Source: Microbacterium sp. (GTDB lineage: Bacteria > Actinomycetota > Actinomycetes > Actinomycetales > Microbacteriaceae). From it: a DNA stretch of 64,000 bases. The notes beneath the pieces were generated by a model that saw nothing but the letters and a program-made list of their open reading frames with translations, had not been told where the DNA came from and made no database searches. The DNA is taken from contig NZ_JAPLAI010000066.1 of assembly GCF_026393345.1 (NCBI RefSeq), positions 28,955 through 92,954 of the forward strand, read 5' to 3'. A program made the translations under genes and the position numbers. Position 1 is the stretch's first letter, and each line of letters begins with the position of its first letter. Shown piece after piece: positions 1 through 64,000 of the stretch.

Positions 1-221
1 GCTAGTGCGACACCGCCGAGGTCCGAAAACCCCGCGAATCCTGTGGAAGCGAGTTGATCGCAGTTAGGTGGGCATGTGGACTCGGTGATGAGCACGTTGA
101 TCTGAATCTGGTTGTCCGGCGCATGATCAGAACCATCGGTGTCACCGGTTATGAGGTCCGCATCGGATGAGTCCAGCGTCAGGGGAAGGCTCTGGGCCCA
201 GTCGTTGGTGAACGAGATCAT
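1..221 (-). CDS. Small putative cell-wall-anchored protein (partial, runs off the left edge) with a LAxTG-type sortase motif
   Basis: Minus-strand frame from the ATG at 221 overlaps the stop of the DUF916 gene (ATGA). Manual translation MISFTNDWAQSLPLTLDSSDADLITGDTDGSDHAPDNQIQINVLITESTCPPNCDQLASTGFAGFSDLGGVALA..., stays open to the window edge; contains QLASTGF followed by the start of a hydrophobic stretch. Confidence 0.5.
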   Translation of the reverse strand, partial: MISFTNDWAQSLPLTLDSSDADLITGDTDGSDHAPDNQIQINVLITESTCPPNCDQLASTGFAGFSDLGGVAL

Positions 222-1348
222 GCGCCCCCTTCGTCGTGAAGCGCAGCTCGTCGGCCTTCTTCGCGTGCGAGCGATACCAGCTTTGCCGTCTTACGGCGGG
301 ACTGGGTTCGACCCCAGACCAGTCCGAGAATAAGGAGAAGCACACCGCCGCACACCATTAGTTGGGGCCAAGGAATCGCCCAGATCAGGATCGGTTCGAC
401 GGTGGGGTCCATGCTTAGCGCTGACCCGTCGAGTGCGACGACCGCCGGGGTCAGTTCGATCTCACCGGTAATCAGAAACAACGGCCACGCCTGCTCGACC
501 GTGACCGTCAGCGTCCGTGATTCACCAGGGAGTAACTCTTGCTCCGGTTCTGATTCCCCAGGAAAAGACGTGCTTCGGGCAGCAGCGTCGACGGTACCGT
601 GCAAGAGCAGGCGGGCGTTGCCGGAATTGCGTGCCTCGAAGGTAACGCTGGCTTGGCCCGGGCTAAAGGGATTCCAGGACAACGAATACTGGGCATCGAG
701 AACAGCTAGCTCCACCGCAGGGTCGATCATGCCGGTGACTCGGGTCATCACACGAAAGCCGACTCTGCTTTCCATCCCTATCCGGGCGCCGTCCTCGTCC
801 AGGATCTCGCTACGAATAGAAACAGCGACACCAGCCGCATGGTCGCCAGGTTCTGCATTTTCGGGAACGCGGACCACGAACGGGACTATTGCGGTCGCCG
901 CCGGTTCGACCGTGACGGTGTCCTGGACGGTGATCCATGTTCCAGCCCCCGTGGAGGGCTCCCCTGGGGGCAACATGTCGAAGCGGCCGGCATCGGTGAA
1001 GTACCCGTCAGCCGCATCGATCTTGAAAGCCACCGCCTCGTCGCTGAAGTTCTTCACCGCAATGTAGTCGGTGGTTTGATCCCCTGGGTCGAGGGCGAGC
1101 TCGACCCAGGATCGTCCGTCTGGCCCGGACTGGTTTGCAGGTCGCACTGACCACGTAATGTCGGACGTATCCTCGGCGAACGCCGCGGGTGCCGGCTGCA
1201 GCACTAGTACGACGAGCAGAACAAGCACACCGATTGCTGCGCTGATCGTGGACGTTCGTCCGTTCAGGGCCTGTGAAGACAATGGAACTACTCCAACGAG
1301 GGACCTGGAGCCGGCGTCGGCCGGCCCCAGGTCCGATCGTTTACTCAA
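218..1348 (-). CDS. DUF916 domain surface protein (WxL-interacting-protein type) with signal peptide and C-terminal TM anchor
   Basis: ITWSVRPANQSGPDGRSWVELALDPGDQTTDYIAVKNFSDEAV... pattern, N-terminal hydrophobic segment, C-terminal IWAIPWPQLMVCGGVLLLILGLVWG TM followed by basic tail. Confidence 0.75.
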   Translation of the reverse strand: MSKRSDLGPADAGSRSLVGVVPLSSQALNGRTSTISAAIGVLVLLVVLVLQPAPAAFAEDTSDITWSVRPANQSGPDGRSWVELALDPGDQTTDYIAVKNFSDEAVAFKIDAADGYFTDAGRFDMLPPGEPSTGAGTWITVQDTVTVEPAATAIVPFVVRVPENAEPGDHAAGVAVSIRSEILDEDGARIGMESRVGFRVMTRVTGMIDPAVELAVLDAQYSLSWNPFSPGQASVTFEARNSGNARLLLHGTVDAAARSTSFPGESEPEQELLPGESRTLTVTVEQAWPLFLITGEIELTPAVVALDGSALSMDPTVEPILIWAIPWPQLMVCGGVLLLILGLVWGRTQSRRKTAKLVSLAREEGRRAALHDEGGA

Positions 1349-1925
1349 ACAGCGACAGGGTCAAGGTCGAGGCGTAACCACCGGGTGCCACGGTCGACGG
1401 GACCTTCAGCAGCAGATCCGCCGTCGCGTTCCACGACCCGATCGCCTCCTCCGAGGTCGATGCCATCGCGAGCAGCTCCTGCCCGACCAGGCCAACATTG
1501 TTCGGCGGGGAATCCAGCACCGTATCCACAGTGTCACCCGGAGCGACCACACCGGTGCCTTCCGGATCCTCCACCTCAGGGCTCCAACCCAAATGCCCCG
1601 CACTGATGGGGTCCTGACCGGAGTCGCCGACGAAATCAGTCGCCGTCCCGATCACATACCAGTACGCCCCGTCAGGAATCTCCTCCGCCGTCCGAGTATC
1701 CGTCACCGTCACCGTGGGCAGTTCACCGTGGAACTCCCGCACCCCAGGGTCCGCGGACGCGCTCTCCGCGAGGGACACAGAGTCCCCGCCGACCGTCATC
1801 GCCAGCACCCCGGGCTCAGTGATCTCCTCGATCGTCACATTCACATCAACATCATCCGGATCACCCACGATGTCTTCTGCGAACGCGGCGCCGGCCACGC
1901 CCGTCAGCAGAATCCCGCCAAGCAC
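1341..1925 (-). CDS. Secreted WxL-like surface protein (degenerate C-terminal motif)
   Basis: Signal peptide (VLGGILLTGVAGAAFAED), acidic secreted domain, C-terminus APGGYASTLTLSLFE resembles the distal WxL-domain end; overlaps the start of the DUF916 gene. Exact start uncertain (GTG at 1925). Confidence 0.5.
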   Translation of the reverse strand: MLGGILLTGVAGAAFAEDIVGDPDDVDVNVTIEEITEPGVLAMTVGGDSVSLAESASADPGVREFHGELPTVTVTDTRTAEEIPDGAYWYVIGTATDFVGDSGQDPISAGHLGWSPEVEDPEGTGVVAPGDTVDTVLDSPPNNVGLVGQELLAMASTSEEAIGSWNATADLLLKVPSTVAPGGYASTLTLSLFE

Positions 1926-1963
1926 TGACGGCAGCCGTTGACGGCGAGTCTGTCTAGAGGGAG

Positions 1964-2995
1964 TTAGCGGGAGGGTGCGGCGGTGCTGCGTCGAACGATT
2001 AGCTCCGTGGGAACAAGATCACCGCGTTCCCGGGGCTGGTCCTCGATCGCGGCGACAAGCGCCTGCAGCGCCGCCACACCGACCTGGTCGAAATGCTGAC
2101 GGATGGTTGTGAGGGCCGGCCAAAAGCTCGCGGACTCGGGCGTGTCGTCGAACCCAACCACGCTAATGTCCTCGGGGATACGCAGGCCCGCTTCGTGAAT
2201 GGCGTGCATCACGCCCAGCGCCATCTGATCGTTCGCCGCAAAGACGGCCGTCACTTCTTCACGCAGCGCGAGCTCGCGGCCCGCCGCCCTGCCGGAGTTC
2301 GCGGACCAATCGCCGACCAGCGCCTCGGGCGCCGCAGCGCCGCGGCTGTGCAGCGTCGCTTTCCAGGACTCACGTCGCCGCTGTGCAGAAAAGGACTCGT
2401 CAGGGCCGGCGACGTGCCACACCGTTCGGTGTCCCATGTCAAGTAAATGCTCCGTGGCCAGACGAGCACCTTGCGCCTGGTCGGTGTCCACGACCGGCTG
2501 ATCGTACTGGGCGTTGGAGTCGACGACGACGACCGGCAGCCCCTGCGGAAGCTCGATGTCTGACTCGTTCAACTGGTGCGCTTCGATCAGAATCACGATT
2601 CCGTCGACAGCCTGCTCGCTCAATCGCGCAAACGCCCCGGAGACTCTCGACTGGCTGGCCGCGCCGAGCGGGATCAATGTCAGCGCGTATCCAACCCGAG
2701 CCGCCTCCCCCGCGATCGCCTCCAGAGTGCGCATGTTGCCGTACGAGGACAACGAGAACATGATCACGCCGATATTTCGATACCGGCCAGACTTCAGAGC
2801 GCGAGCAGCGCCGTTCGGACGATACCCCAGACGGTGCATCGCCTCGACGACTTTCTCGCGAGTCTGCGGCCGGACAACGTTCTTGCCCGTGGCCACTCGG
2901 GAAACTGTCTGCGCAGACACGCCAGCCTCGCGGGCCACGTCCATGATGGACGGCTCACGCCGTGGGGCGACCTCTACAGTTTGGTTCAGCATCAT
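1964..2995 (-). CDS. LacI-family transcriptional regulator
   Basis: N-terminal HTH SIMDVAREAGVSAQTVSRVATGKNVVRPQTREKVVEAMHRLGYRPN and periplasmic-binding-like sensor domain. Confidence 0.95.
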   Translation of the reverse strand: MMLNQTVEVAPRREPSIMDVAREAGVSAQTVSRVATGKNVVRPQTREKVVEAMHRLGYRPNGAARALKSGRYRNIGVIMFSLSSYGNMRTLEAIAGEAARVGYALTLIPLGAASQSRVSGAFARLSEQAVDGIVILIEAHQLNESDIELPQGLPVVVVDSNAQYDQPVVDTDQAQGARLATEHLLDMGHRTVWHVAGPDESFSAQRRRESWKATLHSRGAAAPEALVGDWSANSGRAAGRELALREEVTAVFAANDQMALGVMHAIHEAGLRIPEDISVVGFDDTPESASFWPALTTIRQHFDQVGVAALQALVAAIEDQPRERGDLVPTELIVRRSTAAPSR

Positions 2996-3012
2996 CGCTC
3001 CACATTCTTGGA

Positions 3013-3026
3013 TGTTTGCGTTGACA
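3013..3026. promoter_or_regulatory. Putative LacI-type operator upstream of lacI
   Basis: tgtttgcgttgaca; identical copy at 3171-3184, related palindrome at 3204-3217. Confidence 0.5.
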
Positions 3027-3080
3027 TCATACGCGAGACCCTGCGTTTTTCACCGTTTCACCCGCGGTTTTGGCTCGTTG

Positions 3081-3093
3081 CCCCCCCCCCCCC
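3081..3093. repeat. 13-nt poly-C homopolymer tract
   Basis: ccccccccccccc in the lacI/ABC intergenic region. Confidence 0.95.
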
Positions 3094-3170
3094 GATCCCA
3101 CGTCGCCCGTTGCCCGCCAAGTCTTTGGTGATCGTCATCACCTTGATTGCGGGGCGGGATTGCCACAGAA

Positions 3171-3217
3171 TGTTTGCGTTGACATCGTTTGACGTCCGTC
3201 ATATGTTTGCGTAAACA
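3171..3217 (+). promoter_or_regulatory. Promoter with two LacI-type operators for the galactoside operon
   Basis: tgtttgcgttgaca (3171-3184) and tgtttgcgtaaaca (3204-3217, near-perfect palindrome) spaced 33 bp; -35 TTGACA 3179-3184, 17-nt spacer, -10 TATGTT 3202-3207. Confidence 0.65.
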
Positions 3218-3261
3218 GCCCCGGGGTTTCTGACCCGGGAACACGAAAAGGTACCCCGTCA

Positions 3262-4185
3262 ATGACGACCACAATCGCACCCGTGCCGCCCTTGGCGACC
3301 CGCGCCCGGCCGCGCCGAGAACGGCGAGACTGGCGAGGATGGACCTTCGTAGGCCCCTTCCTCGTGGTCTTCGCCCTGGTTTTCATCGCACCCGTTCTTT
3401 ACGCGCTCTACTTGAGCCTGTTCCGCAACCAGCTGGTAGGCGGTAACGCGTTCGTTGGGCTCGAGAATTACCTTCGCGTTTTCGGTGACGCACAGTTCTG
3501 GGAGGGGTTCTGGCACGTCTCGCTGTTCCTCGTCATCCAGGTGCCGATCATGCTGGGCCTGGCTCTGCTGGCGGCACTGGCGATCGACAGCGCTCGCCTG
3601 CATGGCTCGGGCTTCTTTCGCATCGTCATCTTCTTGCCCTACGCCGTACCCGGCGTTGTCGCGGTACTGATGTGGGGGTTCATTTACGGCGGCAACTTCG
3701 GGCTTGCGGGCAACATCAACGATGCCGTGGGATTCGAGCTGATCACCCCGTTCGCCCGCGACTGGATCCTCGCCTCCATCGGAAACATCGTGACTTGGGA
3801 GTTCGTCGGCTACAACATGCTGATCTTCTACTCCGCCCTGCGCACGATTCCCGTCGACCTATATGAGGCGGCGGAGATCGACGGCGCTGGCCAATTCCGG
3901 ATCATCACCGCGATCAAGATCCCCTCCCTACGCGGCGCGATCGTGATCGCGACGATCTTCTCCATCATCGGCAGCTTCCAGCTGTTCAACGAACCAAACA
4001 TCCTCAAGCCGCTCGCTCCGAATGTGATCACCACCTTCTTCACCCCCAATATGTATGCCTACAACTTGTCCTTCGCCGGGCAGCAGTACAACTATTCAGC
4101 GACCGTGGCCATTGTGATGGGTGTGATCACTGCGGTGATCGCCTACGTGGTGCAGCTGCGCGGATCGCGGGCGGAGACACGATGA
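3262..4185 (+). CDS. Carbohydrate ABC transporter permease (MalF/CUT1 type)
   Basis: Multi-TM with EAAEIDGAGQFRIITAIKIPSL EAA loop. Confidence 0.92.
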   Translation: MTTTIAPVPPLATRARPRRERRDWRGWTFVGPFLVVFALVFIAPVLYALYLSLFRNQLVGGNAFVGLENYLRVFGDAQFWEGFWHVSLFLVIQVPIMLGLALLAALAIDSARLHGSGFFRIVIFLPYAVPGVVAVLMWGFIYGGNFGLAGNINDAVGFELITPFARDWILASIGNIVTWEFVGYNMLIFYSALRTIPVDLYEAAEIDGAGQFRIITAIKIPSLRGAIVIATIFSIIGSFQLFNEPNILKPLAPNVITTFFTPNMYAYNLSFAGQQYNYSATVAIVMGVITAVIAYVVQLRGSRAETR

Positions 4186-5060
4186 CCGCCCCCACCCTCG
4201 TTCGCAACAAGCCCACCCGCCCGCGGCGGTCAGTCACCCTCACGGTGGTCATGACCCTGTTTCTCATCTACACCCTCGTGCCACTGTGGTGGCTTGTCGT
4301 CAACTCGACCAAGACACAGGCCGGGCTGTTCGACAGTTTTGGACTGTGGTTCGCCGACGACTTCGTCTTCTTCCAGAACCTTGCCGAAACCGTGACCTAC
4401 CGCGACGGCATCTTTGTCCGCTGGCTCGGCAACACCCTGCTGTATGTGGTCATCGGCGCCGGCGGCGCGACAGCCCTCGCAACTCTCGCCGGATATGGAA
4501 TGGCGAAATATAAGTTCCCCGGCCGTCGCGCTGTCTTCGCGATCGTTCTGGGCGCGATCGCCATCCCCGGAACGGCACTGGCGGTGCCGACGTTCCTGAT
4601 GTTCAGCGAGCTCGGCCTGACCAACACGCCCTGGGCGATCATCATCCCGTCGCTGATCAGTCCGTTCGGGATGTATCTCGTGTGGATTTACGCGATCGAT
4701 GCCGTCCCGACAGAGTTGCTGGAAGCCGCCCGGATGGATGGCGCCGGCGAGATCCGCACCTTCTTCACCATTTCCCTGCGCCTGCTCACACCCGGCATCG
4801 TCACCGTCGCACTCTTCGCCGTGGTCGCGACCTGGAACAACTACTTCCTGCCTCTGATCATGCTGAGCAATCCCGAGTGGTATCCGCTCACCGTTGGCCT
4901 GAACCAATGGAACGCACAAGCGACCGGGGTTTCCGCGCAGCCGATCTACAACCTGGTGATCATGGGCTCGCTGCTCACGATCGTCCCCATTGTCGTCGCC
5001 TTCCTCTTCCTGCAGCGGTACTGGCAGTCGGGGCTGAGCGCCGGAAGCGTCAAGCAGTGA
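4182..5060 (+). CDS. Carbohydrate ABC transporter permease (MalG/CUT1 type)
   Basis: Overlaps the preceding gene (ATGA); ELLEAARMDGAGEIRTFFTISLRLLTPG EAA loop. Confidence 0.92.
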   Translation: MTAPTLVRNKPTRPRRSVTLTVVMTLFLIYTLVPLWWLVVNSTKTQAGLFDSFGLWFADDFVFFQNLAETVTYRDGIFVRWLGNTLLYVVIGAGGATALATLAGYGMAKYKFPGRRAVFAIVLGAIAIPGTALAVPTFLMFSELGLTNTPWAIIIPSLISPFGMYLVWIYAIDAVPTELLEAARMDGAGEIRTFFTISLRLLTPGIVTVALFAVVATWNNYFLPLIMLSNPEWYPLTVGLNQWNAQATGVSAQPIYNLVIMGSLLTIVPIVVAFLFLQRYWQSGLSAGSVKQ

Positions 5061-5148
5061 CGAGAGGAACCGCATGACGCGCACCGAACCCTCTCAACCG
5101 GCACTCGTCCGGACATTCCGAGTACAACGAAGTGAAAGGAAACACAGC

Positions 5149-6461
5149 ATGAACTACCCGACTAGCCGCGCCGCATTCACCAGGCGCGCACTCACGGTCC
5201 TCGCGACCGGGGCAGTCATCGGCGTAACACTGGCCGCCTGCTCCGGCGGTGGGGGCGGCGGCGACACCGCAGCCCCGGGGTCAGACACCGATGTCGAGGC
5301 CGCGCTCGAGGCTGGTGGCTCGCTCACCTACTGGTCCTGGACCCCGCAGGCTACGAACTGGTCAACGCCGGCACCGGCAACGACCAGTACACCAAACTGC
5401 AGAACGCCATCACCGCAGGCTCCGGCGCCCCGGATGTCGTGCAAATCGAGTACGGCGCACTCCCGCAGTACGCACTCTCGGAGTCGCTGCTGGATCTCAC
5501 CCCGTACGGGTTCGCGGACCTCGAGGACGACTACACCGCCTCCACCTGGGGTCAGGTCGTCTTCGACGACAAGATCTACGGCCTCCCGCAGGATTCCGGA
5601 CCCACCGCCCTGTTCTACAACGCGACTATCTTCGACCAGTACGGCATCGAGGTCCCCACCACGTGGGACGAATACCTTGCCGCGGCGCAGAAGCTGCACG
5701 CCGCCGACCCGACGAAATACATCACCAGCGACACCGGTGATGCCGGCTTCACGATGACCTCGATCTGGCAGGCCGGTGGCCTACCGTTCAAGACCGAAGG
5801 CACCAACGTGACCGTAAACCTGCAGGACGAGGGCACGAAGCGCTGGGCGGACTTCTGGAGTCAGCTGACCCAGAACGACCTCGTCTCCCCCGTTCCCGGG
5901 TGGAGCGATGACTGGTACCGCGGACTGGCCGACGGTGGAGTTGCATCGCTGGTCATCGGCGCGTGGATGCCCGGAGTGCTGGAAGGCTCCGTGCCTGACG
6001 CCGCCGGTGACTGGCGCGTCGCCCCCGTCCCCACCTGGGATGGTACGCCTGCCTCCTCGGAAAACGGTGGCGGCGGGCAGTCGGTGACCGCTCAGACTGA
6101 GAACCCTGCACTGGCGGCAGGATTCCTGAAGTGGCTGAACAACAGCGACGAAAGCCTGAAGATCTTCACGGACGAGGGCGGGTTCCCGTCCACGAACGCG
6201 CAGCTGACTGACCCGGAGTTCCTCTCCTACGAGTCGGACTACTTCGGTGGCCAGAAGATCAACGAGGTGCTCGGCGCGGCTGCTGCGGATGTCGTCCCAG
6301 GCTGGTCGTACCTGCCCTTCCAGGTGTATGCCAACAGCATCTTCGGTGACACCGCCGGGCAGGCATGGGCGAACAAGACCAACCTGAACGAGGGTCTGAT
6401 CGCCTGGCAGGACGCCATCATCGAATACGGCAACCAGCAGGGCTTCACGGTTAGCCAATAG
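5149..6461 (+). pseudogene. Extracellular sugar-binding lipoprotein (CUT1 SBP), frameshifted with an apparent internal deletion
   Basis: RBS gaaagga before ATG 5149; lipobox LAAC in frame 1 (...GGSLTYWSWTPQA), then homology continues in another frame (GYELVNAGTGNDQYTKLQNAITAGSGAPDVVQIEYGALPQY... to 6461). Frame switch near 5340-5355. Confidence 0.8.
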
Positions 6462-6475
6462 TCCCCCGGAAGACA

Positions 6476-6514
6476 GCGGCGTGGCCAGCCATACCCGGCG
6501 GCTGGCCACGCCGC
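6476..6514. terminator. Strong 15-bp stem-loop between SBP and GH43 genes
   Basis: gcggcgtggccagcc-atacccggc-ggctggccacgccgc. Confidence 0.6.
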
Positions 6515-6619
6515 CTCACCATCCCTATGACCATGAATTCCCACACCCTGTCCGCCATTCGCACCCGCCGAAGGGGACGGGCCGTCGCGGGGCGGCGCGG
6601 CGAATCTGGAAGGGATACC

Positions 6620-7507
6620 GTGCGACTGAACGACTTCCGCATCCGCGATCCCTACGTCTTGGCTGACGCGACCTCGGGTTCTTATTTCCTCTACGGCACC
6701 ACCGACCCCGACCCCTGGTCCGGCCAGGGGGTCGGCTTTGACGCCTACCGCAGCACCAACCTCGAGGACTGGTCCGGACCCATAGCCGTGTTCCGGCCCC
6801 CCGCGGACTTCTGGGGCACAACCCAGTTCTGGGCACCGGAAGTGCACGCCCACTCCGGTCGCTACTTCATGTTCGCTACCTTCGCAGGAGAAGAGCGATC
6901 ACGCGGCACACAAGTACTCGTAGCTGAGCGGCCTGAAGGCCCATTTCTGCCGTGGAGCGATGGCCCAGTCACACCCGAGGATTGGGAGAGCTTAGACGGC
7001 ACGCTGCACATTGACCCGCACGGAAGACCGTGGCTGGTGTTCTGTCACGAGTGGGTACAGATCGGTGATGGGTCGATCGCGGCGCTGCGACTGACCAGCG
7101 ACTTAAGGAAGGCCGCGACCACACCCGTCGTTCTGTTCCACGCCTCGGAAGCGCCGTGGACGCGCCCCGTGCCCGGCACCGGAAGTTACGTTACCGATGG
7201 GCCATTCTTGACCCGCGACCGCATCACCGGCGAACTTGTGATGCTGTGGTCAAGCCTCAGCGATACTGGCTACACCCTTGGCGCAGCACGCTCCAGCACC
7301 GGCATCCTCGGCCCCTGGCAGCATCACGACCAGCCGGTCTGGTCGCAGGACGGCGGCCACGGCATGCTCTTCACCACATTCGATGGCCGGCAGATGCTGG
7401 CCCTGCACCAACCCAACGACTCCCCCTGGGAACGCGCCACGCTACTTCGGCCACGCGGACGCGGCACGACGCTGAGCCCAGCCGCCCCAGTTCTCGCCGA
7501 GACGTGA
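6620..7507 (+). CDS. Glycoside hydrolase family 43-like protein
   Basis: RIRDPYVLADATSGSYFLYGTT..., FWAPEVH, LDGTLHIDPHGRPWLVFCHEW; GTG start at 6620 with upstream ggaaggga. Confidence 0.8.
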   Translation: MRLNDFRIRDPYVLADATSGSYFLYGTTDPDPWSGQGVGFDAYRSTNLEDWSGPIAVFRPPADFWGTTQFWAPEVHAHSGRYFMFATFAGEERSRGTQVLVAERPEGPFLPWSDGPVTPEDWESLDGTLHIDPHGRPWLVFCHEWVQIGDGSIAALRLTSDLRKAATTPVVLFHASEAPWTRPVPGTGSYVTDGPFLTRDRITGELVMLWSSLSDTGYTLGAARSSTGILGPWQHHDQPVWSQDGGHGMLFTTFDGRQMLALHQPNDSPWERATLLRPRGRGTTLSPAAPVLAET

Positions 7508-7547
7508 TTTCGCCCACCGGCAACCCCTACCCCCACCTCACCCCACC

Positions 7548-9314
7548 TTGACAACGATGGAGCCGCACACCTTGCCCACCTTCCAGATCGGCGACCAGGA
7601 TTTCCTGCTCGACGGCCAGCCGCACCGCATCCTCTCCGGCGCGTTGCATTACTTCCGTGTACACCCAGAGCAGTGGGCAGACCGGATTCACAAGGCACGC
7701 CTGATGGGACTGAACACGATCGAAACCTACGTGGCCTGGAACGCGCACGCGCCCAGCCAGGGCGAGTGGAATATCACGGGTGGTCTCGATCTCGGCCGCT
7801 TCCTGGACTTAGTTGCTGCGGAGGGAATGCACGCCATCGTGCGACCCGGACCCTACATCTGCGCGGAATGGGACAACGGCGGGCTCCCCGCCTGGCTTTT
7901 CCGAGACGAGCAGGTCGGTGTGCGGCGCCTCGAACCGCTCTATGTAGCCGCTGTCACCGACTACCTTCAGCGGGTCTATGAGATTATCGCTCCGCGTCAG
8001 ATTGAGGACGGCGGCCCGGTGATCCTGGTCCAGATCGAGAACGAGTACGGCGCCTACGGCGCCGACAAGCAATACCTCAGCGAACTGGTCCGCGTCACCC
8101 GTGAAGCCGGCATCACTGTGCCGCTCACCACCGTCGACCAGCCCGTCGATCAGATGCTGATCGACGGCAGTATTCCCGGTGTGCACAAGACCGCCTCGTT
8201 CGGTTCCCGCGCCACTGAACGGCTGGCTACCCTTCGTAAGCATCAGCCCACGGGGCCTCTGATGTGCATGGAGTTCTGGAACGGCTGGTTCGATGACTGG
8301 GGCACCCACCACCACACCACCGACCCCGAACTGACCGCCCGCGACCTGGACGCCATCCTCTCTGTCGGCGGATCGGTGAACTTTTACATGTTCCACGGCG
8401 GCACCAACTTCGGGCTCACCAACGGCGCCAATGACAAAGGCCGCTATGCCGCCATCACGACCTCCTACGACTACGACGCTCCGCTGGATGAAGCGGGAAA
8501 CCCCACTGAGAAGTACTTCGCCTTCCGGGATGTCATCGCTCGCTACGCCCCCATCCCCGACGAGGTTCCCTCCGCTCCGCGCCGAGTCGGCGGGTTCAGC
8601 ACCCCGCTCTCGCACCGTTCGAATCTTCTGCCGCTCGCCAGCTCCCTGGGCGTCGCGAGCCGTCACGATGCTCTCCCCACCTTCGACGACCTGGCGCACG
8701 ACCGTGGCATCGCCATTTTCACCACAACTCTGCACGGAAATGGCCCAGGAGTGCTCAGCTTCGACGAGGTGCGCGACCGTGCGTGGATCTTCCTCGATGG
8801 GGCACCGGTCGGTGTGCTCGCCCGCGACGCGCATGAGCAGGCCATCGTCCTGCCACGCAGCACCGGCGAGCTCGTGATTATCGTAGAAGACCAGGGACGG
8901 GTGAACTACGGCCCCCGGATCGGCGAACACAAAGGTCTCATCGGCGGAGGCCGGCTCGACAACGAACTGATCATCGGATGGGCTGCCATCCCCCTCGACC
9001 TCGACCGTGTCCCGGCCATCGAAGTCGACCATGATGACCTGGCCGTCGGCCCGGTCATCGCCCGCGGAACGTTCGAGTTGATCAGGCCGTGCGACCTGTT
9101 CTTGGACACCCGTGACTGGGGGAAGGGCTTTGCCTGGATCAACGGTTTCGCCCTCGGCCGGTACTGGCGACGCGGCCCGCAACGCACCCTATATGTCCCC
9201 GAACCCGTTCTACGCTCCGGACAGAACGAGCTTGTCATCCTCGAACTTGAAGTGCTCACCCAGCAGGAAGCCGTCTTCGCGGCGACACCGCTACTCGGAC
9301 ACGAGGATTTCTAG
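7548..9314 (+). CDS. Beta-galactosidase, glycoside hydrolase family 35
   Basis: PHRILSGALHYFRVHPEQWADRIHKARLMGLNTIETYVAWNAHAP; QIENEYGAYG; MFHGGTNFG. Confidence 0.93.
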   Translation: MTTMEPHTLPTFQIGDQDFLLDGQPHRILSGALHYFRVHPEQWADRIHKARLMGLNTIETYVAWNAHAPSQGEWNITGGLDLGRFLDLVAAEGMHAIVRPGPYICAEWDNGGLPAWLFRDEQVGVRRLEPLYVAAVTDYLQRVYEIIAPRQIEDGGPVILVQIENEYGAYGADKQYLSELVRVTREAGITVPLTTVDQPVDQMLIDGSIPGVHKTASFGSRATERLATLRKHQPTGPLMCMEFWNGWFDDWGTHHHTTDPELTARDLDAILSVGGSVNFYMFHGGTNFGLTNGANDKGRYAAITTSYDYDAPLDEAGNPTEKYFAFRDVIARYAPIPDEVPSAPRRVGGFSTPLSHRSNLLPLASSLGVASRHDALPTFDDLAHDRGIAIFTTTLHGNGPGVLSFDEVRDRAWIFLDGAPVGVLARDAHEQAIVLPRSTGELVIIVEDQGRVNYGPRIGEHKGLIGGGRLDNELIIGWAAIPLDLDRVPAIEVDHDDLAVGPVIARGTFELIRPCDLFLDTRDWGKGFAWINGFALGRYWRRGPQRTLYVPEPVLRSGQNELVILELEVLTQQEAVFAATPLLGHEDF

Positions 9315-10291
9315 TGACCTGGCTGGTCACCGGAGGTGCCGGTTACATCGGCGCTCATGTCGTACGGGCATTGATCAACGCCGGCATGAGCGCTGTCATC
9401 GTTGACGATCTGTCCAGCGGGCTACTGCCTTTCGTCCCCGACGGAGTGCCGCTCGTCCGCACAACGATCCTCCACACCGACACCTTGACCCAAGTGATGA
9501 AGGATCATCACATCACCGGTGTCATCCACGTCGCCGGTTTCAAATATGCCGGAGTCTCCGTGCGGCGGCCGCTGCACACGTACCAGCAAAACGTGGCCGG
9601 GACAATAAGCGTCCTCGAGGCCATGCTCCGCTGCGGGATCGACCAGGTCGTGTTCTCCTCCAGCGCCGCCGTCTACGGAACACCGGACATCGAGCAAGTC
9701 ACCGAGAACACCCCGAAGGACCCGCAATCCCCTTATGGCGAGTCCAAGCTGATCGGCGAGTGGCTGCTTCACGACCAAGGCATCGCCACCGGCTTGCGGC
9801 ACACCTCCCTGCGCTACTTCAACGTGGTCGGTTCCGGCGACCCGGCGGTGCACGACACCAGCCCGCACAACCTCTTCCCACTCGTCTTCGATGCTCTCGT
9901 CTCCGGCCGAACCCCGCAGATCAACGGCGACAACTACCCGACCCCCGACGGCACGAACGTCCGCGACTATGTTCACGTGTCGGACATCGCGGCCGCGCAT
10001 GTCGCCGCCGCCCGCCGTCTCGAGGCGGCAGAGTCGATCGAACCGGCCTACAACCTCGGTAGTGGCGACGGGCTCTCCGTCGCCGAGATCATGACCGCCA
10101 TCGCGACGGTCACCGGCATCCCGTTCACACCAATGATCGGACCCCGACGCCCCGGCGACCCGCCCCGCATCGTTGCGAGCGGCGAGTTGGCCGCCCGCGA
10201 CCTCGACTGGCGGATGCGACACTCTGTGGAGGAGATGGTACGGAGCGCATGGGAGGCGCGGATTCGCGCAGAGAAGGAGACACCGCAATGA
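9314..10291 (+). CDS. galE: UDP-glucose 4-epimerase
   Basis: TGGAGYIGAHVVRAL Rossmann motif, YGESKLIGE, LRYFNVVGS; adjacent to galT and galK. Confidence 0.93.
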   Translation: MTWLVTGGAGYIGAHVVRALINAGMSAVIVDDLSSGLLPFVPDGVPLVRTTILHTDTLTQVMKDHHITGVIHVAGFKYAGVSVRRPLHTYQQNVAGTISVLEAMLRCGIDQVVFSSSAAVYGTPDIEQVTENTPKDPQSPYGESKLIGEWLLHDQGIATGLRHTSLRYFNVVGSGDPAVHDTSPHNLFPLVFDALVSGRTPQINGDNYPTPDGTNVRDYVHVSDIAAAHVAAARRLEAAESIEPAYNLGSGDGLSVAEIMTAIATVTGIPFTPMIGPRRPGDPPRIVASGELAARDLDWRMRHSVEEMVRSAWEARIRAEKETPQ

Positions 10292-11400
10292 CCACCGGCG
10301 GGATCGCCAAGCGAGTCACAGCCCTGGCCGACGGGCGAGAGCTGATCTACTTCGACGACGCCGACACCACCCTCGGCCCCGAGCGGACGCACGACGCCAG
10401 AACACTCGACCCTCGACCGCCGGCGGCGACCATGCGGCAAGACGTGCTCACAGGCGACTGGGTCTCGATCGCCGCAGCCCGGCAGAATCGGGTCTTCCTT
10501 CCTCCGGTCGACCAGGACCCGCTCGCACCGCAGACACCCGGCAACCCATCCGAGATCCCGGCACGATACGACGTGGCCGTGTTCGAGAACCGCTCCCCGT
10601 CCTTCGGACCCGACCTCGCGGGCGTGCCGAACAGCCCGCGCGGTCTCGACGACCTGGCCGAGCTGGGCCTGGGGCGCACCCGCACCTCCATCGGCCGCTG
10701 CGAGGTGGTCTGCTTCAGCCCCGAGCACGAGGGATCGTTCGGCACCCAGACCCCCAGCCGGGCACGCACCGTGATCGAGGCATGGGCCGACCGGACCGAA
10801 GCGCTCTCCGCACTTCCGGGGGTGCAGCAGGTGATCCCGTTCGAAAACCGCGGCGAGGCGATCGGGGTCACCCTCCATCACCCGCACGGCCAGATCTACG
10901 CCTACCCCTACATCACTCCCAAGACACAGCAGACCCTCGAGACCATCCATCGGACCACCCCCGACCTGTTCCAGCGCATCCTCGACTTCGAGCGCACCGG
11001 GGACCGGGTCGTTCTCAGCGGGGAACATTGGACCGCGTTCGTGCCATTCGCGGCACGCTGGCCGATCGAGGTACACCTGCTGCCACACCGCCAGACTCCC
11101 GACTTCGCGGGAACCACCACCGCCGAACGAGACGAGCTCGCCGGCCTCTACCTGCGGCTGCTGCGCGGCATCGACGCCCTCTACGACTCGCATACCCCCT
11201 ACATCGCCGCGTGGCACCAAGCCCCGGTGCACCGGGGCCGCGACACCTTCCGGCTCCACCTCCAACTCACCTCACCGCGCCGCGCGGCGGACAAGCTCAA
11301 GTATCTCGCCGGCTCCGAATCGGCGATGGGTGCCTGGATCGCCGACGTCACCCCCGAGAGCACCGCGAAGAACATCAGGAAGGCCATGGAACGCGCATGA
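10288..11400 (+). CDS. galT: Galactose-1-phosphate uridylyltransferase
   Basis: RQDVLTGDWVSIAAARQNR, ENRGEAIGVTLHHPHGQIYAYPYI; ATGA overlap with galE. Confidence 0.95.
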   Translation: MTTGGIAKRVTALADGRELIYFDDADTTLGPERTHDARTLDPRPPAATMRQDVLTGDWVSIAAARQNRVFLPPVDQDPLAPQTPGNPSEIPARYDVAVFENRSPSFGPDLAGVPNSPRGLDDLAELGLGRTRTSIGRCEVVCFSPEHEGSFGTQTPSRARTVIEAWADRTEALSALPGVQQVIPFENRGEAIGVTLHHPHGQIYAYPYITPKTQQTLETIHRTTPDLFQRILDFERTGDRVVLSGEHWTAFVPFAARWPIEVHLLPHRQTPDFAGTTTAERDELAGLYLRLLRGIDALYDSHTPYIAAWHQAPVHRGRDTFRLHLQLTSPRRAADKLKYLAGSESAMGAWIADVTPESTAKNIRKAMERA

Positions 11401-12602
11401 CCGATGCCACTCGTGAGCTTCGCGGACGCTTCACCCACGTCACCGGAAGGGAGCCAGACGGTGTGTGGTCGGCACCCGGACGGGTCAATCTGATCGGCGA
11501 ACACACGGACTACAACCAGGGCTTCGTGCTGCCCTTCGCGATCGACCGACGGACCACGGTCGCTGCCGGGCTGCGCACCGACGGAGTCATCCGGGTTGCC
11601 AGCACGTTCGACGACACCCCCGCCGAGTGGCGCCTGACCGAGATCGATGCGGCCCGCATCGACGGGCAACTCACCGGCTGGAGCGCCTATCCGCTCGGCG
11701 TCGCCTGGGCCCTCGGCCGCAACGGCGCCGAGCTCGCCAGTGTGCCCGGCGTCGACCTCGTCATCGACTCGACCGTGCCGGTCGGCGCAGGCCTGTCGTC
11801 ATCGGCGGCGATCGAGAGCGCCGTCGCCGTAGCCCTCAACGAGCTCTGGGGCCTGAACCTGCCACGACCGACCCTCGCCCAAGTGGGGCAGCTGGCGGAG
11901 AACGACGTCGTCGGCGCCCCCACCGGAATCATGGACCAGTCCGCGTCCCTCCTCGGAGAAGCAGACTCTGCCGTCTTCCTAGACTGCCGGTCCCTTGAAA
12001 CGGCAGTGGTCCCACTCGGGCTCGCCGGGGCCGGACTCAGCATCCTCGTCATCGACGCCCGGGTCTCCCACTCGCACGCCACCGGCGGATACGCCGACCG
12101 TCGCGCATCCTGCGAGGCCGGCGCGGTCGCGATGGGTGTGACGTCCTTGCGCGACCTGGACGTCACAGACCTGGACCGCGCTCACGACATGCTCGACGAC
12201 GTCACCTTCCGTCGCGTGCGCCACGTAATCACCGAGAACCAGCGCGTCCTCGACACGGTCCGAGTGCTCCGCAAGGACGGGCCCACCGCCATCGGACCGC
12301 TGCTCGACGCCTCCCACCGATCCATGCGCGACGACTTCGAGATTTCCACTCCCGAGCTCGATCTCGCCGTCGACACTGCACGAGCGCACGGAGCCATCGG
12401 CGCGCGCATGACCGGCGGAGGATTCGGCGGAGCCGCAATCGCGCTCATTCCCAACGCACTCCTGCTAGAGGTCGAACTGGCGGTTCAGGATGCCTTCGCA
12501 AAACGGAGATTCAGCGGTCCGATGGCATTCACAGTGACGCCATCGCGCGCAGCCACTCGTGACGATATCGACCCGATTGAACATGCTGCAGCAACCGCAT
12601 AA
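11397..12602 (+). CDS. galK: Galactokinase
   Basis: APGRVNLIGEHTDYNQGFVLPFAIDR; PVGAGLSSSAAIESAVA; ARMTGGGFGGAAIAL; ATGA overlap with galT. Confidence 0.96.
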   Translation: MTDATRELRGRFTHVTGREPDGVWSAPGRVNLIGEHTDYNQGFVLPFAIDRRTTVAAGLRTDGVIRVASTFDDTPAEWRLTEIDAARIDGQLTGWSAYPLGVAWALGRNGAELASVPGVDLVIDSTVPVGAGLSSSAAIESAVAVALNELWGLNLPRPTLAQVGQLAENDVVGAPTGIMDQSASLLGEADSAVFLDCRSLETAVVPLGLAGAGLSILVIDARVSHSHATGGYADRRASCEAGAVAMGVTSLRDLDVTDLDRAHDMLDDVTFRRVRHVITENQRVLDTVRVLRKDGPTAIGPLLDASHRSMRDDFEISTPELDLAVDTARAHGAIGARMTGGGFGGAAIALIPNALLLEVELAVQDAFAKRRFSGPMAFTVTPSRAATRDDIDPIEHAAATA

Positions 12603-12720
12603 GCACGACGCGATAGTCACTCGCGGAGCCCACCTGGATCCTCCCCTGTTCGTTGTCGATTTCGCAGGTAACTAGTTCGCGGGAGCCGGACAGAAGGAAG
12701 GGAACACACAACACAACACA

Positions 12721-12756
12721 TGGCGCTACTGACAGTCAGGTAGCACTACTGACAAG
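12721..12756. repeat. Transposon-end-like repeats (ctactgaca, two copies 20 bp apart)
   Basis: tggcgctactgacagtcaggtagcactactgacaa; the 14-mer tggcgctactgaca recurs at 19001-19014. Confidence 0.5.
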
Positions 12757-12840
12757 ATGCGAGTCCGAGGACGCCGGTCTCCCAGGTGATGCCGGTCAGT
12801 CCCCCACCTCCGAGCACCAACGCGCGCGAGGCGTTATCCG

Positions 12841-13317
12841 TCATGAATCCGCCTGCGCCTGCGCCCGCGCCTGCATTCGCACCCGCAGGATCGCTCGCAT
12901 CCCTTGAGCCAGGGCGCGGAGGTCATCGGTGTCGAGGAGCATGAGGGGGGCGGTTCCCACCTGGCTCTGTGCGCCGAGCAGGTCGCGAATGGTCTTGCGA
13001 CCCGCCGTCGTGGCGTGCAACCGGCGAACGCGCTGGTCGCGAGGATCGACGGCGCGCTCCACCATGCCGTGGGTCTCGAGGCGATCGACGATGCCCGAGA
13101 CGGTAGCGAGGGACACACCCAACGATTTCGCGACCGCCTGGCCGGTTCCGCCCTCGTCTTCTGCGACAAGGATCATTAGCACGCGCAGTTGTTGGATCGT
13201 CAGATCCATGTTCATGAGGGGCTCTAGAAAACCGCGCATCGACTGCGTCTCGAGCGCTTCCTGCATTTCGGCGATCTCACGCGTCAGTGCGGCGCGCTTG
13301 TCCAGGTCTTCTGACAT
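12841..13317 (-). CDS. MarR-family transcriptional regulator
   Basis: Winged HTH: MNMDLTIQQLRVLMILVAEDEGGTGQAVAKSLGVSLATVSGIVDRLETHGMVERAVDPRDQRVRRLHATTAG; likely start MSEDLDKRA at 13317. Confidence 0.85.
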   Translation of the reverse strand: MSEDLDKRAALTREIAEMQEALETQSMRGFLEPLMNMDLTIQQLRVLMILVAEDEGGTGQAVAKSLGVSLATVSGIVDRLETHGMVERAVDPRDQRVRRLHATTAGRKTIRDLLGAQSQVGTAPLMLLDTDDLRALAQGMRAILRVRMQARAQAQADS

Positions 13318-13361
13318 CAATGCCAACCGTACTCGTCTCCAGGAAGCGTTTAGGCAGAAAG

Positions 13362-13376
13362 TTAGCTGAATGCTAA
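13362..13376. promoter_or_regulatory. Putative MarR operator palindrome between divergent marR and RND genes
   Basis: ttagc-tgaat-gctaa. Confidence 0.4.
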
Positions 13377-13430
13377 GCTTCACCTCGAGCTAAGTAATAG
13401 CGGAGACGATCTCGAGGAGTGGTCCACAGC

Positions 13431-18235
<4,805 letters not shown>

Positions 18236-18303
18236 ACCGCCGCCGGACTGTAAGTCCATGTCACTCACCGCAGCAATCACGCTAGACGCTATGGGTATTG
18301 AGC

Positions 18304-18383
18304 TGAGGCCTCCTGTCGCATAGACCGTGGATTACGGGCTGGGTGTGCCGGCTCGTAGTGCCACATATGTGAAGGAGGCCTCA
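18304..18383 (+). promoter_or_regulatory. Inverted repeat that could sequester the SD of the IS110-type relic
   Basis: tgaggcctcct (18304-18314) is complementary to aggaggcctca (18373-18383), which contains the SD; GTG start at 18384; palindrome cacatatgtg at 18362-18371. Confidence 0.45.
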
Positions 18384-18818
18384 GTGTCTATTGAGCGTAC
18401 GAGTGTTGGGCTGGGTGTGCACGCGCGCACCACAGTTGGAGCGGCGATCGACGAGCAGACGGGAGAGCTCGTGCAGCGTCGCATGGGCGCCGGCAACGCC
18501 AAGCAGATCGTCCTCCTCGGCAGCGCTAACGCTAAAAAGAAGGGGTCCGACGGCACCTCGTTCCTTGCCCACGAGGTGAAGGTGATGGCGGAGTTCGACC
18601 TGCCCATCGTGGTCGCCAACCTCGACGGCGACCGCACCATCGACCGCAACTTCATTCCGGACCCGCTGCTGGCGGCGGACTACTACACCCTGTCAGTGTC
18701 GTTCCAGCCCTCGATCATCAAGTATGCGCTCGACAACTAGGCGCCCGGGTTTGCGTCCAGCGACGCCAAGGGCCCGCACTACTACAAAGAGCACGTGTAC
18801 ACCCAGCTCGGCCTGTGA
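18384..18818 (+). pseudogene. Chimeric relic: IS110-family transposase N-terminus fused to a TIR-like (Thoeris ThsB-like) C-terminal fragment, with internal TAG
   Basis: VSIERTSVGLGVHARTTVGAAIDEQTGELVQRR (IS110-like) then AKQIVLLGSANAKKKGSDGTSFLAHEVKVMAEFDLPIVVANLDGDRTIDRNF...YYTLSVSFQPSIIKYALDN; TAG 18738-18740, in-frame APGFASSDAKGPHYYKEHVYTQLGL then TGA 18816-18818. Confidence 0.55.
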
Positions 18819-18930
18819 TGGAGTCCGTACGTCGCGACATCCGTACCCGGCGTTTCTGGAAGATCCTCGCCACTCAGGCGTTCGCGCTCTTCGGCGCCCT
18901 CGCCGGTGTGGTGCTCACTCCGGAACGTAG
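18818..18930 (+). pseudogene. Truncated transmembrane partner protein of the TIR-like gene
   Basis: TGATG overlap with the TIR-like stop; MESVRRDIRTRRFWKILATQAFALFGALAGVVL (TM segment), then low-complexity Arg-rich translation leading into the repeat array. Confidence 0.4.
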
Positions 18931-18965
18931 AACTCTGATCCGCCGGCCCGGGGCGGCGCGCCGGT

Positions 18966-19047
18966 CTACTGACAAACTTTTGGCACCGGGGACAAGGTTT
19001 TGGCGCTACTGACAAAGTTCTTGGCAGCACTGACAAAGTTTCTGGCA
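18966..19047. mobile_element. Transposon-end-like array of ~20-21-bp imperfect direct repeats
   Basis: ctactgacaaacttttggca / ccggggacaaggttttggcg / ctactgacaaagttcttggca / gcactgacaaagtttctggca. Confidence 0.55.
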
Positions 19048-19247
19048 ATCGGACAGTTACGGCGACGACGCGTCGGAGCCTCTGCGCCCGCGCCACGGCG
19101 GAACCGATGCATCTGCTATGAATCACGAAAAGATAACGGCGAAGCCTTCCGCCCGTTACCTTTCCGTTATAGAGTGCTCAGCACGGTAGTTGTTTTGCTG
19201 TGGCAGCTACCGGCATGTGATTGCAGGAAATCTCTGGTGCAAGGGAC

Positions 19248-19281
19248 AAGAGCCGGTCGGAAGCCTCCCCGCCCGGCTCTT
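19248..19281. terminator. Stem-loop
   Basis: aagagccgg ... ccggctctt, followed by cttggttt. Confidence 0.45.
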
Positions 19282-19367
19282 CTTGGTTTCCGCACCCGAG
19301 ACCCCTTGTATGGCGAAGTATCGCGGCGGAGTGGCGGGCGAGCGGGCCCGCGCTCTAGCGTCATGCT

Positions 19368-20120
19368 GTGCCACCCGAGCCGATCCCTGCCGCCGCGCCC
19401 GACCGCATCCCGCCGACGACCGTGCGGTGGCGCGCGTCGCTCCCCCCGCTGCCCGCCGCGCTGGGTGAGCATGCGGGCCTCGACATCGCGTTCCACCCGG
19501 ATGCGGCCGACCCGCTCGCGGTGCCCGCCTTCGCGGACCTCGTCGCGCACCTCCGCGCCCAACAGATCGTGCGCGCCCTATCCGCACGCACGAACCGGGT
19601 CCTGGCCGGCACCCGCGTGTCGGTTCTCGGCGACGGCGTGCTCGCCGACGCGATCGCCGACGCCCTCACCCGGCTCGGCGCGCGCGTGACCCTCGCCACC
19701 GACTCTCCCGCCGCCGCACTCCGCGCCCGCATCCGCGGACGCGCCGTCGTCGGAAGGGATGCGGTCGCCGCTGCCCCCGCGGAACACCTGGTGGCCACGG
19801 GCGAGGGTCACACCCCCTTCGACCCCGCCGGCATCGCCGCGACCGCGATCGACGCGTCCTTCCTCGGCGGCGCCCTGGTCACCTCGGCCGCGGGAGAGCC
19901 GATACGCGCCGGGGTCGTACGGCATGGCGCGGGCTGGATCGTCGCGTCGCCGAGCCTGTGGCCGGAGGCCGACGCGACCGACCTCGAGCGCCGCGCGGCC
20001 GACGCGTTCCTCCTCCTCAGCCGGCTGTCAGCCGATACGGCTCCATCCCGTGACGCAGCCGATCCAGCCAGTGACGCAGCCGATCTCGACGCCCGCTTCG
20101 CCCGGGAGGTGCAGGTATGA
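19368..20120 (+). CDS. Rossmann-fold protein, possibly distant S-adenosylhomocysteine-hydrolase-like paralog
   Basis: LAGTRVSVLGDGVLADAIADALTRLGARVTLATDSP nucleotide-binding pattern; overlaps the downstream SAHH-like gene by 4 nt. Confidence 0.55.
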   Translation: MPPEPIPAAAPDRIPPTTVRWRASLPPLPAALGEHAGLDIAFHPDAADPLAVPAFADLVAHLRAQQIVRALSARTNRVLAGTRVSVLGDGVLADAIADALTRLGARVTLATDSPAAALRARIRGRAVVGRDAVAAAPAEHLVATGEGHTPFDPAGIAATAIDASFLGGALVTSAAGEPIRAGVVRHGAGWIVASPSLWPEADATDLERRAADAFLLLSRLSADTAPSRDAADPASDAADLDARFAREVQV

Positions 20121-21379
20121 GCCGGATCGCCGACCCGAGCCGCTGGCGGGAGGGCCACGACCGCATCGAGTGGGCACGCGGATTCATGCCTGCAACCGCG
20201 GCGCTGGCCGCAGAACTCACCGCATCCGGGATCGTCCGGGGCGTGCGCATCGCCCTGTCCGACGTCCTCGAGCCGAAGACCGCGAACGTCGCCCTCGCCC
20301 TCGCCGCGGCCGGGGCGGAGGTCGCCGTCTCGTGCGTGGGCCGGGACACCGACGACGCCGTGGCCGCCGCCCTCGTGCACGCCGGCATCCCGGTGTACGC
20401 GTTCGCCGCCGCGACCGATGCGGAGGACCGCGACAACGTGCTGGCGCTTCTCGACCACCGCCCCGAGGTGATCATCGACGATGGCTCGTACACGATCCGC
20501 CTCGCCCACACCGCACGCCCCGATGTCCTCACCGCCATGGCCGGCGCGACCGAGCAGACCACCAGCGGCGTCCGGCCGCTGCGCGAGATGGAGCGGCAGG
20601 GGGCGCTCCGCATCCCCGTCGTCGCAGCGAACGACGCCCGCACCAAATCACTGTTCGACAACACGCACGGCACCGGGCAGGCTGTCGTGTTCGCGATCGC
20701 CGATCTGCTGGGTGAGCCGCTCCTCGGCCGCCACGTCGTGGTGGCCGGGTTCGGTCGGGTGGGCACCGGCATCGCCCGTCATGCCGCGGCGCTCGGTGCC
20801 CGGGTGACCGTCACCGACGTCGATCCGGTGGCGGCGCTCCAGGCGGTCTTCGCCGGGTATGCGGTGGCACCGCTGTCGGATGCCGTCCGCACCGCGGATC
20901 TGCTCATCTCCGCCACCGGCATCGCCGGCACGGTCACGGTGGAGCATCTCGCCCTGCTCCCCGAAGGAGCGGCGGTCGCTGTCGGCGGCGGCGTCGACCA
21001 GGAGATCGCGCTGACGGATGCGGTGGCCGCCGGGGCGACGGAGGTCTCCCGCGTCGGGAAGGTCTCGACCTGGCGGACCCCGACGGGCGGCACCGTCCGC
21101 ATCCTCGACGACGGGTACTGCATCAACGTGAGCGCAGCCGAGGGGAACCCGATCGAGATCATGGACCTGTCCTTCGGTGTGCAGCTCGCGGCCGTCGACC
21201 ACCTGCTGACGCATCGCGACACCCTGGAACCGCGGGTTCACCTGCTCCCGCGCGAGGCGGACGACCGGGTCGCGGCCCACGCGCTCGCCTCGTTCGGCGG
21301 CGCGACAGACGTACTGTCGGCGCAGCAGCTGTCGTTCCTCGGCTCGTGGCAGCCGCGCGACGGGGAGGACCACGCGTGA
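20117..21379 (+). CDS. Adenosylhomocysteinase-like NAD-binding protein
   Basis: IRGVRIALSDVLEPKTANVALALAAAGAEVAV; TTSGVRPLREMERQGALRIPVVAANDARTKSLFDNTHGTGQ; GRHVVVAGFGRVGTGIARHAAALGARVTVTDVDPVAALQA. Confidence 0.8.
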   Translation: MSRIADPSRWREGHDRIEWARGFMPATAALAAELTASGIVRGVRIALSDVLEPKTANVALALAAAGAEVAVSCVGRDTDDAVAAALVHAGIPVYAFAAATDAEDRDNVLALLDHRPEVIIDDGSYTIRLAHTARPDVLTAMAGATEQTTSGVRPLREMERQGALRIPVVAANDARTKSLFDNTHGTGQAVVFAIADLLGEPLLGRHVVVAGFGRVGTGIARHAAALGARVTVTDVDPVAALQAVFAGYAVAPLSDAVRTADLLISATGIAGTVTVEHLALLPEGAAVAVGGGVDQEIALTDAVAAGATEVSRVGKVSTWRTPTGGTVRILDDGYCINVSAAEGNPIEIMDLSFGVQLAAVDHLLTHRDTLEPRVHLLPREADDRVAAHALASFGGATDVLSAQQLSFLGSWQPRDGEDHA

Positions 21380-22632
21380 CCGTGGAGCTGCACCGCGCAC
21401 CGATCGTCCTCCCGGTCGATGCGCCCGCGATCGTCGACGGCGCGGTTGCGGTGCGCGCCGGCCGCATCCTCGCCGTCGGGCCGCACGACGAACTCGCGGC
21501 GGCGCACCCGGATGCCGCGCGGCACGAATGGGACGGTGCGCTCGTCCCTGGGCTCGTCAACGCCCACACCCACCTGCAGTACACCTCGATGGCCGAGGTG
21601 GGCCAGGCCGAGCACAGCGGCTTCGAGACGTGGATGCACGCGTTCCAGGAGCTATACGAGCAGGAGCACGATTGGCTGGGGTCGGCCTCCACCGGAGCGG
21701 CGCTGTCGCTTCGCGGCGGCGCGACCGCGGTGGCCGAGATCGTCACCGACCCGGACGCCGCCTCCGCCGTGCACGAGGCCGGGCTCCACGGCGTCGTCTA
21801 CTGGGAGGTCATGGGCTGGACGGATGCGGCCTGGGCGCACGGTGGCCGCGACACCGTGCTCGAGCAGCTCCGCCGCATCCCCTCACCACCCGCCGCGGGA
21901 CTCTCCCCGCACGCGGTCTACTCGCTGGACACCGGCGTGCTCCGCGATCTCGCCGGACTCGCCGCGGAACTCGGGGTTCGGCAGCACATCCATGCCGCCG
22001 AATCCGCGTGGGAGGACGCCTACGTCCGCACCGGCACGGGCGAACTGGCGGACACCTGGCGGCAGCTCGAGCGCACCGACTTCGCCCTGCTCCGGGGGAA
22101 CGGCTCCGGACGGAGCGTCATCGGCTATCTCGACGACCTGGGATCGCTCTCCCCCGCCACCCATCTCGCGCACGGGATCTACGTGGATGCGGACGACCGC
22201 CGCATCCTGCGCGAGCGCGGCGTGGTGGTGGCGCTGTGCCCCCGCTCCAACGCGGTCATCGGGCTCGACCCGCCGCCGGTCGCCGACTATCTGCGCGAGG
22301 GCAACGTCATCGCGGTCGGCACCGACTCGCTGTCCTCGTCGCCGTCCCTGAGCCTGCTGGCGGACGTGGCCGAGCTGCACCGGCTCTCCCGCGCCCAGGG
22401 GTACCGGGCCGCCGATCTGCACGAGCGGCTCTTCGCCGCCGCGACCCGGGGCGGCGCTGTCGCCCTCGGGCTCGACGACGCGGGCACCCTCACCGCCGGG
22501 CGCCGCGCCGATCTCGCGGTGTTCCCGATCGCCGCGCGGACGCCCGTGGATGCGGTCGCCGAACTCGTGGAGTCGGGTCCCGCGGTCGCCACCGCGACGA
22601 TCGTGGCCGGGCGCGTCCGCTGGCGCGCCTGA
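21376..22632 (+). CDS. Amidohydrolase-family deaminase (cytosine deaminase/chlorohydrolase-like superfamily)
   Basis: LVPGLVNAHTHLQYTSMAEV metal-binding HxH; HIHAAESAWED; VAVGTDSLSSSPSLSLLADV; ATGA overlap with previous gene. Confidence 0.85.
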   Translation: MTVELHRAPIVLPVDAPAIVDGAVAVRAGRILAVGPHDELAAAHPDAARHEWDGALVPGLVNAHTHLQYTSMAEVGQAEHSGFETWMHAFQELYEQEHDWLGSASTGAALSLRGGATAVAEIVTDPDAASAVHEAGLHGVVYWEVMGWTDAAWAHGGRDTVLEQLRRIPSPPAAGLSPHAVYSLDTGVLRDLAGLAAELGVRQHIHAAESAWEDAYVRTGTGELADTWRQLERTDFALLRGNGSGRSVIGYLDDLGSLSPATHLAHGIYVDADDRRILRERGVVVALCPRSNAVIGLDPPPVADYLREGNVIAVGTDSLSSSPSLSLLADVAELHRLSRAQGYRAADLHERLFAAATRGGAVALGLDDAGTLTAGRRADLAVFPIAARTPVDAVAELVESGPAVATATIVAGRVRWRA

Positions 22633-22635
22633 TTC

Positions 22636-23697
22636 TCAGGCGCCCGCGGCGCGTCCGTTCGCCCAGCCCGTCGGGGCCACCCGGGTGGGGGCGTCGAGGG
22701 GGCGCCGGGCGTCGCCGTGCGCGAGCGCGTTCACGAAGCGGCGGCGGAACTCGGTGAGGTCGAACGACGTGACCGCACGGGTGATGGGCCCCGCCGGGGT
22801 GCCGAAGACGAGCGGCAGCCCGTCCGAGGTCAGTGCCACGCGGGTCGCGAGAGAGCCGGCCGTGGGCGTGAAGTCCACCGGTCCCTCGAGCCAGCCGGTG
22901 ACGATCTCCGGGCGGTGGAGGATCACCGAGGCCAGCCCATCGTGGGCGGCCGAGATCCGGCGCCCCCACTTGTACTGGTAGAACTCGTTGTACGCATCCA
23001 GCACGTCGGCGGCGAACTGCGCCCACGGCGTCCCGATGCCGTCGAGCACGGTGTGCACCTGCTCGTCGAGCAGCGCGTGCGAGGTCACGTTGACCCCCAC
23101 CATGACGACGTTGCCGTTGTTCCGGGCACCGAACACGCGCTCCGCCGCGACCCGGTCGTTGTCGGTGTTCGCGTCGGTGACCGCCGGATACCCCGCTTCC
23201 GGGTAGGGTCCGCCGCCGCCCATGATCACGACCGAGCGGAACTTCAGGAACAGGTCGGGGTCGAGCTCCAGCGCACGGGCGATGTTCGTCAGCGGACCGA
23301 GCGGATGCAGGTCCACCTGCCCCGGGTACGCATTCGCGATACGGACGAGGTAGTCCGCGGCGGGCTCGTCCTGCAGCGTGGGTTCGGGGCGGGTGAACCG
23401 GTCGCCGAGACCGTCGGTGCCGTGCACGAAGTCGGCGATGTGCGCCTCGCCCACGAGCGGCGCCGCCTCGCCGGGATACACCGGGATGTCCTCGCGTCCG
23501 GCCACCTGCAGCACGGTCGCGACGTTCCGCGCGGCCTGATCCACCGGGGTGTTGCCGTAGATGGTCGTGATCCCGAGGATCTCCACATCCGGCTGCGCCA
23601 GCAGGTAGAGCAGCGAATGGGCGTCGTCGAGGCCCGTGTCGGTGTCGACGACGACCCACTGCGCGGCGGGGTCGGGGACGGATGCGGGCGAGACCAT
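22636..23697 (-). CDS. Nucleoside hydrolase (inosine-uridine preferring type)
   Basis: VVDTDTGLDDAHSLLYLLAQPDVEILGITTIYGNTPVDQAARN. Confidence 0.93.
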   Translation of the reverse strand: MVSPASVPDPAAQWVVVDTDTGLDDAHSLLYLLAQPDVEILGITTIYGNTPVDQAARNVATVLQVAGREDIPVYPGEAAPLVGEAHIADFVHGTDGLGDRFTRPEPTLQDEPAADYLVRIANAYPGQVDLHPLGPLTNIARALELDPDLFLKFRSVVIMGGGGPYPEAGYPAVTDANTDNDRVAAERVFGARNNGNVVMVGVNVTSHALLDEQVHTVLDGIGTPWAQFAADVLDAYNEFYQYKWGRRISAAHDGLASVILHRPEIVTGWLEGPVDFTPTAGSLATRVALTSDGLPLVFGTPAGPITRAVTSFDLTEFRRRFVNALAHGDARRPLDAPTRVAPTGWANGRAAGA

Positions 23698-23910
23698 GTG
23701 GTGCTCCTTCTCGGCGGATGTGCACTACCCACCCTGGCGGTGCGGCGCCAGCCTGACCGCCCCGTGTTACGGAAGGTTTCCATCTGTTTCCGGCCTTGTC
23801 ACATTCGTTGCCTCTCGGGTAAGGGACCCGACACACTCGGAGCGATGGCTGCTGCCGTCCCTGCACCCGGCGCCCGGGCCTCCCGACCCGGCGAAGAAAT
23901 GGACCCTCAC

Positions 23911-25149
23911 ATGGCAACTCCCGCGAAGCGCACCCTGCGCGTCGTCGTCCCCGCCCTCGGCGCCGTCGCGGCGCTGGCCCTCACCGCCTGTTCCGGCGGC
24001 GGCTCCGGTTCGTCCACCGCGGGCGGCTTCGAGGGGGTCGAGCTGACGGTGTGGAACAACATCGACTTCGACCCGTACCAGACGCTGCAGAAGGAGTACT
24101 TCGAGGAGTGCGCCGACGAGCTCGGTATCACCGTCGACGTGCAGACGATCACCGGTGAGTACACCTCGAGGCTGCTGCAGGCCTCGAGCTCGAAGTCCCT
24201 CCCCGACATCTCGCTGCTGAGCACCGACACCCAGGTGTCGCTTCTCGCCGAGCAGGGTGTGCTCGGCGATCTCGACGCCCTCGGGGTGAGCACAGACGGC
24301 ATCGCGGAGAACGTCGCCGACCTCGGCCGCTTCGACGGCACGCTGTACGCCCTGCCGACACAGGTCGAGAACTACGTGCTGTTCTACGACACCGCCGCCT
24401 TCGCCGCCGCCGGCATCGACGCTCCCCCGACCACTTTCGACGAGCTCGTCGCGGATGCGGCCGCGATCGCCGCCACCGGCGAGTACGGCATTGCGCTACC
24501 GGGCGTCTCCGGCGACGGCTCGACCGCCGCGTACTTCCTGCCGTTCCTCCTCAGCGCGGGCGGCGACCCGGCCGACCCCACCAGCGACGGCGCCGTGGCG
24601 GCCGTGGAGCTGTACCAGCAGCTGGTCGCCGAGGGTGGCCTCTCCAAGGAGTTCGTGAACTGGGGCTGGGACGTCACCGACCAGTGGCTCGGCCAGAAGG
24701 CTGCGATTCAGGTCTCCGGCCCGTGGAACCTCGTCGACACCAGCATCCCGTTCGAATACGGCACCGCACCCATCCCGACGCTGACCGCCGACGAGGAGAG
24801 CAAGGTCGGCCTGCTCGGCTACGGCTACGGCGTCTCGGCCGCGGCAGACACCGCCCACCAGCAGGCGGCCGCCGCACTGATCGAGTGCCGCGCCTCCGAA
24901 GAGAACCAGCTCGACACCGCGGTGCAGGGCGGCTACATCCCCGCACTGACCAGCGCACAGGAGGCGTTCGTCGCCGAGGTCCCCGCGGCCGCATCCTTCG
25001 TCGACGCGGTGCCGAACGGCTACAACGCCGCGGAGCTCGGCACCGAGTGGAACTCGCTGCAGCAGGTCTACATCGACGCGATCCAGGACGCGGCGGTCAA
25101 CGGCACCAGCGCTGCCGATGCCCTCGAGAAGGCCGCACAGGCCCAGTAA
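23911..25149 (+). CDS. Extracellular solute-binding lipoprotein (CUT1-type)
   Basis: MATPAKRTLRVVVPALGAVAALALTACSGGGS lipobox; SBP_bac_1-like sequence. Confidence 0.92.
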   Translation: MATPAKRTLRVVVPALGAVAALALTACSGGGSGSSTAGGFEGVELTVWNNIDFDPYQTLQKEYFEECADELGITVDVQTITGEYTSRLLQASSSKSLPDISLLSTDTQVSLLAEQGVLGDLDALGVSTDGIAENVADLGRFDGTLYALPTQVENYVLFYDTAAFAAAGIDAPPTTFDELVADAAAIAATGEYGIALPGVSGDGSTAAYFLPFLLSAGGDPADPTSDGAVAAVELYQQLVAEGGLSKEFVNWGWDVTDQWLGQKAAIQVSGPWNLVDTSIPFEYGTAPIPTLTADEESKVGLLGYGYGVSAAADTAHQQAAAALIECRASEENQLDTAVQGGYIPALTSAQEAFVAEVPAAASFVDAVPNGYNAAELGTEWNSLQQVYIDAIQDAAVNGTSAADALEKAAQAQ

Positions 25150-26096
25150 TGACCTCGCCCACCGTGGCGACCGACCGGCCGGGGGGAACCACCCCCGGCC
25201 GGTTTCGGCTGTCGCTGGCCCGGCGCCGGAACGCGGAACTCTGGCTGTTCCTGATCCCGGCGATCGCGTTCTTCGCCCTGTTCTTCCTCTTCCCGCTCGG
25301 CTACGGCGTGTTCATGAGCACGACCGACTTCACCACCGGAACGTTCTTCACCGGTGAGGCGCCGTTCGTCGGGGTCGACAACTTCGTCACGATCTTCCAG
25401 TCCCCGCTGCTCGGCACCGCGATCGTCAACACCCTTGTCATCACGGTGATCTCCGTGTCCGCCGAACTCGTGCTGGGCCTCGCGCTCGCGCTGCTGTTCA
25501 CCCGCATCTTCCCCGGCAGTCGCTGGCTGCCGCTGCTGATCCTCATCCCGTGGCTGTTGCCCTCCGTCGTCGTCGCCACCATCTGGAAGTGGGTGCTCTC
25601 CGGCGACGGTGCGTTCAATGCGGTGCTCGCCACCCTCGGGCTTCCCACCAACGCGTGGCTTGCCGACCCCCACACCGCCCTCGCCTTCGTCATCGTCGTC
25701 GCGGTGTGGGGCAGCCTGCCCTACTGGTCGACGATCCTCGGCGCCGCCCTCAAGCAGGTTCCGGAGGAGCAGCTCGAGGCCGCACAGCTGGACGGCGCCG
25801 GACCCTGGCAACGCCTCATCCACATCGTCATCCCGAACATCTGGCCGGTCATCTCCGTGCTCGTCGTCATGAGCGTCGTGTACTCGCTGCTCATCGTCGA
25901 CCTCGTCCTCGTCCTCACCTCGGGCGGCCCGGCCAACTCCACGGTCACCCTCGGGCTGCTGTCGTACCGGGCCGCGTTCGACGTGTTCGAGTTCGGTCAG
26001 GCAGGGGCGTACGGGATGCTGCTGCTCGTGCTGAGCCTCGCCTTCGCGGCGCTGTACACCTGGCTGTCCACCCGTCGAGAGAAGGCGGAGCGATGA
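25149..26096 (+). CDS. Sugar/nucleoside ABC transporter permease (CUT1)
   Basis: TAATG overlap; LEAAQLDGAGPWQRLIHIVIPNIWP EAA loop. Confidence 0.92.
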   Translation: MTSPTVATDRPGGTTPGRFRLSLARRRNAELWLFLIPAIAFFALFFLFPLGYGVFMSTTDFTTGTFFTGEAPFVGVDNFVTIFQSPLLGTAIVNTLVITVISVSAELVLGLALALLFTRIFPGSRWLPLLILIPWLLPSVVVATIWKWVLSGDGAFNAVLATLGLPTNAWLADPHTALAFVIVVAVWGSLPYWSTILGAALKQVPEEQLEAAQLDGAGPWQRLIHIVIPNIWPVISVLVVMSVVYSLLIVDLVLVLTSGGPANSTVTLGLLSYRAAFDVFEFGQAGAYGMLLLVLSLAFAALYTWLSTRREKAER

Positions 26097-26914
26097 GTGC
26101 CGGGCGACGCCCCCGCGGCTGGGGCTGGACGCTGCTGACGGTGGCGATCCTGGTGGTCTACCTCTTCCCCATCTACCTCATGCTGTCGGCGTCGTTCCAG
26201 CCGGACGCATCGTCGGCGACCGTGCAGTGGGTGCCCACATCCCCGAGCCTCGACGGGTATGACGACGTGTTCGCCAGCGGCGGGCTCGAGCGGCTCCGGG
26301 TGAGCCTCATCGTCTCGCTCGGTTCGGTGCTGCTGACGCTCGTCGTCGCGACGCCCGCCGCATACGCGCTGAGCCGGCTGCGGTCGAAGGCGGTGTCGCT
26401 GTCGCTCGTACTGCTGCTGCTCGCGCAGATGATCCCGAGCATCGTGCTGGCGAACTCGTTCTACGCCATGTTCAACACCTGGGGGATCCTCAACACGTAC
26501 CTCGGGCTGATCCTCGCGAACGCGACCGCCGGCATCCCGTTCGCCGTGATCCTCATGCGCTCGTTCATGCTGCGGCTGGACCACGAGGTGGTGGAGGCGT
26601 CCACGATCGACGGGCTCGGTCCGCTCGGGAGCTTCCTGCGGATCGTGGTGCCGCTGTCCCGGAACGCGATCATCACCTCGGCGGTGTTCACGTTCCTGTT
26701 CGCGTGGGGCGACCTGCTGTTCGGCCTGACGCTCGTCACCCAGGGCGACATGTACCCGGTGACGGTGTTCATCTACTCGCTGACCAACTCGCAGTTCAAC
26801 ACGTGGGCCTCGGTGATGGCTGCATCCCTCATCGCCAGCGTCCCCGCGCTGATCGTGATCTTCGCCGCGCAGCGGTATGTGAAAGCCGGGATCGCCGCGG
26901 GCGGCTCTCGCTGA
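26093..26914 (+). CDS. Carbohydrate ABC transporter permease (CUT1)
   Basis: ATGA overlap; VVEASTIDGLGPLGSFLRIVVPLSR EAA loop. Confidence 0.92.
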   Translation: MSAGRRPRGWGWTLLTVAILVVYLFPIYLMLSASFQPDASSATVQWVPTSPSLDGYDDVFASGGLERLRVSLIVSLGSVLLTLVVATPAAYALSRLRSKAVSLSLVLLLLAQMIPSIVLANSFYAMFNTWGILNTYLGLILANATAGIPFAVILMRSFMLRLDHEVVEASTIDGLGPLGSFLRIVVPLSRNAIITSAVFTFLFAWGDLLFGLTLVTQGDMYPVTVFIYSLTNSQFNTWASVMAASLIASVPALIVIFAAQRYVKAGIAAGGSR

Positions 26915-26992
26915 CCCTCTCGCGCGGGGGGACAGTCGCGGCGGGTGCACGAGGCACCGACGTCGCCATGAGCGCCCCCTCGGGCGGACGGG

Positions 26993-28006
26993 TCAACGGC
27001 GGAGCAGCGACAGCCGGCTCACAGCGCGGGCGACGTCGCGGGGCGGGTGCGCCGCCTCCCGCATCCGCTCGGGGGACCCGGATGCGGTCACGTGAAGCGT
27101 CGCGCCGCGGTCGTGCAGAATGTCGACGAGCACGGCGAACCGGGCGAGCGGTTCCCGCCGGACGAGCGCCGGGTCGGGCATCCCGAGGATGGTGATTCGG
27201 CGGAACCGGTCGGCGAGCCAGAGGTACTGCTGCGCCGCGAGCGGGCGCTCGCAGAGCTCTACGAAGCTGAACTCGGCGGCGTCCCCGTCGACGGCGGCGG
27301 CGCGGAGCGCCACCCCGTCGGGGTCGAGCGCGACACCCGCCGTCTCCGGTATCGCGTCGGCGTCAGCGGTCACCGTCCAGGTGCCCGCGGCGAACCCGGT
27401 CGCCGCGGCCACCTCCCGCCGGTAGTCGACGCCCTCGGCGAGGGGCACCACGGTCAGCTCGGATTCGATCAGCGCGATCGCGGGCAGGAACCGATGGTGG
27501 TGCAGCGGGTCGGGCAGGAGTTCCCCCGGCGCGTAATTCGAGGTGGCGATGAGCAGCACGTCGTGCTCGCGCAGCCAGCGCAGCACCGCCGTGAGGTAGA
27601 CCGCGTCCGCGACGTCGTGCACGTGGAACTCATCGAACAGGACCACCCGCGCCGACCCGACGGCGGCGGCGATCGCCGCGGTCAGCGAGGCCCCGGTGCC
27701 GAAGATCTGCCGTTGCAGCTCGCGGAAGAAGCCGTGGAAGTGGACGCGGAACGTCGGCACGTCCGCGAGCGCCGCCAGGTAGTGCTCGGCCAGCACGGTC
27801 TTACCCCGGCCGACCGGCCCCCAGACGTAGTAGCCGCGCGCCGCAGGTGCCGCGAGCCGGGCGACGGCGGCCTGTTGCGCCGCATCCAGCACGAGACCGC
27901 TCCCTCGGATGCGGCGGAGGAACGCGGGCCCGGCCGCCACGCTGAGCGGGTGCCACGGTGACGGCACCGCATCCGTCTCCGGGTCGAGGGCAGGCGCGGA
28001 ACTCAC
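26993..28006 (-). CDS. zapE: ZapE/AFG1-family ATPase
   Basis: GYYVWGPVGRGKTVLAEHYLAAL Walker A; VVLFDEFHVHDVADA Walker B; LLIATSNYAPGELLPDPLHHHRFLPAI. Confidence 0.9.
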   Translation of the reverse strand: MSSAPALDPETDAVPSPWHPLSVAAGPAFLRRIRGSGLVLDAAQQAAVARLAAPAARGYYVWGPVGRGKTVLAEHYLAALADVPTFRVHFHGFFRELQRQIFGTGASLTAAIAAAVGSARVVLFDEFHVHDVADAVYLTAVLRWLREHDVLLIATSNYAPGELLPDPLHHHRFLPAIALIESELTVVPLAEGVDYRREVAAATGFAAGTWTVTADADAIPETAGVALDPDGVALRAAAVDGDAAEFSFVELCERPLAAQQYLWLADRFRRITILGMPDPALVRREPLARFAVLVDILHDRGATLHVTASGSPERMREAAHPPRDVARAVSRLSLLRR

Positions 28007-28055
28007 CCGTCGACCCTACGTCTGCCACTGGCCCCCGCGCCGCCGTCACGAAGTT

Positions 28056-28118
28056 CGCAGAATCGCACGAAGTTCGCAGGATTCCGGCCGAATCCTGCGA
28101 GGTTTGCGCGATTCTGCG
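28056..28118. repeat. Long imperfect inverted repeat (29-nt arms, 5-nt loop)
   Basis: cgcagaatcgcacgaagttcgcaggattc-cggcc-gaatcctgcgaggtttgcgcgattctgcg; 25 of 29 arm positions complementary. Confidence 0.85.
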
Positions 28119-28163
28119 AGGTACGCGCGACCGGCGCGGCAGCGCCACGCGTGTGCGGCGACC

Positions 28164-29444
28164 TCACGCGGCCCGCCGCAGACGCCACGACTCCACGCCG
28201 ATGCCGATGAGGCCGACGGCCCACAGCAGGTAGAGCGACGCGAACGCCCACCGCAGTTCGTCGAGGCGGTACGCGGCGGGGACCGCGCCCTGCAGGTCGA
28301 GCACCAAGCCCACGAGGTACACCGCGATGAGCGCGGCGATGAAGCCGCCCATGTTGACGATCCCGGTGGCGGTCGAGAGCCGTCGCACCGGGTTGTGCCG
28401 GCGAGTGATGTCGAACGCGATCATGGATGCGGCGCCGCCGCTGGAGAGCGACACCATCCACACGATGAGCAGCCACAGCGGTGCCGGACCCGGGGTGAGC
28501 AGCACCGCACCGAGCACGACGGCCTGCGCGATCACCGACCCGACGGCGACGGTCACCCGGCGCTGCGGGTACGACCCCGACAGCACGCCCATGAGCGGGG
28601 CGAAGACGACGCCGCCGAGGACGAAGACGGTGAACATGACGCTGGCCTCGTCGCTCGACATACCCTCGCCGTGGGTGAGGAACGGCACACCCCACAGCAG
28701 CGCGAACGTCGTGCCGGCGAACGGGGTGACGAAGTGCACCCAGAACGCCAGGCGGGTGCCGGGTTCACGCAACGCCTCGCCGAGGAGCGCACTCTGCCGG
28801 GCCGCCGGTGCGGCCGACGCGCTGCGCACGACGACGCGTTCCCGGGTGACGAGCGCGTTCACGACCGCGAAGACGACGAACACCGCACCGAGGGCGCAGA
28901 ACGCGGCGGGCCAGGAGATGCCGTGCACGCCCGCGGCGAGGACGGCGACGCTGAGGATCTGGCCGAGCTGCCCGATCTGCGCCGTGATCTGCTGCAGCAG
29001 CGGCACCCGGCGCACCGGGAACCAGAGGGTGAGCAGCCGCAGCACGCTCGGGAAGACCATGGCGTCACCCGCGCCCGTGAGCACCCGGGCGAGGATCGCG
29101 GATGCGGCGTCGGGGGCGAAGGCGAGCCACACCGATCCGCCGGCCATGACCAGCATCCCGGCAGTGACGACCACGCGCGACCCGAACCGGTCGAGCAGGA
29201 GGCCGGCCGGGATCTGCATCGCGCCGTAGACCGCGAGCTGCAGAGTGGCGAACAGGGCCAGGGTCGAGGAGTCGGCGTCGAAGCGCACGGCAACGTCGGT
29301 GCCGACGCCGGCGAGCGAGCTCCGACCGATGATCGCGACGAGGTAAGTGAGCGATCCGAGCGCCCAGATGACCCAGGGGAACGCCCCGCGCACCCGAGCC
29401 GACATCACCGGGATCGAGCCGGTCGACGCACCGAAATCGGTCAC
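28164..29444 (-). CDS. MFS transporter
   Basis: 12-TM pattern; FPWVIWALGSLTYLVAIIGRSSLAGVG..., IPAGLLLDRFGSRVVVTAGMLVMAGG. Confidence 0.85.
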   Translation of the reverse strand: MTDFGASTGSIPVMSARVRGAFPWVIWALGSLTYLVAIIGRSSLAGVGTDVAVRFDADSSTLALFATLQLAVYGAMQIPAGLLLDRFGSRVVVTAGMLVMAGGSVWLAFAPDAASAILARVLTGAGDAMVFPSVLRLLTLWFPVRRVPLLQQITAQIGQLGQILSVAVLAAGVHGISWPAAFCALGAVFVVFAVVNALVTRERVVVRSASAAPAARQSALLGEALREPGTRLAFWVHFVTPFAGTTFALLWGVPFLTHGEGMSSDEASVMFTVFVLGGVVFAPLMGVLSGSYPQRRVTVAVGSVIAQAVVLGAVLLTPGPAPLWLLIVWMVSLSSGGAASMIAFDITRRHNPVRRLSTATGIVNMGGFIAALIAVYLVGLVLDLQGAVPAAYRLDELRWAFASLYLLWAVGLIGIGVESWRLRRAA

Positions 29445-29527
29445 GCGCAGCCACCTCCGGGCAGGACGAGTCCGAAGGAAGAGGCGGGGGAAAGCATCCC
29501 CTCGATGCTACTCCGGGGCGCGCGGCC

Positions 29528-31321
29528 TCAGACGCCGCCGCCCCCGCCGCCGCCTCCTCCGCCGCCCGCGGATCCGCCACCGCCGGACCCGCCGGAGGTG
29601 CTCGACGAGGACGCCGCACTCGTGGACAGCGACCCGATCCCCGACGTGAACGACGCCGCCGTGAACGCCGCGGTGCCGACGTACCAGGTGGGCGATACGC
29701 CGTCGCCGTAGAGCACGGCGAGGCGCTCCGCCCACTCCTTTTCCTGCCCGAAGACCACGGCGTACGGCAGCAGGGGTTCGTAGATCCGCAGCAACTGCGA
29801 TGCGTCACCGGTGTCGATCCGCTCCGCCCCCCGCGGCGACTGCAGCATCCGGATGCGGTCGGCCTCTGCCCAGTGGATGAACTCCTTCAGCCCCCGCAGA
29901 TGGTCGCGGAGCTCCGCTCCGGCCGCGGACAGCGGCTTGTGGCCGATGAGGATGAAGAAGACGACCAGCGCCGGGATCGGAAGCAGGAGCAACAGGATGG
30001 CGATGCCGGCGTCCGCTCCGCTTTCGATCGTGAGGATGCCGCCGCCGACGGCGAGCACCGCTCCGACGACGAGCAGCAGCCCTGGCCACGCCCGCACGCG
30101 CCGGGGCACTGTCCGGTAGAAGCCGCGGGCGGCGAGCGCTCCGGCCGCTTCGACGAGGATCTGCCGTGAGGCCGCGGCGAGGGCGCTGTCAGTGGTCCCG
30201 AACGTGAACTCCGCCCCCGCGGGCGCGTCGGGTCCGAAGAGGCCGTCCAGCAGCAACCGACCGTCGGCGTCGGCACGGGCGGGATCGATGAGCACGGCGC
30301 GGAGGGTCATGCGGCCGAAGATCGAGCGCGGCCCCTCCTCGATACGGATGCTGCCGGCCACGGCCTGCTCCAGCACCTCGGCGGGGATGGCCTTGGTGGA
30401 TCTGCCGAGGAACACCGCGCTCTCCAGCGCATCGATGGCCGGCGGCGTGTACTCGGCGATGATCGTGGGACGCCCCGGGGCGTTCCGCAGGGTGCGCGCG
30501 CGCACGCCGATGGTCCACGCCAGCGCGACCAGCACGAGCACTGTCCCCGACAGCTGCATCCAGGACCATCCCGACGCCAGGTAACGGCTGTCGAAGGCGG
30601 CGAACGTGCCACGGCGGAAGCCGACGGCGACCGTCATGGTCTCGTACGGCGGCAGGTCGGTCGCCTGTGCCGTCGCCCCGTCGTCCGTGGCGGCGATCTC
30701 GCAGGCCTCCTCGGAACCCTGGGCGCCGACGTAACACGCCTGGTCGCCCGTGAGGGCGTCCGTGAGGTCGGGGGCCACGCGGAGGGTGGCGGTGATCCGG
30801 CCGAACGACTGCGCCCAATCGACCCCGTTGACGTCCCAGTAGAACTCGTCGACGCCGGTGTCGGCGAAGTTCCAGGTGACGTTCTGTAGCTCGTAGGTGA
30901 AGACGTAGGTCTGCTCGCCGTGGACGAACCCGTCGGCGCGGGACGTCATCGCGTACACGCCGTCGTCGCCCTCCGCCTCTTGGGCGCGAGGGCGGCCGTC
31001 CGCATCCGTGATCGAGACCAGCTCGGGGAACAGCGGCTGCCCGTTGTAGGTGTCGGGGATGACGCGGCGCATGCCGTGGTTCTGGTCGTACTCCGGAAAC
31101 TCGGCGACGAAGGTCTCGGTCACCCGGAGCCGACTCGTGCCGTCCTCTGCCCGGCTCAGGTCATAGACCACGTCGAGGCTCCGGAACGTGAAGTCGTCCA
31201 CGTCGGTCGAGACCGGGCGGCTGTCATCGTCGAAGCTGACCTCCGCGGTGCAGGCGGCGAGCCCGATGACCGCCCCGAGAACCCACAGACCGGCCAGGAC
31301 GCGCCGCCATATCCTCCGCAT
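29528..31321 (-). CDS. DUF2207 membrane protein with Gly-rich C-terminus
   Basis: FTFRSLDVVYDLSRAEDGTSRLRVTETFVAEFPEYDQNHGMRRVIPDTYNGQPLFPEL; C-terminal GGSGGGGSAGGGGGGGGGGGV. Confidence 0.85.
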   Translation of the reverse strand: MRRIWRRVLAGLWVLGAVIGLAACTAEVSFDDDSRPVSTDVDDFTFRSLDVVYDLSRAEDGTSRLRVTETFVAEFPEYDQNHGMRRVIPDTYNGQPLFPELVSITDADGRPRAQEAEGDDGVYAMTSRADGFVHGEQTYVFTYELQNVTWNFADTGVDEFYWDVNGVDWAQSFGRITATLRVAPDLTDALTGDQACYVGAQGSEEACEIAATDDGATAQATDLPPYETMTVAVGFRRGTFAAFDSRYLASGWSWMQLSGTVLVLVALAWTIGVRARTLRNAPGRPTIIAEYTPPAIDALESAVFLGRSTKAIPAEVLEQAVAGSIRIEEGPRSIFGRMTLRAVLIDPARADADGRLLLDGLFGPDAPAGAEFTFGTTDSALAAASRQILVEAAGALAARGFYRTVPRRVRAWPGLLLVVGAVLAVGGGILTIESGADAGIAILLLLLPIPALVVFFILIGHKPLSAAGAELRDHLRGLKEFIHWAEADRIRMLQSPRGAERIDTGDASQLLRIYEPLLPYAVVFGQEKEWAERLAVLYGDGVSPTWYVGTAAFTAASFTSGIGSLSTSAASSSSTSGGSGGGGSAGGGGGGGGGGGV

Positions 31322-31361
31322 TCCGCCAGGCTACGGGGTGGCGCCGCGTACGCTAAGAGGC

Positions 31362-31793
31362 ATGACGGACCGCCGCCTCGCCATCGACGCCTGGGAGAGC
31401 CTGTTCCGTGCCCAGCACGAGATCTTCGCGCTGATCAGCCAGGACTTCGGTGACTCCGGCCTCTCGCAGGCGGAGTACGACGTGCTGCTGACGGTGACGC
31501 GGTCGCCGGAGATGACCGCGCGGCTTCGCGATGTGACCCGGAACATGCTGATCAGTCAGCCGAGCGTGTCGCGCCTGGTCGACCGCATGGTCGCGCGCGG
31601 CTATGTCACCAAGTGCGCCGACCCGGATGACGGCCGTGGCGCGCTGGTGCGGGCGACCGAGGAGGGCGCACGGGCGTTCCGGCAGATCGCGATGGAACAC
31701 GGTCGATCGATCGCGGCACGGATGTCGAAGCTCGACGACGCCGAGCTTCGGACGCTCCTCGACCTCACCGCACGGCTCCGCCCGGACTGCTGA
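31362..31793 (+). CDS. MarR-family transcriptional regulator
   Basis: FGDSGLSQAEYDVLLTVTRSPEMTARLRDVTRNMLISQPSVSRLVDRMVARGYVTKCADPDDGRGALV. Confidence 0.9.
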   Translation: MTDRRLAIDAWESLFRAQHEIFALISQDFGDSGLSQAEYDVLLTVTRSPEMTARLRDVTRNMLISQPSVSRLVDRMVARGYVTKCADPDDGRGALVRATEEGARAFRQIAMEHGRSIAARMSKLDDAELRTLLDLTARLRPDC

Positions 31794-31804
31794 CCCGGAG
31801 ACGG

Positions 31805-31835
31805 GAACACCCCGGCCGCGTCGGCCGGGGTGTTC
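31805..31835. terminator. Bidirectional stem-loop terminator between marR and hsp20
   Basis: gaacaccccggcc-gcgtc-ggccggggtgttc (13-bp perfect stem). Confidence 0.8.
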
Positions 31836-31849
31836 TGGCGGGCGGACGG

Positions 31850-32287
31850 TTACGCGTTCGCCTCGGTGATCTCCATCGCGGGGGCGTCGCCCTCGGTCAT
31901 GACCTGCACCTTGCGGGGCTTGGCCTTCTCGCTGACCGGGATGGTGACGCTGAGCACGCCGTTGCGGTAGCTGGCGGAGATGTTCTCCGTGTCGAGGCCC
32001 TGACCCAGGCTGAGCTGCCGCAGGTAGGTGCCGGCGGTGCGTTCCCGGGTGATCCAGGTCACGCCCTCCCCCGCCGGCAGCGTGCGCTCGGCACGGATGG
32101 TGAGCAGCTGACCGTCGACGTCGACGTCGACCGACCCCGGGTCGATCCCCGGCAGGTCGGCGGTCAGGACGTAGTGGTCGCCGTCCCGATAAAGGTCCAT
32201 CGGCATCTGCCGGGGGCCACGGCGTCCTCCGTCGAAGAAGGTGTTCGCCAGTCGCTCCAGGTCACGGAGCGGATCGTAAGTGGCCAT
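31850..32287 (-). CDS. Hsp20/alpha-crystallin family small heat-shock protein
   Basis: MPMDLYRDGDHYVLTADLPGIDPGSVDVDVDGQLLTIRAERT...YRNGVLSVTIPVSEKAKPRKVQV. Confidence 0.95.
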   Translation of the reverse strand: MATYDPLRDLERLANTFFDGGRRGPRQMPMDLYRDGDHYVLTADLPGIDPGSVDVDVDGQLLTIRAERTLPAGEGVTWITRERTAGTYLRQLSLGQGLDTENISASYRNGVLSVTIPVSEKAKPRKVQVMTEGDAPAMEITEANA

Positions 32288-32339
32288 ATCGCGTCTCGTT
32301 TCGAAGCAGATCGGATGCGGCATCCGATCGATATCGGTA

Positions 32340-32360
32340 CTTGAGTCCCCACGACTCAAC
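32340..32360. promoter_or_regulatory. HAIR-like (HspR) operator upstream of hsp20
   Basis: CTTGAGT-N7-ACTCAAC; one mismatch to CTTGAGT-N7-ACTCAAG. Confidence 0.75.
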
Positions 32361-32370
32361 TACGAATAAT

Positions 32371-32397
32371 TTAGCACTCTCCTCCCGAGAGTGCCAA
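32371..32397. promoter_or_regulatory. CIRCE-like (HrcA) operator upstream of hsp20
   Basis: TTAGCACTC-tcctcccga-GAGTGCCAA; one mismatch to TTAGCACTC-N9-GAGTGCTAA. Confidence 0.85.
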
Positions 32398-32401
32398 GCC
32401 T

Positions 32402-33406
32402 CTACCAGCGATTGTGGACGTCCTCCGCCCACCCGTCGATGCCGTCGAAGGAGACGGCAGCCTCGTCTGTGCGGAACGTGCCGGACCAGCGCCCGAAGCA
32501 CTGGTCGGTGCGCGACGAGAGAACCCCGAGGTTCGTCGCCGAACGCTTGTCGTAGAACGGCTCGAGCGTGGCGTCGAGCCCGCCGCCGGTGACCCGCCAC
32601 GGCCGCAGCGGGTCGGTGAGGTCGTAGTCCCAGCGCAGCTCGTCGTGGATCTTGTGCAGTCGTCCGTCGATGATCACGCCGTTCTCGGTGACGCCGGTGC
32701 CGTCGGTCCACTGGCCGCCGACCTGCAGTCCGAGGATGCGACCCTCGCTGACGCCCGAACCCGCGCCCCAGTTCCATCGCACGTCGTACGGCCACCGCCC
32801 GCGCCCATGATCGAGCACCGCCCAGGACGCGCCTGCCGGCACCGCGTGGGTGACGCCGTCGACGGTGACGGTCCCCGAGGCGGGCAGTGCGAGGTCTTTC
32901 ACGGTGTACTGGAACCGCGCCGGGTTCCGGAACGGCACGACCACGGCCAGGCACTCGTGCCCGTCGGGCCGGTGCACGGTGACGTCGAAGGACGCGTCCG
33001 GGATCTCGGCGCGCAGGCGCGTGGTCTCCGCATCCGTGTCGATGTCGATCCGCAGGCCCTTTGCCCGTGCCCGCGCGGGTCCCGCACCGAGCACCCCGGG
33101 AACCTCCACCCCGCGGGCGGGGATGACCGTGGTATCGCGGCTCCAGGACCGTTGCGTGGCGCAATCGAAGATCCACACCCCGTGGACGGCGGCGTAGTCG
33201 ATGGACGAGACGGTCAGCGCGAGGATGTGGGTGGGCGTGATGACGTTCCAGTACTCCCACCGCTTGTTGCGACCCCTCCCGCGAGCACCGGGACCGATCC
33301 CCGACGTATCGACGATCGGATGCCGAGCCCATCCGACGGCGGCAGGGTTGAGCCGTCCGTCCGGCAGGGTCAGCGACACCGGCTCGGTCAGTTCGCGCTC
33401 GGTCAT
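32402..33406 (-). CDS. DUF2804 domain-containing protein
   Basis: GRGRNKRWEYWNVITPTHILALTVSSIDYAAVHGVWIFD...; Trp-rich DUF2804-like pattern. Confidence 0.8.
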   Translation of the reverse strand: MTERELTEPVSLTLPDGRLNPAAVGWARHPIVDTSGIGPGARGRGRNKRWEYWNVITPTHILALTVSSIDYAAVHGVWIFDCATQRSWSRDTTVIPARGVEVPGVLGAGPARARAKGLRIDIDTDAETTRLRAEIPDASFDVTVHRPDGHECLAVVVPFRNPARFQYTVKDLALPASGTVTVDGVTHAVPAGASWAVLDHGRGRWPYDVRWNWGAGSGVSEGRILGLQVGGQWTDGTGVTENGVIIDGRLHKIHDELRWDYDLTDPLRPWRVTGGGLDATLEPFYDKRSATNLGVLSSRTDQCFGRWSGTFRTDEAAVSFDGIDGWAEDVHNRW

Positions 33407-35220
33407 GCTCGTCCTTCCGCGGCGGCGCGGATGCGGTCGTTGACCGCTCGCAGCGCCTGTTCGTCCACTTTCACGACCCGGCGGTCGTACGTGATGAGTC
33501 CGTTGGTCTCGTCCTCGACGTCCGAGAGCTGCGTGTACACGAGCGCCGCGATGCCGTCACGGACGGCGGGCAGGATCTCGTCGTCGTGCAGCCGGAGGAT
33601 GGCGGCCTGCAGGGTCGCGGCGGACGAGAACCGTTTGTAGCCGAACTCGTCGGCACCCCAGGTGTGCTCGGGTGTCGGCCAGCTGTAGCCGCCGTATTCG
33701 GTCAGCGCCAGGACACGTCCGTCGCGCCGCCGGGGTGCCCGCACCGGGCGGAAGTAGATGTGCAGGCTCTGCAGATCGCCGGCACCCTGGTCGTACCAGC
33801 CGCTGGCGTGGTCGACCGGGCGGGTCGGGTCGAGCGCCGACACGTGCGCGGCGATGCGGGCGGCGTCGAACTGCCCCCACGCCTCGTTGAACGGCACCCA
33901 CATCGAGATCGAGGGGACGCTGCGGAGGTGCTCGATCATCTCGGCGAGTTCCGCCTCGAACCGGTCGCGGCCGGCCCGGTCCGCGCGTCCGAACGCCGCG
34001 TGCCGGGTGTCGTCCCGCCGCAGCGCCGGCACGATCGCCGGGGCCGAGACGAGAAGCTTCCGATACCGGTCGCCGCCGTTGACCGCGTCCTGCCAGACGA
34101 GCATGCCCAGGCGGTCGCAGTGGTGGTACCAGCGCAGCGGCTCGACCTTGATGTGCTTTCGCAGCATCGTGTAGCCCAGTCGCTTCGCGAGCTCGATGTC
34201 GGCGACGAGCGCCGCATCCGAGGGCGCGGTGTACCCCCCGTCGGGCCAGTACCCCTGGTCGAGCAGACCGATCGGCAGGTGGGGCTCGCCGTTCAGCAGC
34301 AGGCGCGGCACCCCGCGAGCGTCGGACCCAACACCGAAGGACCGCATCCCGACGTAGGAGGTGACGGTGTCCTCCTCCAGCCGGACCGTGACGTCGTAGA
34401 GAAACGGGTCCTGCGGCGACCAGGCGCGGATCGGTCGCGGGAGCGACAACCGGGTGGGTTCGCCGACGACGACCTCTGCCGTGGCGACCGTCTCCCCGGC
34501 GCGGGCGACCTCGACACTCGCCGTGGTGCCGGCCGGTGCCGCCTCGGCGTGCACCGTGATCTCGACCACGCCAGCGGCGAGGTGCGGCACGAGCACGAGG
34601 CGGTCGACCGCCACCCGGGGCACGATCTCCAGCCAGACGCTTTGCCAGATGCCGGACTGCGGGGTGTACCAGATGCCACCGCGGTCACTCGACTGCTTGC
34701 CGCGCGCCAGCCAGGCCGCATCCGTCACGTCGCGGACCGCCACGACGACGTCGTGCGTGTCGCCGGCACCAAGGGCCGCCGTGACGTCGAGCGCGAACGG
34801 TAGGTAGCCACCGGTGTGCCCGCCGACCTCGATACCGTCGACGGCCACGCGGCAGCTCTGGTCGACGGCGCCGAAGTGGAGGATCGCCCGTTCCCCGGGG
34901 CGCAGGGCGCGGGGCAGCACCAGAGCGCGGCGATACCAGAGGGTGTCCCCGGCACCCACCGTGCGGGAGACACCGGACAGCGGGGTCTCCGGAGAGAACG
35001 GCACGATGATCTCGCCGTCCCAGTCCGCGGGCGGCACGGCCGGGTCATCGACGGCGAGCGGGTCGGATGCGGCGACGCGGAGCGCCCGGATCGCGTACTG
35101 CCACGGCCCGTTGAGGCTGCGCCAGTCGCCACGAACGAGCTGCGGACGCGGGTATTCGGGCAGCGGGGATGCCGGGTCGAGCCGTTCTCCCCATTCGGTC
35201 GACAGCGCGGGACGAGGCAT
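33403..35220 (-). CDS. Glycoside hydrolase family 2 protein
   Basis: PRPQLVRGDWRSLNGPWQYAI; jelly-roll/sandwich domains; SISMWVPFNEAWGQFD catalytic region; ALTEYGGYSWP. Confidence 0.88.
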   Translation of the reverse strand: MPRPALSTEWGERLDPASPLPEYPRPQLVRGDWRSLNGPWQYAIRALRVAASDPLAVDDPAVPPADWDGEIIVPFSPETPLSGVSRTVGAGDTLWYRRALVLPRALRPGERAILHFGAVDQSCRVAVDGIEVGGHTGGYLPFALDVTAALGAGDTHDVVVAVRDVTDAAWLARGKQSSDRGGIWYTPQSGIWQSVWLEIVPRVAVDRLVLVPHLAAGVVEITVHAEAAPAGTTASVEVARAGETVATAEVVVGEPTRLSLPRPIRAWSPQDPFLYDVTVRLEEDTVTSYVGMRSFGVGSDARGVPRLLLNGEPHLPIGLLDQGYWPDGGYTAPSDAALVADIELAKRLGYTMLRKHIKVEPLRWYHHCDRLGMLVWQDAVNGGDRYRKLLVSAPAIVPALRRDDTRHAAFGRADRAGRDRFEAELAEMIEHLRSVPSISMWVPFNEAWGQFDAARIAAHVSALDPTRPVDHASGWYDQGAGDLQSLHIYFRPVRAPRRRDGRVLALTEYGGYSWPTPEHTWGADEFGYKRFSSAATLQAAILRLHDDEILPAVRDGIAALVYTQLSDVEDETNGLITYDRRVVKVDEQALRAVNDRIRAAAEGRA

Positions 35221-35374
35221 CGGCTTCCTTGCTGATCGACCACGGGTTCAGGTGAATCGATCCTAGGACCGCGGGGAACCGCATCCGAATCCTCGCACTC
35301 GCCGGCATCGCGTGCCTCGCCGGTTCGCGGCAGGATGGGGGCGGTAGCGTCCGCACGCCATTGAGGAGCCGGAC

Positions 35375-36709
35375 ATGGATCAGATCGACACCATCGTCGT
35401 CGGCGCCGGAGTCGCCGGCCTGACAGCCGCCCGCCTGCTCGCGGATGCGGGCCGCCGAGTGGTGGTGCTCGAAGCCCGCGATCGGGTGGGCGGCCGTGTC
35501 TGGACCGACCGGAGCGACGGGCACACCACCGACCTCGGCGCCTCGTGGATCCACGGCATCGAGGGTTCGCCGACCGCCGCCGCGGCCGACGCGTTCGGGA
35601 TGCGGCAGGTGGAGTTCACGGTCGGCGCGTATCAGGCCGGAAGCCGCCCGATCGCGTACTACGGTCCGGACGGGAAGCGGCTGTCGGACGAGGCGGCGAG
35701 CCGATTCATCGCCGACGTCGCGAAAGTCGACGCCGCGCTGCAGCGGGTCGTCGCCGCATCCGAACCGTCGGCGTCGTACCGCGAGGTGACGAACGAGGCG
35801 CTCGCGATGCAGGGGTGGGACCCCGAGCGAACCCGCCGGGTGCAGGAGTACCTGGAGCACCGCACGGAGGAGCAGTACGGCGTGTGGATCGAGTCGCTCG
35901 CCGCCCACGGGCTCGACGACGATGTCCCCGACGGCGACGAGGTGGTATTCCCCGACGGGTACGACCGCCTGCCCACACGGCTCGCGGAGGGGCTCGATGT
36001 GCGGCTGGAGCATGTCGTGTCGCGGGTCGAGTGGGCACCCGAAGGGGTGTCCGTCACGACCGATCACGGCTCCTTCGTCGCGGACACCGCCGTGGTGACG
36101 GTGCCGGTCGGGGCGCTCCAGTCGGGCGATGTCCGCATCGAGCCGCCGCTCCCGCCGGTCAACGCGAACGGATTGTCGCACCTGGCCATGAACGCGTTCG
36201 AGAAGGTCGTGCTGCGGTTCGCCACGCGCTTCTGGGACGAGGACGTCTACGCAATCCGGCAGCAGGGTCCCGAGGCGGTCTGGTGGCACTCCTGGTACGA
36301 CATGACGGCCCTCGACGGGACGCCCACGCTGCTCACCTTCGCCGCGGGACCGGCGGCGATCGCTACCCGCGGGTGGGCGCCCGAGCAGGTCGTCGACTCC
36401 GTCCTGACGCAGCTGCGCCGGCTCTACGGCGACCGGGTGGAGCTGCCCACCAGCGTGCATGTCACCGGATGGCAGGACGATCCGTTCACGCATGGGTCGT
36501 ACGCCTACATGAGGCTCGGGGCAACGGCCGCCCACCACGACGACATCGCGACGCCGATCGGCGGGGTCCTCCATCTCGCCGGGGAGGCGACCTGGGGCGA
36601 AGACCCGGCCACGGTCAACGCCGCCCTGCTGTCGGGGCACCGCGCCGCGTCGAACGTTCAGGGGCGGGAGATCCCGATCGAGCGGCTCTGGGGCTCAGCC
36701 ACGACCTGA
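35375..36709 (+). CDS. FAD-dependent amine oxidase
   Basis: [41 protein letters not shown]-terminal [29 protein letters not shown]. Confidence 0.93.
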
Positions 36710-36768
36710 GAAAACAGAAACGGCCCCCGCCGGAGCGGGAGCCGAAGCTGGACTGTCTCAACACAGTG

Positions 36769-36841
36769 TGCGCCTGGAGGGACTCGAACCCCCAACCTTC
36801 TGATCCGTAGTCAGATGCTCTATCCATTGAGCTACAGGCGC
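36769..36841 (-). tRNA. tRNA-Arg (anticodon ACG)
   Basis: Reverse complement GCGCCTGTAGCTCAATGGATAGAGCATCTGACTACGGATCAGAAGGTTGGGGGTTCGAGTCCCTCCAGGCGCA; anticodon loop CTACGGA, TTCGAGTC T-loop. Confidence 0.96.
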
Positions 36842-36920
36842 ATTTGCAGACCCGCCGAAACCGGCGCGCAGGCACTAGAAGAGAATACCCCACCGCGCAG
36901 GCGCCGCGAAATCGAGGCCG

Positions 36921-37556
36921 CTATCGCGTGTCGCCGGAGGGGTCTGCGTGGGCCTCCGCCACTCGTCGGCGGTGCGCCGCCAGGCGGGGCAGATCGACGA
37001 GCACGAGACTCTGGATGCGGGCGGACCGCATCTTCGCGTAATCGGGCTCTAGATCGGGGCGGGCGGCCTCGATCCGGAGGCTGCTGTCGATGTTGCGGGC
37101 GACCTCCGCCCACGCGGCTTCACGGGCGGCCTCCACGAGCGCGCGCAGTTCCTCGGGGTCTTCGGCGCGGTGCCGCAGCGCCGCTGCCGTCCGCTCGGAC
37201 TGCTTGCGCCGTCGACGCAGGTTCCGCACGTCGCGGCTGCGGTAGTCGTGCGTGCCGCCGGAGTCGCTGAACCGGCGGCGGGCGAGCTTACGTTCCCGCT
37301 CCGCCCGCGCCGCATCCTGCTCCGCTTCGGCGGCGAGCGAGAGGAGGGTCTCCTTCGCGTCGGGGAGGAAGCGGTCTGCGTCGAACCCCTCACCCTGGGC
37401 GAGGATGTCGACCAGGATGCGGTTCTTCAGCGCCAGCCGGGTCGCTGCGGCGGCGATGTAGACGCCCTCCGCGACGATGTCGTCAAGCTTCGGCCGTTTG
37501 GCACGCCGGACGTCGGCGTCGCTCTCGCGCGCGTCACGGTCCTTCTTCGCAGCCAA
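36921..37556 (-). CDS. Conserved hypothetical basic/coiled protein
   Basis: TTG start at 37556 preceded by GAGGGGG; LAAKKDRDARESDADVRRAKRPKLDDIVAEGVYIAAAATRLALKNRILVDILAQGEGFDADRF.... Confidence 0.6.
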   Translation of the reverse strand: MAAKKDRDARESDADVRRAKRPKLDDIVAEGVYIAAAATRLALKNRILVDILAQGEGFDADRFLPDAKETLLSLAAEAEQDAARAERERKLARRRFSDSGGTHDYRSRDVRNLRRRRKQSERTAAALRHRAEDPEELRALVEAAREAAWAEVARNIDSSLRIEAARPDLEPDYAKMRSARIQSLVLVDLPRLAAHRRRVAEAHADPSGDTR

Positions 37557-37653
37557 CGAAACCCCCTCCGTCGACTCTACTGCGCCCCTCCTGCGGGGCA
37601 CCGGGGGATTCCCACCGGGTGACGAGGCGGGCTGCGTACAGGTCGGCCGCCGG

Positions 37654-38094
37654 TCAGGCGACTCGGCCGGCGAGCCCCGTGACGATCGCGGCGATGCGGC
37701 GGGTGCGGGTGTCCGCCGCCTTCGCACCTTCCACAGAGGTGACATGTGCCTTCCGGGCGCTCGGCGACAGCGCGTCGAAGCCGGCCCGAACGCCGGCCTC
37801 ATTCAGCGCGGCGGCGAGATCGGCGGGCACCTCGACTTCTCGCGGCGCGGTGTCCAGCTCCACCTCCACCGTGATGGCGTCCCCGCCGCGGAGGCCGGTG
37901 GCCGCACGCTTGTCGGAGCTGAACGGGATGAGCGAGAGCCCGCCCATGACCCCGACCGTGCTGCGATAGGAGTAGCCGTTCACGTCGACCGTCACCGGGG
38001 GACGCTTCCCGCCGCCGAGGGCGGCCAGCACGTCGTCCGGCACCTCGATCCCGGTGTTGTTGCCGAACGCGGAGAGGGTCGTCTCGAAACGCAT
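37654..38094 (-). CDS. DUF1905 / YdeI-OmpD-associated-like protein
   Basis: MRFETTLSAFGNNTGIEVPDDVLAALGGGKRPPVTVDVNGYSYRSTVGVMGGLSLIPFS. Confidence 0.8.
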   Translation of the reverse strand: MRFETTLSAFGNNTGIEVPDDVLAALGGGKRPPVTVDVNGYSYRSTVGVMGGLSLIPFSSDKRAATGLRGGDAITVEVELDTAPREVEVPADLAAALNEAGVRAGFDALSPSARKAHVTSVEGAKAADTRTRRIAAIVTGLAGRVA

Positions 38095-38243
38095 GTGCCG
38101 AGTATGGCTCCCGATCCGCAGCGGCGTCGAGAGTGCATGCCGGGATCAGCGCGGCTAGCGAGGGCCTCCGGCCGGTGCAAGCCCTCGCGCCCCTCCGGCG
38201 GGGGCGTAGCCTCAGGCCATCGCTTCAGCGAAAGGAGAACCCA

Positions 38244-38438
38244 ATGGGTTTCATGGATGATGCGAAAGAAGTCGCCGAGACCGCGGGCCGCAAGGTCAAG
38301 GAGGGTTTCGAGGACACCAAGGATCGAATCGGCGACAAGCTCGACGAGGTCAAGGCCGACGCCGAGGTGAAGAAGGCGGAAGCCGACCGCGAGCGCGTCG
38401 AGAAGCGCAATGAACTCAAGGAGGACCTGCGGGACTGA
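38244..38438 (+). CDS. Small CsbD/YtxH-like stress protein
   Basis: aaaggag RBS; MGFMDDAKEVAETAGRKVKEGFEDTKDRIGDKLDEVKADAEVKKAEADRERVEKRNELKEDLRD. Confidence 0.7.
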   Translation: MGFMDDAKEVAETAGRKVKEGFEDTKDRIGDKLDEVKADAEVKKAEADRERVEKRNELKEDLRD

Positions 38439-38458
38439 CCCGCTCCCCTGACGAGACC

Positions 38459-38490
38459 GAAGGGCCCCGGAGAATACTCCGGGGCCCTTC
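38459..38490. terminator. Stem-loop terminator
   Basis: gaagggccccggag-aata-ctccggggcccttc (14-bp perfect stem) followed by tcctct. Confidence 0.85.
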
Positions 38491-38525
38491 TCCTCTGTTG
38501 CGGGGGCACCGGCCGTCCCGCGTCA

Positions 38526-38590
38526 GAATTCAGGCTGAGCGTCACCCGCCCGGCCGCAGGGGTCGTTCCGACGCCGTACAGCCTGAATTC
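38526..38590. repeat. Long-range palindrome with arms gaattcaggctg / cagcctgaattc
   Basis: 12-bp perfect arms at 38526-38537 and 38579-38590 in a convergent intergenic region. Confidence 0.75.
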
Positions 38591-38605
38591 CGACGGCCCG
38601 GGCAG

Positions 38606-39547
38606 TCAGACGGCCGCGATGCGCCAGGACGCCTCGGCCACGCCGCCCGGTTCGATCACGCGCAGTCCGGTGTCGAAGCCGTACCGGTCGGCGTTGAACG
38701 CGTCGGGAGCACAGGTCATGGGCTCCACCGCGAGGCCGGCGCGGTGACCGGCGCCGCGTCCCGGGAGGTCGGCGGTATGCACCTGCACCCAGCCGCATTC
38801 GAGGCCCCAGCTGAGCTCCACGCCGGTGCCGGCGGGGTCGGTCACCCGCACGGTCGCGCGACCCCCGTCGTCGCGGGCGAGGCCGGTGTACGCGTGGTCG
38901 ATCTCGGCGGTGCCGATCTCACGCGCTGCCCGGTAGTCGAACCGCGCCGGGTCGTCCGCGTCCACGGCCGCGAGGCCGGTCGGGATGAGGCCATCCTCGG
39001 TGACGTGGAGCACCTGCGCCGCGGGCAGCTCGAACGACCAGCTGTCCAGCGGTCCGGAACCTGCAACGAGATACGGATGCGGTCCGGTGCCGAAGGGCGC
39101 GGGCGCCGCGCCGAGGTTCTCGGCCCGCACCGTCTGGGTGAGACCGTCTGGGCCGAGGAAGAACCGCGTGGCGACCCGGACCCGCCAGGGGTACCCGGTC
39201 TGCGCCTCGATCACGGCGGCGAGCTCGACGTGATCGGACCCCTTGTCGACGGTCTCGAAGTCGAGCCACGTAGCGAGCCCGTGCAGGGCGTGCCCCCGCG
39301 AGGGCTCGGTGAGCGGCAGCTGGTACTCCTCGCCGGCGAAGTCGTAGCGGCCGTCGACGACACGGTTCGGCCAGGGCGCGAGCGTGACGCCGCGGTAGGC
39401 GGGGCGCACCTCGTCGGCGTCGAAGCCGACCACGAGATGCCGCCCGTCGTGGCAGAGCGTCCGCAGGGTCGCCCCGACGCTCGCCACCGACGCCTCATAG
39501 GCGCCGGCGCGCAGCAGGTGCTGCGTGCCCGAGAGCGGCGTCCCCAT
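38606..39547 (-). CDS. Aldose 1-epimerase family protein
   Basis: HLLRAGAYEASVASVGATLRTLCHDGRHLVVGFDADEVRPAYRGVTLAPWPNRVVDGRYDFAGEEYQL; GTGPHPYLV. Confidence 0.9.
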   Translation of the reverse strand: MGTPLSGTQHLLRAGAYEASVASVGATLRTLCHDGRHLVVGFDADEVRPAYRGVTLAPWPNRVVDGRYDFAGEEYQLPLTEPSRGHALHGLATWLDFETVDKGSDHVELAAVIEAQTGYPWRVRVATRFFLGPDGLTQTVRAENLGAAPAPFGTGPHPYLVAGSGPLDSWSFELPAAQVLHVTEDGLIPTGLAAVDADDPARFDYRAAREIGTAEIDHAYTGLARDDGGRATVRVTDPAGTGVELSWGLECGWVQVHTADLPGRGAGHRAGLAVEPMTCAPDAFNADRYGFDTGLRVIEPGGVAEASWRIAAV

Positions 39548-41058
39548 CAGAGGCCCTGCGCCAACCGGTAGTAGGCCTGGTTCCAGCGCAGCTCCTGACG
39601 GAAACCGCGGACCGTGGTGTCCTCATCGATGACGGCGAGCTCGGTCTTCGCGATCTCGGCGAAGTCACGGAACACGTCGATGCCCACGGCGGTGGTCATC
39701 ACGGTGTGGTGCGCAGCGCCCGCCTCGAGCCAGCACGCGGCCGAGGTCGCGAAGTCCGGCTGCGGCTTCCAGATGGCGCGTCCCACCGGCAGCTTCGGCA
39801 GGTCGGGGGCCTCGACGTTCTCCACCACATTGGCGACGAGACGGAATCGGTCGCGCATGTCGCTCATCGCGACGACGACGGCGGGGCCGGGGTCGGCGGT
39901 GAAGACCAGACGCACCGGGTCGTCCTTGCCACCGATGCCGAGCGGGTGGATCTCGAGCCGCGGCTTGGCCGTGGTGAGGCTCGGCGCGACCTCCAGCATG
40001 TGGGCACCGAGGATCTTCTCGTCGCCCGCCACGAGGTCGTAGGTGTAGTCCTCCATGAGGCTCGCACCGCCGGGGAGCCCCGAGCCCATGACGTTGGCGA
40101 TGCGGACGAGAACGGCCGTCTTCCAGTCACCCTCGGCGCCGAAGCCGTAGCCCTCGGCCATGAGGCGCTGTACCGCGAGACCGGGCAGCTGGGTGAGGGA
40201 GCCCAGGTCCTCGAAGCTCGTGGTGAAGGCGCCGAAGCCACCCTCCTCGAGGAACGAGCGCAGGCCCAGCTCGATCGCGGCGCCGTCGCGCAGGGACTGG
40301 TGCCGCTCCCCACCCTTCCGGAGCTCCGAGACGACGTCGTACAGCTCCTCGTACTCGGCGACCAGCGCGTCGATGTCGGAGTCGGATGCGGCGGCCACCG
40401 CATCCGCGAGCTCGTTCACGCCCCACGTGTTGACCTGCACTCCGAAGCGGAGCTCGGCTTCGGTCTTGTCGCCCTCGGTGACGGCGACGTAGCGCATATT
40501 GTCGCCGAAGCGGGCGAGCTTGAGGCTCCGGACGGCGGCCCAGCCGGCGGCGGCGCGCTGCCAGTCCTCGATCTGGGTGCGAACGGCGGGGTTCGACACG
40601 TGACCGACGACGGTCTTGCGGGCGACCCCCAGGCGGGTCTGGATGTAGCCGAACTCGCGGTCGCCGTGAGCGGCCTGGTTGAGGTTCATGAAGTCGAAGT
40701 CGATCTCGCCCCACGGCAGCTCGACGTTTGCCTGCGTGTGCAGGTGCAGCAGCGGTTTCTGCAGCGCGTCGAGGCCGGAGATCCACATCTTCGCGGGGCT
40801 GAACGTGTGCATCCACGCGATGATTCCGATGACCTCGTCGCGCGCGTTCGCCTCGAGCGCCAGGCGACGGATGCTGTCGGAGTCCTTGAGGACCGGCTTC
40901 CAGACGACGGTGACGGGCAGACCGTCGAGGCCCGCGACGACCTGCTGCGATTGCTCGGCGACCTGACGCAGCGTCTCTTCGCCGTAGAGGTTCTGGCTGC
41001 CGGTGACGAACCAGATCTCGTACGCGTCCAGAGAGGTGGTCAGGGGGGTACGGCTCAT
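39547..41058 (-). CDS. araA: L-arabinose isomerase
   Basis: [85 protein letters not shown]. Confidence 0.96.
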
Positions 41059-41102
41059 CGACGGCTCCTTGTCTCGTGGCGCGACCGCGCGCCGACTCCA
41101 AA

Positions 41103-41116
41103 TGTTACCGGTCACA
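41103..41116. promoter_or_regulatory. Putative LacI/AraR-type operator upstream of araA
   Basis: tgttaccggtcaca; identical 14-mer at 44068-44081. Confidence 0.75.
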
Positions 41117-41173
41117 ACACGGGCGCGCCACTGGGACGCCGAGCGGCTTCACCCCGCCTCCCGCCACCCACCA

Positions 41174-41352
41174 CGCTCCCCTGTCGCAAAGTGCGACGCG
41201 CGAGCGCAACACGCGCCAGGGGAACGCCGAGTCCGCTCCCCTGTCGCAAAGTGCGACGCGCCAGCGCAACACGCGCCAGGGGAACGCCGAATCCCCACGC
41301 TCCCCTGTCGCAAAGTGCGACGCGCCAGCGCAGCAAGCGACAGGGGAACGCC
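41174..41352. repeat. Three tandem ~57-bp REP-like hairpin repeats
   Basis: cgctcccctgtcgcaaagtgcgacgcgc[g/c]agcgca... ending caggggaacgcc, at 41174-41230, 41234-41290, 41298-41352. Confidence 0.9.
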
Positions 41353-41356
41353 CGTG

Positions 41357-42397
41357 TCAGTGGCGCGATGGGGCGGCGGTCGACGCGCGCGGCACGAGGA
41401 GCGGAGGGCGATCCGCGGATGCGGTTCCCTCGACTGCGGCTCGATCGGATGAGGCATGGGCGGCGTGCTCGGCGAGCGCCGCGGCGACGCACCGGCGTGC
41501 CTGCCCGGCGAGATCCACGCGCACCGTGGTGAGCGCGGGGCGGTAGAACGCCGCATCCGGGTTGTCGTCGAAGCCGCTCACGCTGACCTGGCCCGGGACG
41601 CTGATCCCCGCCGCATCCAGCCCCGCCACAAGTCCGAGCGCCATCTGGTCGTTCGCGACGACGACCGCGGTGGGGCCTCCGTCGGCCCGCACGGCCGCCG
41701 CGACGCGCGGCGCGAGCGCGGCACCGGATGCGGCGGACCAGTCCCCCCGCCACTGCGCGGTCGCAGAGAGGCCCTGCGTCGCGACCGCCCGTGCGAAGCC
41801 CTCGGCGCGCGCCCGCTCTTCGTCCCATTCCGCCGGGCCGCCAACCCGGGCGATCCGGCGGTGCCCGAGCCGCGCGAGCTCCGCGACGGCGAGGGCCGCC
41901 CCTTCCCGCTGCGCATCCAGTCCGGTCGGGTCATGGAACGACAGCACCCGCACGTCGGGCGCGCGCCGGCGGACCTCCGCCAGCGCGCTCTCGTGCAGCG
42001 CGACGAGCACGATGCCGTCGACCCCTTGGCCGAGCAGATGGTCGACGGCTTGCTCCACGGAGGCACCGTCGCCGGCGTCCGCATAGGCCGCGACGACCCA
42101 GCGGCCGGCCTCACGCGCGGCGTTCTCGAGGGCGGTGATCGCCGCAGCCGGTCCGTACAGCGAGGCGTCAGAGGCGATGAGGCCGAGCGTGCGGGTGGAG
42201 CGTGTGCCGAGTGCTCGAGCGGCGTTGTTGACGCGGTAGTCGAGCGCGGTCATGGCCTCGACGACGCGCCGACGGGTCTCCTCCCGGATGTTCGGGTGCC
42301 CATTGAGCACCCGCGACACCGTCTGGGTCGAGACACCGGCGCGCTCGGCGACCTGCCGCACCCCGACCCGCGGCTGCGACTCCCCCGTCACGCTCAT
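41357..42397 (-). CDS. LacI-family transcriptional regulator (arabinose locus)
   Basis: VGVRQVAERAGVSTQTVSRVLNGHPNIREETRRRVVEAMTALDYRVNNAARALGTRSTRTLGLI. Confidence 0.95.
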   Translation of the reverse strand: MSVTGESQPRVGVRQVAERAGVSTQTVSRVLNGHPNIREETRRRVVEAMTALDYRVNNAARALGTRSTRTLGLIASDASLYGPAAAITALENAAREAGRWVVAAYADAGDGASVEQAVDHLLGQGVDGIVLVALHESALAEVRRRAPDVRVLSFHDPTGLDAQREGAALAVAELARLGHRRIARVGGPAEWDEERARAEGFARAVATQGLSATAQWRGDWSAASGAALAPRVAAAVRADGGPTAVVVANDQMALGLVAGLDAAGISVPGQVSVSGFDDNPDAAFYRPALTTVRVDLAGQARRCVAAALAEHAAHASSDRAAVEGTASADRPPLLVPRASTAAPSRH

Positions 42398-42433
42398 GCG
42401 CCCATCATCCCGCGTACCGACTCTGGTCCCGGG

Positions 42434-44026
42434 TCACAGCGCCGCGACCGCCGCGGCTTCGACAGCGAGTCCCGCCCGGTACCGCTCGAGGTAGGCGTCG
42501 AAGCCCGCGACGTCCGCCGCGCCAGCCTCGGCCACGGCGAAGTCCGCCGCGGCGAACACCACCTCGCGGAGGTAGGTGCCGAGGTCGCGCCCCTCGCCGT
42601 GCCGGAGGAACGCCGCGAGCGCCGCGATGCCCCACGCGCCGCCCTCGCCGGCCGTAGCAGCGACCGCCACCGGTGCATCGATCGCGGCCGCGAGGAAGCG
42701 CTGCGCCACTCCCGCGGTGCGGAACATGCCGCCGTGGGCATACATCGCGTCGATCGCGACTCCCTCCGCGGCGAGCACCCGCATCCCGAGGCTGAGCGTC
42801 GCGAAGACGCCGTAGATCTGCGCCCGCATGAAGTTCGGCAGCGTGAGCCGGCTGTCGGGCGTGCGTACCACCAGGGGCCGGCCCTCGCTGAGGCCCGCGA
42901 TCGGCTCGCCCGCGAGGTGGTTGTAGGCGAGGACGCCCCCCGCATCCGGTTCGCCCTCCAGCGCCTGCCGGAAGAGCGTCTCGAAGACCGCGTCCCGGTC
43001 GAGCGGTGAGCCGGATGCGGCGGCGAACGCATCGAACAGTGCGACCCAGGCCGAGAGCTCGCTGGCGCCGTTGTTGCAGTGGACCATCGCGACCGGGTCA
43101 CCGGCAGGGGTCGTGACGAGGTCGAGTTCGTCGTGCACGTGCGCGAGCGGGCGTTCGAGGACGACCATGGCGAAGATGCTCGTGCCCGCGCTGACGTTGC
43201 CGGTGCGCGGCGCGACGGCGTTCGTTGCGACCATCCCGGTGCCGGCGTCGCCCTCCGGCGGGCAGAACGGGATGCCGGCGGTGAGCGTACCGGAGGGGTC
43301 GAGGAGGGCAGCCCCTTCCGCGGTGAGGTCGCCCGCGTGCTCCCCCGCTCGCAGCACACGGGGGAGGATCTCGCTCAGGCTCGCGGCGCCGCCGTCGAGG
43401 GCGTCGAAGCGGGCGAGGAGGTCGGCGTCGTAGTCGGCGGTGCCGGCGGCGATGGGGAACATGCCCGACGCGTCACCGACGCCGAGGACGAGGCGGCCGG
43501 TCAACCGCCAGTGGACGTACCCGGCGAGGGTCGTGAGCGAACGCACCTCCGGCACGTGCGGCTCTGCGTCGAGCACCGCCTGACGGTAGTGCGCGATCGA
43601 CCATCGCAGCGGGATGTTCGCACCGAACAGCTCGGTCAGCTCCGCCGCGGCCGCTCCGGTGGAGGTGTTCCGCCAGGTTCGGAAGGGCACGAGCAGCCGG
43701 TCGTCGGCGTCGAAGGCGAGGTACCCGTGCATCATGGCGGACACCCCGATGGCACCGATCGTGGCGAGATCCACGTCGTGCCGGTGCGCCACCTCGGCGC
43801 GCAGCTGCGCGTAGGCATCCTGCACACCGGCCCACACCGCATCCAGCGAGTACGTCCAGACCCGGTCGACGAAGGCGTTCTCCCACTCGTGGCTGCCGGT
43901 GGCCAGCACGATCGACGGGTCGTCGGCGCGCACCAGGCATGCCTTGATCCGGGTCGAGCCGAGCTCGATGCCGAGGGCGGTCTCGCCGTGGCGGATCGCT
44001 TCGGTGTGGATCGCGTGCTGGCTCAT
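42434..44026 (-). CDS. FGGY-family carbohydrate kinase, probable ribulokinase
   Basis: TALGIELGSTRIKACLVRADDPSIVLATGSHEWENAFVDRVWTYSLDAVWAG; linked to araA and shares its operator. Confidence 0.82.
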   Translation of the reverse strand: MSQHAIHTEAIRHGETALGIELGSTRIKACLVRADDPSIVLATGSHEWENAFVDRVWTYSLDAVWAGVQDAYAQLRAEVAHRHDVDLATIGAIGVSAMMHGYLAFDADDRLLVPFRTWRNTSTGAAAAELTELFGANIPLRWSIAHYRQAVLDAEPHVPEVRSLTTLAGYVHWRLTGRLVLGVGDASGMFPIAAGTADYDADLLARFDALDGGAASLSEILPRVLRAGEHAGDLTAEGAALLDPSGTLTAGIPFCPPEGDAGTGMVATNAVAPRTGNVSAGTSIFAMVVLERPLAHVHDELDLVTTPAGDPVAMVHCNNGASELSAWVALFDAFAAASGSPLDRDAVFETLFRQALEGEPDAGGVLAYNHLAGEPIAGLSEGRPLVVRTPDSRLTLPNFMRAQIYGVFATLSLGMRVLAAEGVAIDAMYAHGGMFRTAGVAQRFLAAAIDAPVAVAATAGEGGAWGIAALAAFLRHGEGRDLGTYLREVVFAAADFAVAEAGAADVAGFDAYLERYRAGLAVEAAAVAAL

Positions 44027-44067
44027 GAGGGCTCCGTTCCGCTGCGCTGCGTGCGTTTCGCTGCCGA

Positions 44068-44081
44068 TGTTACCGGTCACA
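44068..44081. promoter_or_regulatory. Putative LacI/AraR-type operator upstream of the FGGY kinase
   Basis: tgttaccggtcaca, identical to 41103-41116. Confidence 0.75.
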
Positions 44082-44103
44082 GCGACGCCACCGCGGCGAG
44101 GAC

Positions 44104-44733
44104 ATGATGGACTGGATGCGGAGGCAAGGAGGGGCTGTGAGCGAGGATCCGCGTATCGCCGCCGCCCGGTACCGGATGCATCAGGCGCTCGGTGCCGATG
44201 CGGAGACGGATGCCGCCGCCTCGCGTGCCGCGGAGAGCGACGCAGAACCGCGCGTGCCCACCGCGGCCGAGCGCGCCGCGTACGTGGAGACCGCGATCCA
44301 GCAGGCCATCCGTCGCGGCGACTTCGACGACCTCCCCGGCGCGGGCAAGCCGCTGGAGGGGCTGAGCGATCGCTACGACCCGGACTGGTGGATCCGGCGG
44401 AAGATCGAGCGGGAGCAGCTGCGCGGCCTCGGGCCGGCCGCTCTCACCCTGCGCGTCGAAGACCGCGAGCTCACCGAGCGGCTCGACGCGCTCAGCCGGG
44501 AGGCCGACGTCCGCGAGGTGCTGGAGGACTTCAACTCACGCGTCCGGGAGGCCCGGCGACAGCTGCTCGGCGGACCTCCGGTGGTGACGGCGCTGCGCGA
44601 CGTGGAGGCCGAGGTCGCGGGCTGGCGCGAGCGGCGCGAGGCCCGCGCGATCGCCGGGCAGGCGCGGGACGCCGAGGCCGCTGCAGCACGCCGCCGGTGG
44701 TGGCGCCGACGACCACAGCCACGGTCGCAATAG
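44104..44733 (+). CDS. DUF1992 (DnaJ homolog subfamily C member 28-like) protein
   Basis: VETAIQQAIRRGDFDDLPGAGKPLEGLSDRYDPDWWIRRKIEREQ. Confidence 0.9.
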   Translation: MMDWMRRQGGAVSEDPRIAAARYRMHQALGADAETDAAASRAAESDAEPRVPTAAERAAYVETAIQQAIRRGDFDDLPGAGKPLEGLSDRYDPDWWIRRKIEREQLRGLGPAALTLRVEDRELTERLDALSREADVREVLEDFNSRVREARRQLLGGPPVVTALRDVEAEVAGWRERREARAIAGQARDAEAAAARRRWWRRRPQPRSQ

Positions 44734-44743
44734 GCTTCGGCCC

Positions 44744-45091
44744 ATGACCTCCCTGACGCCCGCCACCGTCGTTCGCGCCGACGACCTCCACCTGGTGCAC
44801 GAGATGCTCCCGGCCGACCAGGTCGTCACGGGCACCCCGACGACAGCGCTCGTCGAGCTCGGCAGGTTCTCCGGCGTCGACATCGGCGTCTGGGAGATGA
44901 CGCCGGGAACCGCGACCGATGTCGAGGCCGACGAGGTGTTCATCGTCCTTTCCGGGCGGGCGCGGATCCGCTTCACCCACCCCACCCTCGCGCCCATCGA
45001 TGTCGCGGCCGGCGACATCGTGCGCCTGGAAGCGGGTATGCACACCGAGTGGACCGTCACCGAGACCCTGCGGAAGGTCTACCTCGCCTGA
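44744..45091 (+). CDS. Cupin-domain protein
   Basis: GVDIGVWEMTPGTATDVEADEVFIVLSGRARIRFTHPTLAPIDVAAGDIVRLEAGMHTEWTVTETLRKVYLA. Confidence 0.88.
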   Translation: MTSLTPATVVRADDLHLVHEMLPADQVVTGTPTTALVELGRFSGVDIGVWEMTPGTATDVEADEVFIVLSGRARIRFTHPTLAPIDVAAGDIVRLEAGMHTEWTVTETLRKVYLA

Positions 45092-45155
45092 GCGCTCCGC
45101 GCTCCCGGCTCCGCCGGACCGCCGGCATAGCTCCTGCGATCGCAGCCACGACCGC

Positions 45156-45240
45156 GTTCACAACTCAGGACATTCGGCGTCGGCAGGCCGCCGCAAGCGG
45201 TTGCACACGCCGTTCCGCGCATCCGGCCTGAATTGTGAAC
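45156..45240. repeat. Long-range palindrome with arms gttcacaactcagg / cctgaattgtgaac
   Basis: 14-nt arms, one mismatch, convergent intergenic region. Confidence 0.65.
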
Positions 45241-45265
45241 ACGACGACGGTCGACCGCACGCGGG

Positions 45266-46891
45266 TCAGCGCCGGCGGGAGAGCACCGCGAGATGCAGCG
45301 CGGTCTGCGTCTCGCCGTCGTCGAGGTCGAGTCCCAGCACGTCTTCGATGACATCCAGGCGTTGGTAGAACACCGACCGGGAGAGGTGGGATGCGGCGGC
45401 AGCCGCGGTGCGGTTGCCGGGGTGGGCGAGCATGGCCTCCAGCACGTCCAGCAGGTCGCCGCCTCGCCGCAGGTCATGCGCGAGGAGGGGCGCCAGCATC
45501 CGCTCGCCGTGCGCGAGCAGCCGGTGATCGCCGGACAGTTCGCCGATGAGCCGGGCGAGCGGGCGTGCTTCGGCACGACGGACGCCGGTCCCGGCGCCCG
45601 CCGCAAGCGCCACCGCTTCGCGGACCGAGGCGAGCGCCGCGTCGACATCGTACGCATCGTGCCCGACCGCGACCGTGCCGTGGGAGCCGGCGACGGCGCC
45701 GAGCCGGCGGGCGGCGTCATCGTCCACCCGGGCGCCTTCGGGGAGCGAGGCGAGCACCGCCGCCACGTCGTCGCGGACGGAGGCGAGCACCCGCGCTCCC
45801 GGGGGCAGTGCCGCCGCGATCGCCGAGGTGTCCGCCCCGCCGCGGAGGGCCAGCCCCACGAGCACCCGGCCCCGCACCGGGAAGCCGGCGGCCTCCAGTC
45901 GCGCCGTCACGGCGGACGCGTGGGCGAACCGCCCCTCGAGGAGCGTGTCGAGGAGCCGTGCGGATCCCATCCGATCCCACTCGGCGGTGCCACCCTCGGC
46001 GAGCCGGCCGATGGCGAGCGCAATCGCCGCCTGCTCGAGCACGCTCCGCCGTCCGGCCGGGTGATCGGGGCCGGGAAGCGCCACCAGGCGTCCCCACCGC
46101 GACCCTCGCGCCTCGACCGGCACGATCAGCATCCCGTCGGCGCCGAGCCGCGAGCGTTCCATCCAGCCGGCGAGCGTCTCCTCCTCGGCGATGTCGGCGA
46201 AGGCGGCGACCACGACCTCGTGCGCGAGGTTCTCCAGTACGACACCGCATCCCAGCGTCTGCGACGCCTGCCGCACCACGTGGTCGGTCGGCGCGCCCCG
46301 GAGCGCCAGGGCGGTGAACCGCTCGCGCACCTCGTCGCGGGCCGCGAGCGCGCGGGTCTGTGCGGCGATGATCCGGGCGTGCACCGCCTCGGTCACGGCG
46401 ACGAACCGCACCTCACGGTGCAGGGCGACGACCGGCACCCCGCGGGCATCGGCGACGCGGGCCACCGCATCCGGCACCCGCTCGAAGCGCGTACCGAGCT
46501 CGAGCACGATACCGGCGACCCCGACCGCCGCGAACCGTTCCGCGAGCAGGGTCAGCGCGTCGTCGGACTCCGGCCACGCCGAGCCCGTCGTGAGGACGAG
46601 CTCGCCGCCGGCGAGCAGGCGCGGCACGTCGGGGTTGTCGGAGGCGTGCACCCAGCGCACCGGCGCATCGAGGCCGTCGCGACCGGCGACCACCTCGGGA
46701 AGGCCCGCGCGAACAGCATCGAGGGCGAGCACCTCACGGACGCTCTGGGTGACGCCTGCGGCCCCCTCCGGACGAAGTGTCCGACGGGACGGGGAATCGG
46801 GACGATCGGACACTGTTCTCACCCTCCTTTCCCTGCAATGCTGGGCCTCATCGGCACATGTCTCGCCGATCAGTTTGTCCGATGACAGCAT
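45266..46891 (-). CDS. PucR-family transcriptional regulator
   Basis: VREVLALDAVRAGLPEVVAGRDGLDAPVRWVHASDNPDVPRLLAGGELVLTTG; C-terminal HTH GNRTAAAAASHLSRSVFYQRLDVIEDVLGLDLDDGETQTALHLAVL. Start uncertain. Confidence 0.88.
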   Translation of the reverse strand: MLSSDKLIGETCADEAQHCRERRVRTVSDRPDSPSRRTLRPEGAAGVTQSVREVLALDAVRAGLPEVVAGRDGLDAPVRWVHASDNPDVPRLLAGGELVLTTGSAWPESDDALTLLAERFAAVGVAGIVLELGTRFERVPDAVARVADARGVPVVALHREVRFVAVTEAVHARIIAAQTRALAARDEVRERFTALALRGAPTDHVVRQASQTLGCGVVLENLAHEVVVAAFADIAEEETLAGWMERSRLGADGMLIVPVEARGSRWGRLVALPGPDHPAGRRSVLEQAAIALAIGRLAEGGTAEWDRMGSARLLDTLLEGRFAHASAVTARLEAAGFPVRGRVLVGLALRGGADTSAIAAALPPGARVLASVRDDVAAVLASLPEGARVDDDAARRLGAVAGSHGTVAVGHDAYDVDAALASVREAVALAAGAGTGVRRAEARPLARLIGELSGDHRLLAHGERMLAPLLAHDLRRGGDLLDVLEAMLAHPGNRTAAAAASHLSRSVFYQRLDVIEDVLGLDLDDGETQTALHLAVLSRRR

Positions 46892-46902
46892 ACGGAGCCC
46901 CC

Positions 46903-48390
46903 ATGACCACCATCCGTCACCACATCGCCGGTCAGGAGTCGGGTTCCGCCGACCGCACGGCGCCGGTCTTCAACCCCGCCACGGGCGAGCGCGCCGCGGA
47001 GGTCGTCCTCGCCAGCACCGCCGAGGTGGATGCGGCCGTCGCGGCAGCGGCCGCGGCCCTCCCCACCTGGCGCGCGACCGGTCTCATCCGCCGCGCCGAT
47101 GTGTTCTTCCGCCTGCGGCAGCTGCTCGTCGAGAATCAGGACGAGCTGGCCGCCATCATCACGCGCGAGCACGGCAAGGTGCTCTCGGACGCGAAGGGCG
47201 AGATCAGCCGCGGCATCGAGAACGTCGAGTTCGCCGCCGGCCTCGTGCATCTGCTCAAGGGCGAGTACTCGGAGCAGGTCTCGCGCGGCGTCGACGTGCA
47301 CTCGGTCAAGCAGCCGGTGGGCGTCGTCGGGGCGATCACCCCGTTCAACTTCCCCGCGATGGTGCCGCTGTGGATGGCTGCCTCCGCGATCGCGTGCGGC
47401 AACACCGTGGTGCTCAAGCCCAGCGAGAAGGACCCCTCCGCCTCGCTGTTCCTCGCGAAGCTGTTCGAGCAGGCGGGGCTCCCCGCGGGCGTCCTCAATG
47501 TCGTGCACGGCGACAAGGTCGCGGTCGATGCGATCCTCGATCACCCGGACGTCAGAGCGGTCAGCTTCGTCGGGTCCACCCCGGTGGCGCGCTCCATCTA
47601 CCAGCGCGCGAGCGCGAACGGTAAGCGGGTGCAGGCGCTCGGCGGGGCCAAGAATCACATGGTCGTCATGCCGGATGCCGACATCGACGGCGCGGCGGAT
47701 GCGGCGATCTCCGCCGCCTACGGCTCCGCCGGCGAGCGCTGCATGGCGGTGTCCGTTCTGGTCGCGGTCGGTGACGCCACCGCGGACACCCTCGTCGCCA
47801 AGGTGGCCGAACGAATGGCGGCGCTCCGGATCGGTGACGGCACCGACCCCGCCAGCGAGATGGGCCCGCTCATCACCCGCGAGCACCGCGACAAGGTCGC
47901 CTCCTACGTCACGGGAGCAGCTGCGGAGGGTGCGACGGTCGTCGTCGACGGGACGCAGAAGTCCTTCGAGGGCGACGGATTCTTCATCGGCACGAGCCTG
48001 CTCGACCACGTCCGCCCAGGCATGAAGGCCTACGACGAGGAGATCTTCGGCCCGGTGCTCTCAGTCGTCCGCGTCGAGACGTACGACGAGGCCGTCGCCC
48101 TCATCAATGCCAACCCGTTCGCGAACGGAGTGGCGCTCTTCACCCGCGACGGCGGCACCGCCCGCCGCTTCGAAGTGGACATCGAGGTCGGCATGGTCGG
48201 CGTGAACGTGCCGATCCCGGTGCCGGTGGGCGCCTACTCCTTCGGCGGCTGGCGCAACTCGCTCTTCGGCGACGCGCACATCTACGGCCCCGAGTCGATC
48301 AACTTCTACACCCGCAGCAAGGTCATCACGTCGCGCTGGCCCGAGCCCAGCGAGTCCCAGATCGACCTCGGCTTCCCGAGCAACCACTGA
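46903..48390 (+). CDS. mmsA: CoA-acylating methylmalonate-semialdehyde dehydrogenase
   Basis: GVVGAITPFNFPAMVPLWMAASAIACGNTVVLKPSEKDPSASLFLAKLFEQAGLPAGVLNVVHG; ALGGAKNHMVVMPDADID. Confidence 0.94.
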   Translation: MTTIRHHIAGQESGSADRTAPVFNPATGERAAEVVLASTAEVDAAVAAAAAALPTWRATGLIRRADVFFRLRQLLVENQDELAAIITREHGKVLSDAKGEISRGIENVEFAAGLVHLLKGEYSEQVSRGVDVHSVKQPVGVVGAITPFNFPAMVPLWMAASAIACGNTVVLKPSEKDPSASLFLAKLFEQAGLPAGVLNVVHGDKVAVDAILDHPDVRAVSFVGSTPVARSIYQRASANGKRVQALGGAKNHMVVMPDADIDGAADAAISAAYGSAGERCMAVSVLVAVGDATADTLVAKVAERMAALRIGDGTDPASEMGPLITREHRDKVASYVTGAAAEGATVVVDGTQKSFEGDGFFIGTSLLDHVRPGMKAYDEEIFGPVLSVVRVETYDEAVALINANPFANGVALFTRDGGTARRFEVDIEVGMVGVNVPIPVPVGAYSFGGWRNSLFGDAHIYGPESINFYTRSKVITSRWPEPSESQIDLGFPSNH

Positions 48391-48407
48391 ATCCCCGGAG
48401 GCGTGAC

Positions 48408-49763
48408 ATGACCGTACAGATCGACACGGATGCCGAGGCCACCGTCCGCGCGAACGACCGCGGCCATGTGTTCCATTCGTGGAGCGCGCAGGGCGCCATC
48501 GATCCGCTCCCGGTCGCCGGCGGCGAGGGTTCGACGTTCTGGGACTACAACGGCAACCGCTACCTGGACTTCTCGTCGCAGCTGGTGAACCTGAACCTCG
48601 GGCACCAGCATCCGGACCTGGTGGCAGCGATCCAGGAGCAGGCCGGGCGGCTGGCGACCATCCAGCCCTCGATGGCGAACGACGTACGGGGCGAGCTCGC
48701 CCGCCGCATCGTCGAGGTGGCCGGCGACTCGTTCCAGAAGGTGTTCTTCACCAATGGCGGCGCGGATGCCAACGAGAACGCGGTCCGCATGGCTCGGGCA
48801 TTCACCGGTCGCCGCAAGGTGCTGTCGATGTACCGCAGCTATCACGGCAACACCACGACGGCGATCTCGCTGACGGGCGACCCGCGGCGCTGGCAGAACG
48901 AGCCGGGCGACGGCTCCGTGGCGCACTTCTTCGGGCCGTACCTGTACCGCTCCGCCTTCCATGCCACGACGCCGGAGGAGGAGTCCGCACGGGCGCTCGC
49001 GCACCTGGAGCAGGTCATCGTGCTCGAGGGCGCCGGGACCATCGCCGCGATCGTCCTGGAGACCGTCGTCGGCACGAACGGCGTCCTCATCCCGCCGCCC
49101 GGCTACCTGCAGGGGGTGCGGGAGCTCTGCGACCGCTACGGCATCCTGCTCATCGCCGACGAGGTCATGGTCGGCTTCGGCCGGGTGGGCGAGTGGTTCG
49201 CCTTCCAGGCGCGCGACGTGGTCCCCGACCTCATCACCTTCGCGAAGGGTGTCAATTCAGGCTACGTGCCGCTCGGCGGCGTCGTGATCTCCCGCGAGGT
49301 GGGCCGATTCTTCGACGATCGCGCGTTCCAGGGCGGGCTGACCTATTCCGGGCACCCGCTGGCGTGCGCGGCGGGGGTGGCGACGTTCGACGTGTTCGAA
49401 CGAGACGGCATCCTCGCCCGGGTGCGCGACCTCGGTGACCGCGTGATCGCGCCGACTGTCGCGGAGTGGACCGAGCGCCACCCCTCGGTCGGCGAGGTGC
49501 GGGGCGCGGGACTCTTCTGGGCGGTGGAGCTGGTCCGCGACCGCGAGACGCGCGAGCCGCTCGTGCCCTTCAACGCCGGGGGCGCGGATGCGGCACCCAT
49601 GGGCGAATTCGCGGCTGCGTGCAAGAGATCGGGCCTGTGGCCGTTCATCCACTTCAACCGCACCCACATCGCCCCGCCGCTGGTAATCGGCGAGGACGAG
49701 CTCCGCCGGGGCCTGGCGATCATCGACCGCGCCCTGGACACCGTGGACGCATACGCCCGCTGA
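48408..49763 (+). CDS. Class III PLP-dependent aminotransferase (omega-aminotransferase type)
   Basis: FWDYNGNRYLDFSSQLVNLNLGHQHPDLVAAI; LLIADEVMVGFGRVGEWFAFQ; DLITFAKGVNSGYVPLGGVVIS. Confidence 0.93.
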   Translation: MTVQIDTDAEATVRANDRGHVFHSWSAQGAIDPLPVAGGEGSTFWDYNGNRYLDFSSQLVNLNLGHQHPDLVAAIQEQAGRLATIQPSMANDVRGELARRIVEVAGDSFQKVFFTNGGADANENAVRMARAFTGRRKVLSMYRSYHGNTTTAISLTGDPRRWQNEPGDGSVAHFFGPYLYRSAFHATTPEEESARALAHLEQVIVLEGAGTIAAIVLETVVGTNGVLIPPPGYLQGVRELCDRYGILLIADEVMVGFGRVGEWFAFQARDVVPDLITFAKGVNSGYVPLGGVVISREVGRFFDDRAFQGGLTYSGHPLACAAGVATFDVFERDGILARVRDLGDRVIAPTVAEWTERHPSVGEVRGAGLFWAVELVRDRETREPLVPFNAGGADAAPMGEFAAACKRSGLWPFIHFNRTHIAPPLVIGEDELRRGLAIIDRALDTVDAYAR

Positions 49764-49776
49764 CCCGGCACGATCC

Positions 49777-49842
49777 CGCGCGAGTGGGCGCTTGTGGCGG
49801 CTTCCGACCCACCGGAACCCACCACAAGCGCCCATTCGCGCG
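49777..49842. terminator. Long stem-loop in convergent intergenic region
   Basis: cgcgcgagtgggcgcttgtgg (49777-49797) vs ccacaagcgcccattcgcgcg (49822-49842): 21-bp arms, one mismatch. Confidence 0.7.
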
Positions 49843-51597
49843 TCAGGCCGGGGCCTCGCCGGCGCGGGTGTCGCGGAACGGGACAGCCGCGGCGAGGACG
49901 ACATCCGTGCCGCGCTGCGAGAGCCGGGCGGGGACGGCCAGCCGCGCGAGCCCGAGCCCCCCGCTCCGCGTGCTCCGCAGCCGTCCGGGTGCGGCGATGC
50001 GGGCCGCGAGGATGCCCGGCGCGGCCTGCTGGACGACCACGGTGGCCTCCCGCGCGGCGGAGTGCTTCACGGCGTTGACGAACGCTTCGCTCGTGACGTC
50101 TGCCACCCGGCGGGCCGTGTCCGGGTCGGTCAGTGCTCGCGCCGACTCCTCGTCGATGTCGCAGTGGATGTCGAGCACGGGCGACCACGCCGCGATCAGC
50201 GTCGCCAGCGCGTCCCCGTCCACGGGTGCGGGCGGGGCGATCACGTGATCCAACCGGACCCCAATGGCGGAGAGGAACTCCGCCGTCTGCTCCGGGGTAG
50301 CGGGCTCGTCGTCGAGCATCGCCGCGAACACGACGCAGCGGCTCTGGACCTCGCCGTGGAGGGTGTCGGCGGCGTGGCGCAGGAGGTCCGCCGCGGAGGC
50401 GGGAGTCCCCGCGTCTGCGGCGCGGAACGCCGAGAGCGCCTGTGTCAGGGAGAGCTGTTCGGACTCCGCACGCTCGACGGCGCCTTCGGCGACCGCGGCG
50501 AGGATGGTGATGCCTGGCACCATCACGATCGGAATGACCCACTCCACTCCCAGCGAACCGAACTCCGGCAGGAAGACGAGTGAGAGCAGCACGCCCTCCG
50601 CAACGGAGACGGCGAGCACGATGATTCCCTGCGCGGTCGGTGTGCGCCCGCGGGAGAGAACCCGTGACACCGCGTCGCCGAGCGTCGGGATGCCCAGGGC
50701 GACCACGGCCGCGAGCGCGACCAGCCACAGCGGCATGACCGAGAGAGCGAACGGGAGCGAGCCGAACGTGAAGACGGCGCCGATGAGTCCGACCGGCGGC
50801 GGCCGCAACCAGGCGAGAAACGACGGACGGGCGGCGGCCCCGGCCGCGACGGCGTCGGTGTCCGCTCGTTCGTCCAGGTCGTGGCTCGCGTCGCGCACCG
50901 CCTCGGAGAACTCCCGCACTCGATCGAAATCGACCACGCCGGTGCGGAGGGCTTCGGCGCGGCGTCGCAGCTCCTCCACCGTGAGGTGGATGCGGGCGCG
51001 GGCGCGCCGCGCGTCGCCCTCGTCGCGCTCACTCCCGCCCTCGAGGGCAGCGAGCGCGGCGCGGAGTCGCCGGTTCACCCCGGTGGCGGTGGCGGTGGCG
51101 TTTACCGCGACCGCCACCATCGACAGCAGGGCGAACCATGCGATGAGGTTGATGAGGATCCGCAGCCCCAGCGCGCCGCCCACATCGCGCGGGCTCCACC
51201 AGCTGACCAGCAGATCGTTCAGCAGCGGGCGCAGGACGCAGACGACCACGAGCGCACCGAGCACCACCGTCGCGCGACCCGCGGGGCTCGGGATCCGCCG
51301 CTCCGCCCAGGCGGCCGGCAGGATCAGCAGGCAGCACAGGAGCCACCCCAGCGTGGACAGCGCCACGGCGGCCACGGCCTGCCCTGGCCGGGTCACCCCG
51401 CCGAAAGAGCCCAGCACGGTCGCTGCGACCGGCAGCGCGACGATCGCCGACCACCAGGTGTAGAACCGTCCGCTGGACACGGCGGACCACCATCGGTCGA
51501 CGATCGGCAGCCGCGCGAGATCGATGGGCGGCAGAGCGCGTCTGTCGCGCATTGCGGCAACTCCCCCAGGCCCCCGGGCAGGGCCCTGAGTGACCAC
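49843..51597 (-). CDS. Multi-TM orphan histidine-kinase-like protein (HATPase-like C-terminus)
   Basis: Two clusters of TM segments; C-terminal DVTSEAFVNAVKHSAAREATVVVQQ... (N-box-like) and SGGLGLARLAVPARL; no adjacent response regulator. Confidence 0.55.
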   Translation of the reverse strand: MVTQGPARGPGGVAAMRDRRALPPIDLARLPIVDRWWSAVSSGRFYTWWSAIVALPVAATVLGSFGGVTRPGQAVAAVALSTLGWLLCCLLILPAAWAERRIPSPAGRATVVLGALVVVCVLRPLLNDLLVSWWSPRDVGGALGLRILINLIAWFALLSMVAVAVNATATATGVNRRLRAALAALEGGSERDEGDARRARARIHLTVEELRRRAEALRTGVVDFDRVREFSEAVRDASHDLDERADTDAVAAGAAARPSFLAWLRPPPVGLIGAVFTFGSLPFALSVMPLWLVALAAVVALGIPTLGDAVSRVLSRGRTPTAQGIIVLAVSVAEGVLLSLVFLPEFGSLGVEWVIPIVMVPGITILAAVAEGAVERAESEQLSLTQALSAFRAADAGTPASAADLLRHAADTLHGEVQSRCVVFAAMLDDEPATPEQTAEFLSAIGVRLDHVIAPPAPVDGDALATLIAAWSPVLDIHCDIDEESARALTDPDTARRVADVTSEAFVNAVKHSAAREATVVVQQAAPGILAARIAAPGRLRSTRSGGLGLARLAVPARLSQRGTDVVLAAAVPFRDTRAGEAPA

Positions 51598-51605
51598 TCT
51601 AACGA

Positions 51606-52769
51606 TCAGAGGGCGGAAAGTGCGGCGTCCAGGTCGGTGATGAGGTCATCCACGGCTTCGATTCCCACGGAGAGCCGCACGAGCTCCACCGGAACCGCGA
51701 GCTCCGTGCCGCGCACCGAGGCGTGCGTCATCTCATCGGGATAGTTGAGCAGCGACTCGACACCGCCGAGTGACTCGGCGAGCGTGAACAGCCGCGTGGA
51801 CTCCGAGAAGCGGCGCGCCGTCGGCCCGTCCGCAAGCTCGAGCGACACGATCCCGCCGAAGCCGCTCATCTGCCGGGCGGCGAGGTCGTGACCGGGATGC
51901 GTGGGTAGCCCCGGGTAGTAGACACGGGCGACACGATCGTGGGCGGCGAGGAAACGCGCCACGGCATCGGCGTTCTCGCTGTGCCGCTGCATCCGGACCG
52001 CGAGCGTCTTGATGCCGCGGGTGGTGAGCCAGGCGTCCATCGGCCCGGAGACCGCACCGGCGGCGAACTGCAGGAACTTCGCCTGCTCGGCGAGCGCGTC
52101 GTCGTTCATCACGAGCGCGCCGCCGACCACGTCGGAGTGACCGCCGAGGTACTTCGTGGTCGAGTGCACGACGACGTCGGCACCGAGCGCGAGCGGCTGC
52201 TGCAGCGCGGGCGAGGCGAACGTGTTGTCGACCACGACGAGCGCACCGGCCTCGTGCCCGAGGCGCGCGAGGCCGGCGATGTCGCTGATCAGCAGCTGCG
52301 GGTTCGAGGGCGTCTCGACCCAGAGGATGCGGGCGGGCCGCTCCTGCAGCGCCGCGGCGACCGCATCCAGGTCGCTCATGTCGACCACGCGCAGCCCCAC
52401 ACCCCAGGGACCGAGGATCCGGGCGATCAGCCGGTAGGTGCCGCCGTAGACGTCGCTGCCGAGCAGCACCTCGTCGCCGGGTTTGAGCACGGAGCGCAGC
52501 AGCGCGTCCTCCGCCGCGAGACCGGAAGCGAAGGAGAGCGCGTGCGCGCCACCTTCGATGGCGGCCAGCTGCTGTTCCAGCGCGGTGCGGGTCGGGTTGC
52601 CGCTGCGACCGTACTCGTAGCCGCCGCGGAGGCCGCCGATCCCGTCCTGGGCGTACGTGGTGGAGAAGTGCACCGGCGGGATGACGGCGCCGGTGGTCGG
52701 GTCGAACGCCTGACCGGCGTGGACCGCGAGACTGTCGAAACCGAGGGCGGGGCTGTCGGGTGTCGTCAT
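51606..52769 (-). CDS. metB: Cystathionine gamma-synthase
   Basis: LAVHAGQAFDPTTGAVIPPVHFSTTYAQDGIGGLRGGYEYGRSGNPTRTALEQQLAAIEGG; STTKYLGGHSDVVGGALV. Confidence 0.93.
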   Translation of the reverse strand: MTTPDSPALGFDSLAVHAGQAFDPTTGAVIPPVHFSTTYAQDGIGGLRGGYEYGRSGNPTRTALEQQLAAIEGGAHALSFASGLAAEDALLRSVLKPGDEVLLGSDVYGGTYRLIARILGPWGVGLRVVDMSDLDAVAAALQERPARILWVETPSNPQLLISDIAGLARLGHEAGALVVVDNTFASPALQQPLALGADVVVHSTTKYLGGHSDVVGGALVMNDDALAEQAKFLQFAAGAVSGPMDAWLTTRGIKTLAVRMQRHSENADAVARFLAAHDRVARVYYPGLPTHPGHDLAARQMSGFGGIVSLELADGPTARRFSESTRLFTLAESLGGVESLLNYPDEMTHASVRGTELAVPVELVRLSVGIEAVDDLITDLDAALSAL

Positions 52770-53785
52770 CGTGCGGCTCCTGCCGGGTTCGGGGTGGGGA
52801 GGGATGCGGCGATCCGCGGGCCGGGATCGGGCACCTCGTAGCCGCGGGCTCGCAGCCATTCATCGTCGTACAGCTTGCTGAGGTAGCCGCGGCCGTGGTC
52901 GGGCAGGATGACCACGACGACCGCGTCGGCGGGCAGGTCGCGGGCGACGCGGAGCGCCGCCACCACGGCCATGCCGCTCGAGCCGCCCACCAGCAGCGCC
53001 TCTTCGCGGGCGAGGCGACGCGTCATCGCGAACGACTCCGCATCCGACACGCTCTCGTAACGGTCGACGACGCTCGCATCGAACGTGTCGGGCAGGAAGT
53101 CCTCCCCTACGCCTTCGACGTCGTAGCCGTGGATCGGCCCGCCGGCATAGATGGAGCCGACCGGATCGGCGCCGATCACGGTCACGGCACCCTCCGAGGC
53201 CTGCTTGAGGAAACGTCCGGTGCCGCTGATGGTGCCGCCCGTGCCGATCCCGGCGACGAAGTGGGTCACGCCGCCGTCGGTGTCGCGCCAGATCTCCGGA
53301 CCGGTGGTCTCGAAGTGCCCGCGCGGACCGTTCTGGTTCGCGAACTGGTTCGGCTTGAAGGCGCCGGGGATCTCGCGGGCAAGACGGTCGGACACGCTGT
53401 AGTAGGAGCGGGGATCCTCCGGCGGCACGTTGGTCGGTGTCGTGACGACCTCGGCGCCGTACGCGCGGAGCACGGCGACCTTCTCGCCGGAGAATTTGTC
53501 CGGGACGACGAAGACCATCCGGTAGCCGCGCTGCTGCGCGACCAGCGCGAGCCCCACGCCGGTGTTCCCACTCGTCGGTTCGACGATGGTGCCGCCGGGT
53601 TGCAGCAGACCATCGCGCTCGGCTGCGTCGATGATGTTGCGGGCGATGCGGTCCTTCGCGGAGCCGCCGGGATTGAAGTACTCCACCTTGACGAGCACGG
53701 TCGCGGCGAGGCCGTCGGTGACGTGGTTCAGGCGGACGAGCGGGGTGTTGCCGACGAGTTCGGCGACGCTGTTGGCGTAACGCAT
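52766..53785 (-). CDS. Cystathionine beta-synthase / cysteine synthase family
   Basis: YANSVAELVGNTPLVRLNHVTDGLAATVLVKVEYFNPGGSAKDRIARNIID; EPTSGNTGVGLALVAQQRGYRMVFVVPDKFSGEKVAVLRAYGAEVV; ATGA overlap with metB. Confidence 0.92.
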   Translation of the reverse strand: MRYANSVAELVGNTPLVRLNHVTDGLAATVLVKVEYFNPGGSAKDRIARNIIDAAERDGLLQPGGTIVEPTSGNTGVGLALVAQQRGYRMVFVVPDKFSGEKVAVLRAYGAEVVTTPTNVPPEDPRSYYSVSDRLAREIPGAFKPNQFANQNGPRGHFETTGPEIWRDTDGGVTHFVAGIGTGGTISGTGRFLKQASEGAVTVIGADPVGSIYAGGPIHGYDVEGVGEDFLPDTFDASVVDRYESVSDAESFAMTRRLAREEALLVGGSSGMAVVAALRVARDLPADAVVVVILPDHGRGYLSKLYDDEWLRARGYEVPDPGPRIAASLPTPNPAGAAR

Positions 53786-53950
53786 GAGGGAGTCCTGTGG
53801 GTGCGGCGTTCGGCCGGAGCGGGGGAACGCGGGGTCGGTGTCGGTCGAAGGGAAGCGCGCGCGGCGGCGCGACGGATCACTCAGCGACAACAACGACAGG
53901 TCAGCACGCGTCCGACCCTACACAACGCCTGTCACACTCGCCACCCGCCC

Positions 53951-54031
53951 CATGACGCCGGATGACGTCACACGTCGGCGGGTGACGTCGGGCGACCGCG
54001 GATGACAGCCCCGGTTGGGAGGTGACGTCGG
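53951..54031. promoter_or_regulatory. Phased array of TGACGTC-like elements (20-bp period) upstream of metQ
   Basis: tgac cores at 53953, 53963, 53983, 54003, 54023; ggtgacgtcgg repeated at 53981 and 54021. Confidence 0.5.
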
Positions 54032-54114
54032 CCGTGGCGGAATGGGCGCACCGGATGCGGCAGGCCTCGCATCCCGCATCCGGTCGCACCCCGCACCCTT
54101 CGAGAGGAACGTTC

Positions 54115-55095
54115 ATGTCCGAGCAGAATCCGGCGCCGCAGAGCGATCTGCGCGCCTCCGTCGAATCGGCCGGCAAGCGCCGGCGCAACATCTTCCTCGC
54201 CGTCGGCGCGGTCATCGTCGTCGCGATCGTCGTCGGCGTGGTCGCGATCGTCGCGAACCTGGGCGGCGGGTCCGCCGAAGCGGCCCCCGCCGACGGCGAG
54301 CGCCTCACGCTGAAGATCGCGGTGAGCGAGGACAGCGACTTCCAGTCCGCCGTGCAGGAGGTCGCCGCCGAGAAGGGGCTCGACGTGGAGTGGGTGAACG
54401 TCGACGACTGGGTACTGCCGAACACGGAGCTCGCCGCGGGGAACGTCGACGGCAATGCGTTCCAGCACATCCTGTATCTGTCGAACTTCAACGCGCAGAA
54501 CGATGAGGACCTCACGCCGATCTTCTCCACCGTCATCACCCAGTGGGGCATCTTCTCCGCCACCCTCGGCGACACCGGCGAGATCCCCGATGGCGGTCGC
54601 ATCGCCATCCCCGACGACCCCTCCAACGGCGGTCGTGCGCTCGGTATCCTCGCCGCCGCCGGTCTCATCGAGCTCGCCGAGGACGCGGGCGACTTCCCGA
54701 CGGTCGACGACGTGACCTCCAACCCGAAGAACCTGGAGTTCGTGCCCATCGCGGCGACCACCATCCCGCAGCAGTTCGACGACCCCAGCCTGTCGGCTGT
54801 CGTCGTGGGCCTGTCCTACTTCGACCCGTCGCAGGGTCTCACCGCAGAGGACGCGCTGTATCTCGACGACTCCCTGGACGAGAAGAACCTCCCCTACGTC
54901 AACATCGTCGCGTCCCGCGCCGACAACGCCGACGACCCCGCCTGGGCCGTGCTGAAGGAGGCCTACGCCGACCCGCGCGTGGCCGAGGCGCTGGAGAAGG
55001 AGGACAAGGGTGCGACGGTCCTCGTCGACGTCCCGGTCAAGACCCTCCGGTCGAAGCTCGCCGACCTCGAGAAGGCCGCCGCCGACAACGACTGA
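54115..55095 (+). CDS. metQ: MetQ/NlpA-family substrate-binding protein, apparently TM-anchored
   Basis: TLKIAVSEDSDFQSAVQEVAAEKGLDVEWVNVDDWVLPNTELAAGNVDGNAFQHILYLSNFN...; followed by metN and metI. Confidence 0.85.
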   Translation: MSEQNPAPQSDLRASVESAGKRRRNIFLAVGAVIVVAIVVGVVAIVANLGGGSAEAAPADGERLTLKIAVSEDSDFQSAVQEVAAEKGLDVEWVNVDDWVLPNTELAAGNVDGNAFQHILYLSNFNAQNDEDLTPIFSTVITQWGIFSATLGDTGEIPDGGRIAIPDDPSNGGRALGILAAAGLIELAEDAGDFPTVDDVTSNPKNLEFVPIAATTIPQQFDDPSLSAVVVGLSYFDPSQGLTAEDALYLDDSLDEKNLPYVNIVASRADNADDPAWAVLKEAYADPRVAEALEKEDKGATVLVDVPVKTLRSKLADLEKAAADND

Positions 55096-55165
55096 CGCCG
55101 GAGCCCGTTCCCCTCGTCCCCGTCGTGGGGCGAGGGGAACGGGCTGCGCCGACCAAGGAGCACAC

Positions 55166-56200
55166 ATGAGCACCGCTGTCCGCTTCGAGCAGGTCTCGAA
55201 GACCTTCACCACCGCACGAGGACGCCGGTTCGACGCGCTTACCGACGTCACCCTCGACGTGGATGCGGGCGACATCTACGGCATCGTCGGGTACTCCGGC
55301 GCCGGCAAATCCACCCTGCTGCGCACGGTGAACGCGCTGGAACGCCCCACGTCCGGCCGAGTGCTCGTGGGCGACCGGGTGGTGTCGGAACTCAGCGGCG
55401 CGGCCCTCGGGCGCGCCCGCCAGCGCATCGGCATGATCTTCCAGCAGTTCAATCTGCTGCGCTCCCGCACCGTCTACAAGAACATCGCGTATCCGCTGAA
55501 ACTCGCCGGTGTCCCGGAGTCGCGGATCCTCGACCGGGTGGAGGAGCTCCTCGACTTCGTCGGTCTGACCGATAAGGCCCTGGCCTACCCGTCGCAGCTG
55601 TCCGGCGGGCAGAAGCAGCGGGTGGGGATCGCCCGCGCCCTCGCCAACCGGCCCGACGTGCTCATCAGCGACGAGGCGACCAGCGCGCTCGATCCGCAGA
55701 CGACCGGGGAGGTGCTGGACCTTCTCCGCCGAGTGCACGACGAGTACGGCGTGACGGTGCTCGTCGTCACCCACGAGATGGATGTGGTCCGGGAGATCTG
55801 CAACAAGGTCGCGGTGATGCAGGACGGCCGGGTAGTCGAGCAGGGCACCGTGTATGACGTGTTCGCGCACCCGCAGCATCCGACCAGCCGCCGCTTCGTG
55901 TCCTCGGTCCTCCATCACCTGCCCTCGGCCGGCACGATCGCCCGCATCCGGTCCCTGCACACCGGGCGCCTCGTGCAGCTTCACGTGGAGAACCGGGAGT
56001 CGAACGATCCGTTCCTCACCCGCATCTCCCGACGACATGACGTGGACGTCAACGTCGTCTACGGCGGGGTGGACGAGCTGCAGTCACGCCTGTTCGGCAG
56101 CCTCACCGTGGAGTTCCTCGGGGCGGAGGCGAACGTGGACCGCGCGGTCGCGGAGCTGCGGCAGGTCGCCACGGTGGCAGAGCTGGCGGAGGCACGCTGA
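55166..56200 (+). CDS. metN: Methionine-type ABC transporter ATP-binding protein
   Basis: GYSGAGKSTLLRTVNALERPTSG Walker A; LSGGQKQRVGIARALANRPDVLISDEATSALDP; C-terminal NIL-like domain. Confidence 0.95.
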   Translation: MSTAVRFEQVSKTFTTARGRRFDALTDVTLDVDAGDIYGIVGYSGAGKSTLLRTVNALERPTSGRVLVGDRVVSELSGAALGRARQRIGMIFQQFNLLRSRTVYKNIAYPLKLAGVPESRILDRVEELLDFVGLTDKALAYPSQLSGGQKQRVGIARALANRPDVLISDEATSALDPQTTGEVLDLLRRVHDEYGVTVLVVTHEMDVVREICNKVAVMQDGRVVEQGTVYDVFAHPQHPTSRRFVSSVLHHLPSAGTIARIRSLHTGRLVQLHVENRESNDPFLTRISRRHDVDVNVVYGGVDELQSRLFGSLTVEFLGAEANVDRAVAELRQVATVAELAEAR

Positions 56201-56862
56201 TGGATGCGGACTACTTCAACGCGCTGCTCCCCCGGATCGGGCGGGCCCTGTCCGACACCCTCCTCATGGTCACGGTGTCGTTCGTGTTCGCGACCATCCT
56301 CGGTCTCGGTCTCGGCCTGCTGCTGTACGCCACCCGTCCCGGCAACCTGCTGCAGAACCGCGCCGTGTTCAGCGGACTGAACGTGGTCATCAACGTGGTG
56401 CGGCCCATCCCGTTCATCATCCTCGCGGTGTCGATCATCCCGTTCACGCGCCTGCTCATCGGCACGAGCATCGGCCCGCTGGCGGCGACCGTGCCGATCA
56501 CGATCGTCGCGGCCATGGCGATCGCCCGCATCGTCGAATCGAACCTCGTCGCGGTCGATCCGGGCGCCATCGAGGCGGGGGTCGCCATGGGCGCGAGCCC
56601 CGCCCGGGTGCTGTTCACGATCGTGATCCCGGAATCCCTCGGGCCGTTGACGCTCGGGCTCACCTACATCGTCGTGGCGCTCGTGGACACGACCGCGGTG
56701 GCCGGCGCGATCGGTGGGGGCGGTCTGGGCGACCTGGCCATCAAGTACGGCTACCAGCGGTTCGACTGGTTCGTGGTGCTCGTCATCGTGGTGATCCTCA
56801 TCGCCCTGGTGCAGCTCGCGCAATGGCTCGGCAACCTCGTCTCCCGGAAGGTGATGCACTGA
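56200..56862 (+). CDS. metI: Methionine-type ABC transporter permease
   Basis: ESNLVAVDPGAIEAGVAMGASPARVLFTIVIPESLGPLTLGLTYI EAA loop. Confidence 0.95.
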   Translation: MDADYFNALLPRIGRALSDTLLMVTVSFVFATILGLGLGLLLYATRPGNLLQNRAVFSGLNVVINVVRPIPFIILAVSIIPFTRLLIGTSIGPLAATVPITIVAAMAIARIVESNLVAVDPGAIEAGVAMGASPARVLFTIVIPESLGPLTLGLTYIVVALVDTTAVAGAIGGGGLGDLAIKYGYQRFDWFVVLVIVVILIALVQLAQWLGNLVSRKVMH

Positions 56863-58061
56863 TGACGACCCCCGATGACCCTCGCTGGAACGCGCTGCTG
56901 GCCCGATGGGCCGAGGGTGCGGCCGAGCGTGAACGCGACCGGACGCTGCTGTTCGATGCCGTCGACGACCTTCGGGCCGTGCGGTTCGGCGCCACTCGGC
57001 TGCCCGCCTCCGCTGGCGGCGAGGGGCTCTCCCTCCCCGAGCTGTTCGGGCGGGTCATCCGGCTCGCCACGGCCGATGCGAACCTCGCCCACGTGTGGCG
57101 CGGCCATATCGCGTTCGTGGAGGGACTTCTGCTGGACGGCCTCGACACGGATGCGGCGGCACGCTGGGTCCCGCGGATCGCCACCGGCGCGATGGTGGGC
57201 AACGCGTTCTCCGAACGCCAGGAGACCGCCGAGCTGCAGACCCGGCTCCTCCGCCGGGGTGACCGCGTGCTGCTGGAGGGGACCAAGCACTATACGACCG
57301 GCTCGTTGTACGCCGACTGGATCCACGTCGCCGCACTCGATGACGACATACGGGTCTCGCTCGCGGTGCCCGCGCATGCCCCGGGCGTCCGACTCATCGA
57401 CGACTGGGACGGTATCGGCCAGCCTCTCACCGGGTCCGGCACCACGGTCTTCGACGCGGTCGAGGTGGATCCGGCCGAGATCGACGGGCGCGACCGGGAG
57501 AGCATCGGGCGCTGGCGCTACCTCGGCGCGGTCTACCGGCTGACCCTCCTCGCCGTCATCGCGGGCATCGCACAACGCGCCGTCGACGACACTGTCGCGT
57601 TCGTCCGCCCGCGCCGGCGCACGTTCGGCTTCGCCGGCGAGACCCTCCCCCGCGAGGACCCGCTGGTGCAGCACGTGGTGGGCGAGGTGTCTGCCGCCGC
57701 ATCCACGGCCCGGCGGGTGGTGCTGAGCCTGGCCGCGGACCTGGATGCGGCGAGGGATGCGGCGGCGGGCGGCGACCCGGAACCGCTCGCGGACGTGGAG
57801 CTCGAGGTGTATCGCGCGCAGCACACCGTCCCGGCACTCATCCTCGACGCCACCACCACGCTGTTCGAGGTGGGCGGGGCGAGCGCCGTCGCCCGTACGG
57901 CGGGCCTCGACCGCCACTGGCGGAACGTCCGCACGATCGCGTCCCACAACCCGGTCGCGCAGCGGATACGGGCGGTCGGCCGGTACGACCTGCTCGGCGA
58001 ACGGCCCACCTGGCAGGCCCCGGCCGCCCCCACAGCGATCCCCGCGGAGGCCCGCGCATGA
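56862..58061 (+). CDS. Acyl-CoA dehydrogenase-family (SfnB/DszC-like) flavoprotein
   Basis: ATGA overlap with metI; RLATADANLAHVWRGHIAFVE, ITTGSLYADWIHVAAL-like, FEVGGASAVARTAGLDRHWRNVRTIASHNPV. Confidence 0.85.
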   Translation: MTTPDDPRWNALLARWAEGAAERERDRTLLFDAVDDLRAVRFGATRLPASAGGEGLSLPELFGRVIRLATADANLAHVWRGHIAFVEGLLLDGLDTDAAARWVPRIATGAMVGNAFSERQETAELQTRLLRRGDRVLLEGTKHYTTGSLYADWIHVAALDDDIRVSLAVPAHAPGVRLIDDWDGIGQPLTGSGTTVFDAVEVDPAEIDGRDRESIGRWRYLGAVYRLTLLAVIAGIAQRAVDDTVAFVRPRRRTFGFAGETLPREDPLVQHVVGEVSAAASTARRVVLSLAADLDAARDAAAGGDPEPLADVELEVYRAQHTVPALILDATTTLFEVGGASAVARTAGLDRHWRNVRTIASHNPVAQRIRAVGRYDLLGERPTWQAPAAPTAIPAEARA

Positions 58062-59257
58062 CGGCATCGGCGACAGCCCGCCGCGACCTGGTCGCCCGGT
58101 ACGCTCCGGTGTTCGACGAGGTGGGGCGCGACGCCGTGGCCCGGGAACGCGAACGCCGGCTCCCTTACGAGGAGGTGGCCGCGCTCCGTGACGCCGGGTT
58201 CACCCGGGTGACCCTGCCGCCGCGGTTCGGCGGCGACGGCGCGACCCCCTCGGAGCTGTTCGAACTGCTCGCCGAGCTCGCCCGCCGCGATCCCAATCTC
58301 ACGCAGCTGCTGCGATCACACTTCTCATTCGCCGACCGGATCCTGCACTCCCCGCCGGGGTCGCGCCGCGACCGGCTCCTGGGGATGCTCGCCGATGGCA
58401 GCATCCACGGTAACGCCACCTTCGAACGAGGCCCCGCCACGGTCGGGTCGGTCACTACCGTGATCACCCGGGATGCCCACGGGCTCCGCCTCGACGGCCG
58501 CAAGTTCTACAGCACCGGCACCCTGTTCGCCGATCTCGTCTCGGTGCTCGCCGAGCGCGACGGGGAGCAGGTGAGCGTGCTGGTGCGGACGGACGCGGTC
58601 GGCCTCGAGCGGGTGGACGACTGGTCGGGGTTCGGGCAACGGATGACCGGCAGTGGGACGACCGTGTTCAGCGACGTCCGCATCGACGAGGACGACCTGC
58701 TTCCTCGTGATCCCGACCGTCTCAGTCACGGCGGATCCTTCGTGCAGCTCGTGCTGCTGGCCGCCGCCGCCGGGATCGGCCGGGCGGTGCGCGACGACGC
58801 GGTGGCGTACGTCGGTGCCCGCACCCGCGGGTTCAGCCACGCGTCCGGTGCGACCCCGCGGGAGGACCCGCTGGTGCAGGAGGTCGTCGGGGACCTCGCC
58901 GCGCTGGCCTTCGCCGCGGATGCGGCGCTGACTGCCGCATCCGCGACGCTCGATGCGTCGAGCACCGCGATCACGGCAGACGACGACGAACGCGCCCGCG
59001 CCGCGATCGGGGACGTCGGCCGGGCGGTCACCGCCGCCCAGCTGGTGATCCTCCCCGCCGTGCTGCAGGCGGCGACGAACCTGTTCGAGGTGGGCGGCGC
59101 GAGCGCTCTGGACCAGGACCGGGCGCTCGACCGCCACTGGCGCAATGCCCGCACCCTTGCCTCCCACAACCCCGCCCGGTACAAGGCCCGCGACCTCGGC
59201 GCGCATCTGCTCACCGGCGCCCCGGTGGCATCGTGGTGGAGTGTGGGCGAAGCATGA
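58058..59257 (+). CDS. Acyl-CoA dehydrogenase-family (SfnB/DszC-like) flavoprotein, paralog
   Basis: LPPRFGGDGATPSELFELLAELARRDPNLTQLLRSHFSF; FEVGGASALDQDRALDRHWRNARTLASHNPARYKAR; ATGA overlap. Confidence 0.87.
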   Translation: MTASATARRDLVARYAPVFDEVGRDAVARERERRLPYEEVAALRDAGFTRVTLPPRFGGDGATPSELFELLAELARRDPNLTQLLRSHFSFADRILHSPPGSRRDRLLGMLADGSIHGNATFERGPATVGSVTTVITRDAHGLRLDGRKFYSTGTLFADLVSVLAERDGEQVSVLVRTDAVGLERVDDWSGFGQRMTGSGTTVFSDVRIDEDDLLPRDPDRLSHGGSFVQLVLLAAAAGIGRAVRDDAVAYVGARTRGFSHASGATPREDPLVQEVVGDLAALAFAADAALTAASATLDASSTAITADDDERARAAIGDVGRAVTAAQLVILPAVLQAATNLFEVGGASALDQDRALDRHWRNARTLASHNPARYKARDLGAHLLTGAPVASWWSVGEA

Positions 59258-59282
59258 CCCCGACGTTCGAGCGGAAGACGAC

Positions 59283-60578
59283 ATGACCGAACCGAAGAAG
59301 CTCATCCTCAACCTGTTCGAGATGAACACGGTGAGCCACATCACACACGGGCTGTGGCCGCTGCCGGGGAACAACCGGCACCGCTTCGGCGACCTCTCGT
59401 ATTGGACGGAGCTTGCTCAGATCATCGAGGACGGCGGGTTCGACGGCGTCTTCCTCGCCGACGTGGTCGGCGCCTACGACACGTTCCGCGGCGGGCCTGC
59501 GACCGCGGTGCGAGAGGGGCTGCAGATCCCGTCGAACGATCCGCTGCTCGTCGTGCCCGCGATGGCGGCGGTGACCCGGCGGATCGGTTTCGGCGTCACC
59601 TTCTCCACCAGCTACGAGCCACCGTTCACCTTCGCCCGGCGGATGTCGACCCTCGATCACCTCACCGACGGCCGGATCGGCTGGAACATCGTCACCTCCT
59701 ACCTCCCCAACGCCGCCCGCAACTTCGGCCTGGCGGACGAGATCCCGCACGACCGCCGCTACGAGATCGCGGACGAATTCCTCGACGTGACGTACAAGCT
59801 GTGGGAGGGCTCCTGGGACGACGATGCCGTCATCGTGGACCGGGAGGAGCGGGTCTACACCGACCCCGACAAGGTGCGCTACATCGATCACGTCGGGGAG
59901 CACTTCTCGGTCGCGGGTCCGCACCTGTGCGCTCCGTCCCCGCAGCGCACGCCCGTGCTGTTTCAGGCGACCGGATCGCCGGCGGGCATTGCCTTCGCCG
60001 GGCGGCACGCCGAGGTCGTCTTCACCGGCGGCCGCACGGCGGATGACTTCCGCCGGAATCCCACGATCATCCGCGAGGCGGCGCAGGTGAACGGCCGGGC
60101 AGCGGACGACGTGCGCTTCCTCGTGCAGGCGGGGATCGTCGTCGGCCGCACCGAGCAGGAGGCGGCCGAGAAGTGGGACCTGTACCGCCGCCACACCTCG
60201 CTCGACGGCATCCTCGCCCACGCGTCCGTGCCGCTGGATCTGACCGCATTCCCGGGCGACTGGACGGTGCGCCGGGCCGCGGTCGCCGCCGGCGCCGACC
60301 CGGAGCGCCTCGGACTCCCGCTCGATCGCACCGTGACCGAGACCCTCGAGGGGTTTCGCCGCGGCCGCGAGGACCGCTATTTCGTGGCGGGTACCCCCGA
60401 GGTCGTGGCGGACGAGATCGAGCGCTGGCTCGACGACGACGGCATCGACGGCATCAACCTGCGGCAGTACCACTCGTTCGACACCGCACGGGATGTCGCC
60501 GAGCTCGTCGTGCCGGAGCTGCGCCGGCGGGGCCGCATCCGTGACGAGGAGCCCGCCGCGGTCAGCGTACCGCGGTGA
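59283..60578 (+). CDS. LLM-class flavin-dependent monooxygenase (NtaA/SnaA/DszA type)
   Basis: LNLFEMNTVSHITHGLWPLPGNNRHRFGDLSYWTELAQIIEDGGFDGVFLADVVGAYD; GRIGWNIVTSYLPNAARNFGL. Confidence 0.93.
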   Translation: MTEPKKLILNLFEMNTVSHITHGLWPLPGNNRHRFGDLSYWTELAQIIEDGGFDGVFLADVVGAYDTFRGGPATAVREGLQIPSNDPLLVVPAMAAVTRRIGFGVTFSTSYEPPFTFARRMSTLDHLTDGRIGWNIVTSYLPNAARNFGLADEIPHDRRYEIADEFLDVTYKLWEGSWDDDAVIVDREERVYTDPDKVRYIDHVGEHFSVAGPHLCAPSPQRTPVLFQATGSPAGIAFAGRHAEVVFTGGRTADDFRRNPTIIREAAQVNGRAADDVRFLVQAGIVVGRTEQEAAEKWDLYRRHTSLDGILAHASVPLDLTAFPGDWTVRRAAVAAGADPERLGLPLDRTVTETLEGFRRGREDRYFVAGTPEVVADEIERWLDDDGIDGINLRQYHSFDTARDVAELVVPELRRRGRIRDEEPAAVSVPR

Positions 60579-61419
60579 CCTCGCCCCACGGGCTCGGGCC
60601 CACGGCCACCGGGCGGCCACGGGCGCGCGACCATTTGCTCCACGACCCTGGGAACACCCGTGCGTCGACGCCGGCGTGGGCGAGGGCGAGGGCGGTGTGG
60701 GCCGCGGCGAGCCCCGAGCCGCAGTAGACCACCACGCTGTCGGAGGCGCCGACTCCCGCCTGCGCGAGGGTGCGGCGGATGTGCTCGGGCTCGCGCAGCC
60801 GGCCGTCAGCGTCGATGTGCGAGAGGGTCGGGACGTTCACCGCACCGGGGATGTGGCCGGCGACGGGGTCCGCCGTGGGCGCGATCCCCCGGTAGTGCTG
60901 CGGCGATCGCGCGTCGATGAGGGATCCGCCGACCGCGGCGCGCGCGGCGTCGTCGATGCTCGACGCGCCCGGATCGGCGTCCGTCAGCACCACGTCGCCG
61001 AGCGGGGGCCGTACGTCTCCGCCATCGAGGAGGCCGCCCGTCGCGATCCAGCCGCGGAGACCGCCGTCGAGGACGCGCACATCGACGCCGCGGCGGTGAA
61101 GCAGCCACCAGAGACGCGCCGCGGCGACGCCGTCGTTGTCGTCGTAGCCGACGACGAGGTCTCCGGCGCGGACGCCCCAGCGCCGCGCGGCCGCCTGCAG
61201 CCGGTCGACGGCGGGGAGCGGATGGCGTCCCTCCTCGGGATGGCCGGGATCGGTGAGTTCCTGCTCGAGGTCGACGTAGACCGCGCCCGGGAGATGACCG
61301 GCGAGGTAGGCGGGGCGACCCTCGGGCAGATCCAGCCGCCAGCGCACGTCGAGCAGCCGCACCGGGCGTGGGCCGGCGAGCGCGTCGGCGAGCGCCGCGG
61401 GATCGATGACGGGGGTCAC
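60562..61419 (-). CDS. Sulfurtransferase (tandem rhodanese domains)
   Basis: VRLLDVRWRLDLPEGRPAYLAGHLPGAVYVDLEQELTDPG; VVYCGSGLAAAHTALALAHAGVDARVFPGSWSKWS (CGSG loop). Confidence 0.92.
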   Translation of the reverse strand: MTPVIDPAALADALAGPRPVRLLDVRWRLDLPEGRPAYLAGHLPGAVYVDLEQELTDPGHPEEGRHPLPAVDRLQAAARRWGVRAGDLVVGYDDNDGVAAARLWWLLHRRGVDVRVLDGGLRGWIATGGLLDGGDVRPPLGDVVLTDADPGASSIDDAARAAVGGSLIDARSPQHYRGIAPTADPVAGHIPGAVNVPTLSHIDADGRLREPEHIRRTLAQAGVGASDSVVVYCGSGLAAAHTALALAHAGVDARVFPGSWSKWSRARGRPVAVGPSPWGEVTAVR

Positions 61420-61500
61420 TCTGCGAGCCTGACGCGGCCGCCGCCAGGCCGCCAGGGCGCGGCGCAACACCGCGTCATGCCCCGGTGCAATGCTTTTCTC

Positions 61501-61968
61501 ATGACCGCGCTCGACCACATGGTGTGCTTTTCGCTGTACTCGGCGAGCCGTGCCACGACCCAGGCGTACCGACGCCTGCTGGAGCCATGGGGGCTCACCT
61601 ATCCGCAGTACCTCGTGCTGGTGGAGTTATGGGACCGCGGCCCCCGCTCGGTGCGCGACCTCGGCGATGACCTCGCGCTCGATTCCGGCACGCTCTCGCC
61701 TCTCTTGCGGCGGATGGAGCACGCCGGGCTCGTCACGCGCTCCCGCACCGAGGCGGACGGCCGCCTCGTGACCATCGCCCTCACCGACCGCGGCGAGGCC
61801 CTCCGCACCGAGACGGCCGCCGTCCCCGGCCAGGTGGCGGCCTGCCTCGGCCTGACGGTCGACACCGCCCCCGACGTCCTCGAGCTCCTGCACCGCCTCA
61901 CCGGCAACGTGCGGGCCTCGAACGACACGGATCCGGCACTTGCCGCATCCGTCCCTCATGAAAGGTGA
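61501..61968 (+). CDS. OhrR-type MarR-family peroxide-sensing regulator
   Basis: LDHMVCFSLYSASRATTQAYRRLLEPWGLTYPQYLVLVELWDRG with N-terminal reactive-Cys context; immediately upstream of ohr. Confidence 0.88.
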   Translation: MTALDHMVCFSLYSASRATTQAYRRLLEPWGLTYPQYLVLVELWDRGPRSVRDLGDDLALDSGTLSPLLRRMEHAGLVTRSRTEADGRLVTIALTDRGEALRTETAAVPGQVAACLGLTVDTAPDVLELLHRLTGNVRASNDTDPALAASVPHER

Positions 61969-61972
61969 CCCC

Positions 61973-62392
61973 ATGACCGCGCTCTACACCGCCGAAGCCC
62001 TGTCCACCGGCGACGGCCGCAACGGCCACGTCGCCACCGGCGACGGGCTGCTCGACGTCGACGTGCGCACCCCCGTCGAGATGGGCGGCGCAGGCGGCGC
62101 CCTCAACCCGGAGCTCCTCTTCGCCGCCGGTTACGCCGCGTGCTTCCACAGTGCACTGCTGGCCGTCGCTCGCCGCGACAAGGTGCAGATCCACGACACC
62201 AGCGTCGGATCCCGCGTGAGCCTGGTACGCACCGAGACCGGGCTGACCCTGGCGGTCGAGCTCGAGGTCGTCATCCCCGACCTGCCGCGCGACCAGGCCC
62301 AGGCGCTCGCCGACGGCGCGTACCAGATGTGCCCCTACTCCAACGCGACCCGCGGCAACATCGAGACGACGGTGACGGTCGTCGAGGACTGA
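61973..62392 (+). CDS. ohr: Organic hydroperoxide resistance protein
   Basis: LYTAEALSTGDGRNGHVATGDGLLDVDVRTPVEMGGAGGALNPELLFAAGYAACFHSAL. Confidence 0.95.
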   Translation: MTALYTAEALSTGDGRNGHVATGDGLLDVDVRTPVEMGGAGGALNPELLFAAGYAACFHSALLAVARRDKVQIHDTSVGSRVSLVRTETGLTLAVELEVVIPDLPRDQAQALADGAYQMCPYSNATRGNIETTVTVVED

Positions 62393-62414
62393 CCCCCTCC
62401 CGCCGCCCGCCTCT

Positions 62415-62454
62415 GGGCCCCGAGACCCTGGGACAACCCACGGTCTCGGGGCCC
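62415..62454. terminator. Stem-loop terminator after ohr
   Basis: gggccccgagacc ... ggtctcggggccc (13-bp perfect stem). Confidence 0.75.
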
Positions 62455-62580
62455 TGTCGGGCGCGCACCGCCCGGGCTCCCGTCACGATCAGGACGCCGC
62501 GCCCGCGAGGCTGTGGCGGATGAGGCGCCCGAGCGCAACCCCCCGCGGCACATCGGGTGTCGCCCGGTACCGTCGCCGTC

Positions 62581-62742
62581 ATGTTCATGCTGTCGGGAGG
62601 GCCGCGCGCGGGTCAGCTGGTCGACGACCTCCCCGCCGGATACCGCCTGCGGGGCGTCCGCACCGACGGCCCCTCGCAGCTCGTCATCGGCGACATGATC
62701 GCCGCGGTGGCGGAGTGGCCGGAGGACGGCGACTCCCGCTGA
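62581..62742 (+). CDS. Small hypothetical protein
   Basis: MFMLSGGPRAGQLVDDLPAGYRLRGVRTDGPSQLVIGDMIAAVAEWPEDGDSR; flanked by terminator and TetR promoter. Confidence 0.45.
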   Translation: MFMLSGGPRAGQLVDDLPAGYRLRGVRTDGPSQLVIGDMIAAVAEWPEDGDSR

Positions 62743-62753
62743 CACGAGGTATC

Positions 62754-62776
62754 TGCACTAACGATCGTTTCGTGCA
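62754..62776. promoter_or_regulatory. Putative TetR operator palindrome
   Basis: tgcacta-acgatcgtt-tcgtgca with 10-bp palindromic core aacgatcgtt. Confidence 0.5.
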
Positions 62777-62788
62777 ATACTGCACTCC

Positions 62789-64000
<1,212 letters not shown>

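What the first reader, a model, noticed from the sequence alone, without database searches (positions are those of the whole stretch)
18384..18930. Decayed TIR-like + membrane-protein operon (possible type II Thoeris-like defence remnant) behind an IS110 relic
Seen: GTG-started reading frame with an IS110-type N-terminus (VSIERTSVGLGVHARTTVGAAIDEQTGELVQRR), then a different sequence QIVLLGSANAKKKGSDGTSFLAHEVKVMAEFDLPIVVANLDGDRTIDRNF...VSFQPSIIKYALDN. A TAG follows, but the same frame continues sensibly (APGFASSDAKGPHYYKEHVYTQLGL) to a TGA that overlaps an ATG (TGATG) of a second gene encoding MESVRRDIRTRRFWKILATQAFALFGALAGVV, a basic N-terminus plus TM helix, truncated soon after. Knowledge: TIR-like ThsB proteins have a 'hEh..al....PIIAVNLnG.R' stretch and end near a 'hISFq.kIIqYALDN' segment; type II Thoeris pairs TIR proteins with a TM-macro effector. 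Inference: a TIR + TM-effector operon was 5'-truncated by IS110-related recombination, gained an amber mutation, and lost the effector 3' end. An intact homologous pair elsewhere may be an uncharacterised TIR/TM-effector system.
Basis: partly seen in the sequence, partly recalled or inferred. Interest (0 to 1): 0.8.

Follow-up and report, generated by a model that had tools for sequence, protein, structure and literature searches.

The report
Dead fragment of type II Thoeris

Summary
Window 18495-18818 encodes residues 63-169 of a 169-aa TIR protein, with one amber codon at residue 144. From ATG 18818 follow the first ~31 residues of a ~284-aa membrane/macro-domain protein. PADLOC models name them ThsB2 (E 1.5e-48) and ThsA2 (E 8e-5). 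Intact relatives in Microbacterium, Mycolicibacterium, Curtobacterium, Agromyces and others have the same gene order and hit Pfam ThsB_TIR and ThsA_Macro. The closest solved structure is EcThsB2, 8V6T (E 2.4e-35 for the remnant alone). So this is a decayed type II (TM-macro) Thoeris operon, a published system (PMC11204291; PMC12847820), not an uncharacterised one. The 5' side (18282-~18490) is the left end and N-terminus of an IS110 element, with a 4-bp AACG microhomology at the joint. The 3' side ends ~18912 next to four ~20-bp repeats of unknown origin. The TIR lost its active-site Tyr8 and first 62 residues, the effector its whole macro domain, and the genome assembly holds no other copy. 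Low dN/dS against intact relatives says the decay is recent. Ordinary; low interest.

The parts
18282..18490 (+). IS110-family relic: left-end non-coding stretch plus the first ~35 codons of the transposase (reading frame from GTG 18384); the Asp of 'GLDVH' reads Gly here
   Evidence: 81% DNA identity over 18282-18488 to an IS110-type element in a family relative (L019) whose transposase frame runs ISERTSVGLDVHARGTVAAAIDERTGELVQRRMGSG; a homologous open frame of 358+ aa in L022 hits Pfam DEDD_Tnp_IS110 and Transposase_20
18489..18498 (+). Joint between IS110 relic and thsB remnant; AACG common to window, IS110 relative and intact thsB
   Evidence: three-way comparison; blastn boundary at 18495
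18495..18818 (+). thsB remnant: residues 63-169 of 169 of a ThsB2-type TIR protein, with TGA stop 18816-18818
   Evidence: PADLOC PDLC00440 ThsB2 E 1.5e-48 with amber as X; PDB 8V6T E 2.4e-35; residue numbering
18738..18740 (+). TAG nonsense codon at ThsB residue 144, Tyr in nearly all intact relatives
18818..18911 (+). thsA remnant: first ~31 residues (basic N-terminus and start of the first TM helix) of a ~284-aa TM-macro ThsA; the rest is replaced
   Evidence: 28 of the first 31 residues identical to L002 ThsA; PADLOC ThsA2 E 8.4e-5
18966..19047 (+). Four direct repeats (CTGACAAAnTTnTTGGCA type) at 18971, 18991, 19011, 19032, right of the thsA break; possibly the end of another mobile element, identity unknown
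   Evidence: no second copy in 150 family genomes or plasmids

Best explanation
A type II Thoeris operon (thsB TIR gene followed by thsA TM-macro effector gene, ThsB subfamily of E. coli ThsB2) once sat here and has been destroyed. A deletion fused the first codons of an IS110 transposase to thsB codon 63, a nonsense mutation arose at codon 144, and a second break replaced thsA after about codon 31. The intact system is published to work as follows: the TIR protein responds to phage and makes an ADP-ribose signal (His-ADPR), which makes the TM-macro ThsA oligomerise in the membrane and disable the infected cell. The copy here cannot do this: the TIR lacks its first 62 residues including active-site Tyr8, a translated product would stop before the C-terminal tail, and the effector has no macro domain. 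Shown: sequence identity, losses, absence of another copy in the assembly. Inferred: order of events and loss of function.
For: PADLOC ThsB2/ThsA2 hits for the remnant and full-length hits for intact relatives; Pfam ThsB_TIR and ThsA_Macro for relatives; same gene order and stop/start overlap in L002 and L003; DNA identity of 82-83% across both genes; PDB 8V6T EcThsB2 E 2.8e-83 for the intact relative and 2.4e-35 for the remnant; ThsA macro structures 8V6Q/8R66 match the neighbour. Tyr8, Glu89, Tyr159 and Tyr164 numbering coincides with EcThsB2. No other ThsB_TIR, TIR_2 or ThsA_Macro in the genome. dN/dS ~0.07-0.08 against L002 and L003 means that nearly all divergence arose while the gene was under selection, hence recent decay.
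Against: Pfam does not score the remnant itself as ThsB_TIR (only a sub-threshold, unrelated YpM match), because the N-terminal half of the domain is missing. The genome is a draft (81 contigs, 88.9% complete), so the amber codon or a joint could in principle be an assembly artefact, and an intact copy could lie in unassembled sequence.
Confidence: 0.96

Rival explanations
1. The IS110-ThsB fusion frame (118-137 codons, ending at TAG) is an expressed, functional small protein, for example a decoy or regulator of some other TIR or phage signal.
For: The fusion is in frame and open up to TAG 18738-18740; the fragment keeps Glu89 and low dN/dS.
Against: An in-frame joint is expected one time in three. 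Tyr8 and the N-terminal half of the fold are gone. Deleting residues 151-169 of EcThsB2 already made it insoluble (PMC11204291), and here everything after 143 is lost. No sigma-70-like promoter was seen, no partner exists in the assembly, and the low dN/dS mostly reflects time before the breakage.
Confidence: 0.02
2. The breaks or the amber codon are draft-assembly errors and the living strain has an intact type II Thoeris operon.
For: The source is an 81-contig, 88.9%-complete draft; mobile-element debris flanks the remnant and is a typical place for misassembly.
Against: The locus lies well inside a contig with normal coding on both sides; both ends of the operon and the amber would all have to be errors; no missing thsA macro part is found on any other contig.
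Confidence: 0.02

Closest known systems
Type II (TM-macro) Thoeris, ThsB2 of E. coli CFT073 (PDB 8V6T; ThsB subfamily 9 of Shi et al. 2024, PMC11204291) and its ThsA (8V6Q)
   Same: ThsB2-type TIR of 169 aa in intact relatives with Tyr8/Glu89 and the conserved C-terminal tail; downstream TM + macro ThsA
   Different: The window copy is truncated at both ends and interrupted by a stop. E. coli CFT073 has two ThsB genes, whereas most actinobacterial relatives found here have only the ThsB2 type.
Intact Thoeris operon of Microbacterium azadirachtae ARN176 (L002) and Mycolicibacterium komossense (L003)
   Same: 82-83% DNA identity across the thsB/thsA joint, same TGATG overlap
   Different: Intact: 169-aa ThsB and 284-aa ThsA
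IS110 family (DEDD transposase)
   Same: N-terminal ~35 residues and left-end sequence, 81% DNA identity to a related element (L019)
   Different: Only the left end remains; the Asp of GLDVH reads Gly; no right part of the element next to the remnant

Membership tests
Type II (TM-macro) Thoeris | TIR-domain ThsB | tested here: met
   remnant PADLOC ThsB2 E 1.5e-48, PDB 8V6T E 2.4e-35; intact relatives over Pfam ThsB_TIR cut-off
Type II (TM-macro) Thoeris | adjacent ThsA with N-terminal TM helices | tested here: met
   first ~31 residues present, PADLOC ThsA2 E 8.4e-5; 28/31 identical to L002 ThsA
Type II (TM-macro) Thoeris | ThsA macro domain | tested here: not met
   absent from the window copy and from the assembly; present directly downstream in intact relatives. 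So this is a remnant, not a working member.
Type II (TM-macro) Thoeris | active-site Glu and the Tyr typical of TM-macro ThsB | tested here: not met
   Glu89 kept, Tyr8 lost with residues 1-62; both present in intact relatives
Type II (TM-macro) Thoeris | phage protection through a His-ADPR-type signal | not testable with these tools
   literature only (PMC12847820, PMC11204291)
IS110 family | DEDD RuvC-like transposase | tested here: inconclusive
   37-residue fragment too short for Pfam; homologous open frame in L022 hits PF01548 and PF02371; DNA relative L019

The most novel reading that the evidence does not exclude
The in-frame IS110-ThsB fusion is expressed and kept as a truncated TIR protein with a new role, such as a decoy for a TIR signal or a phage trigger.
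Probability: 0.02. Interest if true: 0.4.

Novelty: new member of a known kind. Interest (0 to 1): 0.12.

Why it matters
It adds one clear case of recent loss of a type II Thoeris operon flanked by mobile-element debris. It also shows that annotation by Pfam alone misses such a remnant, while PADLOC models and reading past one stop find it. It does not point to an unknown system.

Tried and rejected
Pfam on the remnant gave only a sub-threshold match to YpM, a structurally unrelated fold, seen also with intact ThsB2 proteins and with PDB YPM chains at E 0.02-0.05; treated as chance. NCBIfam gave nothing useful. Rfam gave nothing in 18200-19500. The 3' repeats could not be assigned: no copy in 150 family genomes, none in plasmids, and the single 24-bp hit L032 lies in an unrelated coding region. 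A search for a sibling genome with an empty or intact site, through the flanking MFS gene, gave at best 72% identity outside the genome itself, so no close relative with the same neighbourhood was found. No structure prediction was run because sequence models already decide the question.

Full report
Observation.

Identity of the first gene. The segment occurs intact in other actinobacteria: Microbacterium azadirachtae (94% identical over 77 residues), Mycolicibacterium komossense (91%), Curtobacterium, M. resistens, Gulosibacter, Agromyces, M. pyrenivorans, Rarobacter and Nocardia, 5 other genomes of the family among 400 sampled, and plasmids, where it is annotated as TIR domain-containing protein. 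The intact protein has 169 residues and begins MSYRNKTYVAFASEDI. It matches PADLOC ThsB2 (E 5.4e-93) and Pfam ThsB_TIR over cut-off and the crystal structure of E. coli ThsB2, 8V6T (E 2.8e-83). The window remnant itself, with the stop as X, matches PADLOC ThsB2 at 1.5e-48, and its 78-residue core matches 8V6T at 2.4e-35.

Identity of the second gene. In most of the intact relatives the next gene starts at or over the thsB stop and encodes about 284 residues with N-terminal hydrophobic stretches and a macro domain: Pfam ThsA_Macro, PADLOC ThsA. The window's second frame equals the first ~31 residues of this protein (28 of 31 identical to L002) and then diverges.

What is lost. Numbering against L002: the remnant starts at ThsB residue 63; TAG is residue 144, a Tyr in nearly all relatives; Glu89 is kept, Tyr8 is lost. 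Tyr8 and Glu89 are the active-site pair described for EcThsB2, and the C-terminal tail (151-169) was needed for soluble protein (PMC11204291). The ThsA macro domain is absent here and is found nowhere else in the assembly; no other ThsB_TIR or TIR_2 protein is present. The copy is therefore taken as dead.

Age of the decay. Against L002 and L003 the remnant differs at 33-36 synonymous and 12-13 nonsynonymous codons (dN 0.066-0.069, dS 0.80-0.98); the two intact genes differ from each other at 35 and 18. Most divergence thus predates the breakage.

The two ends. Left: 18282-18488 is 81% identical to an IS110-type element in another genome of the family, whose transposase frame continues past the point where the window switches to thsB. 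The switch lies in 18489-18498 with AACG common to all three sequences. A homologous open frame in L022 hits the IS110 transposase domains. Whether IS110 activity or ordinary microhomology deletion made the joint cannot be told. Right: similarity to thsA ends near 18912; four ~20-bp repeats follow at 18966-19047. They look like the repeated ends of a mobile element, but no relative was found. Beyond lie an AcrB-like/MFS efflux pair on the left and SAH-hydrolase-like and amidohydrolase genes on the right; there is no sign of a defence island among these neighbours.

Mechanism of the intact system (literature). TIR proteins of type II Thoeris exchange the nicotinamide of NAD+ for imidazole or histidine (PMC11364022), and His-ADPR makes the TM-macro ThsA oligomerise and perturb the membrane (PMC12847820; PMC11204291). 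This was not tested here.

Verdict. It is a decayed member of a known, characterised defence system, of low interest.

Noticed in passing
genomes of L002, L003, L005, L007, L009, L010, L013, L014, L015: In 9 of 13 genomes with the type II Thoeris pair, the ThsB2-type TIR is the only TIR protein detected with PF08937 and PF13676. E. coli ThsB2, of the same type, showed no NADase activity in vitro (PMC11204291); so in these actinobacteria this TIR type probably has to make the signal alone.
   Followed up: partly
L004 (G457:C65:20472-20756): In Curtobacterium sp. UCD-KPL2560 a second TIR protein (TIR_2, 343-codon open frame) lies divergently ~0.7 kb upstream of the Thoeris pair.
   Followed up: no
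L008 5312-5909 and beyond: In Mycolicibacterium pyrenivorans thsA is split by frame changes: another decayed copy or a sequencing error.
   Followed up: no
L010 (G462:C18:10231-11810): In Nocardia flavorosea thsB and thsA lie on opposite strands, facing each other, instead of in one operon.
   Followed up: no
window 18966-19047: Four direct repeats of ~20 bases (CTGACAAAnTTnTTGGCA type), not found elsewhere; origin unexplained.
   Followed up: partly
L005 4806-5312 and other ThsB2 proteins, residues ~64-138: Sub-threshold Pfam YpM match (best E 1.2e-4, 22.7 bits against a cut-off of 25); probably chance, as the folds differ.
   Followed up: no
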